Assembly: GCF_002214545.1 (NCBI RefSeq)
Contig: NZ_CP015105.1
Span: 1,674,001-1,738,000, forward strand
Reading direction: 5' to 3'
Source of the DNA: Thermococcus thioreducens
GTDB lineage: Archaea; Methanobacteriota_B; Thermococci; Thermococcales; Thermococcaceae
Length of the DNA: 64,000 nucleotides
Numbering within the stretch: position 1 is the first letter of the stretch; the number at the start of each line of letters is the position of its first letter. A program made the position numbers and the translations under genes. Below, piece by piece: positions 1-64,000 of the stretch. The notes below the pieces were generated by a model. It made no database searches and was not told the origin of the DNA. It saw nothing but the letters and a program-made list of their open reading frames with translations.

Positions 1-1363
1 TGAACTCGTCGAATACCACTAGGTCGGTATACTTGAGCACACTTTTCCAGCTCTCTGGATTTAGATACTGGAACGCCTGGGAAGTTGCGAGGACAACCCC
101 CGGTTCTTCAGTGCGAAGAGACCTTAGAAGTTTCCTAGATGCCTGATAAGTCCCTGTTTTAGGTGCTTCAAGGGTCTCAACATAGGTTTTTCTCTTTTTC
201 AGCTTCCTTCGGGCACTTGATGATACAAGGAGAGTTTTTATTCCGTTTCTTTCTAGTTTTCTCTTGGTTTCGCTTAGAATGTGCAGGCGGGGGGATATAA
301 AAATGATGAGGTCGAATTCCTCTAGATACTTCATTAGGTCCTTTTCATGCCTGAGTCTTCTCTTCATAACTCCGGTATAGAATGGCCTCGGCGTTTTAAT
401 GTGCCCCATGTTTTGCTGTATTGGTCTTTTGTCCCACCTGAGCTGGATCCCCTTATCCTTGCTTTTCTTGTGGAAGTAAAAGGTCCCGCTTGTCTCGTCG
501 TACTTTATGAATGCATTTCCGGTGTAGAAACCGTCGAGAATTTCCCTGGCATGCTCCATGAAAGACTCAGGCATCATCTTTTCCAGCAGTTCAAGTAGCT
601 TGGAGTAGTATTCGCCTATGGCAGAGAAGGAGCCGAGTTCTAGTATTGAAATCCCAAGCGGGAATACAACGACGGCCTCAATTGGAAATCTGTCGAATTT
701 CCGCGCATAGTTGAGAACCTTTGCATACTTGCCCGCGGCGTTATAGAGGGTTTTGAAACTGTATCCACTAATCCTCTTCACCCTCGTCAGAAGTTCTTCC
801 ATTGAATACGTCTCAAAACTAACGCTCCAGGCAACGTTGGTCAAGTCTGCGTCAAAGTAGCCGAACAGCACCTTGAAGTCCCCAATGGCAACTGGGGTTC
901 TTCCATTGAAAGCTATAAAATCTGGATACAGATAACCAAGGGAATATCCAACAGGGGCCTCTAAAAGGAACGTTTCGTACCGCTCACCTAAAATCTTTCC
1001 CGTTCTGTACCCCATCTGAAGGAGAGACAAAATGTTGGCAACATCCGTGTTTGCTAGGAGGGACCCGTCTATGGAGAACTTGAGGGCCCTCTTGACCTGT
1101 TTCTTCCTAAATACTTCAACGATTCTGGAAATTCTTGCATCCCTATCCAGACCATTTTCAAGAACGTAGTTGTACAGGGGCAGTGATTCCCCCGCAATCT
1201 CCCTCGCCATTTCTAAGAGGGTATCGTCTCCTTCAAGGAGGGCGTCTTCAAAATCCTCCACGTCGTAACCGTCGGGTAGTTGGTAGGCCTTTGAAGCAAG
1301 GCCCGCTTTTACTCCAAGCTCAAATGCCTCCCCATAAAGTACCGTTAAAGGATTCTCCTTCAT
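1..1363 (-). CDS. PD-(D/E)XK nuclease / superfamily 2 helicase-like protein, C-terminus beyond window
   Basis: Only the first 454 residues lie in the window. The start ATG overlaps the stop of the upstream 804-residue gene (ATGA), so the two are probably translated together. Residues 147-148 (Pro-Asp) and 162-164 (Asp-Phe-Lys) lie in two predicted strands and match the PD-(D/E)XK nuclease signature. Residues about 345-454 resemble the first half of an SF2 helicase: a strand ending in Ser-Pro-Arg (motif Ia-like), VVLATS (motif Ib-like) and VVFDEF (motif II) at the very edge. Where the P-loop should be, residues 330-334 read Thr-Gly-Val-Met-Lys, so ATP binding may be divergent or lost. Base composition looks more A/T-rich than in the genes to the right. 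A defence role is inference from architecture; no known family was recognised. Confidence 0.6.
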   Translation of the reverse strand, partial: MKENPLTVLYGEAFELGVKAGLASKAYQLPDGYDVEDFEDALLEGDDTLLEMAREIAGESLPLYNYVLENGLDRDARISRIVEVFRKKQVKRALKFSIDGSLLANTDVANILSLLQMGYRTGKILGERYETFLLEAPVGYSLGYLYPDFIAFNGRTPVAIGDFKVLFGYFDADLTNVAWSVSFETYSMEELLTRVKRISGYSFKTLYNAAGKYAKVLNYARKFDRFPIEAVVVFPLGISILELGSFSAIGEYYSKLLELLEKMMPESFMEHAREILDGFYTGNAFIKYDETSGTFYFHKKSKDKGIQLRWDKRPIQQNMGHIKTPRPFYTGVMKRRLRHEKDLMKYLEEFDLIIFISPRLHILSETKRKLERNGIKTLLVSSSARRKLKKRKTYVETLEAPKTGTYQASRKLLRSLRTEEPGVVLATSQAFQYLNPESWKSVLKYTDLVVFDEF

Positions 1364-3774
1364 TCCACAACCCCTCCCAGGAGCAGGGACGGCCGAATGA
1401 CCTTTCTCGAAACATCAGGATAAGGAGTATAGAACAGACGCTTCGTTCCGGCCAAGCTAACCCCTCCCTTCTCATCGGCCAATCCCAATGTAAACAGCAT
1501 CTCCTCGTCTGAGAGAACGCCCTCCGAAAATAGCATCATCAGGGGATGCCTGTAGATGCGGGACTCGGAATTCTCCTGGAGGTCCTTTGTTACAAAAACC
1601 CGGGCGTTATGTCCCCCAACCTCAAGCACCGCCAGCCACGACCGGTAATGCTTTTTGATGCCCATAGCTCTGTCGAACTCCTCCTTCGATAGAACCAGCC
1701 CGTCCCAGTCCACGATTATGGCGGAAGGAGGCAATCCACTGAGGGTCTCCCCAATTTCGACGTTCCTGAGGCTCTGCACATGCACCAAGTGAACCCCATC
1801 CTCTTTAACAGCATTTTCAAGGTCTTCAAATATCCGGGGGTGACTGTCGAGGGCCTTCTTCGGATTGTCCCTCCTGTATATTATCCTTTCAGGGAGGAGT
1901 CTAACGCGCTTTCCGTCCAAAAGGCCGTATGTGGAAGTTTTCAGGAGCCTGATGTAGTAGTTTGAGCTACTCGTTGAATCTCCTGCCCTGTAAAGGGACC
2001 TTGCAAATATTCCGTGGGCATAAACCCTGACGTGGGTCGCAACGTCCCTCCCATCAATTGAAAGAAGATATCCCGCGGTTGAGGTGTTCCTGAGGGACAT
2101 GGCGGCGTAGTATTCTTCCCTGTGCTGGGAAATCCTTCCCCAGACCCAGTGCTTGTCAAGATTGTTCTCATACGCCTGTAGCTTCGAGGCTCCGACGTAC
2201 CAGGCCGTGGACGGCTGTTTTCCTCTCTTCGAAGGATTAAGCAGGTAGACCACCCCTCCAATACCGTCTTCGAATTCGTACAGGCGATAAGGAACGACTT
2301 CGTTTCGTTTTTTCGACGGTACCTTTTCCCAGAGGTTGAGCGCCTCCTCATCTCCAATTGGTACATAAGGATAGACATCGTGGCCAAAGTTCTGAACGTT
2401 TACCCTTGCCCTCTCTCCAGTGCCATAGAGCAGGTCCATGCCTTCCACTCCATCCAGCAGGTGGTAATAGTAGTCGTGAACGACCGTGTTCCTGTCAGCC
2501 GTGTTGAGGAAATTCAGAAAAACAATGTGGCCCTTTGAAAGCTCCAGTCCTTCAATTCTAACGGCGTTTCTCAAGAGCGCGTAGAGGATGACTGAATCAA
2601 AGGTTGCCTTGATGACGCTCGTCCATTCTTCGACTTCTTTTGACCTTTTTCCTGAGACCGACCCAAGATTCTGTTGGAGGACTTCAATGGTTTCTGGCAG
2701 GTAATATGAGTTGGCCATCATCACCGTGAGAAGTTCCTGGATGTTCTTGATCTTCGGTGTTCCTGTTTTGTTCTTGAAGAGACTCACGAGGTATGTTGTT
2801 TTGGTGACTTTATCTACCTTTGTAGGTCTGATTGAGCCTGTTCTAACTGTTCCCGTGCGACGTACGTAGAGGGGAATTGCGCCAAGCCCTCCGAGCTTAC
2901 GCTTTTGTGAGATTTGGACAAGCCTTTTTCGGACTCTGGGAAAAACCTTCTCCCTGAGGGCAAAGAGGGCCTTCAGTTCCTCCGGTTCCAACCACTCAAT
3001 CCCATAATGCCTTAGAAACTCAACAACCTGTGGGTTGTCCTTATGCTTCAGGAGGATTCTTAGAACACTCCTGTTCTCGTCCCAGCCCTCTCCAAAGAGG
3101 GGGACAGAATAGAACTTCTCGGAGTTTGGGAAGACCGCCAGACGGACGGTTCTTATTATCCCTGGAAAGGACGGAAAGCTCTTGCCCTCGTAGTTCAGTC
3201 TCATTAATTTCTCCGAACTCTTGCTGGGGAGAGTCTTCAGGACGTCCCTGTACTTCTGGTGACCTGTGGAAGGGTTGAAGTTGTAGGTGAGATAGTCCAT
3301 TAGAGATTCCCACAGCTTGTTGAACACCTCTGAATCAAAGGCATCCCTCAGAACCTCCCGATAGTAGGTCCCAATAACCTCTTCCGAACTCTCGCCGTTC
3401 ACGAGCAATCCTACTGGGATGCCTTCCCCATTATTTGATAGCTTTCCCCACAGGATTAGGAATTCCGAACGGGGTGAGGGTATGTCCGATACCCTCCGTG
3501 CCCTTGAGATTTGCTTAACGTCCTTTTGATAACCAATGACACCCTGAGATTTAACTATCCCCAGCAGTACGTCTCCAAGACGATAATCGTCGTGAATAAG
3601 AGCGTGACCCCAGTCGTAGAGGTTTCTCATGGGAACCTCGTTGTCTAGGAGAATCCTTCGAAATTTTCCATTGGGGGGTCCAAAATACATTCCCGAACCA
3701 ATGTAATCATTAAAGGCACTTACTAATGCCCTCTGGAGCTTGGAACTTTCTCTTATGTAAACCTCTCTATCACT
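1360..3774 (-). CDS. Large unrecognised protein (804 aa) coupled to the nuclease/helicase-like gene
   Basis: I do not recognise this protein. It is a soluble, basic, mixed alpha/beta protein with no visible membrane span, signal peptide or cysteine cluster. A segment near residue 700 (SAIIVDWDGLVL) looks like a buried strand with an acidic turn, but I would not name a fold from it. The GTG start is preferred over one 12 bases upstream because an AGGTGA site lies about 5 bases before it. It overlaps the next gene by ATGA, so the two products probably act together. A TATA-like CTTATATTC lies about 40 bases before the start. With its partner it looks like an accessory module at the end of a genomic island; a defence role is inference. 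Confidence 0.7.
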   Translation of the reverse strand, partial: SDREVYIRESSKLQRALVSAFNDYIGSGMYFGPPNGKFRRILLDNEVPMRNLYDWGHALIHDDYRLGDVLLGIVKSQGVIGYQKDVKQISRARRVSDIPSPRSEFLILWGKLSNNGEGIPVGLLVNGESSEEVIGTYYREVLRDAFDSEVFNKLWESLMDYLTYNFNPSTGHQKYRDVLKTLPSKSSEKLMRLNYEGKSFPSFPGIIRTVRLAVFPNSEKFYSVPLFGEGWDENRSVLRILLKHKDNPQVVEFLRHYGIEWLEPEELKALFALREKVFPRVRKRLVQISQKRKLGGLGAIPLYVRRTGTVRTGSIRPTKVDKVTKTTYLVSLFKNKTGTPKIKNIQELLTVMMANSYYLPETIEVLQQNLGSVSGKRSKEVEEWTSVIKATFDSVILYALLRNAVRIEGLELSKGHIVFLNFLNTADRNTVVHDYYYHLLDGVEGMDLLYGTGERARVNVQNFGHDVYPYVPIGDEEALNLWEKVPSKKRNEVVPYRLYEFEDGIGGVVYLLNPSKRGKQPSTAWYVGASKLQAYENNLDKHWVWGRISQHREEYYAAMSLRNTSTAGYLLSIDGRDVATHVRVYAHGIFARSLYRAGDSTSSSNYYIRLLKTSTYGLLDGKRVRLLPERIIYRRDNPKKALDSHPRIFEDLENAVKEDGVHLVHVQSLRNVEIGETLSGLPPSAIIVDWDGLVLSKEEFDRAMGIKKHYRSWLAVLEVGGHNARVFVTKDLQENSESRIYRHPLMMLFSEGVLSDEEMLFTLGLADEKGGVSLAGTKRLFYTPYPDVSRKVIRPSLLLGGVVE

Positions 3775-3869
3775 CACTAGAGTCACCTATCCATATGGCG
3801 AAGTCAGAATATAAGAGCTTTTTGGAACCTCACAAGGGTTTTAGGATAAACAAGAGTTATTAATATGGC

Positions 3870-4544
3870 CTACTTCCACTCAAGATGAGCCCTCTTCACC
3901 TCAAGCACGCCCGAATAGCTGCATTCGCTCCACTTCTTCTCGACCTCATCGAAGACTATCCTCGCCCTGAAGAAGGGGGCATCTCTCACAAAGGTCTCGA
4001 ACTCACCGCCCTCTCCGACCACGTGGATTTTATACTTCTCATGGAGCTTCACAAGTTCCTCCAAAGCTTTCTCGTCAATCCTCCTTCCGAGCCAGCTCTC
4101 GTCGAGGCCGTAGGCGGCCGTGCCGACCATGACAACATCAAAGATGCCGATTATCTCGCGCATATACTCGATTGGGTCGCGGTGCCAGGCCGGGGCAAAG
4201 CTCTCTATGCCGAGCTCCTTTGCTACCCTGTCAACGCGCTTCTTCTGGTACTCACTGGCCAGAGCACCGGCAACGACGCCTTCTATCTTAAGCCCCTCAA
4301 GGACGGCCTTCATGTCCTCAACTTCCTTCTCCTTCTCGCCGCTGGTAAAGCCCTTGACGAGGGGAATTCCTATCGCCTTCGCCTGGAGCTCTGTGAGGTG
4401 GATGTTCGGCACGTGGTACATGTAGCTCTCGTCGCTCTCGCTTACCATCGAGACAAGGTATTTGACCTCGAACCCCTGCTTCAGAGCCCAGTAGAGGGCG
4501 TAGTTAGAGTCCTTCCCGCCCGAATACAGCACGGCAACGCGCAT
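3870..4544 (-). CDS. dph6: Diphthine--ammonia ligase (Dph6-like ATP pyrophosphatase)
   Basis: This enzyme of the adenine nucleotide alpha-hydrolase fold performs the ATP- and ammonia-dependent last step of diphthamide formation on elongation factor 2. The PP-loop SGGKDS sits at residues 8-13, followed by the family's conserved EGVVAGAL region near residue 90 and the [10 protein letters not shown] motif near residue 178. The length of 224 residues fits the archaeal family. The ATG is chosen because GGGTGAG lies four bases upstream; a GTG nine bases earlier would fall inside that site. It is divergent from the DIP-synthesis gene, 85 bases away. Assignment to the TIGR00290-type family is firm; the exact substrate is inferred from the family. 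Confidence 0.88.
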
Positions 4545-4629
4545 CTCTCTCACCCGAAAGCTTCAAATCATTGGTCGGATAACCATCACTTGAGAGAGGC
4601 TCGGCGGGGGCTTTAAAAAGGTGATGCCA

Positions 4630-5928
4630 ATGGTGCCAAAAACGGCGGTAATTCTGGCGGCAGGCCTGGGGACGAGGATGGGGGAGAGGCCCAAGGGGCT
4701 CCTGAAAGTCGCCCGGAGGGAGATCCTGTACCGGACGCTTACCCTCCTCGGACAAAACGGCGTTGAGAGGTTCGTGATAGTCACCAACGAACGCTATGCA
4801 CCTTTTTACCGGGAATTCCTTAAGCAGAGCAGTTTCAATGCCGAGCTGGTAATCAACCCCGAACCTGAAAAGGGCAACGGGCACTCCCTCCACCTGGTCA
4901 AAAACCACGTCTCTGGAAGATTCGTTCTGGTGATGGGCGACCACGTTTACGGTGAGGAATTCATCAGGGAAGCCCTTAGGGGAAGCGGCCTGATAGCCGA
5001 TAGAAAACCGAGATGGACGGACGTGGGCGAGGCGACGAAGCTCAAGGTTGAAGACGGCAGGGTGACGGAGATAGGGAAGAAGCTTGAGGGATGGGACGCG
5101 GTCGATACGGGCTTCTTTGTCTTCGATGACACAATATTCGAGATAACAGATGCGCTGGAGAGGGAGAGAGGAGGAGACTACCCCTTAAGCGAGATTGTTA
5201 AGAGGGCCGAACTGCCAGTTACCTTCCTCGACGGCCTCCCCTGGATTGATGTTGACACGCCCTCTGACCTCAGGATGGCCAAGAGGATGCTCGTCAAGAC
5301 CGCGGTGAAGGGAACGGGCGACGGGTTCATCAGCAGGCACCTCAACAGGAAAGTTTCAACCGAGATAAGCTGCCTCCTCGCCGAGAAGGTCACCCCGAAC
5401 CAGATGACCGTCATTACATTTGTCCTAGGAATGGTCTCGGCCTTTCTGACACTAGTCAGCCTTCCGCTGGCTGGAATACTGTATCAGATTAGCTCAATCC
5501 TCGACGGCGTTGACGGGGAGCTGGCGAGGGCCCAGCTCAGGGAAAGCAGGTTCGGGGGCTACATCGACTCTATCCTCGACCGCTACGTTGACGGCACGTT
5601 TCTGGCCCTCCTGGCCTATTCGGCCCTCAGAGAGCCCCTTTGGTATCTAATAGCCCTCTTTGCACTCCTCGGCTCAGTGATGGTGAGCTACTCGACCGAG
5701 AGGTTCAAGGCCGCCTACGGTGAGGACACCTACGGCTCGATTCCCGCCCTAAGAAAGCTCCCCGGCAAGAGGGACGAGAGAATCTTCACCACCATGCTCT
5801 TTCTTCTGCATCCGGTCGGGGCTTCGGTTAAGGCACTCTTCCTCCTGCTCGCTGTGCTCACGAACCTGCGGGTGGGCCTCACCACATATTTCGTCCATAA
5901 AAAAGTTTCGTATCCGAAAACTATTTAA
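4630..5928 (+). CDS. Bifunctional inositol-1-phosphate cytidylyltransferase / di-myo-inositol-phosphate-phosphate synthase
   Basis: The protein makes CDP-inositol and condenses it with a second inositol-1-phosphate, on the way to di-myo-inositol phosphate, a heat-stress solute of hyperthermophiles. Residues 1 to about 220 are a nucleotidyltransferase with ILAAGLGTRMGE near the N-terminus. The C-terminal half is a CDP-alcohol phosphatidyltransferase with several membrane spans and the DG-DGELAR-...-G-...-D-...-D signature near residue 300. Fusion of both activities is known in Thermococcales and Archaeoglobus. The ATG is picked because GGTGAT sits four bases upstream; ATG and GTG codons 6 and 9 bases earlier are alternatives. 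The synthase for its substrate follows 42 bases downstream on the same strand. Confidence 0.93.
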   Translation: MVPKTAVILAAGLGTRMGERPKGLLKVARREILYRTLTLLGQNGVERFVIVTNERYAPFYREFLKQSSFNAELVINPEPEKGNGHSLHLVKNHVSGRFVLVMGDHVYGEEFIREALRGSGLIADRKPRWTDVGEATKLKVEDGRVTEIGKKLEGWDAVDTGFFVFDDTIFEITDALERERGGDYPLSEIVKRAELPVTFLDGLPWIDVDTPSDLRMAKRMLVKTAVKGTGDGFISRHLNRKVSTEISCLLAEKVTPNQMTVITFVLGMVSAFLTLVSLPLAGILYQISSILDGVDGELARAQLRESRFGGYIDSILDRYVDGTFLALLAYSALREPLWYLIALFALLGSVMVSYSTERFKAAYGEDTYGSIPALRKLPGKRDERIFTTMLFLLHPVGASVKALFLLLAVLTNLRVGLTTYFVHKKVSYPKTI

Positions 5929-5970
5929 CCACTGTAAAATATCTTAGACCAACAAAGGGAGGTGGATGAA

Positions 5971-7119
5971 ATGGTCAGGGTTGTCATACTCGGACAGGGA
6001 TACGTTGCTAGCATTTTTGCGAGCGGCCTTGAGAAGATAAAGGCCGGAAAGATGGAGCCGTACGGAGTCCCCCTTGCCGACGAGCTCCCGATTAAAATCA
6101 AGGACATCCAGATAGTCGGTTCCTACGACGTTGATAAAGGCAAGGTCGGAAAGGACCTCTACGAGGTCGTCAAAGCCTACGATCCGGAGGCACCGGAGAG
6201 CCTCAAGGGCATCACAATCAGGAAGGGAATCCACTTGAGGAGCCTCAGGAACCTTCCGATCGAGGCCACTGGGCTTGAGGACGAGATGACGCTCAGAGAA
6301 GCGGTCGAACACCTCGTTAACGAGTGGAAGGAGCTCAAGGCGGAGGTCTTCATCAACGTCTGCACCACCGAAGCTTTTGTCCCCTTTGGAAGCAGGGAGG
6401 AGCTTGAGAAGGCCATCGCAGAGGACAACAGGGAGAGGCTCACGGCGACCCAGGTCTACGCCTATGCCATAGCCCAGTACGCCAAGGAGGTCGGAGGCGC
6501 TGCCTTCGTCAACGCGATTCCAACGCTGATAGCCAACGACCCGGCCTTCGTCGAGCTCGCCAAGGAGAGCAACATGGTTATCTTCGGCGACGACGGCGCC
6601 ACCGGCGCCACTCCGCTCACCGCAGATGTGCTGAGCCACCTCGCCCAGAGGAACCGCTATGTCCTAGACATAGCCCAGTTCAACATCGGCGGAAACAACG
6701 ACTTCCTGGCTTTGACCGACAAGGAGAGGAACAAGAGCAAGGAGTTCACCAAGAGCTCGGTCGTCAAGGAGCTCCTCGGCTACGATGCACCGCACTACAT
6801 CAAGCCGACGGGCTTCCTTGAGCCGCTCGGAGACAAGAAGTTTATCGCCATGCACATCGAGTACGTCAGCTTCAACGGTGCCAGGGATGAGCTGGTTATC
6901 ACCGGCAGGATAAACGACAGCCCGGCTCTGGCAGGACTGCTCGTCGACCTTGTGAGACTTGGAAAGATAGCCCTTGAGAAGGGGGCCTTCGGAACGGTCT
7001 ACGAGGTCAACGCCTTCTACATGAAGAACCCGGGATCTAAGGAGAGGGGCAACATACCGCGCATCATCGCCCACGAGAAGATGAGGGCTTGGGCCGGTCT
7101 GAAACCGAGATGGCTTTGA
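5971..7119 (+). CDS. myo-Inositol-1-phosphate synthase
   Basis: This NAD-dependent isomerase converts glucose-6-phosphate to L-myo-inositol-1-phosphate, feeding the adjacent DIP-synthesis enzyme. The Rossmann start ILGQGYVAS is at residues 5-13 and the family hallmark GDDGATGATP lies about residue 207, followed by NIGGNNDFLAL. The 382-residue length matches archaeal Ino1 proteins. The ATG has GGGAGGTG six bases before it; an in-frame GTG nine bases earlier lies inside that site and is unlikely. A TATA-like AACTATTTAACC overlaps the end of the previous gene, so it may have its own promoter as well as read-through. The family is heat- and salt-responsive in Thermococcales. Confidence 0.95.
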   Translation: MVRVVILGQGYVASIFASGLEKIKAGKMEPYGVPLADELPIKIKDIQIVGSYDVDKGKVGKDLYEVVKAYDPEAPESLKGITIRKGIHLRSLRNLPIEATGLEDEMTLREAVEHLVNEWKELKAEVFINVCTTEAFVPFGSREELEKAIAEDNRERLTATQVYAYAIAQYAKEVGGAAFVNAIPTLIANDPAFVELAKESNMVIFGDDGATGATPLTADVLSHLAQRNRYVLDIAQFNIGGNNDFLALTDKERNKSKEFTKSSVVKELLGYDAPHYIKPTGFLEPLGDKKFIAMHIEYVSFNGARDELVITGRINDSPALAGLLVDLVRLGKIALEKGAFGTVYEVNAFYMKNPGSKERGNIPRIIAHEKMRAWAGLKPRWL

Positions 7120-7170
7120 TTCTCTAAAACTTTTTAATCTCCTCGCCCTATTTTTCTCGGAGGGAAGTCG

Positions 7171-7773
7171 ATGAGCTGGAAGAGGGGAGCCTATCCCGAG
7201 TTCACGCTTGAGGATGCCGTTGCGGTTCTTTTTATGCTCCAGAACCCGGCGGGGAGGAAGGCCATATCCGAGGCCTTAGACCTTGGAGAGGGCAGTGTCA
7301 GGACTCTTTTGAGGAAGCTTTCATGGCGAGGCCTTATACGCTCAACCCAGCGCGGACACTCACTTAACGATGAAGGAATGAAGCTCCTCGAGAGGCTCTC
7401 AGAGCACTTCTCCGAGGTTCAGAAGGTTGGAGAGGTCGAAGGCTACCCTGCATACGGCCTGGTGGTCAGAAATCCGCCGGAGTTCAAGAGCATCGAGCTC
7501 CGCGACGAGGCCATAAGGTTCTTCGCGAGGGGCGCGCTGATACTCGTAGTCAAAGATGGTGAGCCAGTTTTTCCGGAGGATGAGAGGCCCCTGGGTGAAA
7601 CCATGCCAGAGCTTGCGAAGAACCTCAAACAATCCTTCAGGCCCAGCGAAGGTGATCTGGTCGTGGTAACTTGGGCGGAGAAAGAGGCCGACGCCATGAA
7701 GAGCGCCTACCACGTTGCACTGGCCCTCAAGGGCGACGGACTGCCTGAGGAGATAAAGTCCCTCGTGAGGTGA
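7171..7773 (+). CDS. DUF4443 winged-helix protein
   Basis: The first 75 residues form a winged helix-turn-helix: a helix around PAGRKAISEALDLG, a recognition helix SVRTLLRKLSWRGLI and a wing. The rest, to residue 200, is an alpha/beta domain of unknown function that pairs with such helices in archaeal DUF4443 proteins. A GGAGGGA site lies before the ATG. It starts a tight run with pyrF (4 bases later), the PUA protein and ribL, so it may regulate nucleotide or flavin synthesis, but no ligand or target can be read from the sequence. It is more likely a transcription regulator than an enzyme. Confidence 0.75.
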   Translation: MSWKRGAYPEFTLEDAVAVLFMLQNPAGRKAISEALDLGEGSVRTLLRKLSWRGLIRSTQRGHSLNDEGMKLLERLSEHFSEVQKVGEVEGYPAYGLVVRNPPEFKSIELRDEAIRFFARGALILVVKDGEPVFPEDERPLGETMPELAKNLKQSFRPSEGDLVVVTWAEKEADAMKSAYHVALALKGDGLPEEIKSLVR

Positions 7774-7777
7774 AGGT

Positions 7778-8413
7778 ATGAAAAAGCTTATTCTCGCCCT
7801 TGACGTGTACGACCGAAAGAGGGCACTTGAGATAGCGGAGTGCACGGCGGAATACCTCTGGGCAATTAAGGTTAACTGGCCGCTGATAATAGGCTCTGGC
7901 TTGGGCATCATCACCGAGCTCAAACAGGTTACGGGACTGCCCATAATAGCCGACTTGAAGCTCGCCGATATACCAAACACCAACAGGCTGATAGCGAGTA
8001 AAGTTTTCGAGGCCGGGGCGGACTACGTAATAGCCCACGGCTTCGTTGGAAAGGACAGTGTTAAGGCTGTTATGGAGCTCGGGAATACCATAATCGTCGT
8101 GGAGATGAGCCACCCCGGAGCGAGGGAGTTCATCCAGCCGGCGACAGACAAACTAATCGAACTGGCCAACAAACTTGAGCCCTTTGGAGTTATAGCGCCC
8201 GCAACGCGGCCAGAGCGCGTTTCGTACATACGCTCTAAGCTGAAGCCGGGGCTCAAAATTCTCACCCCGGGCGTCGGAGCCCAGGGCGGTAAAGTGAGAG
8301 AGGTTTTAAAGGCCGGTGCCGACTACATCATAGTGGGGCGGTCTATTTACGCCAGTGAGAACCCCAGAGAGAGCGCGAGGAGGATTTTTGAGGAGATAAA
8401 GGAGGTGGTCTAA
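7778..8413 (+). CDS. pyrF: Orotidine 5'-phosphate decarboxylase
   Basis: PyrF decarboxylates orotidine monophosphate to UMP, the last step of de novo pyrimidine synthesis. The TIM-barrel protein carries LALDV at residues 5-9 and the catalytic Asp-Leu-Lys-Leu-Ala-Asp-Ile segment near residue 68; GADYIIVGRSIY closes the barrel with the phosphate site. At 211 residues it is a typical short archaeal form. Its stop TAA shares a base with the ATG of the next gene, so translation is coupled. Confidence 0.96.
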   Translation: MKKLILALDVYDRKRALEIAECTAEYLWAIKVNWPLIIGSGLGIITELKQVTGLPIIADLKLADIPNTNRLIASKVFEAGADYVIAHGFVGKDSVKAVMELGNTIIVVEMSHPGAREFIQPATDKLIELANKLEPFGVIAPATRPERVSYIRSKLKPGLKILTPGVGAQGGKVREVLKAGADYIIVGRSIYASENPRESARRIFEEIKEVV

Positions 8414-8931
8414 TGGAGCTCAAAGTCAAGCACCCGCTCAGCAAGAAGGAAGTCAAAGAGATAATCCGTGAGATGAGCGAGACTTTCGGTGAGGAGATAG
8501 CGAAGAAGATGCTGAACAAGAAGGACAGGGTCGAGGTTGCTGAATTTGACAAGACAACTGAGATACTCCTCGTTAACGGCAGGCCATTCTTCATCAGGAG
8601 AAAAGACCTCATATTCCCGCTGGTCATAGCCCTCTACGAGCTCTCCAACGAAGAAGATTTGAGGAAGTGGCCGAGAAGGGTAGTGGTCGACGCCGGTGCG
8701 GTGCCGTTCATCATCAAGGGCGCGGACGTTATGGCCGCGGGAATAACCGATGCCGATGAGAACATCAGGGAGGGCGACTTCGTCTTCGTGGTGGAGGAGG
8801 ACTACGGAAGGCCTTTGGCCATTGGCATCGCCCTGATGAGCGGTAAGGCCATGAAGGAGAAGCCCAAGGGGAAAGCAGTGAAGAACATCCACCACGCCAA
8901 GGACAGGATCTGGGAGCTGACGGTGGGCTGA
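8413..8931 (+). CDS. PUA-domain RNA-binding protein (MCT-1-like)
   Basis: The N-terminal 75 residues are a small charged alpha/beta domain and residues about 85-165 form a PUA fold, with [21 protein letters not shown] marking its start and [13 protein letters not shown] its end. This layout matches the archaeal relatives of MCT-1/Tma20, linked to ribosomes or tRNA, although the exact RNA partner is not known. It overlaps pyrF by one base and ends one base before ribL, so it belongs to the same transcript. Confidence 0.82.
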
Positions 8932-8932
8932 G

Positions 8933-9388
8933 ATGGGGGAAAAAGAAAGCGGAAGGAAAATCCGCGTCTTGGTTGGGGGAGTTTTCGACATCCTGCACGT
9001 CGGCCACATCCACTTTCTCAGCCAGGCCAAGGCACTGGGAGACGAGTTGATAGTAATAGTCGCCCATGACGAGACCGTTAGGAGACAGAAGCGTAGGGAA
9101 CCGGTGAACAGTGCCGAAGACAGGGCAGAACTGTTGAGGGCCCTCAAGATGGTGGACGAGGTCTACATAGGCTCCCCAGGGAGCATAGACTACGAGCTGG
9201 TGAAGCGGATAAACCCAGATATAGTCGCAATAGGGCCCGACCAGAGATTCAGCTGCGAGCGCCTTAAGGATGAACTGAGGGAGCACGGCATAGACGCCGA
9301 GGTCATAAGGATACCCTACCTCTACAAGAGGGACAGGGCGAAGACCAGCAAAATAATCCAGAGGATAATAGAAACGTTCTGCGACTGA
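8933..9388 (+). CDS. ribL: Archaeal FAD synthetase (cytidylyltransferase-like)
   Basis: The protein belongs to the nucleotidyltransferase superfamily and is the archaeal RibL type that adenylates FMN to FAD. The first signature [10 protein letters not shown] at residues 17-26 holds the HxGH motif, and [18 protein letters not shown] near the end supplies the second nucleotide-binding region (the ISSTxxR counterpart is RAKTSKI). The 151-residue length fits the family. It follows the PUA gene with one base between and closes the pyrF transcript. Cysteine 105 (RFSCERL) is a conserved feature of RibL. Confidence 0.88.
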
Positions 9389-9480
9389 TTTTATCCCCTT
9401 ATTCCACTGGAGTGAGAGGGAGCCGGGGCGTGATTTTAGGGGGCTGATTCTAGCCCTGAATCGAGTGGTCTGGATTAACG

Positions 9481-9819
9481 TCAGAGTTTGAATCTCCCCA
9501 TGTACTCCCTCAGGAACTCAGGGTCTTCTCTTTTCACCGCACTCATCAGCTCATCGAACTTCTTTTCCCCGAGGGCAAGCTTCAGGTAGTAGTAGAGGTT
9601 AACCGCGTCCTCGACTATGACGCTCTGCCTCCTGCCTTCCTCGCCGTAGAGCTCGATGAGCTTTCTGTTCATATCGAGGCTTATGTAAAGGGTCTTCTGC
9701 TTCTTCTCCCTTTTCATGTCCTTTGACCTGGCCTTTCGATCTTTCTTGGGCCTTGGCTTAGTGAGCTCGTTAACGGAACCATCAAAAAGCTTGGGGATTT
9801 TATCCTTCGACAATCTCAA
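9481..9819 (-). CDS. Ribbon-helix-helix partner of ParA (SegB-like)
   Basis: A basic tail (residues 1-42, rich in Lys and Arg) precedes a ribbon-helix-helix-like domain: a strand TLYISLDMNRKLIELYG, then helices RRQSVIVEDAVNLYYYLKL. A short acidic/basic C-terminus follows. It overlaps the end of the ParA gene by 20 bases, the arrangement of a partition ATPase with its DNA-binding adaptor. Archaeal SegB and many plasmid ParB-like proteins are also small ribbon-helix-helix proteins, so a centromere-binding role is likely. That role is inference; sequence similarity alone is too weak to name it. Confidence 0.65.
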   Translation of the reverse strand: MRLSKDKIPKLFDGSVNELTKPRPKKDRKARSKDMKREKKQKTLYISLDMNRKLIELYGEEGRRQSVIVEDAVNLYYYLKLALGEKKFDELMSAVKREDPEFLREYMGRFKL

Positions 9820-10570
9820 CCACCTCTCTCGCGAGTTTTAGAAGAGCCTTGGAGGCCCTACCATCCCCGTCGAACTCAAATATGCTCATCCCCTGGCTCT
9901 GGGCCTTCTCCAGGGCTATCGCCTTCGGGATCGTGGTCAGTATTGGGGCATCGGGGTAGGTGGCCTTAAGCTCCTTGAGACGCATCTTCGGAACCTTCGT
10001 CTGGCGGGTGAACTTGTTGGGGACGAGGCCGAGTAACTTCAGGTTCTCGTTGGTCTCCTCGCGGATCATGCGCATGAGGTTGAACATGAGCTGCATGCCT
10101 ATGACTCCAAAGTAGCTCAGCTCAAGGGGTATCAGAACGTAGTCCGAGGCAGTGAGCGAGTTGACCAGGAAAATTCCCATACTCGGTGGGTTGTCTATGA
10201 GGACGTAGTCATAGTCAGGCAGTATCGGAGTTAGGGCCTTCTCAAGGCGCCTTTCACGGTTGTAGGCGTTGATGATCTCTATCTCCCTGGCGGAGAGATT
10301 TAGGTGGCTTGGAATTAGGTGGAGGTTCTCCCTCACCTCGACGATTGTGTCCTCGATATCGCTCTCCCTGGTCATCAGCGTCCCCACGTTGCTGTCCCCG
10401 TACTGGAGGACGTCCATGCCTATCAGTCCAAAGGTAAGGTTGAACTGGGGGTCTATGTCAACGAGAAGAACCCTCTTGCCCATGGCCGCTAATGCATGGC
10501 CGAGGTTCATGGTCAGAGTGGTCTTCCCGACCCCGCCCTTCTGATTGGCTACGCTGATTACGACGGCCAC
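9800..10570 (-). CDS. ParA/Soj-type partition ATPase (SegA-like)
   Basis: This 256-residue ATPase has the deviant Walker A KGGVGKTT at residues 10-17, the switch DIDPQFNLTFGL and the Walker B-like YVLIDNPPSMG. Such ATPases load on DNA and move partition complexes. It follows ftsZ by 30 bases and overlaps a ribbon-helix-helix gene, so it is probably a chromosomal segregation protein rather than a plasmid relic. The inner GTG is chosen because AGGTGG lies five bases upstream; the GTG nine bases earlier is part of that site. Confidence 0.88.
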   Translation of the reverse strand: MAVVISVANQKGGVGKTTLTMNLGHALAAMGKRVLLVDIDPQFNLTFGLIGMDVLQYGDSNVGTLMTRESDIEDTIVEVRENLHLIPSHLNLSAREIEIINAYNRERRLEKALTPILPDYDYVLIDNPPSMGIFLVNSLTASDYVLIPLELSYFGVIGMQLMFNLMRMIREETNENLKLLGLVPNKFTRQTKVPKMRLKELKATYPDAPILTTIPKAIALEKAQSQGMSIFEFDGDGRASKALLKLAREVVEIVEG

Positions 10571-10600
10571 TGGAACCACCTGCCAAAGGTAAAGAAGGGG

Positions 10601-11845
10601 TCAGGCTATATCTATAAAGTCATCGAGAACCCTTTTCGCGTAGGGCGGGAGTTCCTTCTTCTCCTTCTTGGCGATTGTCGTGAATATCTTGTCGAAGCCG
10701 TTGTCTGCCGACTTGAATGGCTTAACTGGTTCCGGGGCTATGATGTTCTCCTTGAAGGAGGAGCCAACGCGGAGGGCGTGCTCACCGCCCAGGATGTGCG
10801 GGCTCTTAACGCCGGTCATGATGACCATCGCCCTGACGACCTTGCCCATGTCCTCGTCTATCCTTGCACCCCACTTGATTTCGCTCTTTTCGCCGAGCTT
10901 CTCGTAAACGATGTTCATAGCGTCGTTTATCTCACCGAGGCTCACGTCGGGACCAACGGTGAAGTGAACCAGTGCCCTGTCCCCGCTACCGTACTCGACC
11001 TCAAGCATCTTGTTTTCGAGCGCGTTCTTGACCGCGTCGACCGCTCTGTTGCTTGAGTCACTCTCACCGATTCCTATCAGAGCGGCACCACCGTTGTGCA
11101 TGACGCTATAAACGTCGGCGAAATCGATGTTAACCATCGACGGGAGCTTTATGGTCTCGGTGATGCCCTTAACCATCCTGGCTATTATCTCGTCGGCGAA
11201 GCGGAAGGCGGCATTGATGGGGAGCTTCGGAACGAGCTTGAGGAGCTTGTCGTTCTCGATTATGATGACGGTGTCGGAGTAGTACATGAGGGCCTTTATT
11301 CCCGCTTTGGCCTTCTCAATCCTTATCTTACCCTCGTTCTTGAACGGGTAGGTTACAACGCTTACTACAAGGGGCTCCCTAAAGCGGCCGTTGTGCCTGG
11401 CACGCTCCTTGATAACCTTGGCAACAACTGGAGCGGCCCCTGTACCGGTGCCGTTGCCCATACCAGCGGTTATGAACACGAGATCGGCGTCACCAATGGT
11501 CTCGGCAATCTCGTGGGCGCTCGCCTCCGCCGCCCGGTAGCCTATCTCAGGGTTCCCGCCGGAGCCCTTCCCCTGAGTTATCTCCTTGCCGAGGAGAAGC
11601 TTCTTATGGGCCTTCGTCCTGGCAAGGTGCTGGGCGTCGGTGTTCATGGCTATGAGCTCCGCACCCTGAACGCCAAGCTCATAGAGCCTGGTTATGGTGT
11701 TGTTTCCAGAACCGCCGACGCCGACTATGACGATTCGTATCAGATCCTCAAGGTTTTCGTCGGAGAACCCCTCAAACTTTGCGGTTCTGGGCTCGTCGTC
11801 CAGATCAAGCTTTATTCCGGCCTGTTCCAGGAGTTTAAATACCAT
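10601..11845 (-). CDS. ftsZ: Cell division GTPase FtsZ
   Basis: FtsZ polymerises at mid-cell with GTP. The Rossmann motif [13 protein letters not shown] lies near residue 41, the tubulin signature reads [13 protein letters not shown] near residue 126 (a Gly-to-Asn change in the middle is normal for some archaeal FtsZ), and the T7 loop NIDFADV is present near residue 235. The C-terminal extension ([14 protein letters not shown] onward) is short and conserved-looking. Start: GAGGGGGT sits seven bases before this ATG; an ATG 39 bases upstream has no such site. It follows a CdrS-like gene and precedes ParA on the same strand. Confidence 0.95.
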
Positions 11846-11910
11846 CGCCCCAACCCCCTCAACATGTCTGGCTTTGGATAACAATGATTCTATTACATGA
11901 TTTTAGCGGC

Positions 11911-12102
11911 TTATTTCAGGATGTAGTCAGGCGTTGAGCGTTCCTCAGTCTCAAGCTGATAAAGCTCCTTCTTCAAAAGCTCGCGAATAGCCTCCCTGAT
12001 GATTTCGCTTCTGTTGGGGTAAACACCCTTCTTAACCAGCTGATCCATGGCGTTAATCAAGCCCTGGGGGAGCTGTACACTGATGATACGCATTCTGCTC
12101 AT
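11911..12102 (-). CDS. Ribbon-helix-helix regulator upstream of ftsZ (CdrS-like)
   Basis: This 63-residue protein is a complete CopG/MetJ-type ribbon-helix-helix: strand RIISVQLPQGLI, helix A NAMDQLVKKG, turn VYPNRSE, helix B IIREAIRELLKKEL. Dimers of this fold bind DNA through the strand. Short ribbon-helix-helix proteins (CdrS) next to ftsZ control division genes in haloarchaea, and the position here, 65 bases before ftsZ on the same strand, suggests the same job. GGTGGTG precedes the ATG. An inverted repeat enclosing its TATA element could be an autoregulatory site. Confidence 0.8.
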   Translation of the reverse strand: MSRMRIISVQLPQGLINAMDQLVKKGVYPNRSEIIREAIRELLKKELYQLETEERSTPDYILK

Positions 12103-12136
12103 TCCTGCACCACCCAGTTCAGTAAGCCGCTGAAAT

Positions 12137-12156
12137 AACTAGTGATTTAATTAGTT
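12137..12156 (-). promoter_or_regulatory. Inverted repeat around the TATA element of the cdrS-like/ftsZ cluster
   Basis: AACTA and TAGTT half-sites are separated by ten A/T-rich bases that contain the likely TATA element, 35-54 bases before the cdrS-like start on the minus strand. A ribbon-helix-helix dimer bound here would cover the core promoter, so negative autoregulation is a fair guess. The surrounding A/T richness makes chance palindromes likely, hence the modest confidence. Confidence 0.35.
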
Positions 12157-12311
12157 AAATACTTTGCGGATGCATGATAATATTATGATATTATTAATTT
12201 CAAAAATTTTTTGGAAATACTCCAAAATACAAAAAATGCTTCAGATTTATAAAAATTGGAGGGGAGAAAGGGTTTTAACATCGAATATTTCACTCAACTT
12301 CGGGGAGCTCA

Positions 12312-12719
12312 ATGAGAGAGATAAAGGAAAACCTCCACATCACAAAAGTCCACGTGAAAAACGCCGAGAGCCTTATTCCAAAACTTGGAGGGGACGTTCA
12401 GATAGTCAGTGCCGAGTGCTGGGAAGCCGTGGCATTTGCAGCATTGATGGCGCTCCGTTCTTTTGAGAGAAATACAAACCATGCGAGAACCCTCGGGGGA
12501 GAACTGCTCATTCGCCTGGCTGGGACGCTCCAGATAAAAGATGCCATAGCCCGAAACGGCATAAAAAACGGTGAGAACTATTTGGTTGTCTTCGGGACCC
12601 GCGAAAGGGCCTTGAAAGTGCTGAGCGAACTCAACCTTAGCGAGCTTCCAATGGCCGACTGTGAGAGGGAAAAAGTGAAAACTTTTTTTGAAAAAGCGGC
12701 ACTTGTTGAAGTTTTGTAG
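12312..12719 (+). CDS. cgi121: KEOPS complex subunit Cgi121
   Basis: Cgi121 binds the Bud32 kinase and recruits tRNA in the KEOPS complex, which makes N6-threonylcarbamoyladenosine at position 37. The segment AALMALRSFERNTNHART near residue 43 and GGELLIRLAGTLQIKDAI near residue 62 are the family core, and NGENYLVVFG follows. The 135-residue length is typical of archaeal Cgi121. It stands alone: no Bud32, Kae1 or Pcc1 gene is in the window. A TATA-like ATTTATAAAAATT lies about 55 bases before the start. Confidence 0.9.
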   Translation: MREIKENLHITKVHVKNAESLIPKLGGDVQIVSAECWEAVAFAALMALRSFERNTNHARTLGGELLIRLAGTLQIKDAIARNGIKNGENYLVVFGTRERALKVLSELNLSELPMADCEREKVKTFFEKAALVEVL

Positions 12720-12803
12720 ATACTTTGTGCCCGTTTCTGTACCAAATTGAGGATAGGTTTATAAAATCCCTTCCTCATTTTCGAAGTGCCTGAGGTGATG
12801 CTC

Positions 12804-13982
12804 ATGAAGTATAAAAAGCGCAAATATTTCCTTGCTGGCAGGATAAACCTCATTCAGCGCTCAAAAATCAGGGAGCTTTTTGAGAAGGCAAAGAAGATGG
12901 ACGATGTTATATCCCTCGGCATCGGTGAACCGGACTTTGACACTCCCCAGGTCATCAAGGAGGCCGCGAAAAGGGCGATAGATGAAGGCTACACCCACTA
13001 CACTCCCAACGCGGGCATCCCCGAGTTCCGCGAGGCTATTGCCGAATACTACAAGACCCATTACAAGGTTGACGTTTCTCCCGGGGATATAATAGTCACG
13101 GCCGGTGCCTATGAGGCCACTTACCTGGCCTTCCAGACCCTCCTTGAGCAGGATGATGACGTTATCATCCCAGACCCCGCGTTCGTCTGCTACGTAGAGG
13201 ACGCCAAGATAGCCGAGGCGGGGATCATCAGGATACCCCTCAGGGAAGAGAACGATTTCCAGATAGACCCCGATGAGCTCGTTGAGGCCATAACCAAGCG
13301 CACGAGGATGCTGGTTCTCAACTATCCCAACAACCCCACCGGTGCGATCCTCAAGAAGAAGACCGTGAAAGCAATAGCGGATATAGCAGAGGACTACAAC
13401 CTCTACATACTCAGCGACGAGCCCTACGAGCACTTCCTCTACGAGGGTGCCAAGCACTATCCGATGATAAAGTACGCCCCCGACAACACGATTCTGGCGA
13501 ACAGCTTCTCCAAGACATTTGCCATGACAGGCTGGCGCCTTGGCTTCACCATAGCCCCAACCCAGGTCATCAGGGACATGATAAAGCTCCACGCCTACGT
13601 CATTGGAAACGTCACATCATTCATCCAGATAGCGGGAATAACAGCTCTCAGGGACAAGCGCAGCTGGGAAGCTGTTGAAAAGATGCGCCAGACCTACGCC
13701 GAGAGGAGGAGGCTCGTCCTCAAACATCTCAACAGGATGCCCCACATAACGCCGTTCAAGCCAAAGGGAGCGTTCTACATCTGGGCAAAGATCGACCCGG
13801 GCCTGGACATGAGCAGCGAGGACTTCGCGGAGTGGCTCCTCGAAAACACTCGCGTCGTCGTCATTCCAGGGACTGCCTTTGGAAAGGCCGGTGAGGGCTG
13901 GATAAGAATAAGCTACGCCACCAAGAAGAGCCAGCTCATCGAGGCAATGCAGAGGATGAACGAGGCCCTGTCAAAGCTATAA
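12804..13982 (+). CDS. PLP-dependent aminotransferase, class I/II
   Basis: The fold type I enzyme shows GIGEPDFDTP near residue 36, NYPNNPTGA near 174, and the PLP-binding Lys in SFSKTFAMTGWRLG near residue 233; WIRISYA closes the active site. The 392-residue length fits the aspartate/aromatic aminotransferase group common in Thermococcales. Substrate cannot be told from sequence; alanine, aspartate and aromatic amino acids are all possible. The chosen ATG has GAGGTG six bases upstream; an ATG six bases earlier and a GTG 18 bases earlier are alternatives. Confidence 0.88.
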   Translation: MKYKKRKYFLAGRINLIQRSKIRELFEKAKKMDDVISLGIGEPDFDTPQVIKEAAKRAIDEGYTHYTPNAGIPEFREAIAEYYKTHYKVDVSPGDIIVTAGAYEATYLAFQTLLEQDDDVIIPDPAFVCYVEDAKIAEAGIIRIPLREENDFQIDPDELVEAITKRTRMLVLNYPNNPTGAILKKKTVKAIADIAEDYNLYILSDEPYEHFLYEGAKHYPMIKYAPDNTILANSFSKTFAMTGWRLGFTIAPTQVIRDMIKLHAYVIGNVTSFIQIAGITALRDKRSWEAVEKMRQTYAERRRLVLKHLNRMPHITPFKPKGAFYIWAKIDPGLDMSSEDFAEWLLENTRVVVIPGTAFGKAGEGWIRISYATKKSQLIEAMQRMNEALSKL

Positions 13983-13994
13983 AGGGGGAAAGGA

Positions 13995-14258
13995 ATGGAC
14001 GGGGTTCTGGCCATCTTCTTTGCCATTTTTCTGGCAGAGCTAGGTGACAAAACCCAGCTGGCGACGATGGCTTTTGCGGCCAAGTACGGCTGGAGAGTAG
14101 CGTTTATGGGGGCCATTCTGGGTCTCGCAGCGGTAAACCTCATCGGGGCACTTCTCGGCGACAAGCTCGGCAACATGGTGCCCCTGGAGGTCGTTCACAA
14201 GTTCGCGGGAGCACTTTTCATTGTTTTCGGTGTTCTCATGATACTCGGAAAGCTCTAG
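13995..14258 (+). CDS. TMEM165/GDT1 (UPF0016) family metal transporter, single repeat
   Basis: The 87-residue membrane protein has the family motif Glu-Leu-Gly-Asp-Lys-Thr at residues 14-19 and three predicted spans. Eukaryotic and many bacterial members hold two such repeats in one chain; this is a single-repeat form that would need to dimerise. Relatives carry Mn2+ or Ca2+. It lies 12 bases after the aminotransferase and 11 before the MFS gene, so it is probably co-transcribed with both. Confidence 0.85.
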   Translation: MDGVLAIFFAIFLAELGDKTQLATMAFAAKYGWRVAFMGAILGLAAVNLIGALLGDKLGNMVPLEVVHKFAGALFIVFGVLMILGKL

Positions 14259-14269
14259 GAGGGATAAAC

Positions 14270-15475
14270 ATGGACAAACGGTGGAGTTCAGTCCTGCTTG
14301 ACACGTTGGTTATGACCGCCGGCTTCGGAACCCTGACCATGATGGCGGTCGCAAAGCCAGATGTGATAGCCCACTTCGGAATTGGAAGTGCCGAGTACGA
14401 GTGGCAGCACATAGCTTACGTTTTCGGCCTCTTCATAGCGTTCCTCCTCGGACACACCCGGATATACGAGGGGAGCTTTAAGAAGAGCGTGGCCATAGCG
14501 CTCAGCTGGGCGGCCATAGCGCAGGCGCTCATACCGCTCGCACCCAACTGGTACACCGTCGTCTTCCTCAGGTTCATCCAGGGTTTCGTGGTCACGCTCG
14601 TGCCGCTCTTCAGCACCCAGATAGCACACTTCTTTGTGGCTGAAAGACCCTTCGCCAAGGGCATAATCCTCTCCGGAATCTTCTGGGGAGGTGTCTTCGG
14701 AAGCATAAGCGCCAAGTACGCGGTCGGAGCCTTCGGCTGGAAGGGCGGCTTCTGGGTCACGGTTCTCATAATGTACGCGGTCCTTGCCCTATGGTGGCTC
14801 TTTACGGAGGACTTTGAGATAATCCACAAGACCGAAGGGGGAGAGAGGACAAACGTCTGGAAGATGCCCTTCACTTGGGTGCTGGGCCTCACGTTCTTCC
14901 CGGCCCTGTGGGTGATATTCACGATAGTCGGCTTCTCCTCTTCCCTCGGCTACGATATGGGCTGGACAAAGGAGCACGTCGCAACACTGAGCACGAGCCT
15001 CAACGTATCCAAAGCCCTCTGGAGCATAGGCATGGGCTATGTCGGATATCTGCTCTCAAGGAAGAACCCGAGCGCCAGAGGGCTTTTCAGGGCCATCGTT
15101 CAGGTCATGATATTCTCCTACGCGGTGGCGTTCGTCGGTCTCCTCATCTACGGTAAGGCCATGCTGGTGGGCAACTACAGCCTGGCCCTCGCCTCGGTCG
15201 TCCTCATCGGTGCCCTCCAGGGAACCGGGCCAGCCTTCTGGACCAGCGCACCGGCGACGTATCCAAAGAGCATCTTCCCGAAGGCCAGCTTTGCCCTTGG
15301 ACTCATCTCGAACTCGGCCAACGTCATAGCCCCCGGCCTGACTGACGCCCTCGCCAGGCAGAGCACAGGGCTTGCCCTTGGGGAGCTGGCGGTGATGCCG
15401 CTCCTCGGAATCCTGACGCTGGTCGTCGTATCCAGGATGGGGCTCCCGGTGGAGGAGCTGGGCGATGAGGCCTAA
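14270..15475 (+). CDS. Major facilitator superfamily transporter
   Basis: A 401-residue protein with about twelve hydrophobic spans and a hydrophilic middle loop near residues 178-200 (DFEIIHKTEGGERTN). The family-type basic loop after span 2 is weak (GHTRIYEGSFKK). Substrate is unknown. AGGAGGGATAAAC precedes the ATG. The last eleven bases overlap the next small membrane gene. Confidence 0.85.
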   Translation: MDKRWSSVLLDTLVMTAGFGTLTMMAVAKPDVIAHFGIGSAEYEWQHIAYVFGLFIAFLLGHTRIYEGSFKKSVAIALSWAAIAQALIPLAPNWYTVVFLRFIQGFVVTLVPLFSTQIAHFFVAERPFAKGIILSGIFWGGVFGSISAKYAVGAFGWKGGFWVTVLIMYAVLALWWLFTEDFEIIHKTEGGERTNVWKMPFTWVLGLTFFPALWVIFTIVGFSSSLGYDMGWTKEHVATLSTSLNVSKALWSIGMGYVGYLLSRKNPSARGLFRAIVQVMIFSYAVAFVGLLIYGKAMLVGNYSLALASVVLIGALQGTGPAFWTSAPATYPKSIFPKASFALGLISNSANVIAPGLTDALARQSTGLALGELAVMPLLGILTLVVVSRMGLPVEELGDEA

Positions 15476-15794
15476 ACCCCTCATCGTTTCCTTTTTCGTT
15501 CTTCTTGCGTTCTTTTTCTACGGGATAGCGGCGATGAGCTTCGGAGAGAGGTATAACTTCCCGGGATACGTCGTAGTCGGGAGCATACATCTCCTATTTG
15601 CCTACGGGGTCCGGGTCGGCCACGAGACAATCGTAGACCTTGCGGCGTACATAGCCCTGCTCGACCTGCTCTTCGGACTCCTCTGGGTAATGGTGGGGCT
15701 GTCCCTTCCGGCGGTAACTCTAACCCTCCTCTCGGCCCTGATCCTCTTCGTCCTGATGGACGAGGAAGTGAGGACTGAGCTGAAGATGCCGTAA
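15465..15794 (+). CDS. Small membrane protein, unknown
   Basis: This 109-residue protein has four predicted membrane spans (roughly residues 8-24, 35-50, 55-75 and 80-97) and a short charged tail. I do not recognise a family. It overlaps the MFS gene by eleven bases with its own GGAGG site inside that gene, which supports real translation. Possibly an accessory subunit of the MFS protein; that is a guess from position. Confidence 0.7.
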   Translation: MRPKPLIVSFFVLLAFFFYGIAAMSFGERYNFPGYVVVGSIHLLFAYGVRVGHETIVDLAAYIALLDLLFGLLWVMVGLSLPAVTLTLLSALILFVLMDEEVRTELKMP

Positions 15795-16180
15795 GCAAGC
15801 TTTAACAAAATCTTCCGCCAGCGTTCATTGGGAAGCGAAGTTTCCAGAGGTATTGGGGCTTTCCTCAACATGCGAAGCAAGGGCTGTAAGGGGATGTGGG
15901 GGATTAACCCCCAAAGGATTAGGAAATAAGGAAGGTGGGGAAACGTAGTTTCCCAGGTTTTTAGAGAAAGAGCGGGGCTGTGGGGCGTAGCCCCACTCCA
16001 GGGGTTTGAGAGTACAGAGCAAGCTTTAACAAAGCTTGACCAAAAGTCCGTGATTCCCATTAAGGCTCCTTTGCAAAAGGGATTTCAATTCTAAACTTGG
16101 CCTTTAGAAGGTCGAATCCTCTAAAATAAAGCTTTTCCACGCGAGTTCTACTTGAACCACGCTCCAAAGGAGCGCTAAAA
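15794..16180. repeat. Hairpin-rich non-coding stretch with a 16-bp direct repeat
   Basis: No convincing gene lies between the small membrane gene and the tRNA. AGCAAGCTTTAACAAA occurs at 15794-15809 and again at 16018-16033. Short perfect inverted repeats follow one another: 15897-15913 (6-bp stem), 15938-15954 (7 bp, loop GTA), 15980-15996 (7 bp, loop GTA), 16020-16038 (8 bp, loop AAC), 16068-16080 (5 bp, loop GCA) and 16160-16174 (6 bp, loop AAA). Stem sequences differ from one another. It may be a terminator cluster, a structured RNA or a small non-autonomous repeat. Confidence 0.6.
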
Positions 16181-16290
16181 AACTCGAACCCCCAGAAGAG
16201 CCTTACCCATGACGGATTCACCTCATCCAAACAACTCTAGAAGAAATCCACCCAAAATACACTTTTTCAAAAGGAATCACAAACCTTAAT

Positions 16291-16314
16291 CAAACTTCAC
16301 GCAGGCGAAGTTTG
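16291..16314 (-). terminator. Hairpin just beyond the tRNA-Leu 3' end
   Basis: CAAACTTC and GAAGTTTG form a perfect 8-bp stem with an 8-base loop, beginning two bases beyond the encoded CCA of tRNA-Leu. It could be a processing or stop signal for the tRNA transcript. No clear T-run follows on the minus strand. Confidence 0.4.
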
Positions 16315-16316
16315 TG

Positions 16317-16404
16317 TGGTGCGGGGGCGGGGATTTGAACCCCGGAACCCCTACGGGACGGGACCCTAAATCCCGCGCCTTTGGCCAGGCTCGGCTACCC
16401 CCGC
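16317..16404 (-). tRNA. tRNA-Leu (anticodon UAG)
   Basis: The minus strand folds into a full cloverleaf. The acceptor GCGGGGG pairs with CCCCCGC, followed by discriminator A and an encoded CCA. The D arm reads GCCGAGCCTGGCCAAAGGC, the anticodon stem CGGGA/TCCCG encloses TTTAGGG with anticodon TAG, and a long variable arm precedes CGGGGTTCAAATCCCCG. The long variable arm and anticodon make it a class II leucine tRNA reading CUA codons. No intron is present. Confidence 0.96.
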
Positions 16405-16426
16405 GCGGGTTAGAGTTCTCGCCTTC

Positions 16427-16436
16427 AATTTAAAAA
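16427..16436 (-). promoter_or_regulatory. TATA box of tRNA-Leu
   Basis: On the minus strand TTTTTAAATT lies 23-32 bases before the first tRNA base, the expected distance for an archaeal TATA element. Confidence 0.6.
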
Positions 16437-16462
16437 CTTTGAGGGGAAAGGCATATAATGAT

Positions 16463-16494
16463 GTAAAGGAAGCTTTACGTAAAGGAAACTTTAC
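16463..16494 (+). promoter_or_regulatory. Tandem operator before the XRE/ABC exporter operon
   Basis: Two 16-bp inverted repeats abut with no gap: GTAAAGGAAGCTTTAC and GTAAAGGAAACTTTAC. They differ only in the last base of the spacer. A TATA-like GCATATAATG lies immediately upstream (16451-16460), so the start point should fall within the repeats, as for a repressor that blocks polymerase. The operon encodes an XRE-type regulator, the obvious candidate to bind here. Confidence 0.75.
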
Positions 16495-16506
16495 ATGGTG
16501 ATGTGA

Positions 16507-16875
16507 ATGAACCTGAAGTACGAAGGCCTGCTCGCGGTTCTACTCGGGGGGATGGTTATCGGCCTAGCCTACTCAACGAAGTCGGGTAGGGCGTATCTGG
16601 CGGTAGGCATATTCCTCCTGGGAGTCCTACTGGTCTACGCCCTGAACTGGTACTACAACTCCTGGGTGGAGAAGATAGAGGACGAAAGAACAGAGCTGAT
16701 AAGCACCAAGAGCACAAGGAACGCATTTGCTGTAATTAGCGTAGTTCTTTTTGCCGAGTACCTATGGGAGTACTCCAACGGAAACACGGAAACCGCAACG
16801 AAGCTCCTCATTCCACTCGCGCTAGGTGTCCTTGTACTCCTCGTTTCCCAGTACTGGTACGCGAGGGTGATGTGA
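16507..16875 (+). CDS. Membrane protein, DUF2178-like
   Basis: The 122-residue protein has four predicted spans (about residues 8-25, 32-48, 73-87, 97-115) and a charged loop KIEDERTELIS between the second and third. This charged loop followed by TKSTRNAFAV resembles the DUF2178 group that sits beside XRE regulators in archaea. GGTGAT precedes the ATG. It is the first gene of the operon behind the tandem operator. Confidence 0.72.
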   Translation: MNLKYEGLLAVLLGGMVIGLAYSTKSGRAYLAVGIFLLGVLLVYALNWYYNSWVEKIEDERTELISTKSTRNAFAVISVVLFAEYLWEYSNGNTETATKLLIPLALGVLVLLVSQYWYARVM

Positions 16876-17175
16876 GTGAACGAGCTTGCCCTGATTTCGC
16901 TGGTTGCAGTGGTTGGAGGTGGAGTTCTTGGCTATTTCATGATCCGGACGATAATGAAAGATATCGGCGTTCCCACCGACGAGAGGGCCTTTGAGATAGC
17001 CAAGCTCTCGGCGGTGAAAACGCTGAAGCTTGTCCTTTTTGTCACAGTGGCGGCGCTTTACTACTCATGGCTAATCCTCAGGGACGAGCGGTGCACCAAC
17101 CTGGCTACCCTTATATTCGCCACCATATTCTTCGGCAACTTGGCGTTCAGGGCATACTATGCTAAAAGGATGTGA
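16876..17175 (+). CDS. Membrane protein, DUF2178-like paralogue
   Basis: This 99-residue protein has three to four spans and the charged stretch PTDERAFEIAKLSAVKTL, similar in place to the loop of the previous gene. It starts at a GTG directly after the previous stop. It is probably a divergent paralogue; function unknown. The next gene starts five bases after it. Confidence 0.68.
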   Translation: MNELALISLVAVVGGGVLGYFMIRTIMKDIGVPTDERAFEIAKLSAVKTLKLVLFVTVAALYYSWLILRDERCTNLATLIFATIFFGNLAFRAYYAKRM

Positions 17176-17179
17176 GCCC

Positions 17180-17413
17180 ATGAAGAACCGCCTGCGCGAG
17201 CTGAGGGAGGATCTGGGCATAACCCAGGAGGAGCTTGCCAAAGCCCTCGGCGTTACAAGGCAGACGATAATAGCCATCGAGAAGGGCCGTTACGACCCAT
17301 CTCTGAGGCTGGCCTTCAAGATAGCGCGCTTTTTCAACAGGCGGATTGAGGAAATCTTTATCTACGAGGAGGGTCAAAAAGACGCCGGGAGGGCCAAAAA
17401 TGCCCATGGTTGA
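17180..17413 (+). CDS. XRE-family transcription regulator
   Basis: The 77-residue protein is almost wholly a helix-turn-helix: RLRELREDLGITQEELAKAL, then VTRQTIIAIEKGRYDPSLRLAFKIARFF. Small XRE proteins of this type are usually repressors next to DUF2178 membrane proteins and ABC exporters. The ATG lies inside GAGCCCATGAAG; an ATG 21 bases upstream is in the previous gene. It overlaps the ABC ATPase start by 14 bases. It is the likely ligand of the tandem operator. Confidence 0.88.
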   Translation: MKNRLRELREDLGITQEELAKALGVTRQTIIAIEKGRYDPSLRLAFKIARFFNRRIEEIFIYEEGQKDAGRAKNAHG

Positions 17414-18158
17414 AGTTCTGAACCTGGAAAAAGACTACGGGAAGATAAAGGCCCTCAAGGGGATAAGCTTCTCCATCAATGAGGGTGAGATCTTCGGGCT
17501 CATCGGTCCGAACGGTGCGGGAAAGAGCACAACGCTGAAGATCCTCGCAACCCTTCTCAAACCAACCGCGGGAACCGCGAGGATCGACGGCCACGACGTG
17601 GTTAAGGAGGCCGAGAAGGTCAGGGAGATCATCAGCTACCTGCCGGAGGAGGCTGGCGCCTATAAGAACCTGACGGGCTACGAGTACCTCCAGTTCATGG
17701 CCCGGCTCTACGCCAAGGACGAGGGGAAAGCAAGGGAGATGCTCGAACTGGGCGTTGAGCTCAGCGGACTGGGAGAGAGGCTGTACGACAAGGTGTCTAC
17801 GTACTCCAAAGGAATGACGAGGAAGCTGCTCATAGCGAGGGCGCTCATGGTAAAACCCAAGCTCGCGATACTGGACGAACCGGCGAGCGGACTGGACATA
17901 GTCAACGCCTACGCGATAAGGCAGACGATAAGGCGCTTCGCGAGGAGCGAAGGGGTCACGTTCCTCATATCGAGCCACAACATGCTTGAGGTCGAGTTCC
18001 TCTGCAACAGAGTGGCCCTGATAAATAAGGGGCGGATAGTCGAGGTAGGCACGCCGAAAGAGCTGAAGGACAGATACAGCGCGGAGAACCTTGAGGAAGT
18101 CTTCATGAGGGCAGTGGGAGCGAACGTCAGCGAGCCGATAGGGGGTGAAGGAGCTTGA
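17400..18158 (+). CDS. ABC transporter ATP-binding protein (NatA-like)
   Basis: Walker A GPNGAGKST lies near residue 37, the ABC signature reads STYSKGMTRK near residue 138, Walker B LAILDEPASGLD near residue 158, and the switch histidine in ISSHNM near residue 190. The linker and C-terminal helix match ABC-2 exporters. GGAGGG lies seven bases before the ATG. The permease follows with a TTGA overlap. Substrate is unknown; sodium, drug or peptide export are the usual options. Confidence 0.93.
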   Translation: MPMVEVLNLEKDYGKIKALKGISFSINEGEIFGLIGPNGAGKSTTLKILATLLKPTAGTARIDGHDVVKEAEKVREIISYLPEEAGAYKNLTGYEYLQFMARLYAKDEGKAREMLELGVELSGLGERLYDKVSTYSKGMTRKLLIARALMVKPKLAILDEPASGLDIVNAYAIRQTIRRFARSEGVTFLISSHNMLEVEFLCNRVALINKGRIVEVGTPKELKDRYSAENLEEVFMRAVGANVSEPIGGEGA

Positions 18159-19438
18159 GCGACTTCTGGGTGATGGCCAAGAAGGAGCTGTGGAACCTCT
18201 TCAGGGACAAGAAGCTCGTCTTCGGCCTCGTAGTCGTCCCGCTTATACTGCTCCCGGTGATGGGAAAGGCCGTGAACATCGGCATGGAGCAGGCACAGGG
18301 TGAGACCCAGGTCACGATAGTCAACTTCGATGAGGGGGCCTATGGGAATCTGCTGATAAAGGCCTTAAATGTTGCCCCCAACGTCACGGTAACTGTGGTC
18401 AATGCGACGACACTTGATGAGGCCATTCAGCAGGCCACCCAAGAGAAACAGAACGTTCTCGTGGTGATTCCTCCCGACTTCACGGCGAAGCTTCAGGCCA
18501 ACGAAACAGCCACAGTTGGGATATATGGAATTTTCACGACCATAGGCACCGGTATAAAGGAGAGCGTCAGCGAGGGAAGGATAAACGCAGTTTTGGGAAT
18601 ACTCAGCGACGAAATAGCCCGGATAAAGGTGAAGAACCTCGGAGCCAGCAATCCGGACGCCATACTCCAGCCGATAAGGACCGAGAGCAGGTCCGTCATA
18701 AACAACCGTGTCGTGGACATCTCCCCAACTGCGGTTTCAAGCGTTATAGCAGCCCAAGCTTTCACGATACCGCTCATAGTCTTCATGATGGTCATGATAA
18801 CCTCTCAGATGGCGGCTGGAGCAATAGCGAGCGAGAAGGAGAACAAGACCCTCGAAACCCTCCTCACCCTTCCGGTGGCGAGGACGAAGATAGTCACGGC
18901 GAAGATATTCGGGACGGCCATGATGGGACTGGTGGCGGCGGTGGCATACATGGTGGGCATGCGCTACTACATGAGTTCCTTCGGGCTTGGCTCCGGCGGG
19001 GTGAGCCTTGAAGACCTGGGCTTAGTCGTTACCCCAACGGGGGCACTGATGTTCGCCCTGGTGGTGTTCCTGACGATAATAATCGCCCTCAGCCTGGCCA
19101 TGATAGTGGCGACCTTCGCCGAAGACGTGCAGAGTGCAACGACCCTTGTAAGTGCGGTGATTCTCCCGCTGGCGTTCCCGGCTTTCCTGCTGATGTACAC
19201 TGACATCAACGACCTTCCGGCCCTCGTCAGGTACGTCCTGCTGGCAATACCATTCACGCATCCTGTGATAGATTACCGCCATGTGCTCCTGAGCAACTAC
19301 ACGCCGCTGATCATTAGCACCGCTTACCTGGCGGTCCTGGCGCTCCTCGTACTCTACACCACGGCATGGCTGTTCTCCACGGAGAGAATACTCACGGCAG
19401 GGGTCAGCTGGGGCAAGAAGAAAAAGAAGACCGGGTAA
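18155..19438 (+). CDS. ABC-2 type permease (NatB-like)
   Basis: This 427-residue permease has one span near residues 20-37, a large external domain of about 150 residues, then five or six spans from about residue 200. The sequence around IASEKENKTLETLLTLPV is the conserved cytoplasmic coupling segment of ABC-2 exporters. It starts at TTG overlapping the ATPase stop; an ATG 18 bases later is an alternative. It ends the XRE operon. Confidence 0.88.
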   Translation: MSDFWVMAKKELWNLFRDKKLVFGLVVVPLILLPVMGKAVNIGMEQAQGETQVTIVNFDEGAYGNLLIKALNVAPNVTVTVVNATTLDEAIQQATQEKQNVLVVIPPDFTAKLQANETATVGIYGIFTTIGTGIKESVSEGRINAVLGILSDEIARIKVKNLGASNPDAILQPIRTESRSVINNRVVDISPTAVSSVIAAQAFTIPLIVFMMVMITSQMAAGAIASEKENKTLETLLTLPVARTKIVTAKIFGTAMMGLVAAVAYMVGMRYYMSSFGLGSGGVSLEDLGLVVTPTGALMFALVVFLTIIIALSLAMIVATFAEDVQSATTLVSAVILPLAFPAFLLMYTDINDLPALVRYVLLAIPFTHPVIDYRHVLLSNYTPLIISTAYLAVLALLVLYTTAWLFSTERILTAGVSWGKKKKKTG

Positions 19439-19449
19439 AGCTTTCCTTT

Positions 19450-19863
19450 TTACTCTATTGGCACGCCGTCCTTCGTTCTCGGCGCGAGCCACTTCATGAG
19501 CCTTTGCGGGTCTTTCGTGCGGATTATTATCGTTATTGGGCCGAGAGGACTCTCCTCGTTGAAGTTCACGACGCCTGCATAGGCCGCCTGCTTGTTCACT
19601 TTGAAGATTATCTCCTCGCCGAAGTAGCCCTCCTCAAGGAACGAGCGCGCGGTGTCTAATATGGCCTGTCCCCGGAAGAGCTCGTAGAGCCTGCTAAGGG
19701 CCTTTTTGCTCCTCGTTTTTCCGGTCAGAATGATGTAATCGACCCTGTCAAGGACCTCAAACTCAAGCCCCGGAATCAGGTTCAGCATCGCCCGCTTGAC
19801 CTTCTCGATATCCTCCGTCGGATAAACGTAAGCCTCAACCTCAACTTCCTCAAAGAGCTCCAT
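19450..19863 (-). CDS. UPF0201 family protein
   Basis: The 137-residue protein begins with [18 protein letters not shown] and continues with [19 protein letters not shown], the pattern of the archaeal UPF0201 proteins. These adopt a fold related to ribosomal or RNA-binding proteins, but the function is unproven. The ATG has GGGTGAG three bases upstream; a longer frame from 51 bases earlier has no such site. It is divergent from the ZIP transporter and convergent with the ABC operon. Confidence 0.82.
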
Positions 19864-19934
19864 CTTCTCACCCAGAAGAAGCTCGCGGGAATGCTTATAA
19901 ACCCAACCGCCCAAATGGTTAGGGTGACCTAATA

Positions 19935-20744
19935 GTGTTAGAGAGCTTTGTAGCGAACCTCGCGGAGTGGATACTGGGCATCTCGAACGGCGAAATCATG
20001 TGGGTTGCCTTCTATGCCGGACTTTTCGTCGCACTCATGACGTCCCTCGGTGCCATGGTGGCCATATTCTCGAAAAGCCTCCCAGAGGGAGGCGTTGACT
20101 TCGCCCTCAGCTTCGCCGCCGGAGTTATGATAGTGGCGAGCTTTACTTCCCTCATCCTGCCAGCGATAGAGAGCACCGGCTCCTTTGCACCTGCAGGAAT
20201 AGGGATAGCCCTTGGAGTGCTGCTCATCTACGCCATAGACCGCTTCCTCCCCCACGAGCACCTCGTCAAAGGCTACGAGGGCCCCAAGTCCATGAAGGAC
20301 AAGCTGAGAAAGGTCTGGCTTCTGGTCATAGCGGTGATAATCCACAACCTGCCCGAGGGACTCGCTGTTGGAACGTCCCTCGTCTACAACCTTGAGGTCG
20401 GTCTGGTGACCACCCTGGCCATCGGGATTCAGGACTTTCCCGAGGGAACTGTCGTTTCCCTGCCCCTGGCCACGATACAGAAAAAGCGCCTCCAGCCGAT
20501 AGCGATGGGCGTGCTGAGCGGCTTCGCCGAGATGGCCATGGTTCTCCTCGGGGCGTACTTCTTCAGCATCTTCAGCTGGATGCTCCCCTACGGCCTCGGC
20601 CTGGCGGGTGGGGCGATGCTTTACGTGACAGTGAAGGAGATGATACCCGAAATATACAGGGGGGAGAAGAACGAGACCCTCATAACCCTCGGGTTCTTCC
20701 TGGGCTTCTATGTGATGCTGTTCCTGGATTCAATGCTGGGTTAG
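19935..20744 (+). CDS. ZIP family divalent metal transporter
   Basis: The 269-residue membrane protein has about eight spans. The metal-binding spans read [12 protein letters not shown] near residue 136 and [14 protein letters not shown] near residue 165, the ZIP signature in spans IV and V. A loop with [10 protein letters not shown] precedes them. Zinc or iron uptake is likely. It starts at GTG after AGGGTGACC. Its last 15 bases overlap the convergent kinase-like gene. Confidence 0.9.
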
Positions 20745-21287
20745 AACCCTGTCGACCAGCTCCTTTACCCTTTTATCGTACTCGTCCTTCGTCCCGTCGT
20801 TCACTATCATGTGGTCTGCCATTGCTATAACGTTGCCTATGCCAAACTTGAGCTCCTTCCAGTCCCTTTCCTCGAAGTCCTCCCAGGTCTGGGGGTCGTC
20901 GTGCCTCCCCCTGGCTTTGAGCCTCTCGAAGCGGAGCCTTGGAGGTGTGTGGACTGCAATGATGACTATCTCCTCATCGGGGAAGGCGCTCCTGAAAGTG
21001 CCAACCTCGTCGAGCGAGCGGACACCGTCAATGACAACCAGCGTGCTCTTTTTCAGGAGGCTCTTGACCTTCTCGACGGTGAGCTTTGCCACCGCGTTCT
21101 GTCCGAGTTCCTGCCTCAACCGTATGCTGACCTTGGCAACGTTTTCCTTGGTCAGCTCTAGGCCGCGCTTTGCCGTCTCTTCCCTCACGACGTCCCCCAT
21201 AGAAACGCTTGGAAAACCTCTCCGCTCAAACTCCTTAACGATTTTGCTCTTTCCCGAACCAGGCATTCCAGTCACGATGATTATCAT
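20730..21287 (-). CDS. UPF0200 P-loop kinase-like protein
   Basis: The 185-residue protein starts MIIIVTGMPGSGKSKIVKEF, with a P-loop at residues 7-14, and has VVIDGVRS and PPRLRFERLKARGR lid-like segments as in dephospho-CoA or adenylate kinases. Archaeal UPF0200 members have no settled substrate. The ATG is preferred over a GTG nine bases upstream because family members start at this Met. Upstream, 45 bases separate it from hel308 on the same strand. Confidence 0.85.
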   Translation of the reverse strand: MIIIVTGMPGSGKSKIVKEFERRGFPSVSMGDVVREETAKRGLELTKENVAKVSIRLRQELGQNAVAKLTVEKVKSLLKKSTLVVIDGVRSLDEVGTFRSAFPDEEIVIIAVHTPPRLRFERLKARGRHDDPQTWEDFEERDWKELKFGIGNVIAMADHMIVNDGTKDEYDKRVKELVDRVLTQH

Positions 21288-21332
21288 AGTGCCCACGCCA
21301 GAGTAAAAGGGCTGGATTTAAAAGCTTGACCC

Positions 21333-24300
21333 TTACTTGAGGAAGTCATCGAGGGTCCCTTTCCGGGCCTTTTCAGCCTTTTTGGAATCCTTTTTAGCCC
21401 CCTTGGGGAGCTCCACGCCGAAGTGCCGAAAGAGCCCCTCAACAACCTTCATTCCGATTCCCTCGACCTCCAGAAGGTCCTTCACCTTGGCGCGCATTAT
21501 ATCCTCCCGCGTCCTGAAGCCGGCGTTGTAGAGCGCCCTCGCCCTCTTTCTTCCTATGTTCGGCAGCCTGACCAGTTCGAGGAGTTCCTCCCTAACTCCG
21601 TGCCTCAGCCTCAGGTGCAGGTCTCTCAGATAGTCCAGCACGTCTTTCTCAGGCTCAAAGAGCTTGTAGAGTTCGATGAGCGAATACATCAGCCAGTCCG
21701 CCAGCTCCAGAATCCTGTAGAGGTCTCCGGGGTCTATGCTGTACGTCTCGTATATCCTCGCCTCCGGAACCTCGTTTATCCAGTCGAGGAGGATTTTTGC
21801 GGTCTTTATCTCGCCGAGGAAGGTCTGGAACCTGTAGTCCTCGTAGTAGGGGATGTTGGTGTAAAGCCTATCCTCGAACTCATACGCCAGGTCGAGGTAG
21901 TCCTCCATCTCCCGTCTCCGGGCGTTCAGCGTTGCCATGTCCGGCGTCGAGGCTATCAGCTGGAAGATTCCGAAGGGGTTGGGGTTGTTCTCCAGTCTCG
22001 GAAAGGCGTCCTTGAACTTCTTCGCCGTCAGCGGGTCGATGTAGAGCTGAGAGGTGCGCCTTCCAAAGGGAAGGGCTATGAAGCGGTCGTTCATGTCCAT
22101 GTCCACGAACTCGTTTTCGATAAGAAAGTAGACTATGTCCTTCGCCTTGTACTCTATCGAGCTCGTGTCCTTCCTCTGGTGGAAGTAGAAGGTCTTCTCA
22201 AGGAAGCCTATCATCTCCCTGAAGTTTGACACGCCGAAGTTCGTTATCAAAGCCAGAACCTGACTCCTGAAGGCCTGCTCGTTGGCGAGCATCGAGAACA
22301 GCTTTTCCGGCTTACCGTGGATGTACTTCTCCATCAGCTTCCTTGGGTCTTCGGTTCTCGCTACGATTATCGCTTCGCCAACCCTGTCGTACTTCGGCCT
22401 TCCGGCGCGACCCATCATCTGCTGGATTTCGAGGACGGGGATGTCAGTCCAGCCGAAGCCGGCGTAGCGCTTGGTGTCGCGGATAATTACTCTGAATGAA
22501 GGGAGATTCACGCCGGCCGAGTTGTGGACTATGAATCCAACGCTGTAACTCTCGTCATCCTCGACCTCAAGATTATAGACGTCACCTTCGTAGAATTCTT
22601 CCTCAACGGAGCGTACCTTAAAGAGAAGATAGCCGTTCCATATTGTGTTCACGTTGTAGGTTCTATTTCCTTTCGGAGGAACCTCAAGGTCAAGCTCTTT
22701 GAGCAATTCATAGTAGGAGCGTCCGCTGATTTTAACCTCGTAGATTGGCTTCCTGCTTTTTCCAATTCCAGGCTTTCTCACGCTTCTCGAAATCGACGAC
22801 ACATAGCCGAGTGAGCCAAGGAGGAGCTGAAGCCCATAGGCTAATGTAGGCGAAACTGTGGTGTAACTTATATAGTTGGCTCTATTCTCACCGTCTCTCC
22901 GTATATAGCCGTCCCCCTCTATAAGGCCCCTAACCAGGCCAAGCCGAACCTCCCTGCTCCTATTAAAGAGAAGCACCGCAGGAATCCTTTTCTCATAGGC
23001 CCGGTGACCGATGTTTTCCCTGAGCCATTCAGCAAATCTCTTGTTGCAGAAGCGGACAACCCTCCTGTTCCGCTCGTGGTCCTTCACAACGACGTTAGCG
23101 TGTGGGAAATACTTTTTGATGGTCTGTACAAGGAACTCTGTAATCTGGTTTTCATGGGAGCCAATGGCGAAGTTTATGACCCCTGTTTTTGAGGTAGACC
23201 CCTCGGCAATCCACAGGCCTAACAGCCTTGCGGTTTCAAAGTTTAAAGGCAGGAATTCGGGTGTTCTCCCTATAGATGGGTGTAATTTATCCGTTTTTCC
23301 GAACTGATTTGAAACATAGATTGGTTCCCGCAGCGGGATTCTGTCTACTGCAACTTTTGGCTCTGGAACCGGCTGAAGGAGCATATACGACACTTTTTTG
23401 TCTTTATTGTTTTCAACGAGTTCCTTGAGTTCCTGAACGGTTATCCACTCCGGCCCTTTGAACTCCCACCAGATTACCTGTCTACCATCCGAGTAATGGG
23501 ACTTATGGCGAATTCTCTTAACGACCCACACCATGTGTTCGGGAGTTACCCTCACCGGAACGGTTCCCCTCGCTTTGATTACTAGCATTTTACCGCGGTG
23601 AGGCCTTTTTAGGGGTGTTATAACTTTCTTAAAATGGCCGCTGTGAGTTAGAACTTCATCCCCTTCTCCAAGCTCGCTTACTTTTTTAACGCCGTTTTTT
23701 GTTATTACCGGGGTCTCTGGATGCATGCACAGCGTTGGAGTGGCCGTTATCACCTTAATCAAACCCCCCCTAAAGGCGTCCTCTATCATCGTCCTCTCCG
23801 CCCTGCTCAGCCCTGCGTGGTGGAAGGCCACACCACCTCTGATGGCCTTTTTGAGCTTCTCGTTGGTCGGGTTCTCCTCAAGGGAATCTGCGAGCTCCTT
23901 AAGCTGCCTCGTTTCAGGCTTCGTGAGAATGCGGGCTATCTTGGTTGACAGCGAGACGGCCTCCTTTTCCGCTGAACGCCTTGTATTGACGAACACCAGC
24001 GCCTGCTTTCCCCTTTTAACAGCATCGACCGCCAGACTCTCCCAGTTCTCCGGGTACCTCTCCCTCTTCCCGTCCTCCCAGATGAGCTCCCCGAGGTGGA
24101 AGACTCCCTTCCTCAGTTCAACCGGCCGCCAGTCGCTCACGACGAGCTCTGCGTTGAGCCACTCCGCCAGCTCCTCGGCGTTTCCGACGGTGGCACTCAG
24201 AGCCAGAATCTGGGCCCTGTCGAGCATGTGGCTGAGGATCATCTCCAGCGTTGCTCCCCTGTCATAGGAGCCTATAAGGTGAACCTCGTCGGCAACGACC

Positions 24301-24722
24301 AGCTTGACGTCCTTTATCCAGTTCGAGCCGTGCCTCAGGAGCGAGTCGAACTTTTCGGAGGTGGCGATGATTATGTCGTATCTCCCAAGCCAGTCGTCGG
24401 TCGAGTCGTAATCGCCGGTGGTCGCCGCGACGCGAAGACCCAGAACCTCCCAATCCTTGAACTCACGGTACTTTTCTTCAGCCAAAGCCTTCAGCGGAAC
24501 GAGATAGACGGCCTTGCCGCCCTCTTGGAGGAGCTTGTTGACCATTACTACCTCACTCACAAGTGTCTTTCCGCTCGCGGTGGGGATGGCGAGGACTAAG
24601 TTCTTCCCATCGAGAACTCCGCTCTTAAGGGCTTCCGCCTGGGGCGGATAGAGTTCCTCTATACCCCTCTCGATTATGAGCCTTTTCACGCGTTCGTCAA
24701 CCGGGAGTTCCTCGACCTTCAT
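21333..24722 (-). CDS. hel308: Hel308 (Hjm) DNA helicase with intein
   Basis: This superfamily 2 helicase unwinds stalled replication forks. Exteins total 726 residues, the normal Hel308 size. Motif I is PTASGKT near residue 46, motif II DEVH near residue 144, motif III ALSAT, and motif VI QMMGRAGRP near residue 760 of the precursor. A C-terminal helix-hairpin-helix (VEGIGMKVVEGLF) follows. Motif IVa/V is split by a 403-residue intein between TPTL and SAGVNLP. The chosen ATG begins MKVEELPVDER as in relatives; a longer frame starts 27 bases upstream. Active helicase needs splicing. Confidence 0.96.
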   Translation of the reverse strand: MKVEELPVDERVKRLIIERGIEELYPPQAEALKSGVLDGKNLVLAIPTASGKTLVSEVVMVNKLLQEGGKAVYLVPLKALAEEKYREFKDWEVLGLRVAATTGDYDSTDDWLGRYDIIIATSEKFDSLLRHGSNWIKDVKLVVADEVHLIGSYDRGATLEMILSHMLDRAQILALSATVGNAEELAEWLNAELVVSDWRPVELRKGVFHLGELIWEDGKRERYPENWESLAVDAVKRGKQALVFVNTRRSAEKEAVSLSTKIARILTKPETRQLKELADSLEENPTNEKLKKAIRGGVAFHHAGLSRAERTMIEDAFRGGLIKVITATPTLCMHPETPVITKNGVKKVSELGEGDEVLTHSGHFKKVITPLKRPHRGKMLVIKARGTVPVRVTPEHMVWVVKRIRHKSHYSDGRQVIWWEFKGPEWITVQELKELVENNKDKKVSYMLLQPVPEPKVAVDRIPLREPIYVSNQFGKTDKLHPSIGRTPEFLPLNFETARLLGLWIAEGSTSKTGVINFAIGSHENQITEFLVQTIKKYFPHANVVVKDHERNRRVVRFCNKRFAEWLRENIGHRAYEKRIPAVLLFNRSREVRLGLVRGLIEGDGYIRRDGENRANYISYTTVSPTLAYGLQLLLGSLGYVSSISRSVRKPGIGKSRKPIYEVKISGRSYYELLKELDLEVPPKGNRTYNVNTIWNGYLLFKVRSVEEEFYEGDVYNLEVEDDESYSVGFIVHNSAGVNLPSFRVIIRDTKRYAGFGWTDIPVLEIQQMMGRAGRPKYDRVGEAIIVARTEDPRKLMEKYIHGKPEKLFSMLANEQAFRSQVLALITNFGVSNFREMIGFLEKTFYFHQRKDTSSIEYKAKDIVYFLIENEFVDMDMNDRFIALPFGRRTSQLYIDPLTAKKFKDAFPRLENNPNPFGIFQLIASTPDMATLNARRREMEDYLDLAYEFEDRLYTNIPYYEDYRFQTFLGEIKTAKILLDWINEVPEARIYETYSIDPGDLYRILELADWLMYSLIELYKLFEPEKDVLDYLRDLHLRLRHGVREELLELVRLPNIGRKRARALYNAGFRTREDIMRAKVKDLLEVEGIGMKVVEGLFRHFGVELPKGAKKDSKKAEKARKGTLDDFLK
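22521..23729 (-). mobile_element. Intein with LAGLIDADG homing endonuclease in Hel308
   Basis: The 403-residue intein begins with Cys (residue 332 of the precursor) and ends with Val-His-Asn before the extein Ser, so splicing chemistry is canonical. Block A is near CMHPETPVITKNGVKKV, block B contains Thr-Pro-Glu-His, and block F/G reads YSVGFIVHN. Two endonuclease motifs, LLGLWIAEGS and LVRGLIEGDG, mark a LAGLIDADG domain with both acidic residues kept, so it may still be active. The insertion site is the conserved helicase motif, the usual choice of such elements. Its bases are more A/T-rich than the exteins. Confidence 0.96.
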
Positions 24723-24856
24723 ACCAATCACGAAAACTCCGAAGGGCACTTTATAGGTTTTTGGTTTCAGCTTGAAAACCCCAGAAAGCCCTACGAAAAG
24801 CTTAAATGAGATGGTCGGCTAGATAAAGACGTAAAGCCTTTCAGCGGTGGTGGAAA

Positions 24857-25102
24857 ATGGTTAGGTCGTATGTTTTATTGACTGTGGAGATTGGAAAGGT
24901 CGAAAGCGTTATAGACGCCCTAAAGAGAATCCCGGGCGTTATAAGAGCCGACGCCGTCACCGGCCCCTACGACGCGATAGTCCACATCGAGGCCAAGGAC
25001 CTCGGAGAACTCACCAGAAAAATACTCCACGACATACACAACATCGACGGTGTTATAGACACTACTACCGCCATAGTCGTGGAGATGGAAGAGGAGGAGT
25101 GA
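24857..25102 (+). CDS. Stand-alone Lrp/AsnC ligand-binding (RAM) domain protein
   Basis: The 81-residue protein contains only the effector-binding fold of Lrp regulators: YVLLTVEIGKVESVIDALKRIPGV, then AVTGPYDAIVHIEAKD, and ends in an acidic tail. There is no DNA-binding half. Such domains bind amino acids as octamers and may modulate full-length Lrp proteins. The start ATG follows GGTGGTGGAAA. Its stop codon abuts the last base of the convergent srp19. Confidence 0.85.
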   Translation: MVRSYVLLTVEIGKVESVIDALKRIPGVIRADAVTGPYDAIVHIEAKDLGELTRKILHDIHNIDGVIDTTTAIVVEMEEEE

Positions 25103-25450
25103 TCACCTCTTTTTCTTCCTGGATTTGTGCTTCTTCTTGCCTTTGGCTTTAGCCCGGGTTTTCCTGATTTCCCTGATCTTCTGCCCCAGCATCCTGAGGC
25201 TCTTCCCCTTCGGGTGCTTGCTCTCAATGCGGAGCATTCCCCTGAGGCGGTACTCCTCGTCGAGGCCGGCCAAGCGGGGGTTGAGCTTTGACTCGTCGAT
25301 TTCAACTATCTTCATGCCAAGTGCCCTGGCGGCATCGGCTATTTCGTGAATCCTGGGACCTTCAACCGCGAATTCCTTCCCTATCACCCGTCCATACCGC
25401 CTGCTGAGTCTGGAGTCGAGCTCGCTGGGCCACACTATGAACCTCTTCAT
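25103..25450 (-). CDS. srp19: Signal recognition particle protein SRP19
   Basis: SRP19 binds 7S RNA and helps load SRP54. The 115-residue protein starts MKRFIVWPSELDSRLSRR, with the RNA-binding VIGKEFAVEGPRIHEI near residue 24 and YRLRGMLRIESKHPKG later, and ends in a Lys/Arg-rich tail. AGGTGA lies six bases before this ATG. It is convergent with the RAM protein and divergent from the DUF257 gene. Confidence 0.93.
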   Translation of the reverse strand: MKRFIVWPSELDSRLSRRYGRVIGKEFAVEGPRIHEIADAARALGMKIVEIDESKLNPRLAGLDEEYRLRGMLRIESKHPKGKSLRMLGQKIREIRKTRAKAKGKKKHKSRKKKR

Positions 25451-25507
25451 CCCTTTCACCTGACAAGGTTTAAAAGATGAGCGTTAAAAACCCTTTTGGT
25501 GAGTCCC

Positions 25508-26146
25508 ATGGAGACCTCTGTCTTTGAAAAGTACCTCTTCGGAAGGGCTGAGAGGGGAGACACAGTTCTTATTGAGTACCCACCCACGTATCCTCTTGGA
25601 AAGTTCTCGTGGGGATTCCTCATACCCAGCCTTATCGAGAGGGGAGGGGTCGTTATAGGTGATTTCTTCGGCATAGGTGACCTGCTGTTCAGAAACTACA
25701 TACGCAGGGTTTCAGGCAAAGAGTACTCCGATATAATCGAGCTCATAAAGAAAATAAAGGTCGTTAAAATAGGCCCCGGCTCCGCCAGCTACGGAGAGGT
25801 CATAGAGGAGGTTGTCCCCGTCTACGACTCCCACAGCTTCCTCAAGAACTACCACACCGTCGTCAACAGAATGACGCACTCTCCCACGAAGCCGGAATAC
25901 TTCGTAACCTTTGGGCTCTCACACTACGTCCACTTCGGCGGGGACGAGGCAATGAAGGCCATAATGACGGGAATAAGCACCATCCCCATGGAGGACTGGG
26001 TCGGAATCCACTTCCTCAATGTGGACGTTCTCAGCAGGGTTCATCTGGCTATGCTGGAAGAGATGGCGTCGATAGTGTTCCAGCTGTCGGACGAAGAAGT
26101 CATTGTAAAAAAGGGTGGTGAGGCGTTTGATTCGGGAGGGGGATAG
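25508..26146 (+). CDS. DUF257 family protein
   Basis: A 212-residue soluble protein typical of Thermococcales. The core GDTVLIEYPPTYPLGKFSWGF near residue 17 and the later VVIGDFFGIGDLLF suggest a degenerate RecA-like nucleotide fold without a clear P-loop. Function is unknown. The ATG nearest GGTGAG is used. The last 32 bases overlap trmI, so the two are probably coupled. Confidence 0.8.
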   Translation: METSVFEKYLFGRAERGDTVLIEYPPTYPLGKFSWGFLIPSLIERGGVVIGDFFGIGDLLFRNYIRRVSGKEYSDIIELIKKIKVVKIGPGSASYGEVIEEVVPVYDSHSFLKNYHTVVNRMTHSPTKPEYFVTFGLSHYVHFGGDEAMKAIMTGISTIPMEDWVGIHFLNVDVLSRVHLAMLEEMASIVFQLSDEEVIVKKGGEAFDSGGG

Positions 26147-26888
26147 GGTTCTCCTTATCGACAGACGGGGAAAAAAATACCTCGTAATGGTCTCGGAGAG
26201 GGAGTTTCATACCGACCTGGGCATACTCAAGCTCGGTGAGCTCATCGGAAAGGACTATGGAACCTCGATAACCAGTCATAAGGGGGAGGAGTTCCGCGTT
26301 CTGAAACCGGACATCAACGACATCATAGCGAAGATGAGGCGCGGGCCCCAGATCGTCCACCCGAAGGACGCGGGCATAATAATCGCCTACGCCGGCATCT
26401 CTCCGGGAGACACCGTCATAGAGGCCGGCGTTGGGAGCGGTGCGCTCACAATTTTCCTGGCAAACATCGTCGGGCCGAGCGGAAGGGTCATCAGCTACGA
26501 GGTCAGGGAAGACCACGCCGAGATAGCCAGGAAGAACGTCGAGCTTGCCGGCTTCTCCGACAGGGTAACGATAAAGCTCAAAAACATCTACGACGGCATT
26601 GATGAGGAAAGCGCCGACCACATCGTCCTCGACCTGCCCCAGCCGGAGAACGTCCTTCCCCATGCGGTGGAGGTTCTGAGGCCGGGCGGCTACTTCGTGG
26701 CATACACCCCCTGCATGAACCAGGTTCACCGCTTCTTCCAGGCCTTCCAGGAGTACCGGGAGGAGTTTTACAAACCAAAGGTCGTTGAAGTCCTCGTCAG
26801 GGAGCACGAGGTAAAGAAGGAGTGCATGAGGCCAAAGACAACGATGCTGGCCCATACCGGATACATAACCTTCATCAGGAAGCTGTGA
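26115..26888 (+). CDS. trmI: tRNA (adenine-57/58-N1)-methyltransferase TrmI
   Basis: TrmI methylates A57 and A58 in the T loop of archaeal tRNAs. The 257-residue protein has an N-terminal beta domain, then the SAM-binding motif VIEAGVGSGALTIFLA near residue 100, EVREDHAEIARKN near 131 and VLDLPQPENV near 169. Metal- and RNA-binding features match the tetrameric TrmI family. The GTG start lies inside DUF257; a second GTG directly follows and a TTG twelve bases later is possible. Confidence 0.93.
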   Translation: MVRRLIREGDRVLLIDRRGKKYLVMVSEREFHTDLGILKLGELIGKDYGTSITSHKGEEFRVLKPDINDIIAKMRRGPQIVHPKDAGIIIAYAGISPGDTVIEAGVGSGALTIFLANIVGPSGRVISYEVREDHAEIARKNVELAGFSDRVTIKLKNIYDGIDEESADHIVLDLPQPENVLPHAVEVLRPGGYFVAYTPCMNQVHRFFQAFQEYREEFYKPKVVEVLVREHEVKKECMRPKTTMLAHTGYITFIRKL

Positions 26889-27093
26889 AGTCGCTTTTTT
26901 CTGCGCCCCCTTCTCCACCATTCCCATCGTAGCTGATGTATGCAACGCTACCGAAAAGCAGCAGTCCGACTATTGCTTGGAGCACCGGGTTGCCAGGTAT
27001 TCTCTGGAGCACTGAAACGTTGCTGTAGGTGATGGGCCAGAACAGCGACACGGCGGTGAGGACTACCGAGATTTGGTACACCAGTTTCTTCAT
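26875..27093 (-). CDS. Small membrane protein, unknown
   Basis: The 72-residue product starts MKKLVYQISVVLTAVSLF, has two predicted spans (about residues 6-22 and 37-54) and a Gly/Glu-rich tail. GTGGGGT precedes the ATG. I do not recognise a family. The gene overlaps the end of trmI by 14 bases in opposite orientation. Confidence 0.55.
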   Translation of the reverse strand: MKKLVYQISVVLTAVSLFWPITYSNVSVLQRIPGNPVLQAIVGLLLFGSVAYISYDGNGGEGGAEKSDFTAS

Positions 27094-27260
27094 GGCCTTT
27101 ACCCCACTGCCCCCTTTCTGCGAACGTTTTTTAGTCTTTTCCCATCGGGGCCGAGAATCCTTCCGAGTATTGAACCAAAGGTTAACAACAGATTTATAAG
27201 CACCCAAAGTTGTGAACCATTAGATGTCCAACTTTGAACCCATGCACGGAGGTGTTCATT

Positions 27261-29572
<2,312 letters not shown>

Positions 29573-29664
29573 GCCTCTCTTCTTTTTTCAACTACCCCCC
29601 AGTAGTTAACTTCTGCCCCAGTAGTTGAGGCACATTTATCAAAGTTCCAAGAGGAGTAGTTCTA

Positions 29665-29727
29665 AGGCGATGACGAGCCCTGGAGTGGCTGAGGGATAAT
29701 ATGATGATGGGCATACTGGCCGAGCCG
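29665..29727 (+). ncRNA. Candidate C/D box guide RNA (first of pair)
   Basis: A C box GCGATGA at 29667, a D' CTGA at 29689, a C' ATGATGA at 29701 and a D-like CCGA at 29720 frame two guide stretches of 15 and 12 bases. The last box differs from the usual CTGA by one base, which lowers the call. The region between nfnB and the next gene is otherwise empty. Fibrillarin and Nop5, the protein partners, are encoded at 55-57 kb. Confidence 0.5.
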
Positions 29728-29762
29728 CTAGGCTTTTAACATCTTTGATGAGAGGAAAAAGC

Positions 29763-29834
29763 GGGCGATGAAGACCTCTAGGGTATCTGAGACCGCGCTC
29801 CGCGCGGAAAAATGATGACGGTCAAGAACTGAGC
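29763..29834 (+). ncRNA. Candidate C/D box guide RNA (second of pair)
   Basis: C box GCGATGA (29765), D' CTGA (29787), C' ATGATGA (29812) and D CTGA (29829) appear in order. The guides are about 15 and 10 bases. Between D' and C' a GC-rich hairpin CCGCGCTCCGCGCGG is inserted, longer than the usual 3-5 base spacer. Its 3' end touches the end of the convergent gene. Confidence 0.6.
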
Positions 29835-30176
29835 TCAACCCTCTTCAATTTCCTCGATTTCTCCAAGCATCTCCTCGAACTTCTTGAAGTCCTCTGTCTT
29901 CGCTAGGAGTGTAACGAACTCGTCTATCTCGGACTTCTCAAGGAAGGCCCCCGCCAGGAGCTTCCCCGTATAGCGGTTGTTCTTTATCTCCCAGAACATG
30001 TAGAACTCGGGGAAGTTCTCCTTGATCTTCCGATAGGCAACGCCGTACTTGGAGTCCTTCAGCGGGTTCTGCTCGAGGTAGAAGTGGCCGGGCTCGAGCT
30101 CGATCATGTGTAGAACCGCTCCCCTCTTCGTTTTCACGAGCTTTACCTTGACATCCCATTCTTTGAGAACCCTCAC
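29835..30176 (-). CDS. Conserved small protein, unknown
   Basis: The 113-residue, soluble protein has an alpha/beta pattern (VKVKLVKTKRGAVLHMIELEPG, then helices to an acidic end). I do not recognise it. GGTGG lies five bases before the chosen GTG. The gcvH gene ends 73 bases upstream on the same strand; both may share a transcript. Confidence 0.65.
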   Translation of the reverse strand: MRVLKEWDVKVKLVKTKRGAVLHMIELEPGHFYLEQNPLKDSKYGVAYRKIKENFPEFYMFWEIKNNRYTGKLLAGAFLEKSEIDEFVTLLAKTEDFKKFEEMLGEIEEIEEG

Positions 30177-30249
30177 GAAAACCACCAAAAACTAATCGGC
30201 GTCCAGATACTTAAGGGTTCCGAGCTGAGAAGAGAAAAGTTGGAAGGCC

Positions 30250-30654
30250 TCAAAGGCTCTCAAGGTACTCGGCGTAGGCCTTCGCGTCCATAAGCTCGCC
30301 GAGCTCCTCGTCGAGGTTGCTCGGATTGAGCTTGGCGATCCAGTTCTCGTAGGGGTCCTCGTTGATGAGCTCGGGACTGTCCTCAAGCTCTTCGTTGACC
30401 TCTATGACCTCGCCGCTAACGGGAGCGTAGACTTCACTCACAGCTTTGACGCTCTCAAGCTCACAGAGAACCTCGCCCTTGCTGACCTCCTTCCCAACCT
30501 CCGGGAGCTCGACGTAGGCAAGGTCGCCGAGCTCCTTCTGGGCGTAGTCGCTTATTCCGACGAGAACAGTCCCATCATCGAGAACCTGAACCCACTCGTG
30601 GTCTTTGGTGTAGTAAAGGCCTTCCTTGACCTTGTATTCCCCAACCTCAATCAT
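30250..30654 (-). CDS. gcvH: Glycine cleavage system H protein
   Basis: GcvH carries the aminomethyl group on a lipoyl-lysine between the P, T and L enzymes. The lipoyl domain has the target lysine in LCELESVKAVSEVYAP near residue 65, with VGISDYAQKELGDLAYVELP before it. At 134 residues it is standard. GGTGAT precedes the ATG; an ATG nine bases upstream is part of the site. No gcvP or gcvT is nearby, so it may also serve other lipoyl transfers. Confidence 0.94.
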   Translation of the reverse strand: MIEVGEYKVKEGLYYTKDHEWVQVLDDGTVLVGISDYAQKELGDLAYVELPEVGKEVSKGEVLCELESVKAVSEVYAPVSGEVIEVNEELEDSPELINEDPYENWIAKLNPSNLDEELGELMDAKAYAEYLESL

Positions 30655-30796
30655 GAGCATCACCGTTTTTCCCTACGCGGGCAGAGATTTAAACCTTTCC
30701 CCGGAAAAAGCTTAGCCGCAGGGTGGGGGAAGACCACCGAGGATGCCTGGGTTTGGAGGCCGTTTTTTCGAACTTGTTTCATATTTTTGGGCAACA

Positions 30797-30814
30797 GTTT
30801 TGCATCTGCAAAAC
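30797..30814 (+). promoter_or_regulatory. Perfect 18-bp palindrome directly upstream of the Mrp operon TATA box
   Basis: GTTTTGCATCTGCAAAAC is an 8-bp inverted repeat with a two-base centre. It ends where a TATA-like CCGTTATAACC begins (about 30814-30824), and the mnhE ATG follows 32 bases after the palindrome. A site just upstream of the core promoter would suit an activator. No factor is known to me for this sequence. Confidence 0.6.
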
Positions 30815-30845
30815 CGTTATAACCTCTCAATCACTAAAATACCAC

Positions 30846-31451
30846 ATGAGCCGCGTCCCCTTTTACCTCAAGGAGAGGCTCGAAGGCCTGAGGGAAAGGG
30901 TTATCCACGAAGGGTTTGAGGCCTCAAAGCTCCCGCCCTGGGAAAGGGTCGTCATAACGTGGGTCGTCCTTATGGCCTTCTGGGTGGTGATAACCGGGAG
31001 CCCCAGAGCGGGGGATTTGGCCCTAGGCGCGGCCGTTACCTTGATGATAGCGGCTTTCATGCGCGACCTGCTCACGGAGGACATACGCAGGACGGGGCAC
31101 ATCGTCGAGAAGCTCCTGTACTTTGCGTTCATATACCTCCCGCAGTACCTCGTGATAATGGCCTTTCGCCTGCTGGAGAGCAACCTGAAGGTGGCAAAGA
31201 ACGTAATTTTCATGGACATCAACCCGGGGATAGTCAAGATAAAGAGCGACCTCCACTCAGATACGGGAATAGCCATACTGGCCAACTCAATAACCCTGAC
31301 CCCTGGGACGCTCACCCTTGACGTCAGCAAAAAGCTCGGCGAGACCTACCTCTACGTCCACTGGATAGACCTGGAGACACTCAACCGCGAGAAGGCCGGA
31401 GAAAAGATAAAGGGGGACATCGAGGAATGGCTCAAGAAGGTCTTCTGGTGA
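30846..31451 (+). CDS. mnhE: Mrp-type Na+/H+ antiporter subunit E
   Basis: The 201-residue protein has two or three N-terminal spans (about residues 35-75 and 95-115), then the cytoplasmic NVIFMDINPGIVKIKSDLHSDTGIAILANSITLTPGTLTLDV domain that defines MnhE, ending in Trp. It opens a run of eight overlapping genes and starts close to the TATA-like element; the RNA leader is short. Without the membrane hydrogenase beside it, the module probably exchanges Na+ for H+ on its own. Confidence 0.92.
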   Translation: MSRVPFYLKERLEGLRERVIHEGFEASKLPPWERVVITWVVLMAFWVVITGSPRAGDLALGAAVTLMIAAFMRDLLTEDIRRTGHIVEKLLYFAFIYLPQYLVIMAFRLLESNLKVAKNVIFMDINPGIVKIKSDLHSDTGIAILANSITLTPGTLTLDVSKKLGETYLYVHWIDLETLNREKAGEKIKGDIEEWLKKVFW

Positions 31452-31699
31452 GCGCTTTCTACGTCCTCGTCTTCACGGCGATGCTGATAGCCTACCGCGT
31501 GGTTAGGGGACAGACCCTGCCAGACAGGATAGTGGGCCTGAACACGATAACGACGAAGGTGGTCGTCATAATAGCTGTCGTTTCAGTCATGAGAGAAGAG
31601 TACTACCTGATAGACCTCGCGATAGTCCTGCTGATGGTGAACGCCGTCGGCGGGCTTATACTCGCCAAATACATGGAAAGGAGGGCTTTACATGATTGA
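31448..31699 (+). CDS. mnhF: Mrp-type antiporter subunit F
   Basis: An 83-residue protein with three spans. The LPDRIVGLNTITTKVVVIIAV segment near residue 23 is the family signature. It starts at a GTG overlapping the mnhE stop (GTGA) and overlaps mnhG by eight bases. Confidence 0.9.
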   Translation: MSAFYVLVFTAMLIAYRVVRGQTLPDRIVGLNTITTKVVVIIAVVSVMREEYYLIDLAIVLLMVNAVGGLILAKYMERRALHD

Positions 31700-32006
31700 G
31701 ATAATCCTCCTGCTGTTTGGAGAGGCCGTCATGGTCTTCGGGGCTCTGGGGATACTCCGCTTCCCCGACGTTTACACTCGCCTCCACGCGGCCACTAAGT
31801 GTGACACAGGGGGAGCGATGAGCATAATCCTGGCCCTAATCCTGATAATGGACGCCCCCGCAGTGGTCAGGGCCAAGTTCTTGGTTTTGGCCTTCCTGAT
31901 AGCGATGATAAACCCCATGGTGAGCCACGCCATAGCGAGGGGGGCCTATAGATACGGTGTGAAGCCTAAGGTAGTGGTGGATATGTATGCTTGGGACAAT
32001 CCTTGA
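31692..32006 (+). CDS. mnhG: Mrp-type antiporter subunit G
   Basis: The 104-residue protein has three spans and the MnhG signature FPDVYTRLHAATKCDTGGAMSII near residue 25. It overlaps the genes on both sides, so it is translated in line with them. Confidence 0.9.
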   Translation: MIEIILLLFGEAVMVFGALGILRFPDVYTRLHAATKCDTGGAMSIILALILIMDAPAVVRAKFLVLAFLIAMINPMVSHAIARGAYRYGVKPKVVVDMYAWDNP

Positions 32007-32217
32007 CGTGGTCTTCATAGCGATGATACTGCTGGCCATAGCAGTCGTTGAAGAGAAGAACCTGGTTAGTGCGGTCGTTAAATACTCTCTCCTCAGCCTG
32101 CTGTTCGTCTTGGCACTCTTCGAGCTTAAGGCACCGGATGTAGCACTCTCGGCGATAGTCGTCGGTGCGGTGGTTATAGGCGTCTTCCTCTTCACGATAG
32201 AGGAGGTGACGCGGTGA
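31987..32217 (+). CDS. DUF4040 membrane subunit (MbhD-like, MrpA C-terminal part)
   Basis: The 76-residue protein has two or three spans and KYSLLSLLFVLALFELKAPDVALSAIVVGAVV, the DUF4040 core found in the MbhD subunit of membrane hydrogenase and in the C-terminal half of MrpA. Together with the next gene it replaces that half. It overlaps its neighbours by 20 and 4 bases. Confidence 0.88.
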   Translation: MLGTILDVVFIAMILLAIAVVEEKNLVSAVVKYSLLSLLFVLALFELKAPDVALSAIVVGAVVIGVFLFTIEEVTR

Positions 32218-32456
32218 GGACTATAGCTCTGCCCCTGACCCTGGCCCTGGGGGCGTTCCTGCTTGGCCTGAGCTACTCTCCCTCCTACGGCGGAAGCTAC
32301 GCATACTACGTCGCCAACTGGGGGGAGATCGGGATACCCAACCTTGTCTCGGCCATCTTAGCTGGCTGGAGGGCCTACGACAGCCTTGGCGAGGCGAGCC
32401 TTCTCTTTACCGCGGTCATAGGCTTTTACCTGCTCCTCGGGGGGAAGAAGAAATGA
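32214..32456 (+). CDS. MbhE-like membrane subunit (MrpA C-terminal part)
   Basis: This 80-residue protein has a first span near residues 5-22, then NLVSAILAGWRAYDSLGEASLLFTAVIGF, the conserved segment of MbhE and the end of MrpA. It starts with GTG inside the previous stop and overlaps mnhB by four bases. Confidence 0.87.
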   Translation: MRTIALPLTLALGAFLLGLSYSPSYGGSYAYYVANWGEIGIPNLVSAILAGWRAYDSLGEASLLFTAVIGFYLLLGGKKK

Positions 32457-32854
32457 AGATGAGCGTTGTCGTGAGGAGCACCACCAAGATGATAAGCCCG
32501 TTCCTTGTAACATACGCCGCTTATCTCATGCTCTACGGCCATCTGAGCCCGGGGGGCGGCTTTCAGGGCGGGGTGATTCTCGCGGTGGCTGTGATACTCC
32601 TCATAACCGCCCACGGCTACAAGAAGGTCAGGAAGAGGTTCAAGTTCAACTGGGCGAGCCTGATAGAGAGCTCCGCGGGAGCGATGCTCGTGCTCCTTGG
32701 AATCGCCGGGGTGGCCTTCGGGGGCTTTTACGCTAATTTCCTGCCGACGGAGGGCGGCATAATACCCCCCTTCAACGTCATAGTGGGCCTTGAGGTCGGT
32801 GCCGCCTTCACCTTCGTCTTCTACATACTGCTGAGGTGGGTCGAAAGTGATTAG
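32453..32854 (+). CDS. mnhB: Mrp-type antiporter subunit B
   Basis: The 133-residue protein has four spans with LSPGGGFQGGVILAVAVILL near residue 33, the MnhB signature, and ends with VGLEVGAAFTFVFYILLRWV. It overlaps both neighbours. Confidence 0.9.
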   Translation: MKMSVVVRSTTKMISPFLVTYAAYLMLYGHLSPGGGFQGGVILAVAVILLITAHGYKKVRKRFKFNWASLIESSAGAMLVLLGIAGVAFGGFYANFLPTEGGIIPPFNVIVGLEVGAAFTFVFYILLRWVESD

Positions 32855-33137
32855 CCCGGAGCAGGCGGGAGTTATCATAATGCTGGTAGGGATATACGGC
32901 CTGATGGCGAAGAGGGAGCCTATAAAGCTGGTGCTCTCCATAAACGTGGTCTCCCTTGGCCTGGTGCTCTTCTTCATCGGCCTAGCATACTCCCCGGGAA
33001 GGGACGTCCCGATAATGCCGACGGATCCTGTCGACCCGCTCCCGGCGACGCTGATGCTGACGACGCTTGTCGTCGACGTCGCCATAACGTCGCTCGCGCT
33101 GGCAATAGTAATCCGCATGAGGAGGGATAGCCTGTGA
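32847..33137 (+). CDS. mnhC: Mrp-type antiporter subunit C
   Basis: This 96-residue protein resembles NuoK: GIYGLMAKREPIKLVLSINVVSLGLVLFFIG, then DPLPATLMLTTLVVDVAITSLALAI. Three spans are predicted. It starts with GTG inside mnhB and overlaps mnhD by four bases. Confidence 0.9.
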   Translation: MISPEQAGVIIMLVGIYGLMAKREPIKLVLSINVVSLGLVLFFIGLAYSPGRDVPIMPTDPVDPLPATLMLTTLVVDVAITSLALAIVIRMRRDSL

Positions 33138-34636
33138 TTCCGCTGATGGTAGCTTTTCCGCTCCTGTTTGGGTTCATAATCGTCATCTTGGACACCCTGC
33201 GGGCGAGGAAGGTTTTAATAAAGGCCGCGTTCATTACCGGGGCGGTCCTACCGGCGGGGATATTCGTTCTCGACAACGGAAAGGCCGAGATAGTCGGGGG
33301 CTGGAGCAGGGTAGCTGGGATAGAGGTCGGAATCGGTGGAATCAATGAACCTTTCATCGCGGGGGAGCTTATGCTCTTCACGGTCGTTGCCCTCTATTCC
33401 ATCTCCTACTTTGATTTCAGGGATAAGAAAACTCCCAAGGCCCTCGTCCTGTTCCTCCTGATGCACTCCGGCCTGCTGGGGGCCTTTATAGCCAGGGACT
33501 TCTTTAACTTCTACATCTACATGGAGATCGCCTCGGTTTCTGCCTTTGCCCTGGTGGCCTTCTCTGATGACCCCGGTTCGAAAAAGGCTGCCTTTAAGTA
33601 CCTTATCCTATCCCTCCTCGCCTCATACCTCTTCATCTTCGCGATAGGCCTGATATATATGGAGACTGGCTATCTCAACATCGAGCTTATTGCAGAAAAC
33701 GCCCTCCCGAGCAGGGAGCTTAACGTTGCCCTCGGGATAGCCTTTGCATCGCTCCTCCTGAAGGCGGGCATATTCCCCCTCCACGGCTGGCTGCCAAATG
33801 CTCATTCCGTCGCGTCAACACCCGCCAGTGCCCTGTTGAGCGGGATAGTAGTAAAGGCCCCCGCGTACGGCATGATACTGCTGTTCTCGGCCATGCCCGT
33901 TGGGGAGAGCCTGAAAACCGTCGCCTTGGCCGTGGCAGTTGCGTCGATATTTTTCGGCATAGTTATGATGCTCCCCCAGAGGGATGCGAAGCGCTTCCTC
34001 GCGTACTCCACGGTCTCCCAGATGGGGTACGTGCTCCTTGGGATAGCCACCTTCAACTTTACGGGGGCGGCTTACTACGCCCTGGCGCATTCCCTGGCCA
34101 AGGGGGGCCTCTTCCTGGGCGTCGGTAGTCTCGGAAGGAAGTCGAGGAAACTCGGGGAGTTCGGCTACAGGAACGCTCCGCTCATGGCTTTCTCCGTGCT
34201 CATGCTCAGCCTCGCCATAGGCGGAATTTCACCCCTAATAGGTTCCTACGCGAAGGGACTGCTTTCGTCCAGTCTCCCCGGAGGCTGGGACTGGCTTACC
34301 CCCCTCGGAACCCTTGGAACGATGATTGCATTTACCGGACTGAACTACCGCCTCTCAAAGGCAGAAAGCCCCGAGACTAGGCCCTCCTGGAGGCTCTCTG
34401 CTCTAGCGCTCGCGCTCCTTACTCTGGGTGGAGGCATATACCTCGGGGCAGGTATTAAGCCCGCCGATCTGGTCTACATTGCCTCCGCGGTGCCAGGGTT
34501 CTTTGCGCTGAAAAAGCTGGGAATTCCGGCGGTAGAACTGGAGGTAAAAAGAAACCGCGTGGGGGAGGAGATAAACATGCTGACAGCGGTCTTTGTGGCC
34601 TTTATGCTGGTGGTGCTCCTACTCCAGTGGTCTTAG
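33134..34636 (+). CDS. mnhD: Mrp-type antiporter subunit D (NuoL/M/N family)
   Basis: The 500-residue protein has about fourteen spans. The proton-channel elements include the Glu in YMEIASVSAFALVAF near residue 130, Lys in LLKAGIFPLHGWLPNAHSVA near residue 215, and the MGYVLLGIATF segment. It closes the antiporter run. No hydrogenase small or large subunit follows, unlike mbh clusters; the next gene points the other way and overlaps it by 18 bases. Confidence 0.93.
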   Translation: MIPLMVAFPLLFGFIIVILDTLRARKVLIKAAFITGAVLPAGIFVLDNGKAEIVGGWSRVAGIEVGIGGINEPFIAGELMLFTVVALYSISYFDFRDKKTPKALVLFLLMHSGLLGAFIARDFFNFYIYMEIASVSAFALVAFSDDPGSKKAAFKYLILSLLASYLFIFAIGLIYMETGYLNIELIAENALPSRELNVALGIAFASLLLKAGIFPLHGWLPNAHSVASTPASALLSGIVVKAPAYGMILLFSAMPVGESLKTVALAVAVASIFFGIVMMLPQRDAKRFLAYSTVSQMGYVLLGIATFNFTGAAYYALAHSLAKGGLFLGVGSLGRKSRKLGEFGYRNAPLMAFSVLMLSLAIGGISPLIGSYAKGLLSSSLPGGWDWLTPLGTLGTMIAFTGLNYRLSKAESPETRPSWRLSALALALLTLGGGIYLGAGIKPADLVYIASAVPGFFALKKLGIPAVELEVKRNRVGEEINMLTAVFVAFMLVVLLLQWS

Positions 34637-35026
34637 AGTGACCTCCCTCACGACGTCCAGCCCTTCAAGCTCCGACCCAAGCTCTTCCAGCGTGCCGCTC
34701 ATCCCGCTTACATCTATGACCGCGACTATTCCGGCCAGCTCTATGCCCTCAAGCTCCTCGGCCTCGCTGAAGAGTATGTTCGCCCCATGTTTCCCGAAAA
34801 GTCCGCTTATCTTGGCAAGAACGCCGGGTCTGTCCTCCACTATGAGCTCCACTTCCACGAGCTTCTTTCCGGGGAGGGCTATTCGCTCCATGTGAACCTC
34901 GTTGAGGTCGGTGTCTATCTCCAGAAGGAAGTACGCACCCTCAACGATTCCCAGTTCGTACGCGTAATCCTTGGGCAGCTCCACCTTGCCGTTCTCCCTT
35001 ATCCTCACTATCTCATAGTGCCTCAT
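34619..35026 (-). CDS. AbrB-like/ACT domain fusion protein
   Basis: Residues 1-50 look like a SpoVT/AbrB swapped-hairpin domain (IRENGKVELPKDYAYELGIVEGAYF) and residues 57-135 like an ACT domain (VEVELIVEDRPGVLAKISGLFGKHGANIL). The ACT part would sense an amino acid and the AbrB part bind DNA. This makes a one-component regulator plausible; the target is unknown. It overlaps mnhD convergently. Confidence 0.8.
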   Translation of the reverse strand: MRHYEIVRIRENGKVELPKDYAYELGIVEGAYFLLEIDTDLNEVHMERIALPGKKLVEVELIVEDRPGVLAKISGLFGKHGANILFSEAEELEGIELAGIVAVIDVSGMSGTLEELGSELEGLDVVREVTLRPLE

Positions 35027-35103
35027 AGTTGGAGCTATCCTCCCACAGAATAAAAGCCTTGCCTGGCGGAAGGATTATTAACCCACCGCCGTAATGAACC
35101 AGC

Positions 35104-36252
35104 ATGGAAATCATAGGGTACGTGTTTGTCATCATAGCCTTCGCAAGACTGCTCGCTGAAGGCTTTGAGAGGCTGGGCTATCCCGGGTTCCTTGGTGAGA
35201 TAACGGCAGGGATGATACTCAGCGCCGTCCTGCTTGAGATGCCGAGGGATCAGATGCTCCTCATGGCGGAGCTCGGCCTGTTCTTCCTGATGATCTCGGC
35301 AGGTCTGGAGGTAACTCCAGAAGAACTCCACTACGCCGGGAAGAAGACCCTCCCCCTATACGCGGTCACTTACCTGGTCATGCTGATGGTCACGCTCCCC
35401 TTCACAGGGTGGGAGCTTAACTCTGACTCCCTTATCGTTGCGGCGATAATTTCAACGGCTTCAGCCCCTATAGTCCTGAGGCTCAAGAGGTTCTTCGGGG
35501 AGGACTTTATCCATGTGGCACTATCCTACGCGGTCATAAGCGAGATAATGAGCCTCTTCATAGTCTACGTGATGGTCAGGATACACGAGACCCCCGGGGA
35601 CTACATGCCCGTCGTTGAGAGCATACTGAAGGATGCCGTCTTCATAGGCGTCCTCATGTACGTTAACTACATAATAGGAATAAAGCACAAGGTCATGATA
35701 ATACGCTTCCTCCGCAGGCTCAAGAGCGACGAGGCTGTTTTTGGCCTCTTCATGGTGCTCTCCACATCTCTCGCATTTATCAGCGACGAGATAGGCCTTC
35801 ACTTCAGCATAGGCGGGTTCATGGCGGGCCTCATGATGCACAGCGACTTGGTTGGAACTAAGCAGTACGACCGGCTCACAACCATAGTCAGCGGCGTCAC
35901 CTACGGCATCTTTGCCCCGATATTCTTCGCATGGCGCGGTCTCAACTTCGAGACGGAGCTGTCCTTCGTGGTCGTGGAGTTCTTCGTCCTAGTTTATACC
36001 GTGAGACTGCTCCTTTCTACAGTAATGGTGAGGCATGGTGACCTTTCAACGTCAGTCGTGAGGGGTGCCGGGATAGCCAGCTTCGGCGTCCTCGGCCTGC
36101 TCGTTGGTGAAATAGGCTTCGTTTCAGGAGTTTTAAGCCAGCACATGTACGCAATGGCATCCCTCGCCAGCGTCCTTGGAATCTTCACCTCGGCCACTCT
36201 GGGAAGGGCGGTCAACCATTACCAATCAAAATCCTCCGAAAGCGTAGCTTGA
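35104..36252 (+). CDS. Cation:proton antiporter, CPA2 (Kef/NapA-like)
   Basis: The 382-residue membrane protein has twelve or so spans. LGEITAGMILSAVLL near residue 30, ISTASAPIVLRLKRF near residue 119 and FSIGGFMAGLMMHSD near residue 236 mark the antiporter core. No regulatory domain follows, so it is a short Kef/NapA-type form. Substrate Na+ or K+ cannot be told. Confidence 0.88.
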   Translation: MEIIGYVFVIIAFARLLAEGFERLGYPGFLGEITAGMILSAVLLEMPRDQMLLMAELGLFFLMISAGLEVTPEELHYAGKKTLPLYAVTYLVMLMVTLPFTGWELNSDSLIVAAIISTASAPIVLRLKRFFGEDFIHVALSYAVISEIMSLFIVYVMVRIHETPGDYMPVVESILKDAVFIGVLMYVNYIIGIKHKVMIIRFLRRLKSDEAVFGLFMVLSTSLAFISDEIGLHFSIGGFMAGLMMHSDLVGTKQYDRLTTIVSGVTYGIFAPIFFAWRGLNFETELSFVVVEFFVLVYTVRLLLSTVMVRHGDLSTSVVRGAGIASFGVLGLLVGEIGFVSGVLSQHMYAMASLASVLGIFTSATLGRAVNHYQSKSSESVA

Positions 36253-36418
36253 TGCGAATTCGGGGGTGAGGCCGGTCATCCAACCCCAATAACGCCTATA
36301 ATCCCCTCTTTCCAATATAGCGAAACGTTTTTAAGCCCGGCTCTAATTAGCGAGTAGACAAAGCGTCACTTTAGCATATAATCGTCTAACGTGTGAGAAA
36401 AGATAGGAGGAAGCCGAG

Positions 36419-36892
36419 ATGAGCTGGACAACACCAAAGAGAGCTTTTATCGGTGCCGCTGCCGCTGAGGGAGGAACCAAACTCAACGCCTTTGACAACG
36501 CACTCCTCAAGCTCGGCATAGGAAACGTTAACCTCGTTAAGCTCAGCAGTGTTATCCCAGCGCACATCGAGTGGATCGAGGAGGTTCACGATGTCCCGAT
36601 AGGAATGCTCCTTCCGACCGTTTATGCACACATCGAGAGCGACGAGCCGGGTATGACCATCAGCGCTGCCCTGGGAATAGGCATCAGCGAGGGCAACGAG
36701 GGAGGCCTCATTTACGAGTACTCCGGCTACTGCACTAGAGAAGAGGCGGAGGAGATGGTCAGGAAGATGGTCGAGGAGGGCTTTGAGCAGAGGGGCTGGA
36801 AGCTGGCCGAGTTCAAGGTCGCGAGCGCAAGCATAACAGTGAAGGACAGGCCGGCGGCGGCAATAGCCGCGGTCGTGATGTTCCCCTACTGA
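36419..36892 (+). CDS. pdaD: Pyruvoyl-dependent arginine decarboxylase
   Basis: This enzyme makes agmatine, the first step of archaeal polyamine synthesis, and matures by self-cleavage at the Ser-Ser in NLVKLSSVIPAHIEW near residue 43, giving a pyruvoyl group on the C-terminal chain. The Glu in GLIYEYSGY and the length of 157 residues are typical. An aminopropyltransferase gene lies about 600 bases downstream. AGGAGG lies before the ATG. Confidence 0.94.
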   Translation: MSWTTPKRAFIGAAAAEGGTKLNAFDNALLKLGIGNVNLVKLSSVIPAHIEWIEEVHDVPIGMLLPTVYAHIESDEPGMTISAALGIGISEGNEGGLIYEYSGYCTREEAEEMVRKMVEEGFEQRGWKLAEFKVASASITVKDRPAAAIAAVVMFPY

Positions 36893-37383
36893 AGCCCACC
36901 CACCATTTTTATATCTCTCAGGACGAATCCCTTCTCACGTTTCTCAAAGAGGATGTTGTATCTGGTCGTCCCAGAAACCGCCCAGACCTGAACGAACTCA
37001 GTCCCATCGAGCAGATACTCATTCGTCCACAGAATCTCAAGTCCTATGCTCTTAAGGAACTCCGTGGGGGAGGTTCTAAGGACGACCCTGAAGCGTGAAT
37101 CGTCGAACGTCTTCTCGAAGAAGCTCATAATCTCCAGAAAAGCCATGTACGGGTTGGTATCCTCAACGGGATACATGAACTTGACAGAATCCCCGTCGTT
37201 AAATGCCAGCGGATGTCTGCTCCCGTTGAAGGTTATTAGAGAAAGCTCAACGTGCGGGCTATCCTCAGAGAAGTGTATCTCGCCCACAACATGTGGGACG
37301 CCGTACCTTATTCCTTCGTGTATCTCCGGCACAGAGTCCTTAAGGAACTTTAGGAGCTCCTTATGGACTTTCTTCCACCACAT
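36886..37383 (-). CDS. Conserved protein between polyamine genes, unknown
   Basis: The 165-residue soluble protein has an aromatic-rich alpha/beta sequence (HKELLKFLKDSVPEIHEGI, then VPHVVGEIHFSED). I do not recognise a family. It lies between pdaD and the aminopropyltransferase gene, pointing the other way, and overlaps pdaD by seven bases. This order is shared, as far as I recall, with T. kodakarensis (TK0147-TK0149). Confidence 0.68.
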   Translation of the reverse strand: MWWKKVHKELLKFLKDSVPEIHEGIRYGVPHVVGEIHFSEDSPHVELSLITFNGSRHPLAFNDGDSVKFMYPVEDTNPYMAFLEIMSFFEKTFDDSRFRVVLRTSPTEFLKSIGLEILWTNEYLLDGTEFVQVWAVSGTTRYNILFEKREKGFVLRDIKMVGGLQ

Positions 37384-37481
37384 CGTTAAACAGTAGTATA
37401 ACCGCCTTATAAAAATATTCTTGGGGCCAAACGAACCTCAAGGTTTAAAACTCCTCACCCTACCTAAAGGCGGTGAGATTC

Positions 37482-38333
37482 ATGGGATTCAACGAAAAGG
37501 AGAGAGCGTTCATAGAATGGTATCCCCGGGGTTACGGTGTGGGCTTTAAGGTTAAGGAGAAACTGTTTGAGACGCAAACAAAGTATCAGAGGCTTGAGCT
37601 GTACGAGACCGAGGGGTTTGGCAAGCTCCTCGTTTTAGACGGCACGGTTCAGCTTGTAGAAGTCGGCGAGGAGAGCTACCACGAACCGCTGGTCCATCCA
37701 GTTATGCTGGCCCACCCCAATCCGAGGAGGGTTCTCATTATCGGCGGGGGGGACGGCGGGACTCTCAGAGAAGTCCTGAGGCACGAGACCGTTGAAAGGG
37801 CAATAATGGTCGAGATAGATGAGATGGTCATGGAAATCTCAAAGCTCTACCTCAACGTTGCCAGGGGTGCCTTCGAGGATCCCCGTGCGGAGGTCATGGT
37901 CGACGACGGGGTGAAATACCTTCGGGAGACGGAAGAGCAATTCGACGTCATCATAGTCGACTCCACAGATCCCGTTGGTCCCGCAAAGCTCCTTTTCAGC
38001 GAGGAATTTTACCGCTCAGCATATGAAAAGCTGAGCGAAAAAGGCCTGTACATCACCCAGGCGGGGAGCGTTTACCTATTCACGAACGAGCTCCTCGACG
38101 CATACAGGGCCATGAAGAACGTCTTTGACAGGGTTTATTACTTCAGCTTCCCAGTAATCGGCTACGCTTCCCCCTGGAGCTTCCTCGTCGGGGTTAAGGG
38201 GGACGTTGACTTCACAAAGATAGACATGGAGAGGGCAAAAAAACTGGAGTTGTACTACTACGACCCCGAGAGGCATGAAACCCTTTTCCAGATGCCGAAA
38301 TACGTCAGAGACCTTCTTGAAGGGACTCAGTAA
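37482..38333 (+). CDS. speE: Aminopropyltransferase (spermidine synthase family)
   Basis: The enzyme transfers aminopropyl from decarboxylated SAM; in Thermococcus the preferred acceptor is agmatine, giving N1-aminopropylagmatine. Motifs are [18 protein letters not shown] near residue 49, the SAM-binding [16 protein letters not shown] near residue 86, and [16 protein letters not shown] near residue 153 with the catalytic Asp. GGTGAG lies five bases before the ATG. Acceptor preference is inferred from relatives. Confidence 0.94.
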
Positions 38334-38412
38334 CGCCATTTCTTTTCTCCCTCTCCCCCCAGGCATAGAAAAGGCTTATGAGGGTTCATGCCCAAGTGCA
38401 GTGGGGATACTC

Positions 38413-39129
38413 ATGAGAATGGAGGAGCTAACGTGGCCCGAATTTGAGAGCCTTAAGGAGCGTGTTAACACCGTTATAATCCCCATAGGGAGCGTTGAAG
38501 CCCACGGCAAGCATTTGCCCCTTGGAACGGATGTCTTTGCCCCCTTGGAGATAGCAAGACGGGTCGAGGAGAGGCTCCGCGGGCTGGGTGTTGAAGTTCT
38601 CACAGCCCCACCCGTATGGTACGGGCATACCTTCGTTCTCAATGTGTATCCCGGAACCATAAACGTGGGTGGAGACGCGTTCAAGGCCTACGTTCGCGAG
38701 ATAATAAAAGAGTTTGCGGCCGAAGGGTTCAGGAGAATCATCCTCCTCAACGGGCACGGTGGAAACTACTCACCGCTGGTTCTTGCGGCTGAAGAAGTGA
38801 CCGTGGACTTTCCGGAGACCGAGATTTGGCTCATAAACTGGTGGCTGGACTTCCGTGAGGACATACTGAGCATATGCTCCAGCCAGGGACATGCAGGCCA
38901 GGACGAGACGTCTGTAATGCTGGCAATAAGGCCTGAACTCGTGAAGATGGAGAACGCTCGTGGGGAGAAGAGGAGTTCAAAGGTGAGGATAATCAAAAAA
39001 GACATAGGAAAGGAGCTGTTCCCCGAAGGGGTGAACGATGACCCCTCTCTGGCGACGGTCGAAAAGGGAGAAGCAATTCTGAGTGTCGTTAGTGAAAAGA
39101 TAGCCCGTCTTATAGCGGGGGATACGTGA
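38413..39129 (+). CDS. Creatininase family amidohydrolase
   Basis: The 238-residue protein has the metal-binding IGSVEAHGKHLPLGTD near residue 24 (Glu, His, Asp), LNGHGGNY near residue 114, and GHAGQDETS near residue 159. Family members hydrolyse creatinine or the formyl group of an archaeal riboflavin/F420 intermediate (ArfB). Which reaction applies here is open. Start ATG chosen by length; an ATG six bases later is possible. Its stop overlaps the next ATG. Confidence 0.87.
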   Translation: MRMEELTWPEFESLKERVNTVIIPIGSVEAHGKHLPLGTDVFAPLEIARRVEERLRGLGVEVLTAPPVWYGHTFVLNVYPGTINVGGDAFKAYVREIIKEFAAEGFRRIILLNGHGGNYSPLVLAAEEVTVDFPETEIWLINWWLDFREDILSICSSQGHAGQDETSVMLAIRPELVKMENARGEKRSSKVRIIKKDIGKELFPEGVNDDPSLATVEKGEAILSVVSEKIARLIAGDT

Positions 39130-39770
39130 TGGGGCGGGAGGAAGTTCTTGAGGAGGTCGATAGGCGCATAAAGCGCCTCCAAGCAGAGGTGGAGCTGGCC
39201 GAGGAAAGGCTCCGCTATCTCGACCGGATAGGCGCCCCGTCCAAGTACCGGGCACTCCGGAGAGAGGACTATTCCATTTACTACCTGCTCCTGATGGCGG
39301 TCTGGGTTCTCCTCGGATTCCTCGCGCTCATAGCCATCAGCCACCGTCTTCCCTACGGGTTCAACTTCTCGCTGCTCCCCTATCTCTTCGTGGTGCTCGT
39401 TGTGATTGTGTTACCGCTGACCTACTACTACCTCAGCAGAAGGGAGGAACCGAAAACGCCCATGGACGAGCTTGAGGAACGGGAAAGGCTCGCAAGGCTT
39501 GTGCTCTCCCTCTTCTATGTCCCCCTGCGCGAGGCCATTGAAAAAGACGACAGAAAAGCCATGGAGGGTCTCGCCGAGGAGCTCCTCAACAACCCAGTGC
39601 TCGCAGAGGCCGTTGAAAAAACAAAGGAGGGGGATCCAAAGGTCATGGCCTACGCCCTGTACCTGTACTCCACATACCGCCCTGAAATGGAGGGAGAGGT
39701 GAGAGAAACACTATCTATCCTCAGCAACAAGCCCCTACGGGCCCTCCTGTCCACCATTATAGAGGGCTAA
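39129..39770 (+). CDS. Membrane protein with coiled coil, unknown
   Basis: Residues 1-35 form a charged coiled coil (VDRRIKRLQAEVELAEERL), two spans follow (about residues 52-70 and 82-100), and a 110-residue helical cytoplasmic domain rich in Glu and Leu ends it. No family was recognised. It is coupled to the creatininase-like gene by an ATGA-like overlap. Confidence 0.65.
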   Translation: MGREEVLEEVDRRIKRLQAEVELAEERLRYLDRIGAPSKYRALRREDYSIYYLLLMAVWVLLGFLALIAISHRLPYGFNFSLLPYLFVVLVVIVLPLTYYYLSRREEPKTPMDELEERERLARLVLSLFYVPLREAIEKDDRKAMEGLAEELLNNPVLAEAVEKTKEGDPKVMAYALYLYSTYRPEMEGEVRETLSILSNKPLRALLSTIIEG

Positions 39771-39801
39771 GGTTATAACCCCTCCCGCCGTTCTCTCTCC
39801 G

Positions 39802-40623
39802 GTGAGACGCTTGAGGTTGGAAGTTCTGAATAGAGATGATATGAACGCCCTCTCAAGGGAACTCAGCAGGGCGGGGGTAATGAACAGAACCCGTGAGGAG
39901 GTAACGCCAGAGATTTCCCACTACGTTGTTGTGGAAGGCACCTACGCCGAACTCGTCGAAAATGCAGGGGGGATAGAGCCCCTGCAGGAGAGCCTCGATG
40001 AGCTGAAGTTCGCATTTGAGGAGATAATTGAGAACTGGGAACCGGGTCAGGAAAAGGCCATAGAAGAGCTCTTCGATGAGTCGGACCTGGGCAGGCTACT
40101 CGTGCTCACAGCGCTGATAGAGAGCGGCGCCGTAGCTGAGGAGGACGGAAAGCTGGTGCTCATGGAGAAACCCGTTCTCGACGGCCTTAGGGTGGAGCTC
40201 CGCTTCCCGATAGACGAGGTCGAGGAGTACCTTGAGGAATTTGAGAAGCGCTTTGAAACAGGAATGATCACCGAGTACACGATGGAGAAGAGGTATTTCG
40301 TCGAGGTAATGGAGGTTGAGAGGGAGCTCATCGAGGCGGCGCTTGAGATAGCCGGGGAGTACGCCACCGAGGAAAGCATAGTCGAGGCGATGTTCGACGG
40401 CATAGCCCGCTCGGTTCTGGCGGACGTAGTCCTGGAGCTGGCAAAGAAACACCGGAAGAAGAACGAGCTCATAGAGGTCCTTCTTGAGCGGGAACCGATA
40501 GTGGTTGAGGGCGAGCACGAGAGGCTCAACATATACTTCGACGAGGATGCCATAGAGGACTTCCTCAAGGAGCTCCAGACGCTGGGATACCTCAAGGTCA
40601 AGGGCAACAGGATATGGGTTTGA
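39802..40623 (+). CDS. Acidic helical protein, unknown
   Basis: The 273-residue soluble protein is very acidic and predicted mainly helical; a C-terminal stretch (EDFLKELQTLGYLKVKGNRIWV) looks like a winged-helix end. No family was recognised. A GGTGAG site covers the GTG used here, so a TTG nine bases downstream may be the true start. Confidence 0.6.
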   Translation: MRRLRLEVLNRDDMNALSRELSRAGVMNRTREEVTPEISHYVVVEGTYAELVENAGGIEPLQESLDELKFAFEEIIENWEPGQEKAIEELFDESDLGRLLVLTALIESGAVAEEDGKLVLMEKPVLDGLRVELRFPIDEVEEYLEEFEKRFETGMITEYTMEKRYFVEVMEVERELIEAALEIAGEYATEESIVEAMFDGIARSVLADVVLELAKKHRKKNELIEVLLEREPIVVEGEHERLNIYFDEDAIEDFLKELQTLGYLKVKGNRIWV

Positions 40624-40696
40624 TTTCCCTTTCCCGCTTTCCTCATCCGTAAAATTTTAAAAGGGCTTTTCTCACCTAACGCCGGAGGTGGTGGCA

Positions 40697-40840
40697 GTGG
40701 CGGAGCTGAGGGCGGTTATATTCTACGACCGCGACGGCACCCGCTACTACCGCTGCCCGCGCTGCGGAATGCTCTTTAGGAACTCCAAGGACTACACAAG
40801 GCACGTGAACAGGTCCCACGGCCATCTCTTCAGGAAGTGA
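40697..40840 (+). CDS. Small C2H2 zinc-finger protein (47 aa)
   Basis: A very short gene with GGAGGTGG five bases before its GTG. The product ends with Cys-x2-Cys-x12-His-x4-His, an exact C2H2 finger (CPRCGMLF ... HVNRSH). Such single-finger proteins are scattered in Thermococcales and may bind nucleic acid or be structural. Function is unknown. Confidence 0.8.
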
Positions 40841-40854
40841 CTCTCCATTTTTCT

Positions 40855-40915
40855 TCGGGATGAGGAAAACGGCCAGGTCTGAAAAAAGTGATGAGCGGTC
40901 TCGGGCTTGCCGACC
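40855..40915 (+). ncRNA. Candidate C/D box guide RNA
   Basis: C-like GGGATGA (40857), D' CTGA (40879), C' GTGATGA (40888) and D-like CCGA (40910) lie in order. Guides are 15 bases each and the D'-C' spacer is five bases, the usual spacing. Two boxes differ from consensus by one base. It ends one base before the convergent neighbouring gene's stop. Confidence 0.45.
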
Positions 40916-40916
40916 G

Positions 40917-41921
40917 TTAATCCCGGATTATTATCTCCTTCGTGAGCTTTACCGTGAACGTCTTGCCGACCTTCTCCCTCTCGACGAGCTGCTTCTTCTC
41001 AAGCTCCTGGATGATTCTGCTTATGGTCGGACGGGAGTAGCCCGTGAGTTCTGGCAGCTCCTCCTGTTTGATGACTCCTCCCTTCTCAAGAATCGCCTTG
41101 ACGACTATACGCTCCTTCTCGGTCAGCACCTCTATGGGAACCCTGTTGGCGGCCCAGCGCTTCTTGGCGTAGTAAAGGGAAACCGGAACCGCGATGGCAA
41201 GGGAAAGCAGTACTGCCGCTATTATCAGCACCCAGTTTGTCTCCTTTGGCTGTTCCGGAAGCCTTATCTCCAGGTTCTCCTTGACCCAGTAGGTCTCGTA
41301 CCCCATCTCCTCTATCTTCTTCTGGACGTCCTTGGACATGCCCGCACCCATCAGGAGAACCAGGTTCGGGTTGAGCTTTTTCAGAGCATTTGCTGTTGAG
41401 TCCGATAGGGCATCTTCCTGGGTGAGGAGCAGGGGATAGCCGTATATCATCGCCCACCTGGCGGCGGCCAGTGCGGAGCCGTAGTCGCTTGAGCTCGCCA
41501 CCACAACGGTCTCGTAGCCGTTGGGATAAAAGCGCAACGCCAGCTTTGCGGCGGTTTCGGTTCTAACCGCGCCGCCTATCCTCTCCACAATGAACCCCAT
41601 CCTGAGCAGTTCGTCCTGAACGGTGTCGCTTACCGCTTGGGAGTCGCCTATTATGAGCACGTGGTTCCATCCGAACTGGGCGTAGCTCTGGAGCTGGGCT
41701 ATAGTACCGGGGTCGAGTTCCTTCGGATTAACGGGAAGAATAGGGACGTCAAGCATCTTCGCGTAGGGAAGAGCGACGATGTAATCAATCATATCATCGT
41801 TTCGGACTATGATTAAATCGTATTTGGGCTTCTCGCCCCCATCCTGGGCGGAGGACAATGGGAGCAGGAACGACGAAAATGCCAGCAGGATGAGCGCCAA
41901 CGCCAAGGCCCTTCTAACCAT
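40917..41921 (-). CDS. Membrane-anchored protein: signal peptide, cell-wall-binding-2-like domain, winged helix
   Basis: Residues 1-25 are a signal peptide (LALALILLAFSSFLLPLSSA). Residues about 30-215 resemble the cell-wall-binding repeat 2 (CWB2) fold, with YDLIIVRNDDMIDYIVALPYAKM, VLIIGDSQAVSDTV and LVLLMGAGMSKDV. A span follows near residues 230-250, then a MarR/TrmB-like winged helix (VVKAILEKGGVIKQEELPEL). The layout places a sensor outside and a DNA-binding domain inside, a one-step regulator across the membrane. Confidence 0.8.
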   Translation of the reverse strand: MVRRALALALILLAFSSFLLPLSSAQDGGEKPKYDLIIVRNDDMIDYIVALPYAKMLDVPILPVNPKELDPGTIAQLQSYAQFGWNHVLIIGDSQAVSDTVQDELLRMGFIVERIGGAVRTETAAKLALRFYPNGYETVVVASSSDYGSALAAARWAMIYGYPLLLTQEDALSDSTANALKKLNPNLVLLMGAGMSKDVQKKIEEMGYETYWVKENLEIRLPEQPKETNWVLIIAAVLLSLAIAVPVSLYYAKKRWAANRVPIEVLTEKERIVVKAILEKGGVIKQEELPELTGYSRPTISRIIQELEKKQLVEREKVGKTFTVKLTKEIIIRD

Positions 41922-41966
41922 TCCACCACCTGAAAAAGGGGTAGGAAAAGCTCCTTAAAAGGTTTT

Positions 41967-42641
41967 TCAAAGCTCCAGGGTTTCTCCGGGCTTGAGGATT
42001 ACGACTTCCGCCTTGTCCCCCACCAGCTTTCTGAACTCTTCGGGGTCAGCTGAAATCGGTGGCCAGGTGTTGTAGTGCATCGGCACGACCTTCTTCGGCC
42101 TGAGAAGCTCCACCGCTTTAGCGGCCTCTCTAACGCCCATAGTGAAGTGGCCACCTATCGGGAGGAGTGCGACGTCAATGGGCCCGTAGAGCTCGTTAAA
42201 GAGCTCCATGTCCCTGAACACGAAGGTGTCGCCCGCGTGGTATATCTTAACGCCATCGAGCTCGACGATGTAGCCACAGGCACTGCCTATGCTGTACTTG
42301 CCGTCGCTGCTGGAGTGCCAGGCCGGAACCTGGACGATTTTGACCCCGTCTATTTCAGTTGGACCGTAGTTCATGCCGATGGTGGTTATTCCCTTCTCGC
42401 TCTCAACGAGGTAGTTGGCTATGTCGTACATCGCAACGATTTTTGCCCCCGTTCTCCTGGCTATCTCGGCGGCATCGCCGACGTGGTCTCCGTGGGCGTG
42501 GGTTATGAGGATCAGGTCTGCCTCAAGCTCCTCCGGCTTGGCGGCAGCCGCTGGATTGCCGGTCAGGAAGGGGTCTATCAGGATTTTCTTGCTTCCCTCT
42601 ATCAGAAAGGCCGCGTGGCCCAGAAACTTCACCTTCACCAT
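41967..42641 (-). CDS. UPF0173 metal-dependent hydrolase
   Basis: The 224-residue protein has the metallo-beta-lactamase fold: FLGHAAFLIEGSKKILIDPFL near the start and the metal motif THAHGDHVGDA near residue 47, with later His and Asp residues (WHSS, HAGDT, PMHYN). Substrate is unknown. Family assignment is firm. Confidence 0.92.
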   Translation of the reverse strand: MVKVKFLGHAAFLIEGSKKILIDPFLTGNPAAAAKPEELEADLILITHAHGDHVGDAAEIARRTGAKIVAMYDIANYLVESEKGITTIGMNYGPTEIDGVKIVQVPAWHSSSDGKYSIGSACGYIVELDGVKIYHAGDTFVFRDMELFNELYGPIDVALLPIGGHFTMGVREAAKAVELLRPKKVVPMHYNTWPPISADPEEFRKLVGDKAEVVILKPGETLEL

Positions 42642-42827
42642 GATACCACCCCCGACGGATATAATAACCAGAACTTACTTAAGTCTTTCGACGATACAAA
42701 ATATGGACAGTGGTGCCCTTTTTAGCCCATTGAAGCTTTACTTTTCCCCGTCCATGCTCATATCTGCCTCACTGTCCTTTTTAGGAAAGCTTATATAGAA
42801 TCCCACAGACTTTAGGCCGGTGATGTG

Positions 42828-44204
42828 ATGACGTTTGATTACTTCTTCAGGCCAAAGGGCATAGCGGTTATTGGGGCATCCAACGACCCGCTCAAGCTCG
42901 GCTATGAAGTCTTCAAGAACCTCAAGAATTACAAAGACGGCAGGGTTTATCCCGTCAACGTCAAGGACGATGAAGTCCAGGGAGTCAAGGCTTACAAGAA
43001 CGTAAAGGACATCCCGGACGAGGTCGACCTGGCCGTTGTCGTCGTTCCGAAGCGCTTCGTCAAGGGGACGATAATAGACTGCGGCGAAAAGGGCGTCAAA
43101 GGAATAATCCTCATCACGGCGGGCTTCGGAGAAGTCGGAGAGGAAGGGAAGAAGGAAGAGAGGGAGCTCGTCGAGGCAGCCCACAGGTACGGCATGCGTA
43201 TAGTCGGCCCCAACTGTGTCGGCATAATGAACACCCACAACGACATGAACGCCACCTTCGTGATGAACGCGAAGAAGGGCGACATAGCCTTCATAAGCCA
43301 GAGCGGTGCCCTCGGAGCGGGAATCATCTACAAGACCGTTAAGGAAGGGATAGGCTTCTCGAAGTTCGTGAGCATCGGCAACATGGCGGATGTGGACTTC
43401 GCCGAGTTCATGGAATACCTCGCCGACACCAAGGAGGACAAGGCGATAGCGCTCTACATCGAGGGCCTCAAGGACGGGAGGCGCTTTATGGAGGTCGCTA
43501 AGAGGGTGACCAAAAAGAAGCCCGTCATAGTCCTCAAAGCGGGCAAGAGCGAAAGCGGAGCAAGGGCGGCATCTTCCCACACCGGCTCACTCGCAGGCTC
43601 GTACAAGATATACGAGGCGGCATTCAAGCAGAGCGGTGTTATAGTTGCTGAGACCATAGACGACATGTTAAGCATGGCACGCGCTTTCACCCAGCCCCTC
43701 CCGAAGGGCAAGCGCGTCGCCATAATGACCAACGCAGGTGGCCCAGGCGTTCTCACCGCCGACGAGATAGACAAGCGCGGATTGAAGCTCGCTGATCTTA
43801 AGGAGGAGACCATCGAGGGGCTCCGCTCGTTCCTGCCTCCGATGGCCGCGGTGAAGAACCCGGTTGACATGATCGCTAGTGCGAGGGGCGAGGACTACTA
43901 CAAAACGGCAAAGCTTCTCCTTGAGGATCCGAACGTTGACATGCTCATAAGCATCTGCGTCGTCCCCACCTTCGCGGGGATGACCCCGACCGAGCACGCT
44001 GAGGGGGTTATCAGGGCCGTTAAGGAGGTCAACAACGGCAAGCCCGTCCTCGGCCTCTTCATGGCGGGCTACGTGAGTGAAAAGGCCAAAGAGATCCTCG
44101 AAGCCAACGGAATTCCAAGCTACGAGAGGCCCGAGGATGTTGCCGCCGGCGCTTATGCACTCGTGGAGTTTGCGAAGGCAAGGGGAGTTTTGAAGGAGGA
44201 GTGA
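42828..44204 (+). CDS. ADP-forming acyl-CoA synthetase alpha subunit
   Basis: The subunit has a CoA-binding domain (IAVIGASNDPLKLGYEVFKNL near residue 13) and two succinyl-CoA-synthetase-like domains. The phosphorylated histidine lies in SSHTGSLAGSYKIYEAAF near residue 247. The complex makes ATP from acyl-CoA in peptide fermentation. Lying beside iorAB, it is likely the aryl-acid (ACS II) type; P. furiosus has the same neighbours. The beta subunit is not in the window. The ATG is preferred over an upstream GTG. Confidence 0.93.
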   Translation: MTFDYFFRPKGIAVIGASNDPLKLGYEVFKNLKNYKDGRVYPVNVKDDEVQGVKAYKNVKDIPDEVDLAVVVVPKRFVKGTIIDCGEKGVKGIILITAGFGEVGEEGKKEERELVEAAHRYGMRIVGPNCVGIMNTHNDMNATFVMNAKKGDIAFISQSGALGAGIIYKTVKEGIGFSKFVSIGNMADVDFAEFMEYLADTKEDKAIALYIEGLKDGRRFMEVAKRVTKKKPVIVLKAGKSESGARAASSHTGSLAGSYKIYEAAFKQSGVIVAETIDDMLSMARAFTQPLPKGKRVAIMTNAGGPGVLTADEIDKRGLKLADLKEETIEGLRSFLPPMAAVKNPVDMIASARGEDYYKTAKLLLEDPNVDMLISICVVPTFAGMTPTEHAEGVIRAVKEVNNGKPVLGLFMAGYVSEKAKEILEANGIPSYERPEDVAAGAYALVEFAKARGVLKEE

Positions 44205-44206
44205 GG

Positions 44207-44365
44207 ATGCCAGTGCAGAGCGAGGTGGGAAAAAAGGGATCCCCTCCCGGGAAAACATCGCCCCCGACCATTGATGACGTTTTCCTGAGAGTAAAGGAGC
44301 TAATCGGGGAGCTTAAAGAAGACCCCCACAAAATCCTCCGGGAGATGAGAGATGCTCGTGGTTGA
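44207..44365 (+). CDS. Probable VapB-like antitoxin (52 aa)
   Basis: A 52-residue gene starts with ATG after GAGG and ends inside the PIN gene. The tail IDDVFLRVKELIGELKEDPHKILREMR is a charged helix as in antitoxins that bind PIN toxins. The overlap, size and place make it the antitoxin. No known family was matched by eye. Confidence 0.62.
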   Translation: MPVQSEVGKKGSPPGKTSPPTIDDVFLRVKELIGELKEDPHKILREMRDARG

Positions 44366-44810
44366 TACATCTGCGCTTATAGATGCGACGATCCCGGTAA
44401 GGGGGAAAGAGAAAAGGAACGAGCTGGCAAGGGGAGTTATTTCAGCAGCAGAGAGCAGAGGAGTCCCTATGATAATCCCCCGCCTCGGGGTCGTTGAGGC
44501 AGTTAGCCTGGTTAAAAGGCTGACCGGAAGAGACGAAGTAGTTGATGTTATCCTTTCATACATCGATGCAAAGATGCTTCAAGTTTCAGAGGACTGGATA
44601 TTTGAAGACGCCAAGGGGATAGCGCGGAGTATACATCCGCGGGCGGCAGATTCCTATTTCATTGCAACGGCCAAGAAGTTCAGCGCGATCCTTGTTTCAT
44701 CGGACAGGGACATGGTGATTAGGGCCAAAAAGCTCGGCATAAAAGCGTTTTATATTTTGGACCAAAAAGACGTTGAGGAATTCTACAAGGAACTGTTTGG
44801 AGGTGTGTGA
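44352..44810 (+). CDS. PIN-domain ribonuclease (VapC-like toxin)
   Basis: The 152-residue PIN protein has the first acidic residue in VVDTSAL (Asp 5), a Glu in LGVVEAVSL, an Asp in PRAADSYFIATA and Asp residues in SSDRDM. VapC toxins cut tRNA or rRNA until bound by VapB. It overlaps the small upstream gene by 14 bases. It sits between acs-alpha and iorA, genes that otherwise form a pathway. Confidence 0.85.
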   Translation: MLVVDTSALIDATIPVRGKEKRNELARGVISAAESRGVPMIIPRLGVVEAVSLVKRLTGRDEVVDVILSYIDAKMLQVSEDWIFEDAKGIARSIHPRAADSYFIATAKKFSAILVSSDRDMVIRAKKLGIKAFYILDQKDVEEFYKELFGGV

Positions 44811-46751
44811 ATGGCGAAGGTTACCGATATGGTTTTATGGGACAAGCCGGGAGAGAAGGTTCTCCTCCTCGGCAACCAGGCGATAGCGCGCGGTGCCCTT
44901 GAGGCGAACATAGCGGTTTACGCCGCCTACCCTGGAACCCCGAGTTCGGAGCTTACCGACACAATGGCCATCGTCGCCAAGAAGGCCGGCGTATACATGG
45001 AGTACTCGACCAACGAGAAGGTCGCCTTTGAGACGGCTTTAGCGGCAGCATGGAGCGGTCTCCGTGCCATGACGGCGATGAAGCACGTCGGCCTCAACGT
45101 TGCTGCGGACACTTTCCTCAGCTCGGTAGGCATGGGGGTCGAGGGCGGCTTCGTCATAATGGTAGCGGATGACCCGAGCATGTGGTCTTCACAGAACGAG
45201 CAGGACACGAGGGTTTACGCGAAGTTCGCCAACGTCCCGGTTCTTGAGCCAAGCTCGCCCCACGAGGCCAAGGAGATGACGAAGTACGCCTTCGAGCTCA
45301 GCGAGAAGTTCAAGCACTTCGTCATTCTGAGGACGACCACCAGAACCTCCCACGCTCGCGGTGACGTCGTTCTTGGCGAGCTTCCAGAGGAAATAAAGGC
45401 AGGAAAGAGGAAGTTTGGAAAGTTCAAAAAAGACCCGAACAGGTTCGTTGACGTTCCTGCCAACGCAAGAAAGTTCCACCCGATAATCCTGGAGAAGATA
45501 GAGAAGATCCGCGAGGAGTTCAACGACATGCCTTTCAACTGGATAGAGGGCGACGAGAGCGCGAAGGTCGGCATAATAGCTCCGGGATTGGCATACGCCT
45601 ACGTCAAGGAAGCCCTCCACTGGCTTGGAGTTGAGGACGTAAAGGTTCTCAAGCTCGGAACACCGTTCCCGGTTCCCTACGGCCTGCTTGAGAAGTTCAT
45701 GGACAGCCTTGAAAAGGTTCTCATCGTTGAGGAGCTTGAGCCCGTTGTGGAGGAGCAGGTCAAGACCTGGGCATACGACAGAGGTTTGAGGATCCCGATC
45801 CACGGGAAAGACCTCGTGCCCAGAGTCTACGAGATGACCACCAGGAGGGCGGTTACTGCCATAGCCAAGTTCCTCGGCATTGATGTTCCGCTGGACTACG
45901 GGGAGCTCGACGCCAAGTACAACAAGGCCCTTGAGATAGTCCCTCCGAGGCCGCCGAGCCTCTGTCCCGCCTGTCCACACAGGAACAGCTTCTACGCCAT
46001 AAAGAAGGCCACCAGGGCGAGGGGCATCTACCCGAGCGACATAGGCTGCTATACCCTCGGTCTCCTCCCGCCGCTCAATGCGGTTGACACCACCGTCGCG
46101 ATGGGCGGCTCAATAGGCATCGCCCACGGTCTTGAGATAGCCCAGCACGGCTCCCTGAGCGAGGAGCAGAGGAAGAAGGAGAAGAAAGTCATAGTGGCTA
46201 CCATAGGCGACTCGACCTTCTACCACACCGGACTTCCTGCCCTGGCCAACGCCATCTACAACCGCTCTAACGTGCTCATAGTGGTTCTCGACAACCTGGT
46301 CACGGCCATGACCGGCGACCAGCCCAACCCGAGCACCGGCCAGACGCCTCATGGCATGGGCAAGAGGATCCCGATAGAGGACGTCGCTAGGGCTATGGGA
46401 GCGGACTTCGTCGAGGTCGTTGACCCCTATGACATAAAGAAGACCTACGAGGTCATGAAGAAGGCCCTCGAAGTCGAAGGGGTCAGCGTCGTCGTGTCGA
46501 GACAGGTCTGTGCCCTCTACAAGATAGGCCAGATGAGGAGGAGAGGAGAGAAGTGGCCAATATACTACGTTGACGAAGAGGCCTGCACCGGCTGTAAGGT
46601 CTGTATCAACGCCTACGGATGTCCTGCCATCTACTGGGACGAGGAGAAGAGGCAGGCAAGGATAGAGCCCAGCATGTGCTGGGGCTGCGGTGGGTGCGCG
46701 CAGATCTGTCCGTTCGGTGCCTTCAAGCCCGTGGAGGAGGGAGAGGAATGA
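44811..46751 (+). CDS. iorA: Indolepyruvate:ferredoxin oxidoreductase alpha subunit
   Basis: IorA decarboxylates aryl pyruvates from Trp, Phe and Tyr to aryl acetyl-CoA, reducing ferredoxin. The 646-residue subunit has an N-terminal pyrimidine-binding domain ([15 protein letters not shown] near residue 43), the thiamine pyrophosphate site [20 protein letters not shown] near residue 466, and two ferredoxin-like Cys motifs near the C-terminus ([27 protein letters not shown]). It starts one base after the PIN stop and overlaps iorB by four bases. Confidence 0.95.
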
Positions 46752-47362
46752 AGGTTAGGGAGTACAACATAGTCATCGCCGGTGTCGGCGGCCAGGGTGT
46801 CCTCACGGCCGCAAACATCCTTGGCTGGGCCGCTTTGAGGGCCGGCTACAAGGTGAGGATGGGTGAGGTTCACGGGATGAGCCAGCGCTTTGGCAGCGTT
46901 GTCTCGTACGTCCGCTTCGGCGAAGAAGTTTACGGCTCGATGGTTCCCGAGGGAAAGGGCGACGTTATACTCGGCTTCGAGCCGGTGGAAGCTCTTAGGT
47001 ACATCAACCACCTCAGGCAGGGCGGGATGGTCGTCGTCAACACCAAGCCCATCGTCCCCGTCCAGGTCTCGATGGGCAAGGCCCGCTACCCGGAGATCGA
47101 CGAGATAAAGAAGATCGTGGAAGAGGACTTCCAGGCCAAGTGGATAGGCTTCAACGCCGAGGAGCTCGCCATAAAGGCCGGTCACGTCGTCACGACCAAC
47201 ACAGTCCTCATCGGTGCGCTGACCCAGATCCCCGAGTTCCCGCTCGACGCGGAGCACGTCAGGGAAGTCATAAGGCTCAGCGTCCCGCCGAAGGCTGTCG
47301 ACATGAACATGAAGGCCTTCGACCTCGGAATTGAAGCCGCTAAAGAGATCCTGGGGCTTTGA
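46748..47362 (+). CDS. iorB: Indolepyruvate:ferredoxin oxidoreductase beta subunit
   Basis: The 204-residue gamma-type domain protein begins with [20 protein letters not shown] near residue 8 and has [20 protein letters not shown] near residue 39. It overlaps iorA by ATGA. Together they form the IOR tetramer of aromatic amino acid fermentation; acs-alpha upstream supplies the ATP step. Confidence 0.95.
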
Positions 47363-47541
47363 CGCCCCGTTTATTATTCTTATTATCATCTCCAATTTCA
47401 GAACTGAAAAGGCATGATGTTGTGGAACTCCTCAGAGACTGGGAAACCCAAAGGGAGAACTTCCGCTTCAAGCACACGGCCAGAAAAACCCTTCGCATGC
47501 TCCGCCAGCTCTACGAGATAGGCTTCGCGAGCTTCAGCTGA
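47363..47541 (+). pseudogene. Short helical frame after iorB, possible gene remnant
   Basis: A frame running from just after iorB contains VELLRDWETQRENFRFKHTARKTLRMLRQL, which looks like coding sequence, but no good start is present and the product is under 50 residues. It may be a fragment of a lost gene. No family was recognised. Confidence 0.3.
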
Positions 47542-47600
47542 TTTTGGGGCGAGTTCCAAGGACCTTTTTTAACTTCTTACCAACGTAAATTAACTTCCCC

Positions 47601-47619
47601 GGGGTAAGCTCCTTACCCC
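47601..47619. terminator. Hairpin between convergent iorB and histone-deacetylase-like genes
   Basis: GGGGTAA and TTACCCC form a perfect 7-bp stem around a five-base loop, just before the end of the minus-strand gene. A T-rich stretch CCTTTTTTTAAC lies about 25 bases upstream on the plus strand. It could stop transcripts from both sides. Confidence 0.45.
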
Positions 47620-47626
47620 CTGTAAG

Positions 47627-48637
47627 CTACAGCCCCCACCATTCCCTGTGAACCTCTACGACACGGTGGACTGTGGACAGAGCCTCATAGCTCGGTTCTA
47701 TCGGTCTTCCCTCCGGTTTGCCCTTAAGGTAGCCGTCAATGAAAGCTGGGAGGCCCTTCATCAATCCGACGTTGTAGCCACCTTCAAGGAGAACCGCCAG
47801 GGAATAACCTGAGAGCGTCGCGCCCGCGTAGCGGAAGAACCGTTCCGTCAGTCTAAGCGTCGTGAGGCCCTCTCCGAGAAAGCCGTCAAATCCTGCTGAG
47901 ACGATCACAACATCGGGTTTCGTCTCCTCCAGGATTGGAAGAACGACCTCCATCCATGCGAGGATGTGGTCATCGTCTGCGGAGTAGTGGGGCAGGGGGA
48001 CGTTCACCTTACTCCCTTCCGCGCCTTTCCCGCCAACGTCGTGCTCGTAGCCACTCCATGGGTAGACCTCGCGCTCGTGGAGGTCGATGTGGATAACATC
48101 CCCATCGTTCCAGAATATCTCCTGGGTGCCGTTGCCGTGGTGGGCGTCGAAGTCAATCACTATGGCCTTTCCCCTGAGCTCTCTGAGGGCGAAGGCGGCG
48201 AAGGCGCTGTTGTTGAAGATGCAGAAACCGAGGGTTGGGGCGTTGAAAGCCCTCCCCGACCTGCCCGCATGGTGTCCCGGTGGTCTGACTAGGGCCAGGT
48301 ACAGTCCTTTTTTCTTCACTGCAAACTTCACGGCATCCCTTGCCGCACCAAGGGCTGTGAGGGCCGCCTCCCATGTGCCGGGGGCTACGTAGGTGTCCGG
48401 GTCGAGGTATTCAAAGGTGTTCGCCAGTTTTCTGATGCGCTCAACGTACTCCCCATCATGTATCAGAAGGATATCGGCCGGCGATACGGGTTCAGGTTCC
48501 AGAATCAGCTCGTCATTCCACAGCCCTTCTTCAGAAAGACCCCTTATAGCGTAGTCCAGCCTGCTTGGGTTCTCCGGGTGATAGCCCTCAGGTTTATGCC
48601 CGCGGAAAATAGGGGAGTAAAGAACCTGAAGGGACAA
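47627..48637 (-). CDS. Histone deacetylase family protein
   Basis: The 336-residue arginase-fold enzyme has zinc and active-site motifs RPPGHHAGRSG near residue 117, VIDFDAHHGNGTQE near residue 163, VSAGFDGFLGEG near residue 249 and LEGGYN near residue 290. Family members remove acetyl groups from proteins, polyamines or other amines; substrate is unknown. It starts with TTG seven bases after the tbp stop, so the two genes may share a transcript. Confidence 0.92.
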   Translation of the reverse strand: MSLQVLYSPIFRGHKPEGYHPENPSRLDYAIRGLSEEGLWNDELILEPEPVSPADILLIHDGEYVERIRKLANTFEYLDPDTYVAPGTWEAALTALGAARDAVKFAVKKKGLYLALVRPPGHHAGRSGRAFNAPTLGFCIFNNSAFAAFALRELRGKAIVIDFDAHHGNGTQEIFWNDGDVIHIDLHEREVYPWSGYEHDVGGKGAEGSKVNVPLPHYSADDDHILAWMEVVLPILEETKPDVVIVSAGFDGFLGEGLTTLRLTERFFRYAGATLSGYSLAVLLEGGYNVGLMKGLPAFIDGYLKGKPEGRPIEPSYEALSTVHRVVEVHREWWGL

Positions 48638-48644
48638 GAGGGTT

Positions 48645-49217
48645 TCACCACTCCTCCTCTTCCTCTATAAGGCCGTACTTCTCCAGCTCGCGGAGGAGCT
48701 TTCTGACGGCCTCCCAGGCGTCGTGCTCGCTCTTGGCTCCAGAGCAGACGATCTTCCCGGACGAGAAGAGAAGTATTACCGCCCTCGGCTCCTTTACACG
48801 GTATATGACGCCGGGGAACTGCTCGGGTTCATACTCACAGTTCGGCAGGCTCAGAGCGACGGCATCGAGGTTGAACTCCATGCCTATGTCGCCGCTGAAG
48901 ACCATGTTCTGGATGTCTATCTGCGGTGCGCGCTGGAACTTGGCGCCTATCTTCTTGAGCATCTGGATGAGCTTGTTGACAGCGCGCTCTATGTCCTCGA
49001 CGCTCTTGGCGCCGGTGACGACGAGCTTGCCGGAGCTGAATATAAGGAGCGCCACCTTTGGCTCCTCAAAGCGGCATATTATCCCCGGGAACTCCTCGGG
49101 GTTGTACTTGGAGTTGGGACATATCTCTATGACCTTCTCAAGGTTCAGCTGCGTAAAGAGATCCACAGAAGCGACGATGTTCTCGATTCTGAGCTTTACA
49201 TTGCTCATGTCGACCAA
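48645..49217 (-). CDS. tbp: TATA-binding protein
   Basis: TBP binds the archaeal TATA box and starts transcription. The two pseudo-repeats read [17 protein letters not shown] to [14 protein letters not shown] and [17 protein letters not shown] to [15 protein letters not shown], and the tail is acidic (EEEEEW). Start: GGAGGTG lies six bases before a TTG, giving [10 protein letters not shown], the N-terminus of the Pyrococcus protein; an ATG nine bases later is too far from that site. Confidence 0.96.
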
Positions 49218-49354
49218 GGCTTACACCTCCAGATGGTGGGTTTAAAAACCCTTTATAAATGAGACGGGTTGAGTTTTTAAAGCTTTAGGTCTCTGAGTCG
49301 ATGAAACCTCAGGTGAGAAGGCTTAAAAGGTGCCGGCACAAGGAGAGCACGGTG

Positions 49355-49774
49355 ATGCCTGTGAGAAACACGATGGTTTTAGTAAGGACCGACAACTTCC
49401 AGAAGGCCAGCATAGCATTGGCTGACCTCGTCCGCTACGGTGGCATGCAGATACGCGGCGACCCTAGGATACTACCGCCTGCACTTTCGGACTGGGCTTT
49501 TGAAAAGATAAGCGGTGAGAAGCCGAGGAGGCGCTTCAGGGCCCACGTGATTGCCCAGATAGACCTACCGCCTGCAAAGGCCATCGGCAGGCTTATGGAC
49601 ATCCATCCACCGGCGCACGTTCTCGTGATCCCACCGGACACCGAAGTCTGGGAGGAGCTGATGCGCCTCTGGGGGAGCTTCGAGAAGCTACGCGGGTTCC
49701 ATCCGCCAAAGAGAACCAAGGCAGAGGAGCTCAGGAAGAAGAGGGAGGAAGAGGAAGGGCTGGAGGAGTTCTAG
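49355..49774 (+). CDS. Conserved protein, possibly DUF356
   Basis: The 139-residue soluble protein (MVLVRTDNFQKASIALADLVRYG, then DPRILPPALSDWAFEKI and HPPAHVLVIPPDTEVWEELM) ends in a Lys/Glu helix. Its N-terminal pattern recalls the archaeal DUF356 group, but I am not certain. Function is unknown. A GTG six bases later is an alternative start. It is divergent from tbp. Confidence 0.68.
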   Translation: MPVRNTMVLVRTDNFQKASIALADLVRYGGMQIRGDPRILPPALSDWAFEKISGEKPRRRFRAHVIAQIDLPPAKAIGRLMDIHPPAHVLVIPPDTEVWEELMRLWGSFEKLRGFHPPKRTKAEELRKKREEEEGLEEF

Positions 49775-50227
49775 GGAATGACCCTTAGACCCTCTTTTTC
49801 TCCCGCGTTTTTAAGGTCATCATCCAACGTTCCTAAGGTACTAACCTCATAAACAAGGCATGTAGCTAGGATTATGGCATCGTTTGGAAGTAGGTTGTGT
49901 TCCCTCATAAGCTCATAAGAGAGTCCGAGAACCTCGTCATCTGCAGGTAGTATGTGAAACTGTTCAATGAAATCTTTTGGCTCGTTAGAAAGTATCACAG
50001 TGCTCATTTCCCCGCGCTTTTTGATTGTAAACGGCGAACGTCCGGTCTTAAGGGCAATGTAATGAAAAAGGAACTCGCTGAAGACTATGTCGTTAATGAG
50101 GGGAACCATACCCTTATTTTGAAATCTCCTCAAAGAGGGAAACCGCCAGGGGATTACCTTTCAAACCCTCAATTAAAACAGATGAATCCACGAAGATTAA
50201 CTTATTGGGGGTACCACTCTTCTTCAT
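49771..50227 (-). pseudogene. VapC-like PIN toxin split by a frameshift
   Basis: The first 37 residues (LIFVDSSVLIEGLKGNPLA) hold the first PIN aspartate, then hit TAA at 50114-50116. The sequence continues in a second frame (NDIVFSEFLFHYIALKTG, LPNDAIILATC, TLDDDLKNAG) with all remaining acidic residues. Removing one base near 50112-50120, in an A/T run, would restore one chain of about 150 residues. It could be a true mutation, a sequencing error or, less likely, programmed frameshifting. Confidence 0.75.
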
Positions 50228-50372
50228 TTACATCCCCCTTGAATCTGCCGAGGTACTTGGAGAGAACATCCCTTTTCAGCCCTTTTCCAAGCTCCCTCTC
50301 AACTAGAATCTCAATTTTCCTCCTAAGGATTCGTTCCATCCAAGGGGGAACCTTCACAACTATCTCGCCCAT
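50202..50372 (-). CDS. VapB-like antitoxin (56 aa)
   Basis: A 56-residue protein: a short strand GEIVVKVPPWMERILRRK, then helices and an acidic tail that would thread into the PIN active site. It overlaps the toxin start by 26 bases. With the toxin frameshifted, it may be a leftover antitoxin. Confidence 0.72.
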   Translation of the reverse strand: MGEIVVKVPPWMERILRRKIEILVERELGKGLKRDVLSKYLGRFKGDVNEEEWYPQ

Positions 50373-50415
50373 GAGACCCCCTAGGAAGAATTAAAACGAA
50401 AGGCAATTTAAACTT

Positions 50416-50958
50416 TCACTTCTTCTTCCGCTTCCGTATCCTGATGTTCGCTATGTCCCCGAGCGTCGGCTCGTAGTCCTTCGGGATGGTCTTCTTCTCA
50501 AGGAGCTCCCCACCTTCGGCCTCAATGAGGGTTATCTTGAAGTACTTCTCCAGCTTCCTGGCCTCCTTTATCGTCGGCTCGCGGTAGCCGTGGGCTATTG
50601 CCCTCAAATCGTTCATCGAGAGGCCGATCTCGTGGGACAGCTCCTCGTAGCTCTTACCCGAGCGCTGTATCGCCCTGTAAACCCTCTCGGCGTAGTCCTC
50701 GACTATCTCCTCGGTGTAGAGCGGCCTCTCGGTTCTGGGTTTGGGCGGCCTAGGCCTTGAGGCCGGTCTGGAGTATGCTCTCCTGACGGGCTGTCTGCCG
50801 GTGGGCATTATGCTGAAGGTTCCGGGCTTTTTTCCACCGTATTTCTCATAACAGCGGTTGCAAACGAGAATCTCAGCACCCTCAAGCCTTATCCTGTGCC
50901 CCTGCCCCCTTATTGGAGCACCACATATCTCGCAGTATCTGGGCTTGGCTTTCCCCAT
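50416..50958 (-). CDS. mbf1: Multiprotein bridging factor 1 (MBF1)
   Basis: The 180-residue protein has an N-terminal zinc ribbon (CEICGAPIRG and CNRCYEKYG), a Pro/Arg linker and a C-terminal helix-turn-helix (VYRAIQRSGKSYEELSHEIGLSMNDLRAIAHGYREP). Archaeal MBF1 links TBP and other factors, or acts on the ribosome. GGTGG precedes the ATG. It is divergent from the acetyltransferase gene. Confidence 0.9.
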   Translation of the reverse strand: MGKAKPRYCEICGAPIRGQGHRIRLEGAEILVCNRCYEKYGGKKPGTFSIMPTGRQPVRRAYSRPASRPRPPKPRTERPLYTEEIVEDYAERVYRAIQRSGKSYEELSHEIGLSMNDLRAIAHGYREPTIKEARKLEKYFKITLIEAEGGELLEKKTIPKDYEPTLGDIANIRIRKRKKK

Positions 50959-51028
50959 CTCAACCACCTTCTTGCTCCACTTAAGGCTCGAAGTCAGGCT
51001 TTTTAAACCCCTCGATGAGCTTATATTG

Positions 51029-51535
51029 ATGAGCGGGGTAAGGACAGAGAAGCTCCAAAGGCTCGACCAGGAAACGCTGGAGAGGCTCATTGAGATATAC
51101 ATGAGGGGATACGAGGGCATGCGCGAGTACGGCGGTGAAGGGGAGAGCTACGCGAAGCGCTACCTCAGGTGGTGCTGGGACAAGGCAAAGGACGGCTTTT
51201 TCATCGCGAAGGTAGGTGACGAGATAGCGGGCTTTATAGTCTGCGACAACGACTGGTACAGCAAGTACGAAGGAAGAACGGTCGGAGCTATCCACGAGTT
51301 CGTGGTGGACAAGCGGTTCCAGGGGCATGGAATAGGCCACAGGCTCATGGAAAAGTGCCTGGAGTACCTGGGGGAGCACAACGACAGAGTAGAGCTGTGG
51401 GTGGGGGAGAAGAACAAAAAGGCCATCAGGTTCTACGAGGATTACGGGTTCAAACGCGTCGGCCAGAGCGGGATATGGGTTCGAATGGTGAAAGACCTGC
51501 GAAGGGATGACATACCCCCAGAAAAAGGGAAGTAG
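51029..51535 (+). CDS. GNAT family N-acetyltransferase
   Basis: The 168-residue protein has the acetyl-CoA motif IHEFVVDKRFQGHGIGHRLM near residue 94 and LWVGEKNKKAIRFYEDYGFKRVG near residue 127. Substrate is unknown; protein N-termini or ribosomal proteins are possible. The ATG fits the frame start after a TATA-like ATATTG stretch. Confidence 0.88.
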   Translation: MSGVRTEKLQRLDQETLERLIEIYMRGYEGMREYGGEGESYAKRYLRWCWDKAKDGFFIAKVGDEIAGFIVCDNDWYSKYEGRTVGAIHEFVVDKRFQGHGIGHRLMEKCLEYLGEHNDRVELWVGEKNKKAIRFYEDYGFKRVGQSGIWVRMVKDLRRDDIPPEKGK

Positions 51536-51543
51536 GTGGTTTG

Positions 51544-51837
51544 ATGTCCTGCATAAAACCGCCCGAGCCCGGGAAGGTGAGGGACTTGAGGGAAGAAAGT
51601 TTCATACGTGAAGGAAAAGGAAAGTTGAGGGTCGTTATAGAGAGCGAAGGGGAGCGGATTGAGGCCACTATGAACGGCTCTCTGAAGAGCGTCAGCGAGA
51701 TAGCGGAGATGCTGGGCGTCGAGGTGCAGAACGGGAGAATAGAGGCCGTCGTCGACGGTGTGAAGGTCAGCGCCGAGCACGGAAAGCTGGAGATGGAGTT
51801 CGAGAACGGGGACAGGCTGAGGATTGAGAAGGCCTGA
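51544..51837 (+). CDS. Small conserved protein, unknown
   Basis: The 97-residue protein is beta-rich, with KLRVVIESEGERIEATMNGSLKSVSEIAEMLGVEV in the middle. I do not recognise it. AGGTGG lies four bases before the ATG. It follows the acetyltransferase by eight bases. Confidence 0.62.
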   Translation: MSCIKPPEPGKVRDLREESFIREGKGKLRVVIESEGERIEATMNGSLKSVSEIAEMLGVEVQNGRIEAVVDGVKVSAEHGKLEMEFENGDRLRIEKA

Positions 51838-51874
51838 GCCACGTTGAGTATAAAAAGGAGGCAGAAAAAGGCCT

Positions 51875-52279
51875 TCACTTCACAGGCGGCCTGAACTTGT
51901 AGCCATAGAGGATTATTCCGTCCTCCTCGAACTCCCTTATCTTCTTGGTGACGACCTCGACCTCCATGCCGAAGTCTATCTCTTCTGGGTCAACGTCGGT
52001 GAGCTGAGCCAGAACCACCGGGCCCTCTTCAAGCTCTATCAGCGCCAGGGGGAAGGGCTTGTAGTACTCGAAGCCGCTCGGCGGGTTCCTCACTATCGTC
52101 CAGCTTATGACCCTGCCCTTTCCGCTCAGCTCGATTTCCTCGACGTTCCTTGAGCCGCAGACAGGACAGATCGACCTCTTGGGGAAGTGGACGTGACCGT
52201 TCTCGCACTTTCCACCTATGAGCCTGTACTTCTCACGGAAGTGCCTCCAGTAGCGGGAAACCTGCATCGGGCGCGCCAT
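51875..52279 (-). CDS. DUF35 OB-fold/zinc-ribbon adaptor of thiolase and HMG-CoA synthase
   Basis: The 134-residue protein has a zinc ribbon (CENGHVHFPKRSICPVCG; Cys-x4-His variant) and an OB fold (GKGRVISWTIVRNPPSGF). In methanogens DUF35 proteins hold thiolase and HMG-CoA synthase in one complex that channels acetoacetyl-CoA. It lies one base after thiolase, matching that arrangement. Confidence 0.9.
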   Translation of the reverse strand: MARPMQVSRYWRHFREKYRLIGGKCENGHVHFPKRSICPVCGSRNVEEIELSGKGRVISWTIVRNPPSGFEYYKPFPLALIELEEGPVVLAQLTDVDPEEIDFGMEVEVVTKKIREFEEDGIILYGYKFRPPVK

Positions 52280-52280
52280 T

Positions 52281-53441
52281 TCAGACCCTCCTAAAGACGT
52301 TGACCGTTATGTTCGAACCGGTTCCACCTATGTTCTGGGTCAGACCGATTTCCGCATCGGGCACCTGGCTCGGCGCCTCGCCGCGGAGCTGGAGTACTGC
52401 CTCAACAGTCTGGTAAACGCCGGTGGCTCCGACCGGATGACCGCGAGCCTTGAGACCTCCCATAGTCTGTATTGGATAGTCGGCGTCAATGGCTATCTGG
52501 CCTTCTCTAGCTAACTTCGATCCCTCCCCCTTCTTGGCAACCCCGAGGGCTTCGAGGCTTAAAGCGGCCATGACGGTGAATGCATCGTGGACCTCGAAGA
52601 AGTCGATGTCCTTCGCCTCAACGCCGGCCATTCTGTAGGCCCTCTCGGCGGCCACTTTGGCGGCCTTGAGGGTGAGTAAATCCTCCCTGCTGGCGAGGCT
52701 TATGGTGTCTATGGCGCGCCCCATTCCAGCCACTTCAACCCACTTCTCCTTCGGAACGCCGAGCTCCTTAGCCTTCTCCGGAGTGGTGATTATCACCGAT
52801 GCCGCACCATCGCTGACCGGTGAGGCGTCGAAGAGCTTGAGCGGGTCGGCAACGTAGGGGCTCTTGAGGACGGTCTCAACCTTAATCGGGCGCTTGAACA
52901 TGGCGTAGGGGTTCTTGGCACCGTTGGCGTGCGCGTTGACTGCGAACAAAGCTAAATCCTCCTCAGTGTAGCCGTAGGTCTTCATGTAGTAGCGCATCAC
53001 GAGCGCGTTTAAGGCAACAAAGCTCGCCCCGTGGAAGAGCTCCCACTCGGCGTCGGCCGCGTAGGCGAGGTACCTAGTGGCGTCGCTCGGCCAGGCGTCG
53101 GTCATCTTCTCGACGCCAACCACCGCAACCACATCTTCCAGCCCGCTGAGAACGGCCTTGACTCCCTCCTGGACGGCGGCACCTCCGCTCGCACAGGCTG
53201 CCTCTATCTTGACAGCCGGGATGTTTCCGAGTCCGGCCCAGTCCGCTATGAGGGCTCCGAGGTTCTCCTGTTCAACGAAGGGGCCGGAAATCATGTTTCC
53301 GACGTAGAGGGAGTCGACCTTATCTATTCCAGCGTCTTCCATCGCGTTGAGGAGCGCCTCCACAGCGAGATCCCTCAATCCGAGCTTCCAGTGCTCGCCA
53401 ACCGGAGTCATACCGGCACCGATTATGACTGCCTTCCTCAT
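52281..53441 (-). CDS. Acetyl-CoA acetyltransferase (thiolase)
   Basis: The enzyme joins two acetyl-CoA into acetoacetyl-CoA, the first step of the mevalonate route to archaeal lipids. The 386-residue chain has the catalytic Cys in VKIEAACASGGAAVQEG near residue 86, the His in GGLKARGHPVGATG near residue 335 and NIGGTGSN at the end. ATG chosen after GAGGTGG. It lies ten bases after HMG-CoA synthase on the same strand. Confidence 0.93.
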   Translation of the reverse strand: MRKAVIIGAGMTPVGEHWKLGLRDLAVEALLNAMEDAGIDKVDSLYVGNMISGPFVEQENLGALIADWAGLGNIPAVKIEAACASGGAAVQEGVKAVLSGLEDVVAVVGVEKMTDAWPSDATRYLAYAADAEWELFHGASFVALNALVMRYYMKTYGYTEEDLALFAVNAHANGAKNPYAMFKRPIKVETVLKSPYVADPLKLFDASPVSDGAASVIITTPEKAKELGVPKEKWVEVAGMGRAIDTISLASREDLLTLKAAKVAAERAYRMAGVEAKDIDFFEVHDAFTVMAALSLEALGVAKKGEGSKLAREGQIAIDADYPIQTMGGLKARGHPVGATGVYQTVEAVLQLRGEAPSQVPDAEIGLTQNIGGTGSNITVNVFRRV

Positions 53442-53451
53442 ACCAACCACC

Positions 53452-54504
53452 TCACATGATGAACTTTCTCCTCGCCTTCGCGTAGAGGGCGTAGTCTATG
53501 TACTTCTTCCTGTTCACGTAGTCCATGGTCTTCGGAGCCAGCTCACGCTTCTCCTCAATGGCGTCCTGGACGACAACGCTGAAGGCGTCGCTCCCCGCGC
53601 CGGAACCGAAGGAGACCCACAGGATCCTGTCGCCGGGCTTGGCTATGTCCAGAACTGCCGATACGCCGACCATCGTCGCACCGCTGTAGGTGTTCCCGAT
53701 GATTCCGGTGAGCAGGCCGGGCAGAACCTTCTCCCTCGGAATGCCGAGGATTTTGGCAACGGTGAGCGGGAACTTGACGTTCGGCTGGTGGAAGACGGCA
53801 TAGTCAAAGTCATTCACCGTTAAACCGAGCTCCTCCATGAGGGTCTTGGCCGCGTTGACTATGTGGTGGAAGTAGGCCGGCTCGCCGGTGAACCTGTTCC
53901 CGTGCCTCGGGTAGTGCTCGTGCTGGCGCCTCCAGAAGTCGGGGGTATCTGTAACGTAGGAGTAGCTGCCCTCAAAGTACGCCACGGTATCGGAGCTCTT
54001 GGGACCCACTATGAATGCCGCTCCTCCCGCTCCGGCTGTGAACTCGAGGTGGTCGCCGGGCCTTCCCTGGGCTGTATCAGCGCCAATTGCCATCGCGTAG
54101 TCGGCCATCTCCGAGCCGACGAAGCCTATGGCCGTCTGAAGTGCCTCGGTTCCGGCCTTACAGGCGAACTCGAAGTCGGCGGTGCTTACATCGGGAGTTG
54201 CACCTATGGCCTCGGCAATGACCGTGCCGGTGGGCTTGACCGCGTATGGCTTGCTCTCGCTTCCGAACCAGACGGCGCGGATAAGCTTCGGGTCTATCCC
54301 TGCTCTCCTGAGGGCGTTTCTCGCCGCTTCAATCCCTATGGTGAGTGCGTCCTCGTCAAGGCCGGGGACTGCCTTCTCCTGTATCGGGAAGCTCGAAACC
54401 CCCCAAACGCGTCCTATCTCTTCCGCCTTGATTCTATACATCGGGACGTAGGCACCGTAGCCGACGATGCCGACTTCGCGCCTTGGCTTCAGGAGCTTTT
54501 TCAT
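53452..54504 (-). CDS. Hydroxymethylglutaryl-CoA synthase
   Basis: HMG-CoA synthase condenses acetyl-CoA with acetoacetyl-CoA. The 350-residue archaeal type has the catalytic Cys in [17 protein letters not shown] near residue 114, the His in [12 protein letters not shown] near residue 240 and [15 protein letters not shown]. It leads the three-gene mevalonate operon, whose promoter lies between it and the TIGR00266 gene. Confidence 0.94.
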
Positions 54505-54656
54505 GGTGCATCACCCACAAAAGCTGAACGTGACTTCGGCTAAGGTTGAGGGGCGCGTTATAAAAGTCTTTCGGTGAAAGTAAAAGGTTTTTTCGACGAT
54601 TGGCTATACCGACGTATATAAAGGTTGACGGCAACCCTTTACCCGGGTGAATCGGA

Positions 54657-55328
54657 ATGAAGTACGAGATAAGGCACAGGCCGAGCTTCTCCCTGCTTGA
54701 GGTGGAGCTTGAGAGGGGCGAGGCCATACAGGCGGAGTCCGGGGCCATGGTTCACATGAGCCCCACGATAAAGCTCGAAACCAAGGCAAAGGGAGGCGTT
54801 TTTGGGGCCTTAAAGCGTTCGGTACTCGGTGGAGAGAGCTTCTTCATAAACACCTTTAGGGCCGAGGATGGCCCTGGAAGTGTCGGGCTGGCGCCCGCGT
54901 ATCCCGGCGACATCGAGGTCTTTGAACTGGACGGGACACTCTACGCCCAGAGCGGTGCTTTCCTGGCGGGCTCGGAAGGGATAAGCATCGACACCAAGTG
55001 GGGCGGTGCGAAGACCTTCTTTGGACGGGAGGGTCTGTTCCTCCTCAAGATGACGGGAAGGGGGCTCGTGTTCCTCTCCAGCTTTGGGGCAATATATAAG
55101 AAGGAGCTCCACAACGAGCGCTTCGTGATAGACACCGGCCACATGGTGGCCTTCAGCGAGGGGCTGGACTTTAGCATAAAACGGGTCGGAGGGCTCAAGA
55201 GCACGCTCTTCAGCGGTGAGGGACTAGTTGCCGAGTTCTACGGAACGGGGACGCTCTACATCCAGACACGCAGTGTGGACAGCTTTATAGGCTGGATAGC
55301 CCCACACCTGCCGACAAAAAGGGAATGA
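54657..55328 (+). CDS. TIGR00266/AIM24 family protein
   Basis: The 223-residue beta-rich protein begins MKYEIRHRPSFSLLEVEL and includes GESFFINTFRAEDGPGSVGLAPAYPGD, the family core. Members resemble mitochondrial AIM24 and have no settled role. A TATA-like GTATATAAAGG precedes the start. It is convergent with fibrillarin. Confidence 0.88.
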   Translation: MKYEIRHRPSFSLLEVELERGEAIQAESGAMVHMSPTIKLETKAKGGVFGALKRSVLGGESFFINTFRAEDGPGSVGLAPAYPGDIEVFELDGTLYAQSGAFLAGSEGISIDTKWGGAKTFFGREGLFLLKMTGRGLVFLSSFGAIYKKELHNERFVIDTGHMVAFSEGLDFSIKRVGGLKSTLFSGEGLVAEFYGTGTLYIQTRSVDSFIGWIAPHLPTKRE

Positions 55329-55345
55329 AAAACAAAGGTTCTTTT

Positions 55346-56026
55346 TCATTTCTTTCTAACCACGAACAGCGCGTGGTCCTTCTCGTAGGGCTCAAGCGAA
55401 AGCCTCTCGACGACCTCAAAGTAGCTGGCTAACTCTTTCTCGACCTCCTTGAAGACCTGCTCGGGCTCCTTGGTGACGTCGATGCTCCTACTCTTGACGC
55501 TTATCATGCCGTAGCCGCCGCTCTTGAGGAAGACCTTTGCGTTGTCGATGAGTATCTTCGCCTGCGTAGGCTGAGCGACGTCCTCGAAGATGACGTCAAC
55601 CTTGGGAACCAGCGCGCGGTAGCCTTCGGGCTTGGTGGCGTCGCCGAGTATCGGCACGATGTTCCTGCGCTCGTCAACAAGCGGGACGAGCTCCCTCAGA
55701 ACCCTCGGCGAGAACTCGACGCCGAATACCTTCCCCTCCCAGCCGACAATGTCGCTGACGTGGCTCGCGGTGGTACCGCTCGCGACTCCGAGGTAGAGAA
55801 CCTTTGAGCCGGGCTTTATCGGGAAGTTCTTGAGGCCGTTGAGTATCGCAGCAGCGAGCTTTGAGCGCCTCGGGTTCCAGACCCTGTACTCCTCGTCCTC
55901 GAACTTGATCAGCCTCTCACCGTAGACCTTCTGGCCCGGAACGAGGTTTTTCGTTGCGATTTTCTCGCTACCGTCCTCATCAACAAAGACGTAAACGCCC
56001 GGGAACTTGCCCTTCCTAATCCTCAT
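55346..56026 (-). CDS. flpA: Fibrillarin-like rRNA/tRNA 2'-O-methyltransferase
   Basis: FlpA is the SAM-dependent enzyme of the C/D RNP. The 226-residue chain has [20 protein letters not shown] near residue 76 (SAM site), [15 protein letters not shown] near residue 149 and [16 protein letters not shown]-type C-terminal residues (with [10 protein letters not shown]). It follows nop5 by five bases on the same strand. Confidence 0.95.
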
Positions 56027-56031
56027 CTACC

Positions 56032-57303
56032 TCACCTCTTGCCGCCCTTCTTCCTCTTTTTACCCTTCTCGCCCTTCTTGCCCCTTCCTGCCTTTTCCTT
56101 CTTCTTTCCACCGAAGCCCTTGCCCCGCTTTTCTTTCCCCTTGAACTTCTTCTTTTTCTTCTTTTCCGGCTTGGCCTTCCTCTTGGGCGGGTTCGGATAC
56201 TTCTGCTTTATCTCCTGGATGCGCTGCTCTATCTCCTGCTTCAGCTCCTCGGCTATGTACTCGCCGGAGAAGTAGTCAACACGCGCCGCTATGGCGAGCT
56301 TTCCTGCCAAAGCCCTCGCTATCTTACCCCTCTGCCACCACGGTGAGCGGTTTATGGCCGGGTACTGGAAGATGACGCCGTGCTTTGGAGGCTTCGCACC
56401 GCTCCTCAGGTGCCTGAAGAGGGCCTTCTCGGCGCCGAGTACCTGTATGGTCGAGGCGGGCATCATGGCAAGCTCTTTGAGCCCACCGGCGAGGCTGAGC
56501 AGTCTGGCGCCGAGCTTGGCACCGACCAAAGCTTTCAGGTTCGGGGCGACTTCGTCCATTGCCATCTCAAGGTAGTCCTCTATCTGCTCCCTGAGCTTGT
56601 AGAGGTCGTTTATCTCGCTCGCGAGCTCCATTATGATGTCTGCGTCGAACTTTCCGAGCGGGGCACCCATCGAGGCTTCCGCTGCCCTCATAATCTTCTC
56701 AATCTTGCCCTCGGGGAGGCCAAGGCTCTTGAGCTTCTCCTCGCTCACGTTTTCTCTTGGACCAATCTCCTTGACGAAGGTTACGTACTGCTGGTGCTTG
56801 GGAAGGATTTCATCCAGCTCAGGGAAGTGCAGGCTGTACCACTCCCTCAAACGAGAAACGAGGAGATTAATCACCTTGTCAATGTCGTCGAGGGACTCAA
56901 TGGCCTGGATTATCATCTTGTCGCGAGCGCCGCTCTGCTCCTGTATGCGGAGCCTGGTCAGGGCAACGCCGACGCTGAAGTACTCGTCGAACCACTTCTC
57001 CCCCAAAAACTCCTCCGGGCTTGAGCGGAGCTTTTCTCCAGCCATGTTGGGAAACTCGGCTGTTGCGTTGTAACCGAGCTCCTTGAGCTTTCTCCCCAGC
57101 TCGGAGTCCTCCACCACGAACTCGTCGTAGCCCCTCCCCTTAAGCTCGTCGAGGAAAGAAATCAGCTCGTCACTTGGCTCGCCCTTTAAAAGCCTGTCAA
57201 GGCTCGCTTCCGGCCTTCCGGAGAAGACCCTCTGATCAATGAGATTACCGCCCTCGTCAAAGGCGTAGATGCCCCTGACGTTCTCCGCTATGTAAGCTTT
57301 CAT
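56032..57303 (-). CDS. nop5: C/D box RNP core protein Nop5 (Nop56/58-like)
   Basis: Nop5 bridges fibrillarin and L7Ae on guide RNAs. The N-terminal domain binds fibrillarin, a coiled coil spans roughly residues 120-250, and the NOP domain follows (GAKLGARLLSLAGGLKELAMMPASTIQVLGAEKALFRHL). A long Lys-rich tail ends it. Start ATG has GGGTG six bases before it; three ATGs are in a row. It leads flpA. Confidence 0.95.
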   Translation of the reverse strand: MKAYIAENVRGIYAFDEGGNLIDQRVFSGRPEASLDRLLKGEPSDELISFLDELKGRGYDEFVVEDSELGRKLKELGYNATAEFPNMAGEKLRSSPEEFLGEKWFDEYFSVGVALTRLRIQEQSGARDKMIIQAIESLDDIDKVINLLVSRLREWYSLHFPELDEILPKHQQYVTFVKEIGPRENVSEEKLKSLGLPEGKIEKIMRAAEASMGAPLGKFDADIIMELASEINDLYKLREQIEDYLEMAMDEVAPNLKALVGAKLGARLLSLAGGLKELAMMPASTIQVLGAEKALFRHLRSGAKPPKHGVIFQYPAINRSPWWQRGKIARALAGKLAIAARVDYFSGEYIAEELKQEIEQRIQEIKQKYPNPPKRKAKPEKKKKKKFKGKEKRGKGFGGKKKEKAGRGKKGEKGKKRKKGGKR

Positions 57304-57407
57304 CATCATCACCCTCTCAGTTTTTGTCTCCGAAGTATAAAAGGGTTAGGCGTTTTAAATCCTTGCGTGTATTCGTTTTGCATCAACTTCCATGGAGACC
57401 CCTGGCA

Positions 57408-57440
<33 letters not shown>

Positions 57441-57555
57441 GTGAAAAGAGAAAAGTCAATGAGCATTGTTAGCCTGAGAGTTTTAAGAACCCCACGTAAG
57501 GTGCTGTATAAAATTGTATGTGGTTCGCCATAATATAACTTGGTTTTGACCATGG

Positions 57556-57572
57556 TTTCACTTTTAGTGATA
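57556..57572 (+). promoter_or_regulatory. TGM-like site upstream of the TATA box
   Basis: TTTCAC-TTTTA-GTGATA matches the Thermococcales glycolytic motif TATCAC-N5-GTGATA with one mismatch. A TATA-like GTTAAATAAT lies a few bases downstream (about 57580). The motif upstream of the TATA box is the activating arrangement known for TrmBL1/Tgr, seen at gluconeogenic genes. It would control the secreted-protein pair that follows. Confidence 0.55.
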
Positions 57573-57634
57573 GAAAGAGTTAAATAATCCAACGGCATAT
57601 TTTGTAATGCAATCTCCCATCGGAGGTGCAAGTT

Positions 57635-57870
57635 GTGAAATGGAAACCCCCACTAGTGTTACTCTTGGGAATCCTCCTATTGGGGGAATCGTGACGGCGG
57701 CACCGGTTGAAAAACCAGAAGCAGTGCCCTTAGCCACGGTTAAAGCACTTGCACTCAGGGAACTTCACAAGTTCCCGGAATTCAACGGGGCAATCCCAAC
57801 CAACCCAACACCCCTCTACTTCCCCGACGGCAGGTTGGCAGCTTACGAATTCAGAATGGTCAAGTCATGA
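57635..57870 (+). pseudogene. Secreted small protein gene with frameshift in a G run
   Basis: GGAGGTG sits six bases before GTG. The first 19 codons give a signal peptide start (KWKPPLVLLLGILLLGES) and stop at TGA 57692-57694. The next frame continues AAPVEKPEAVPLATVKALAL and ends PLYFPDGRLAAYEFRMVKS. One more G in the GGGGG at 57682-57686 would join them into a signal peptide with a good cleavage site and a mature part of about 55 residues. Sequencing error or true decay cannot be told apart. Confidence 0.6.
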
Positions 57871-57881
57871 GGTGATCAGAA

Positions 57882-58748
57882 GTGGACAGAAATGTAAGGG
57901 TTATATTTCTCGTTTTCTCTTTTATTTTGGTTCTCGCGCTGGGTTATTACATATCTGGGAACCAGCTACCAAGCAAGGACTCCAGCGACGGGGTGGACTA
58001 CTCCACCGCAACCTGTACGCTTGAGACGGAGCCCCAGTTCACCCACGCAAACGCCTGGACCGGCTGGAGCGTCAGGGAGCTCTTAGACAACCGCATGGTA
58101 GAGTTCACCGACTTCTTAGAGTTCGTTCCAAAGGTATCGCTGAGTGAAGGAACGAGCAGCGGTTACCTTCACGCAGATGACTGGCCGGCAGAAATGGGCA
58201 TAGCGCCCAAGTGCACCCTCGCCGGCAGTGCCGTCTTCTTCGAGAACAACGACACCGCGAGGGGAATGTACTACCCAGTAGTTGCCGGAAACAGGGGAGA
58301 GATAAAAAGGCAAAACATTGAACTGCCCGCTGGAAACGTCTACTTCGCCCACTACGTAGTGCCAACCAAAAACACTACCTGGGAAGTAACGGAGAACATC
58401 GCGAACTCGAATGGGACTGACTTCCTGATGAGCGGTGGCATCTCGGAGAGAAGAAGAACGGAGATAAAAGGAACGTGCACATGCCCCGTCGAAGCAATGA
58501 TTGCTCAACTCGACGAGACCATAAAGGCCAAGGGATTTGAAGAAGTCGCTCTGGAGAATGAGCCCGTAGAAAACGAGTACTTCAGACCGTTGAGTGCAAA
58601 ACTCTACCGTAGAGGCGACGAATACCTCTACGTCGAATTCTCTAAGGTCAAGGACATGAACCTAGTCAGAGTCCTCATGATAATGGGCGATGAGAAAGTC
58701 GTAAAGGCCTACGCGAAAGCCTTCACCGCAGGAAGCATCGAGGGTTAA
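57882..58748 (+). CDS. Secreted or membrane-anchored cysteine-bearing protein, unknown
   Basis: The 288-residue protein has an N-terminal hydrophobic segment (residues 6-25, VIFLVFSFILVLALGYYI). The outside part has Cys in ATCTLE, PKCTLAG and GTCTCPVEAM, likely disulfide partners. No family was recognised. AGGTGAT precedes the GTG. It lies 11 bases after the frameshifted small gene and shares its promoter. Confidence 0.62.
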   Translation: MDRNVRVIFLVFSFILVLALGYYISGNQLPSKDSSDGVDYSTATCTLETEPQFTHANAWTGWSVRELLDNRMVEFTDFLEFVPKVSLSEGTSSGYLHADDWPAEMGIAPKCTLAGSAVFFENNDTARGMYYPVVAGNRGEIKRQNIELPAGNVYFAHYVVPTKNTTWEVTENIANSNGTDFLMSGGISERRRTEIKGTCTCPVEAMIAQLDETIKAKGFEEVALENEPVENEYFRPLSAKLYRRGDEYLYVEFSKVKDMNLVRVLMIMGDEKVVKAYAKAFTAGSIEG

Positions 58749-58805
58749 AGCTTTTTCACTTTTCACAATCGAAAGGACGGAGAATAAAGAGACAAGGAAA
58801 AAGCC

Positions 58806-59780
<975 letters not shown>

Positions 59781-59891
59781 TCACCCCCTCTGGTAACCCC
59801 CATTTATGGCGGGAGGGTTTATAGAACTTTTCGTGTTCACCAGTGCCCCCTGCTGTTCGTTGATGTTCCTAAAAATGCGCTCCACCTATAC

Positions 59892-59905
59892 TTTACAAAC
59901 GTAAA
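59892..59905. promoter_or_regulatory. TTTAC-N4-GTAAA inverted repeat before the aminotransferase promoter
   Basis: TTTACAAACGTAAA is a perfect 5-bp inverted repeat with a four-base centre, between the divergent isomerase and aminotransferase genes. A TATA element ATTTATAA lies 26 bases downstream (about 59931). The position suits an activator or a shared control of both genes. Chance occurrence is possible. Confidence 0.4.
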
Positions 59906-60027
59906 CGGCACTAACGACCATTGCAGAAAGATTTATAACCAATCGCCGCTACCTTTACGTGTATATACATGGGGACGTGTTCAAAAGTGTGCATTAAATG
60001 GGGGGAACGGAAGTGGAGGAAAAGCTT

Positions 60028-61269
60028 ATGCGCAAGCTGAGTTCTGGCTCACTGGATTTTGAGGCGTACTTCTCGGACAAGGCCCAGGGCATGAAAGCCT
60101 CTGAGATTAGGGAGCTCCTCAAGCTCGTCGAGGCAGGCGACGTTATAAGTCTCGCCGGAGGTCTTCCCGCTCCCGAGACGTTTCCCGTCGAGATCATCAA
60201 GGAGATAACCGCGGAGGTTATAACCCACCACGCGGATAAGGCCCTCCAGTACGGGACCACCAAAGGATTCACCCCGCTTCGCCTCGCGCTGGCGGACTGG
60301 ATGGAGAAGCGCTACGGCATCCCGACCAGCAAAGTCGAGATAATGATGGTCGCGGGAAGCCAGCAGGCCCTCGACCTCATCGGCAGGGTCTTCATAAACC
60401 CTGGGGACATCGTTGTCGTCGAAGGACCGACGTACCTGGCCGCTTTAAACGCCTTCAAGTACTACGACCCCAAGTTCATAAGCATACCCATGGACGACGA
60501 GGGAATGAGGGTAGACCTCCTTGAGGAGAAGCTGGAGGAGCTGAGGAGGCAGGGGAAGAGGGTCAAGTTCGTCTACACCGTCTCCACCTTCCAGAATCCA
60601 GCAGGGGTCACGATGAGCCTCGAAAGGAGAAAGAAGCTTATAGAACTCGCCAGGGAGTACGACTTCCTCATCGTCGAGGACAGCCCTTACAGCGAGCTCC
60701 GCTACTCCGGCGAGCCCATACCGCCGATCAAGCACTTCGACGACGAGGGAAGGGTCCTGTACCTCGGGACTTTCTCAAAGATATTCGCCCCGGGGTTCAG
60801 GCTGGGATGGATAGCGGCACACCCACACTTCATCAGGAAGATAGAGATAGCCAAGCAGGCCGTTGACCTCTGTGCGAACCCCTTCGGGCAGGTTATCGCC
60901 TGGAAGTACGTCGCCGACGGCCATCTGGATGAGCACATTCCGAAGGTCATAGAGTTCTACAGGCCGAGGAGAGACGCAATGCTTGAGGCCCTGGAGGAGT
61001 ACATGCCGGAGGGCGTTAAGTGGACGAAGCCCGACGGAGGAATGTTCATCTGGGTTACTCTGCCGGAGGGCATAGACACCAAGCTCATGGCCGAGAAGGC
61101 CATAAGGAAGGGCGTCGCCTACGTTCCTGGTGAGGCTTTCTTCGCCTACCGCGACGTCAAGAACACGATGCGTCTCAACTTTACCTACGTGCCTGAAGAG
61201 ACCATACGCGAGGGAGTTAAGAGGCTGGCAGAGGTCATAAAGGAAGAGATGAATGCCCTTAAGGGCTGA
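60028..61269 (+). CDS. Aromatic/2-aminoadipate-type aminotransferase (fold I)
   Basis: The 413-residue enzyme has ISLAGGLPAPETFP near residue 41, LQYGTTKGFTPLR near residue 73, and the PLP lysine in LGTFSKIFAPGFRLGW near residue 249. It belongs to the Thermococcales broad-range aminotransferases close to LysN (PH0207 type). GGAGG lies eight bases before the ATG; an ATG 30 bases upstream is possible. Confidence 0.9.
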   Translation: MRKLSSGSLDFEAYFSDKAQGMKASEIRELLKLVEAGDVISLAGGLPAPETFPVEIIKEITAEVITHHADKALQYGTTKGFTPLRLALADWMEKRYGIPTSKVEIMMVAGSQQALDLIGRVFINPGDIVVVEGPTYLAALNAFKYYDPKFISIPMDDEGMRVDLLEEKLEELRRQGKRVKFVYTVSTFQNPAGVTMSLERRKKLIELAREYDFLIVEDSPYSELRYSGEPIPPIKHFDDEGRVLYLGTFSKIFAPGFRLGWIAAHPHFIRKIEIAKQAVDLCANPFGQVIAWKYVADGHLDEHIPKVIEFYRPRRDAMLEALEEYMPEGVKWTKPDGGMFIWVTLPEGIDTKLMAEKAIRKGVAYVPGEAFFAYRDVKNTMRLNFTYVPEETIREGVKRLAEVIKEEMNALKG

Positions 61270-61335
61270 TACCCCTTCTTTTCTTCTTGCAAAGCTTTTT
61301 ATTCTGGTATAACACACACCTGGATGGTGGTACTC

Positions 61336-62181
61336 ATGAAGCCATTGATAGGTATAATCGGGCAGACCGACCCCTCCAAGAACAGGCTTTTTCTGGACCG
61401 GAGACATATTGAAAGGATAGCCGAAGCCGGGGGCGTTCCGGCGGTTTTCAACATCAACTGCTCGCCCGATGAGATTCTTGAGCACGTGGACGGAATACTC
61501 CTCATAGAGGGACCGGACGTTCATCCATACTTCTACGGTGAAGACCCCTCAAGTGCCATAAAATACGTCGATGTTGAGAGGGACGAGTTCGAGATATGCC
61601 TTGTCAAAAAGGCCGTCGAGAGGGGAGTCCCCATACTGGGAATCTCCCGTGGAATGCACGTGATAAACGTTGCCCTCGGGGGAACGCTCTATCAGGACCT
61701 AACCGATATTCCCAAGGCCATAAAGCACGACTGGGACGTAAACCTGATAGGACCTAGCCAGAGGGTTCACGGCGTTAGGATAAAGACCAACTCAAGGCTC
61801 TACGAAATACTCAAGGACGGGCTTGACATTGAAGGTACGAACGAGGTGTATCTGAGGGTCAACAGCTTCCACCACCAGGCGGTGAAGAGGGTTGGGGAAG
61901 GGATAAAACCAGTTGCTTACGCAGTGGACGGGCTTATCGAAGCCATTGAAGGAGCTGAAGGGTTCATAATCGGCCTCCAGTGGCAGCCGGAATATCTACC
62001 GGAGATGGTGAGGGTCTTTGAAGCGTTCGTGCGCGCTGCCGCCGAATATCGCCTCAAAAAGCTTGAGCTGGAAAAGATCGAGATAGAGGCCGAGCTCAGG
62101 GAGGAGCTCACAAAGGGACAAGGTGGGAGCCATCACAGCTCGGAAACGAACGGTAGCCCTCCCGACACGAACCAAACGTGA
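61336..62181 (+). CDS. Class I glutamine amidotransferase-like protein (peptidase C26 fold) without the Cys-His pair
   Basis: The fold and motifs match gamma-Glu-GABA hydrolase (PuuD): LLIEGPDVHPYFYG near residue 56, then the nucleophile elbow reads LGISRGMHVINVALGG, with Ser where Cys is normal. The late catalytic His is replaced too (QWQPEYL instead of QWHPE). Glu remains. The chain is therefore unlikely to hydrolyse by the usual route. GGTGG precedes the ATG. The C-terminal helix overlaps the next gene by 74 bases. Confidence 0.85.
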   Translation: MKPLIGIIGQTDPSKNRLFLDRRHIERIAEAGGVPAVFNINCSPDEILEHVDGILLIEGPDVHPYFYGEDPSSAIKYVDVERDEFEICLVKKAVERGVPILGISRGMHVINVALGGTLYQDLTDIPKAIKHDWDVNLIGPSQRVHGVRIKTNSRLYEILKDGLDIEGTNEVYLRVNSFHHQAVKRVGEGIKPVAYAVDGLIEAIEGAEGFIIGLQWQPEYLPEMVRVFEAFVRAAAEYRLKKLELEKIEIEAELREELTKGQGGSHHSSETNGSPPDTNQT

Positions 62182-62950
62182 TCCCCCTTTCCAGAATCTT
62201 CCTCTCTGCTTCTCTCAATATCTCAAACCTCAGCTCTCGCGGCAGGTAGTAATAGCCTCCTATCCTCTCACCCCTCTCGTATAGCGGCCACAGCTTTTCC
62301 ATCAGCTCCGGGAACTTGGCGGACATGCGCCTCTTCGAATCCGGCCGGAGCTTGAGGGTTGAAACGGTTATGTGGTCGACAAAATCCAGCGCGTCGAGCG
62401 TCTCATCGAAGTCCTCCCAGGTGTAGAAAGGAATTATTGGGTCTATCCTCGCGTAAACTGGGATGCCAGCCTCTTTCGCTTCCCGGAGCGCCCGGATTCT
62501 GGCCATCGGCGATGGAGCGTTCGGCTCAAGGAGCTTTGCCTTCCTCTCGTTGACTGTAGTCACAGTTACACCAACGGCGCACTTCAGCTCGGCCAGGATG
62601 TCGAGATCGCGCTCAAATACGTCCGACTTCGTGAGGATCATGCACCTGACACCATAGCGCCTGAAGAGCTCCAGAACCTTCCTCGTTATGCCCAGCTCAC
62701 GCTCCACCGCTGGATATGGGTCCGATGAATAGGAGAGCGCTATTATGTAGCGCCTGTCGAGCCTTCTGAGCTCCCGCTCCAGCTTCGGCAAGAGCCCTTC
62801 CTTGATCCTCACCCGAAAGGCATTGGGGATGTAGCCCGTTATGTAGCAGTAAACGCACGCGTGGTCGCAACCTGTGTAGACGTTCAGCGTGTACTTAAAG
62901 GGGCAGGTGCAGAGCCTCGCCTTCCAGGGGTCAAAGGGCCGGATGTACAT
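62108..62950 (-). CDS. Radical SAM protein, SPL family-like
   Basis: The 280-residue protein has the iron-sulfur motif CDHACVYC near residue 28 and TLKLRPDSKRR later; YPAVERELGITRKVLEL matches the spore-photoproduct-lyase-like group in archaea. Its substrate is unknown. It overlaps the amidotransferase gene end by 74 bases. Confidence 0.87.
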   Translation of the reverse strand: MYIRPFDPWKARLCTCPFKYTLNVYTGCDHACVYCYITGYIPNAFRVRIKEGLLPKLERELRRLDRRYIIALSYSSDPYPAVERELGITRKVLELFRRYGVRCMILTKSDVFERDLDILAELKCAVGVTVTTVNERKAKLLEPNAPSPMARIRALREAKEAGIPVYARIDPIIPFYTWEDFDETLDALDFVDHITVSTLKLRPDSKRRMSAKFPELMEKLWPLYERGERIGGYYYLPRELRFEILREAERKILERGITFGSCREGYRSFPSCDGSHLVPL

Positions 62951-63008
62951 GTTTTATCCTACGAAAACCCCTTAAAAGGAATTGCGTCTTATCGAACGGG
63001 TGGAGCAA

Positions 63009-63422
63009 GTGGGTGACGAAATAAAGGGAAAGCTTAGGTGGACGGAAGGAACCCAGTTCATTGGAAGGATAGAGGGTGAAAGTTGCGCGGTGGTTCTCGG
63101 GGAAGGGGGAATAAGCCCAATGAAGCTCCTCCTTCTCAGCGTCGCCGGGTGCACGGCCTATGATGTCGTCATGATACTCCAGAAGATGCGAGAGCCGATT
63201 AGAGGCCTGGAGGTCGAGATAATCGGCGAGAGGCGCGAGGAGCACCCCCGCATATACCGAAAGGTTCACATCCACTACAGGATTTACGGCGACGTGAGCA
63301 AGGAGAAGGCGAAGCGCGCCATAGAGCTGAGCCAGGACAAGTACTGCTCCGCCTCGGCCCATATAAAGCTCAGTGGGGCAGAAGTTACATACTCCTTCGA
63401 GATAATTCCCGGCAAAGCTTAG
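63009..63422 (+). CDS. OsmC family protein
   Basis: The 137-residue peroxide-resistance-type protein has the two active cysteines in LLSVAGCTAYDVVMIL near residue 48 and SQDKYCSASAHI near residue 114. It reduces organic peroxides with thiols. GGGTGG lies five bases before the GTG; a longer frame starts 27 bases earlier without a site. Confidence 0.88.
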   Translation: MGDEIKGKLRWTEGTQFIGRIEGESCAVVLGEGGISPMKLLLLSVAGCTAYDVVMILQKMREPIRGLEVEIIGERREEHPRIYRKVHIHYRIYGDVSKEKAKRAIELSQDKYCSASAHIKLSGAEVTYSFEIIPGKA

Positions 63423-63469
63423 GGATTAACTTTTTAACCTCATCTTTTCCTGCCGGTGCGGGTGGTAGC

Positions 63470-64000
63470 TTGCTTGAGTACCTGAAATACTTCGTGCTGC
63501 TCTACGGTGGGCTGTTTGCAATAACGAACCCGGTCGGAGCCGTCCCCGTCTTTCTGAGCGTTACCCATGACCTGAGCTGGGAAGAGAGGCGCGAAATAGC
63601 GACAAAGACCGCACTGACGGTGGTGGTGACCCTCGTGGTCTTCGCCCTCATTGGGGAGTGGATATTCAGGTTCTTTGGTTCGAGTGTTGACGCCTTCGCG
63701 ATAGCCGGAGGTATTTTGCTCTTCAAGATGGCAATGGATATGCTCTCCGGAAGGCTCTCGACGGTCAAGATAAGCAGGGAAGAAACTGAGGAGTTCAGCG
63801 AGGACGTCGTCACCCTGGAGGAGGTCGCCATAATACCCCTCGCTATACCCCTTATCTCTGGCCCGGGAGCGATAACGACGGTCATGCTCTACATGGCCAA
63901 GAGCCGCGAGGTTCCCGAGAAGGCGGTAGTTATAGCCAGCATTCTTGCAATAGGAATAACCGTCTGGCTCACCCTCTGCTCCTCGAACAGGATACAAAAA
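63470..64000 (+). CDS. MarC/SnatA family membrane protein, 3' end beyond window
   Basis: The first 177 residues have four or five spans with LLYGGLFAITNPVGAVPVFLS near residue 10 and PLAIPLISGPGAITTVML near residue 123, the MarC (UPF0056) marks. In Thermococcus a member, SnatA, carries neutral amino acids. It starts with TTG after GGTGG. Full length would be about 205-215 residues, so about 35 are missing at the edge. Confidence 0.85.
   Translation, partial: MLEYLKYFVLLYGGLFAITNPVGAVPVFLSVTHDLSWEERREIATKTALTVVVTLVVFALIGEWIFRFFGSSVDAFAIAGGILLFKMAMDMLSGRLSTVKISREETEEFSEDVVTLEEVAIIPLAIPLISGPGAITTVMLYMAKSREVPEKAVVIASILAIGITVWLTLCSSNRIQK

Follow-up and report, generated by a model that had tools for sequence, protein, structure and literature searches.

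Small dispersed hairpin units lying between genes have been described from fungal and sponge mitochondria as DHE and RHE; in the parts of the account that deal with each, no target duplications are reported for the Allomyces elements, and the sponge RHE are said to have conserved stems and variable loops (PMC2800124). MITEs and fold-back elements resemble the repeats considered here in being short, non-coding, multi-copy and intergenic, with inverted terminal ends and without a transposase of their own, and REP/BIME and the palindromic elements of the IS200/IS605 type are likewise palindromic, intergenic and present in many copies. tRNA genes serve as safe landing sites for yeast Ty and Dictyostelium TRE, retrotransposons that carry their own genes. 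Here, we describe from the complete 2.07-Mb genome of the archaeon Thermococcus thioreducens and from its relatives a family of repeats with definite ends that lie flush with tRNA genes in a set polarity, differ between species and carry compensatory changes in their stems. We consider it very likely that this dispersed, tRNA-anchored family consists of non-autonomous palindromic mobile elements targeting the 3' ends of tRNA genes and of some other genes. No description of these elements was found in the open-licence papers searched, and their novelty is provisional.

A hairpin array between an MFS operon and tRNA-Leu(tag)

Within the 64-kb window, by which we mean the whole stretch of DNA analysed, perfect hairpins with three-base loops are densest at 15794-16180, where the original prediction had placed at least five of them between an MFS operon and tRNA-Leu. 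The five are present as listed: GGGAAAC-GTA-GTTTCCC (15938-15954, 7 bp), GTGGGGC-GTA-GCCCCAC (15980-15996, 7 bp), CAAGCTTT-AAC-AAAGCTTG (16020-16038, 8 bp), CCTTT-GCA-AAAGG (16068-16080, 5 bp) and CGCTCC-AAA-GGAGCG (16160-16174, 6 bp). The predicted 6-bp stem with a five-base loop, TGGGGG-ATTAA-CCCCCA, lies at 15897-15913 and the predicted 16-bp direct repeat at 15794-15809 and 16018-16033; there is also an extra stem, GGAAGC-GAA-GTTTCC, with one G.T pair (15831-15845). The five perfect three-base-loop stems of at least 5 bp compare with 0.59 expected from dinucleotide-keeping shuffles, whose maximum was 4 and of which 0/400 reached five, and for stems of at least 7 bp the count was 3 against 0.07 expected. 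Ordinary transcription terminators combined with chance palindromes could be looked for at a site between convergent transcription units, but this explanation, to which we give practically no credence, is ruled out by those shuffles and by dispersed copies, whose sequence is conserved although dozens of genomes carry them in unrelated places, as the prediction had anticipated in holding ordinary terminators insufficient.

Side-by-side comparison of the copies distinguishes units of several kinds. Element A, about 300 bp long, is bounded by inverted ends of ~48 bp that face inward, each of them a hairpin (for example CAAACTTCGC-CTGC-GCGAAGTTTG, followed by ATCAAAG...GTGATTCC), which pair across ~250 nt around a central hairpin such as GCGCTCC-GAA-GGAGCGC. 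Paired ~48-bp inward ends, the terminal inverted repeats expected of a MITE, are found in 125 complete copies with a median length of 305 bp, and in 107 of the 125 a central palindrome was detected, its loop lying at the centre of the element (mean offset -0.4, SD 12.6 nt). Element B combines G-rich hairpins, three or four in number, with a conserved GGGGGTTTGAGAGTACAG; full copies are located at 2006339-2006511 and 2002621-2002781 of genome G000. Its last ~35 nt (AGAGAGATAAGGGGGCGGAGCCCCCTTGTCTTTCGT; e.g., G000:2006477-2006511) are identical or nearly so in several species, which suggests recent spread or strong constraint. Element C is a double hairpin of 40-43 bp found within terminal hairpins. 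A second kind of end, type-2 (CAGCCCTT...GCGCTGGCGGAA), follows directly after the CCA of several tRNAs in relatives, and in the copy at the relative locus L071 its partner at the far side is a type-1 end. Two near-identical composite blocks, each of A plus the right end of B, occupy unrelated contexts in G000 (467238-467917 and 1798278-1798662); one adjoins tRNA-Arg(ccg), the other has no tRNA seen nearby, and the duplication looks recent.

These units fill 15795-16315, from the stop codon of the MFS operon to the CCA end of tRNA-Leu, with the operon and the tRNA gene convergent and the array between their transcription units. The predicted placement is therefore right, but the row is not a single unit: it comprises several elements anchored by the tRNA, and its supposed end at 16180 splits an element A that runs on to 16315. 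Beginning at the operon, a stub of the distal terminal hairpin of element A (15795-15811) directly abuts the stop codon of a 109-aa ORF (15465-15794); it shares 16 identical bp with the distal terminus of the complete A copy (16018-16033), so that the 16-bp direct repeat represents the distal hairpin arms of two A copies. Next comes a type-2 terminal end, CAGCCCTTGCTTCGCA...GAACGCTGGCGGAAG, on the minus strand at 15812-15886, with a nested double hairpin that includes the one at 15831-15845; the layout of this unit equals that of the tRNA-Leu(tag) flank in L071. Element B (~126 bp, plus strand, 15892-16017), recognized by the profile match own_1688290, is without a terminal hairpin and contains the hairpins at 15897-15913, 15938-15954 and 15980-15996 and the conserved GGGGTTTGAGAGTACAG at 16001-16017. 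A complete element A, a fold-back of ~298 bp on the minus strand, then extends from its distal end at 16018 to its proximal, tRNA-side end at 16315, a folded copy with paired inverted ends at genome coordinates 1690022/1690315. Its distal terminal hairpin (16020-16038) is of the end type GCTTG-ACC, its central hairpin is that at 16160-16174, and its tRNA-proximal terminal hairpin, CAAACTTCGC-CTGC-GTGAAGTTTG (16291-16314, minus strand), shows covariation across copies. Only 1-2 nt separate this element from the encoded CCA of tRNA-Leu(tag) (16317-16404, minus strand, identified with ARAGORN), the anchor of the array. In the relative loci L071 and L064, tRNA-Leu(tag) is followed by units of these kinds in other combinations, and L071 has the same convergent neighbour gene.

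On the far side of the tRNA gene, two tandem 16-bp palindromes, GTAAAGGAAGCTTTAC and GTAAAGGAAACTTTAC (16463-16494), stand just upstream of an operon (16507-19438) encoding two DUF2178 proteins, an HTH_3 regulator and an ABC-2 transporter, and look like a putative operator of that regulator.

Distribution and fixed orientation at tRNA 3' ends

The further copies that the original prediction proposed to seek are found at many other sites in T. thioreducens and in the majority of genomes of its genus: an end model detects A-ends in 58/61 genomes, with 10-61 ends each, while matches to the array region in the other families searched are at chance level. No element ends were found in genomes G003, G018 and G070 (the last 74% complete) or in the nine genomes of genus g9, and such element-free genomes are useful for tracing a mobilising gene by comparison. 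A contig scan with an overly strict pattern, which fixes a five-base spacer, returned two loci, both from one Thermococcus MAG; like the gene content of the window, in which FtsZ and others were recognised by eye, this hit points to Thermococcus. A plasmid BLAST gave no match, and viral contigs scanned with one end pattern gave none; the 25 matches of a 15-base B motif in viral contigs are taken as chance.

In T. thioreducens, the encoded CCA is followed within 0-7 nt by an element at 22/45 tRNA genes (23/45 in the relative G001), with A ends, some of them truncated, at twenty and B at two more. All five tRNAs that have a tandem tRNA immediately behind them are empty. Of 293 ends at 110 loci in relatives, 73 are located 1-7 nt past a tRNA, compared to 6 located up to 100 nt from one on the 5' side; the loci having been chosen for holding ends, these proportions do not give a genome-wide rate. 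B copies also occur at other gene ends, at a distance of 3 nt from the C/D RNA sR36 on its 3' side and immediately behind a stop codon.

The orientation of the tRNA-adjacent copies is strict. Among 62 non-redundant tRNA-flush copies, the end type GCTT(C/G)-ACC occupies the distal position 40 times and never the proximal one, GTTTG ends are found 36 times proximally and once distally, and the proximal end is nearly always GTTTG-ATC, GTTTG-ACC or GTTTC-ATC; p-values of ~1e-13 to 1e-16 overstate independence because the copies are related, but the pattern is still clear. The proximal terminal stems are perfect, with 0/634 pairs mismatched compared to 12/556 distally. Both features would suit host-functional trailer RNAs, co-transcribed with the tRNA and released by RNase Z after the CCA, that act as structured RNAs or aid processing or termination, and a precedent exists in T. 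kodakarensis, where co-transcription of tRNA-Arg with a snoRNA has been proposed (PMC4247193). Such trailers seem unlikely to us, given that about half of the tRNAs are empty, that occupancy varies between close species and that copies are also found away from tRNAs. Perfect stems could also be the product of template-switch repair at quasi-palindromes and owe nothing to selection.

Comparison of T. thioreducens with G001 illustrates how occupancy varies. At Gln-ttg the A copies of the two are 98% identical, and several loci are vertically inherited while others differ: Pro-cgg is followed by A in T. thioreducens and by a type-2 unit in its relative, His-gtg by B and A, respectively, and Ser-cga, Thr-tgt and Leu-gag are empty in T. 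thioreducens and hold A in G001. At Lys-ttt the two differ by the clean presence or absence of a 40-bp double hairpin in an otherwise matching flank, and the Arg-ccg flanks of T. thioreducens and G069 contain different units inside shared borders. The spacer between the CCA of Thr-ggt and its element is TTCTA, CAA or ACCAG depending on the species, which suggests independent insertions. We infer that differences in occupancy would arise by insertion of mobile copies, the comparisons being between species and the direction of change not being read from them.

At locus L258 (G000:1024900-1034900), tRNA-Val(tac) is interrupted by an ~8-kb insertion that encodes an archaeal integrase (Phage_integr_3), and the displaced 3' fragment of the tRNA keeps element A directly after its CCA. 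Archaeal integrases prefer tRNA 3' ends (PMC8371274), and the elements might on that account be seen as relics of tyrosine-recombinase integration, att scars left by plasmids or viruses, with the A copy at G000:1033913 beside the tRNA-Val fragment of the integrated element as an apparent case. At that very site, however, A travelled with the displaced tRNA 3' end and does not mark the scar. Spacers after the CCA vary, the ends of A are inverted repeats and not direct att sites, and no tRNA 3' duplication is present at the far side of 21 copies, all of which makes an origin as integration scars very improbable.

Compensatory change in DNA or RNA hairpins

Covariation is found at three levels, to each of which common ancestry of the copies contributes. 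In the terminal hairpin, 92% of pairs are standard and 26 cells are changed on both sides compared to 9 expected (0/500 shuffles), in an alignment that is slightly shifted for a few rows; the B hairpins are 98% paired, with 7 double changes, none via G.U; and unusual letters are common to both ends of an element 124 times, compared to 70 for shuffled partners (maximum 95 in 1000). The compensatory base changes in helices by which structured RNAs are recognized, and which the original prediction had proposed to look for in the stems of related genomes, are thus present. They fit DNA and RNA hairpins alike and do not tell them apart.

Other features bear on that choice. Folded as RNA, the sense strand of A is slightly more stable than its composition would lead one to expect (excess -2.7 kcal/mol, p=0.004) and in this respect exceeds the antisense strand, as would suit trailer RNAs, but the excess of G.U over A.C (83 versus 61, p=0.08) is not significant. 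Rfam 15 has no family match in the window, and at the other loci it finds only the neighbouring tRNAs and sR36. On the B strand, 35/36 hairpins of the form GGGGGC...GCCCCC have GNA or GNNA loops (GTTA in 19, GGA in 11), and at the third hairpin position the loop is GNA in 26/29. GNA and GNNA loops closed by C-G form exceptionally stable DNA minihairpins (PMC4686876), and GTTA, the commonest B loop, is no GNRA RNA loop. The GNA and GNNA loops occur only on the strand opposite the tRNA, so that an RNA in the tRNA sense would have UNC loops, which argues further against trailer RNAs; because the copies are homologous, the loop evidence is suggestive only. On balance we favour hairpins formed at the DNA level. 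Given the lack of an Rfam match, the weak G.U bias and loops that fit DNA rules, the structured RNA offered by the original prediction is the less probable alternative, and the elements may still have a role as RNA. Covariation here probably arises in mobile DNA, a warning against taking compensatory changes as proof of RNA.

Proposed movement and comparison with known systems

The mobile repeat that the original prediction had named as a possibility is strongly supported by the dispersed copies, their inverted ends, the variable occupancy of orthologous sites and the nested insertions. We propose that new copies enter 0-7 nt from the encoded CCA of a tRNA in one fixed orientation, and that some may settle at other gene ends (sRNA, stop codons) or inside older terminal hairpins. 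Replacement of tRNA-adjacent copies over time would then yield tRNA-anchored arrays that differ between species, and at tRNA-Leu several elements would have been inserted side by side in the space before the convergent MFS operon. The moving form is probably single-stranded DNA held by very stable minihairpins with GNA or GNNA loops, and movement would presumably depend on an enzyme encoded elsewhere. Among the ends in T. thioreducens, no larger TIR-bounded element encoding proteins was noticed, and no transposase was found linked to the elements. Inspection by eye of the junctions of 21 copies revealed no target-site duplication, and the orthologous comparisons showed none either. More tentatively, and with considerable doubt, we raise the possibility of a genus-wide archaeal system in which movement as single-stranded DNA minihairpins is steered in fixed polarity to the tRNA CCA, forming a class outside described transposition mechanisms.

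A more familiar arrangement would be palindrome-associated elements of the IS200/IS605 type, or REP/BIME, moved by a Y1 transposase, in keeping with the hairpin ends, the small size, the lack of visible target-site duplication and a logic of single-stranded hairpins. Element A, however, ends on either side in inverted repeats, a feature not known from IS200/IS605 elements, and Y1_Tnp is missing from T. thioreducens and from several of the richest carriers such as G056, G058 and G061, leaving this arrangement improbable. Y1_Tnp (PF01797) occurs in 25/94 genomes of the family and is absent from most carriers; its distribution does not track the elements, which speaks against a Y1 transposase as the current mobiliser.

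In the two genomes counted, elements stand at the 3' ends of about half the tRNA genes. If the targeting is real, the family would be an archaeal counterpart of tRNA-directed retrotransposons and a natural experiment on the mobility of DNA hairpins at high temperature, and it would call for caution in RNA-seq, tRNA-processing and integration studies in Thermococcus. With Ty and TRE the elements share position-specific landing at tRNA genes, but they are non-coding DNA repeats of ~40-300 bp lying flush with the CCA, whereas Ty and TRE are much larger. Compared to MITEs, no target-site duplication is seen, the ends are complete hairpins, orientation at tRNA 3' ends is fixed and there is no known autonomous partner; compared to REP/BIME, this genome has no Y1 transposase, and no GTAG-type REP signature was noticed. 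The closest analogues among the literature searched are DHE and RHE, as far as the parts of their account that cover them extend: these too are dispersed hairpin units without target duplication, and the double hairpin of DHE resembles element C, but they belong to organelles and not to an archaeal genome, the sponge RHE differ from the present elements, in which stems vary by compensation and loops stay GNA or GNNA, and targeting of the tRNA CCA with polarity, as found here, is not among the features those parts describe (PMC2800124).
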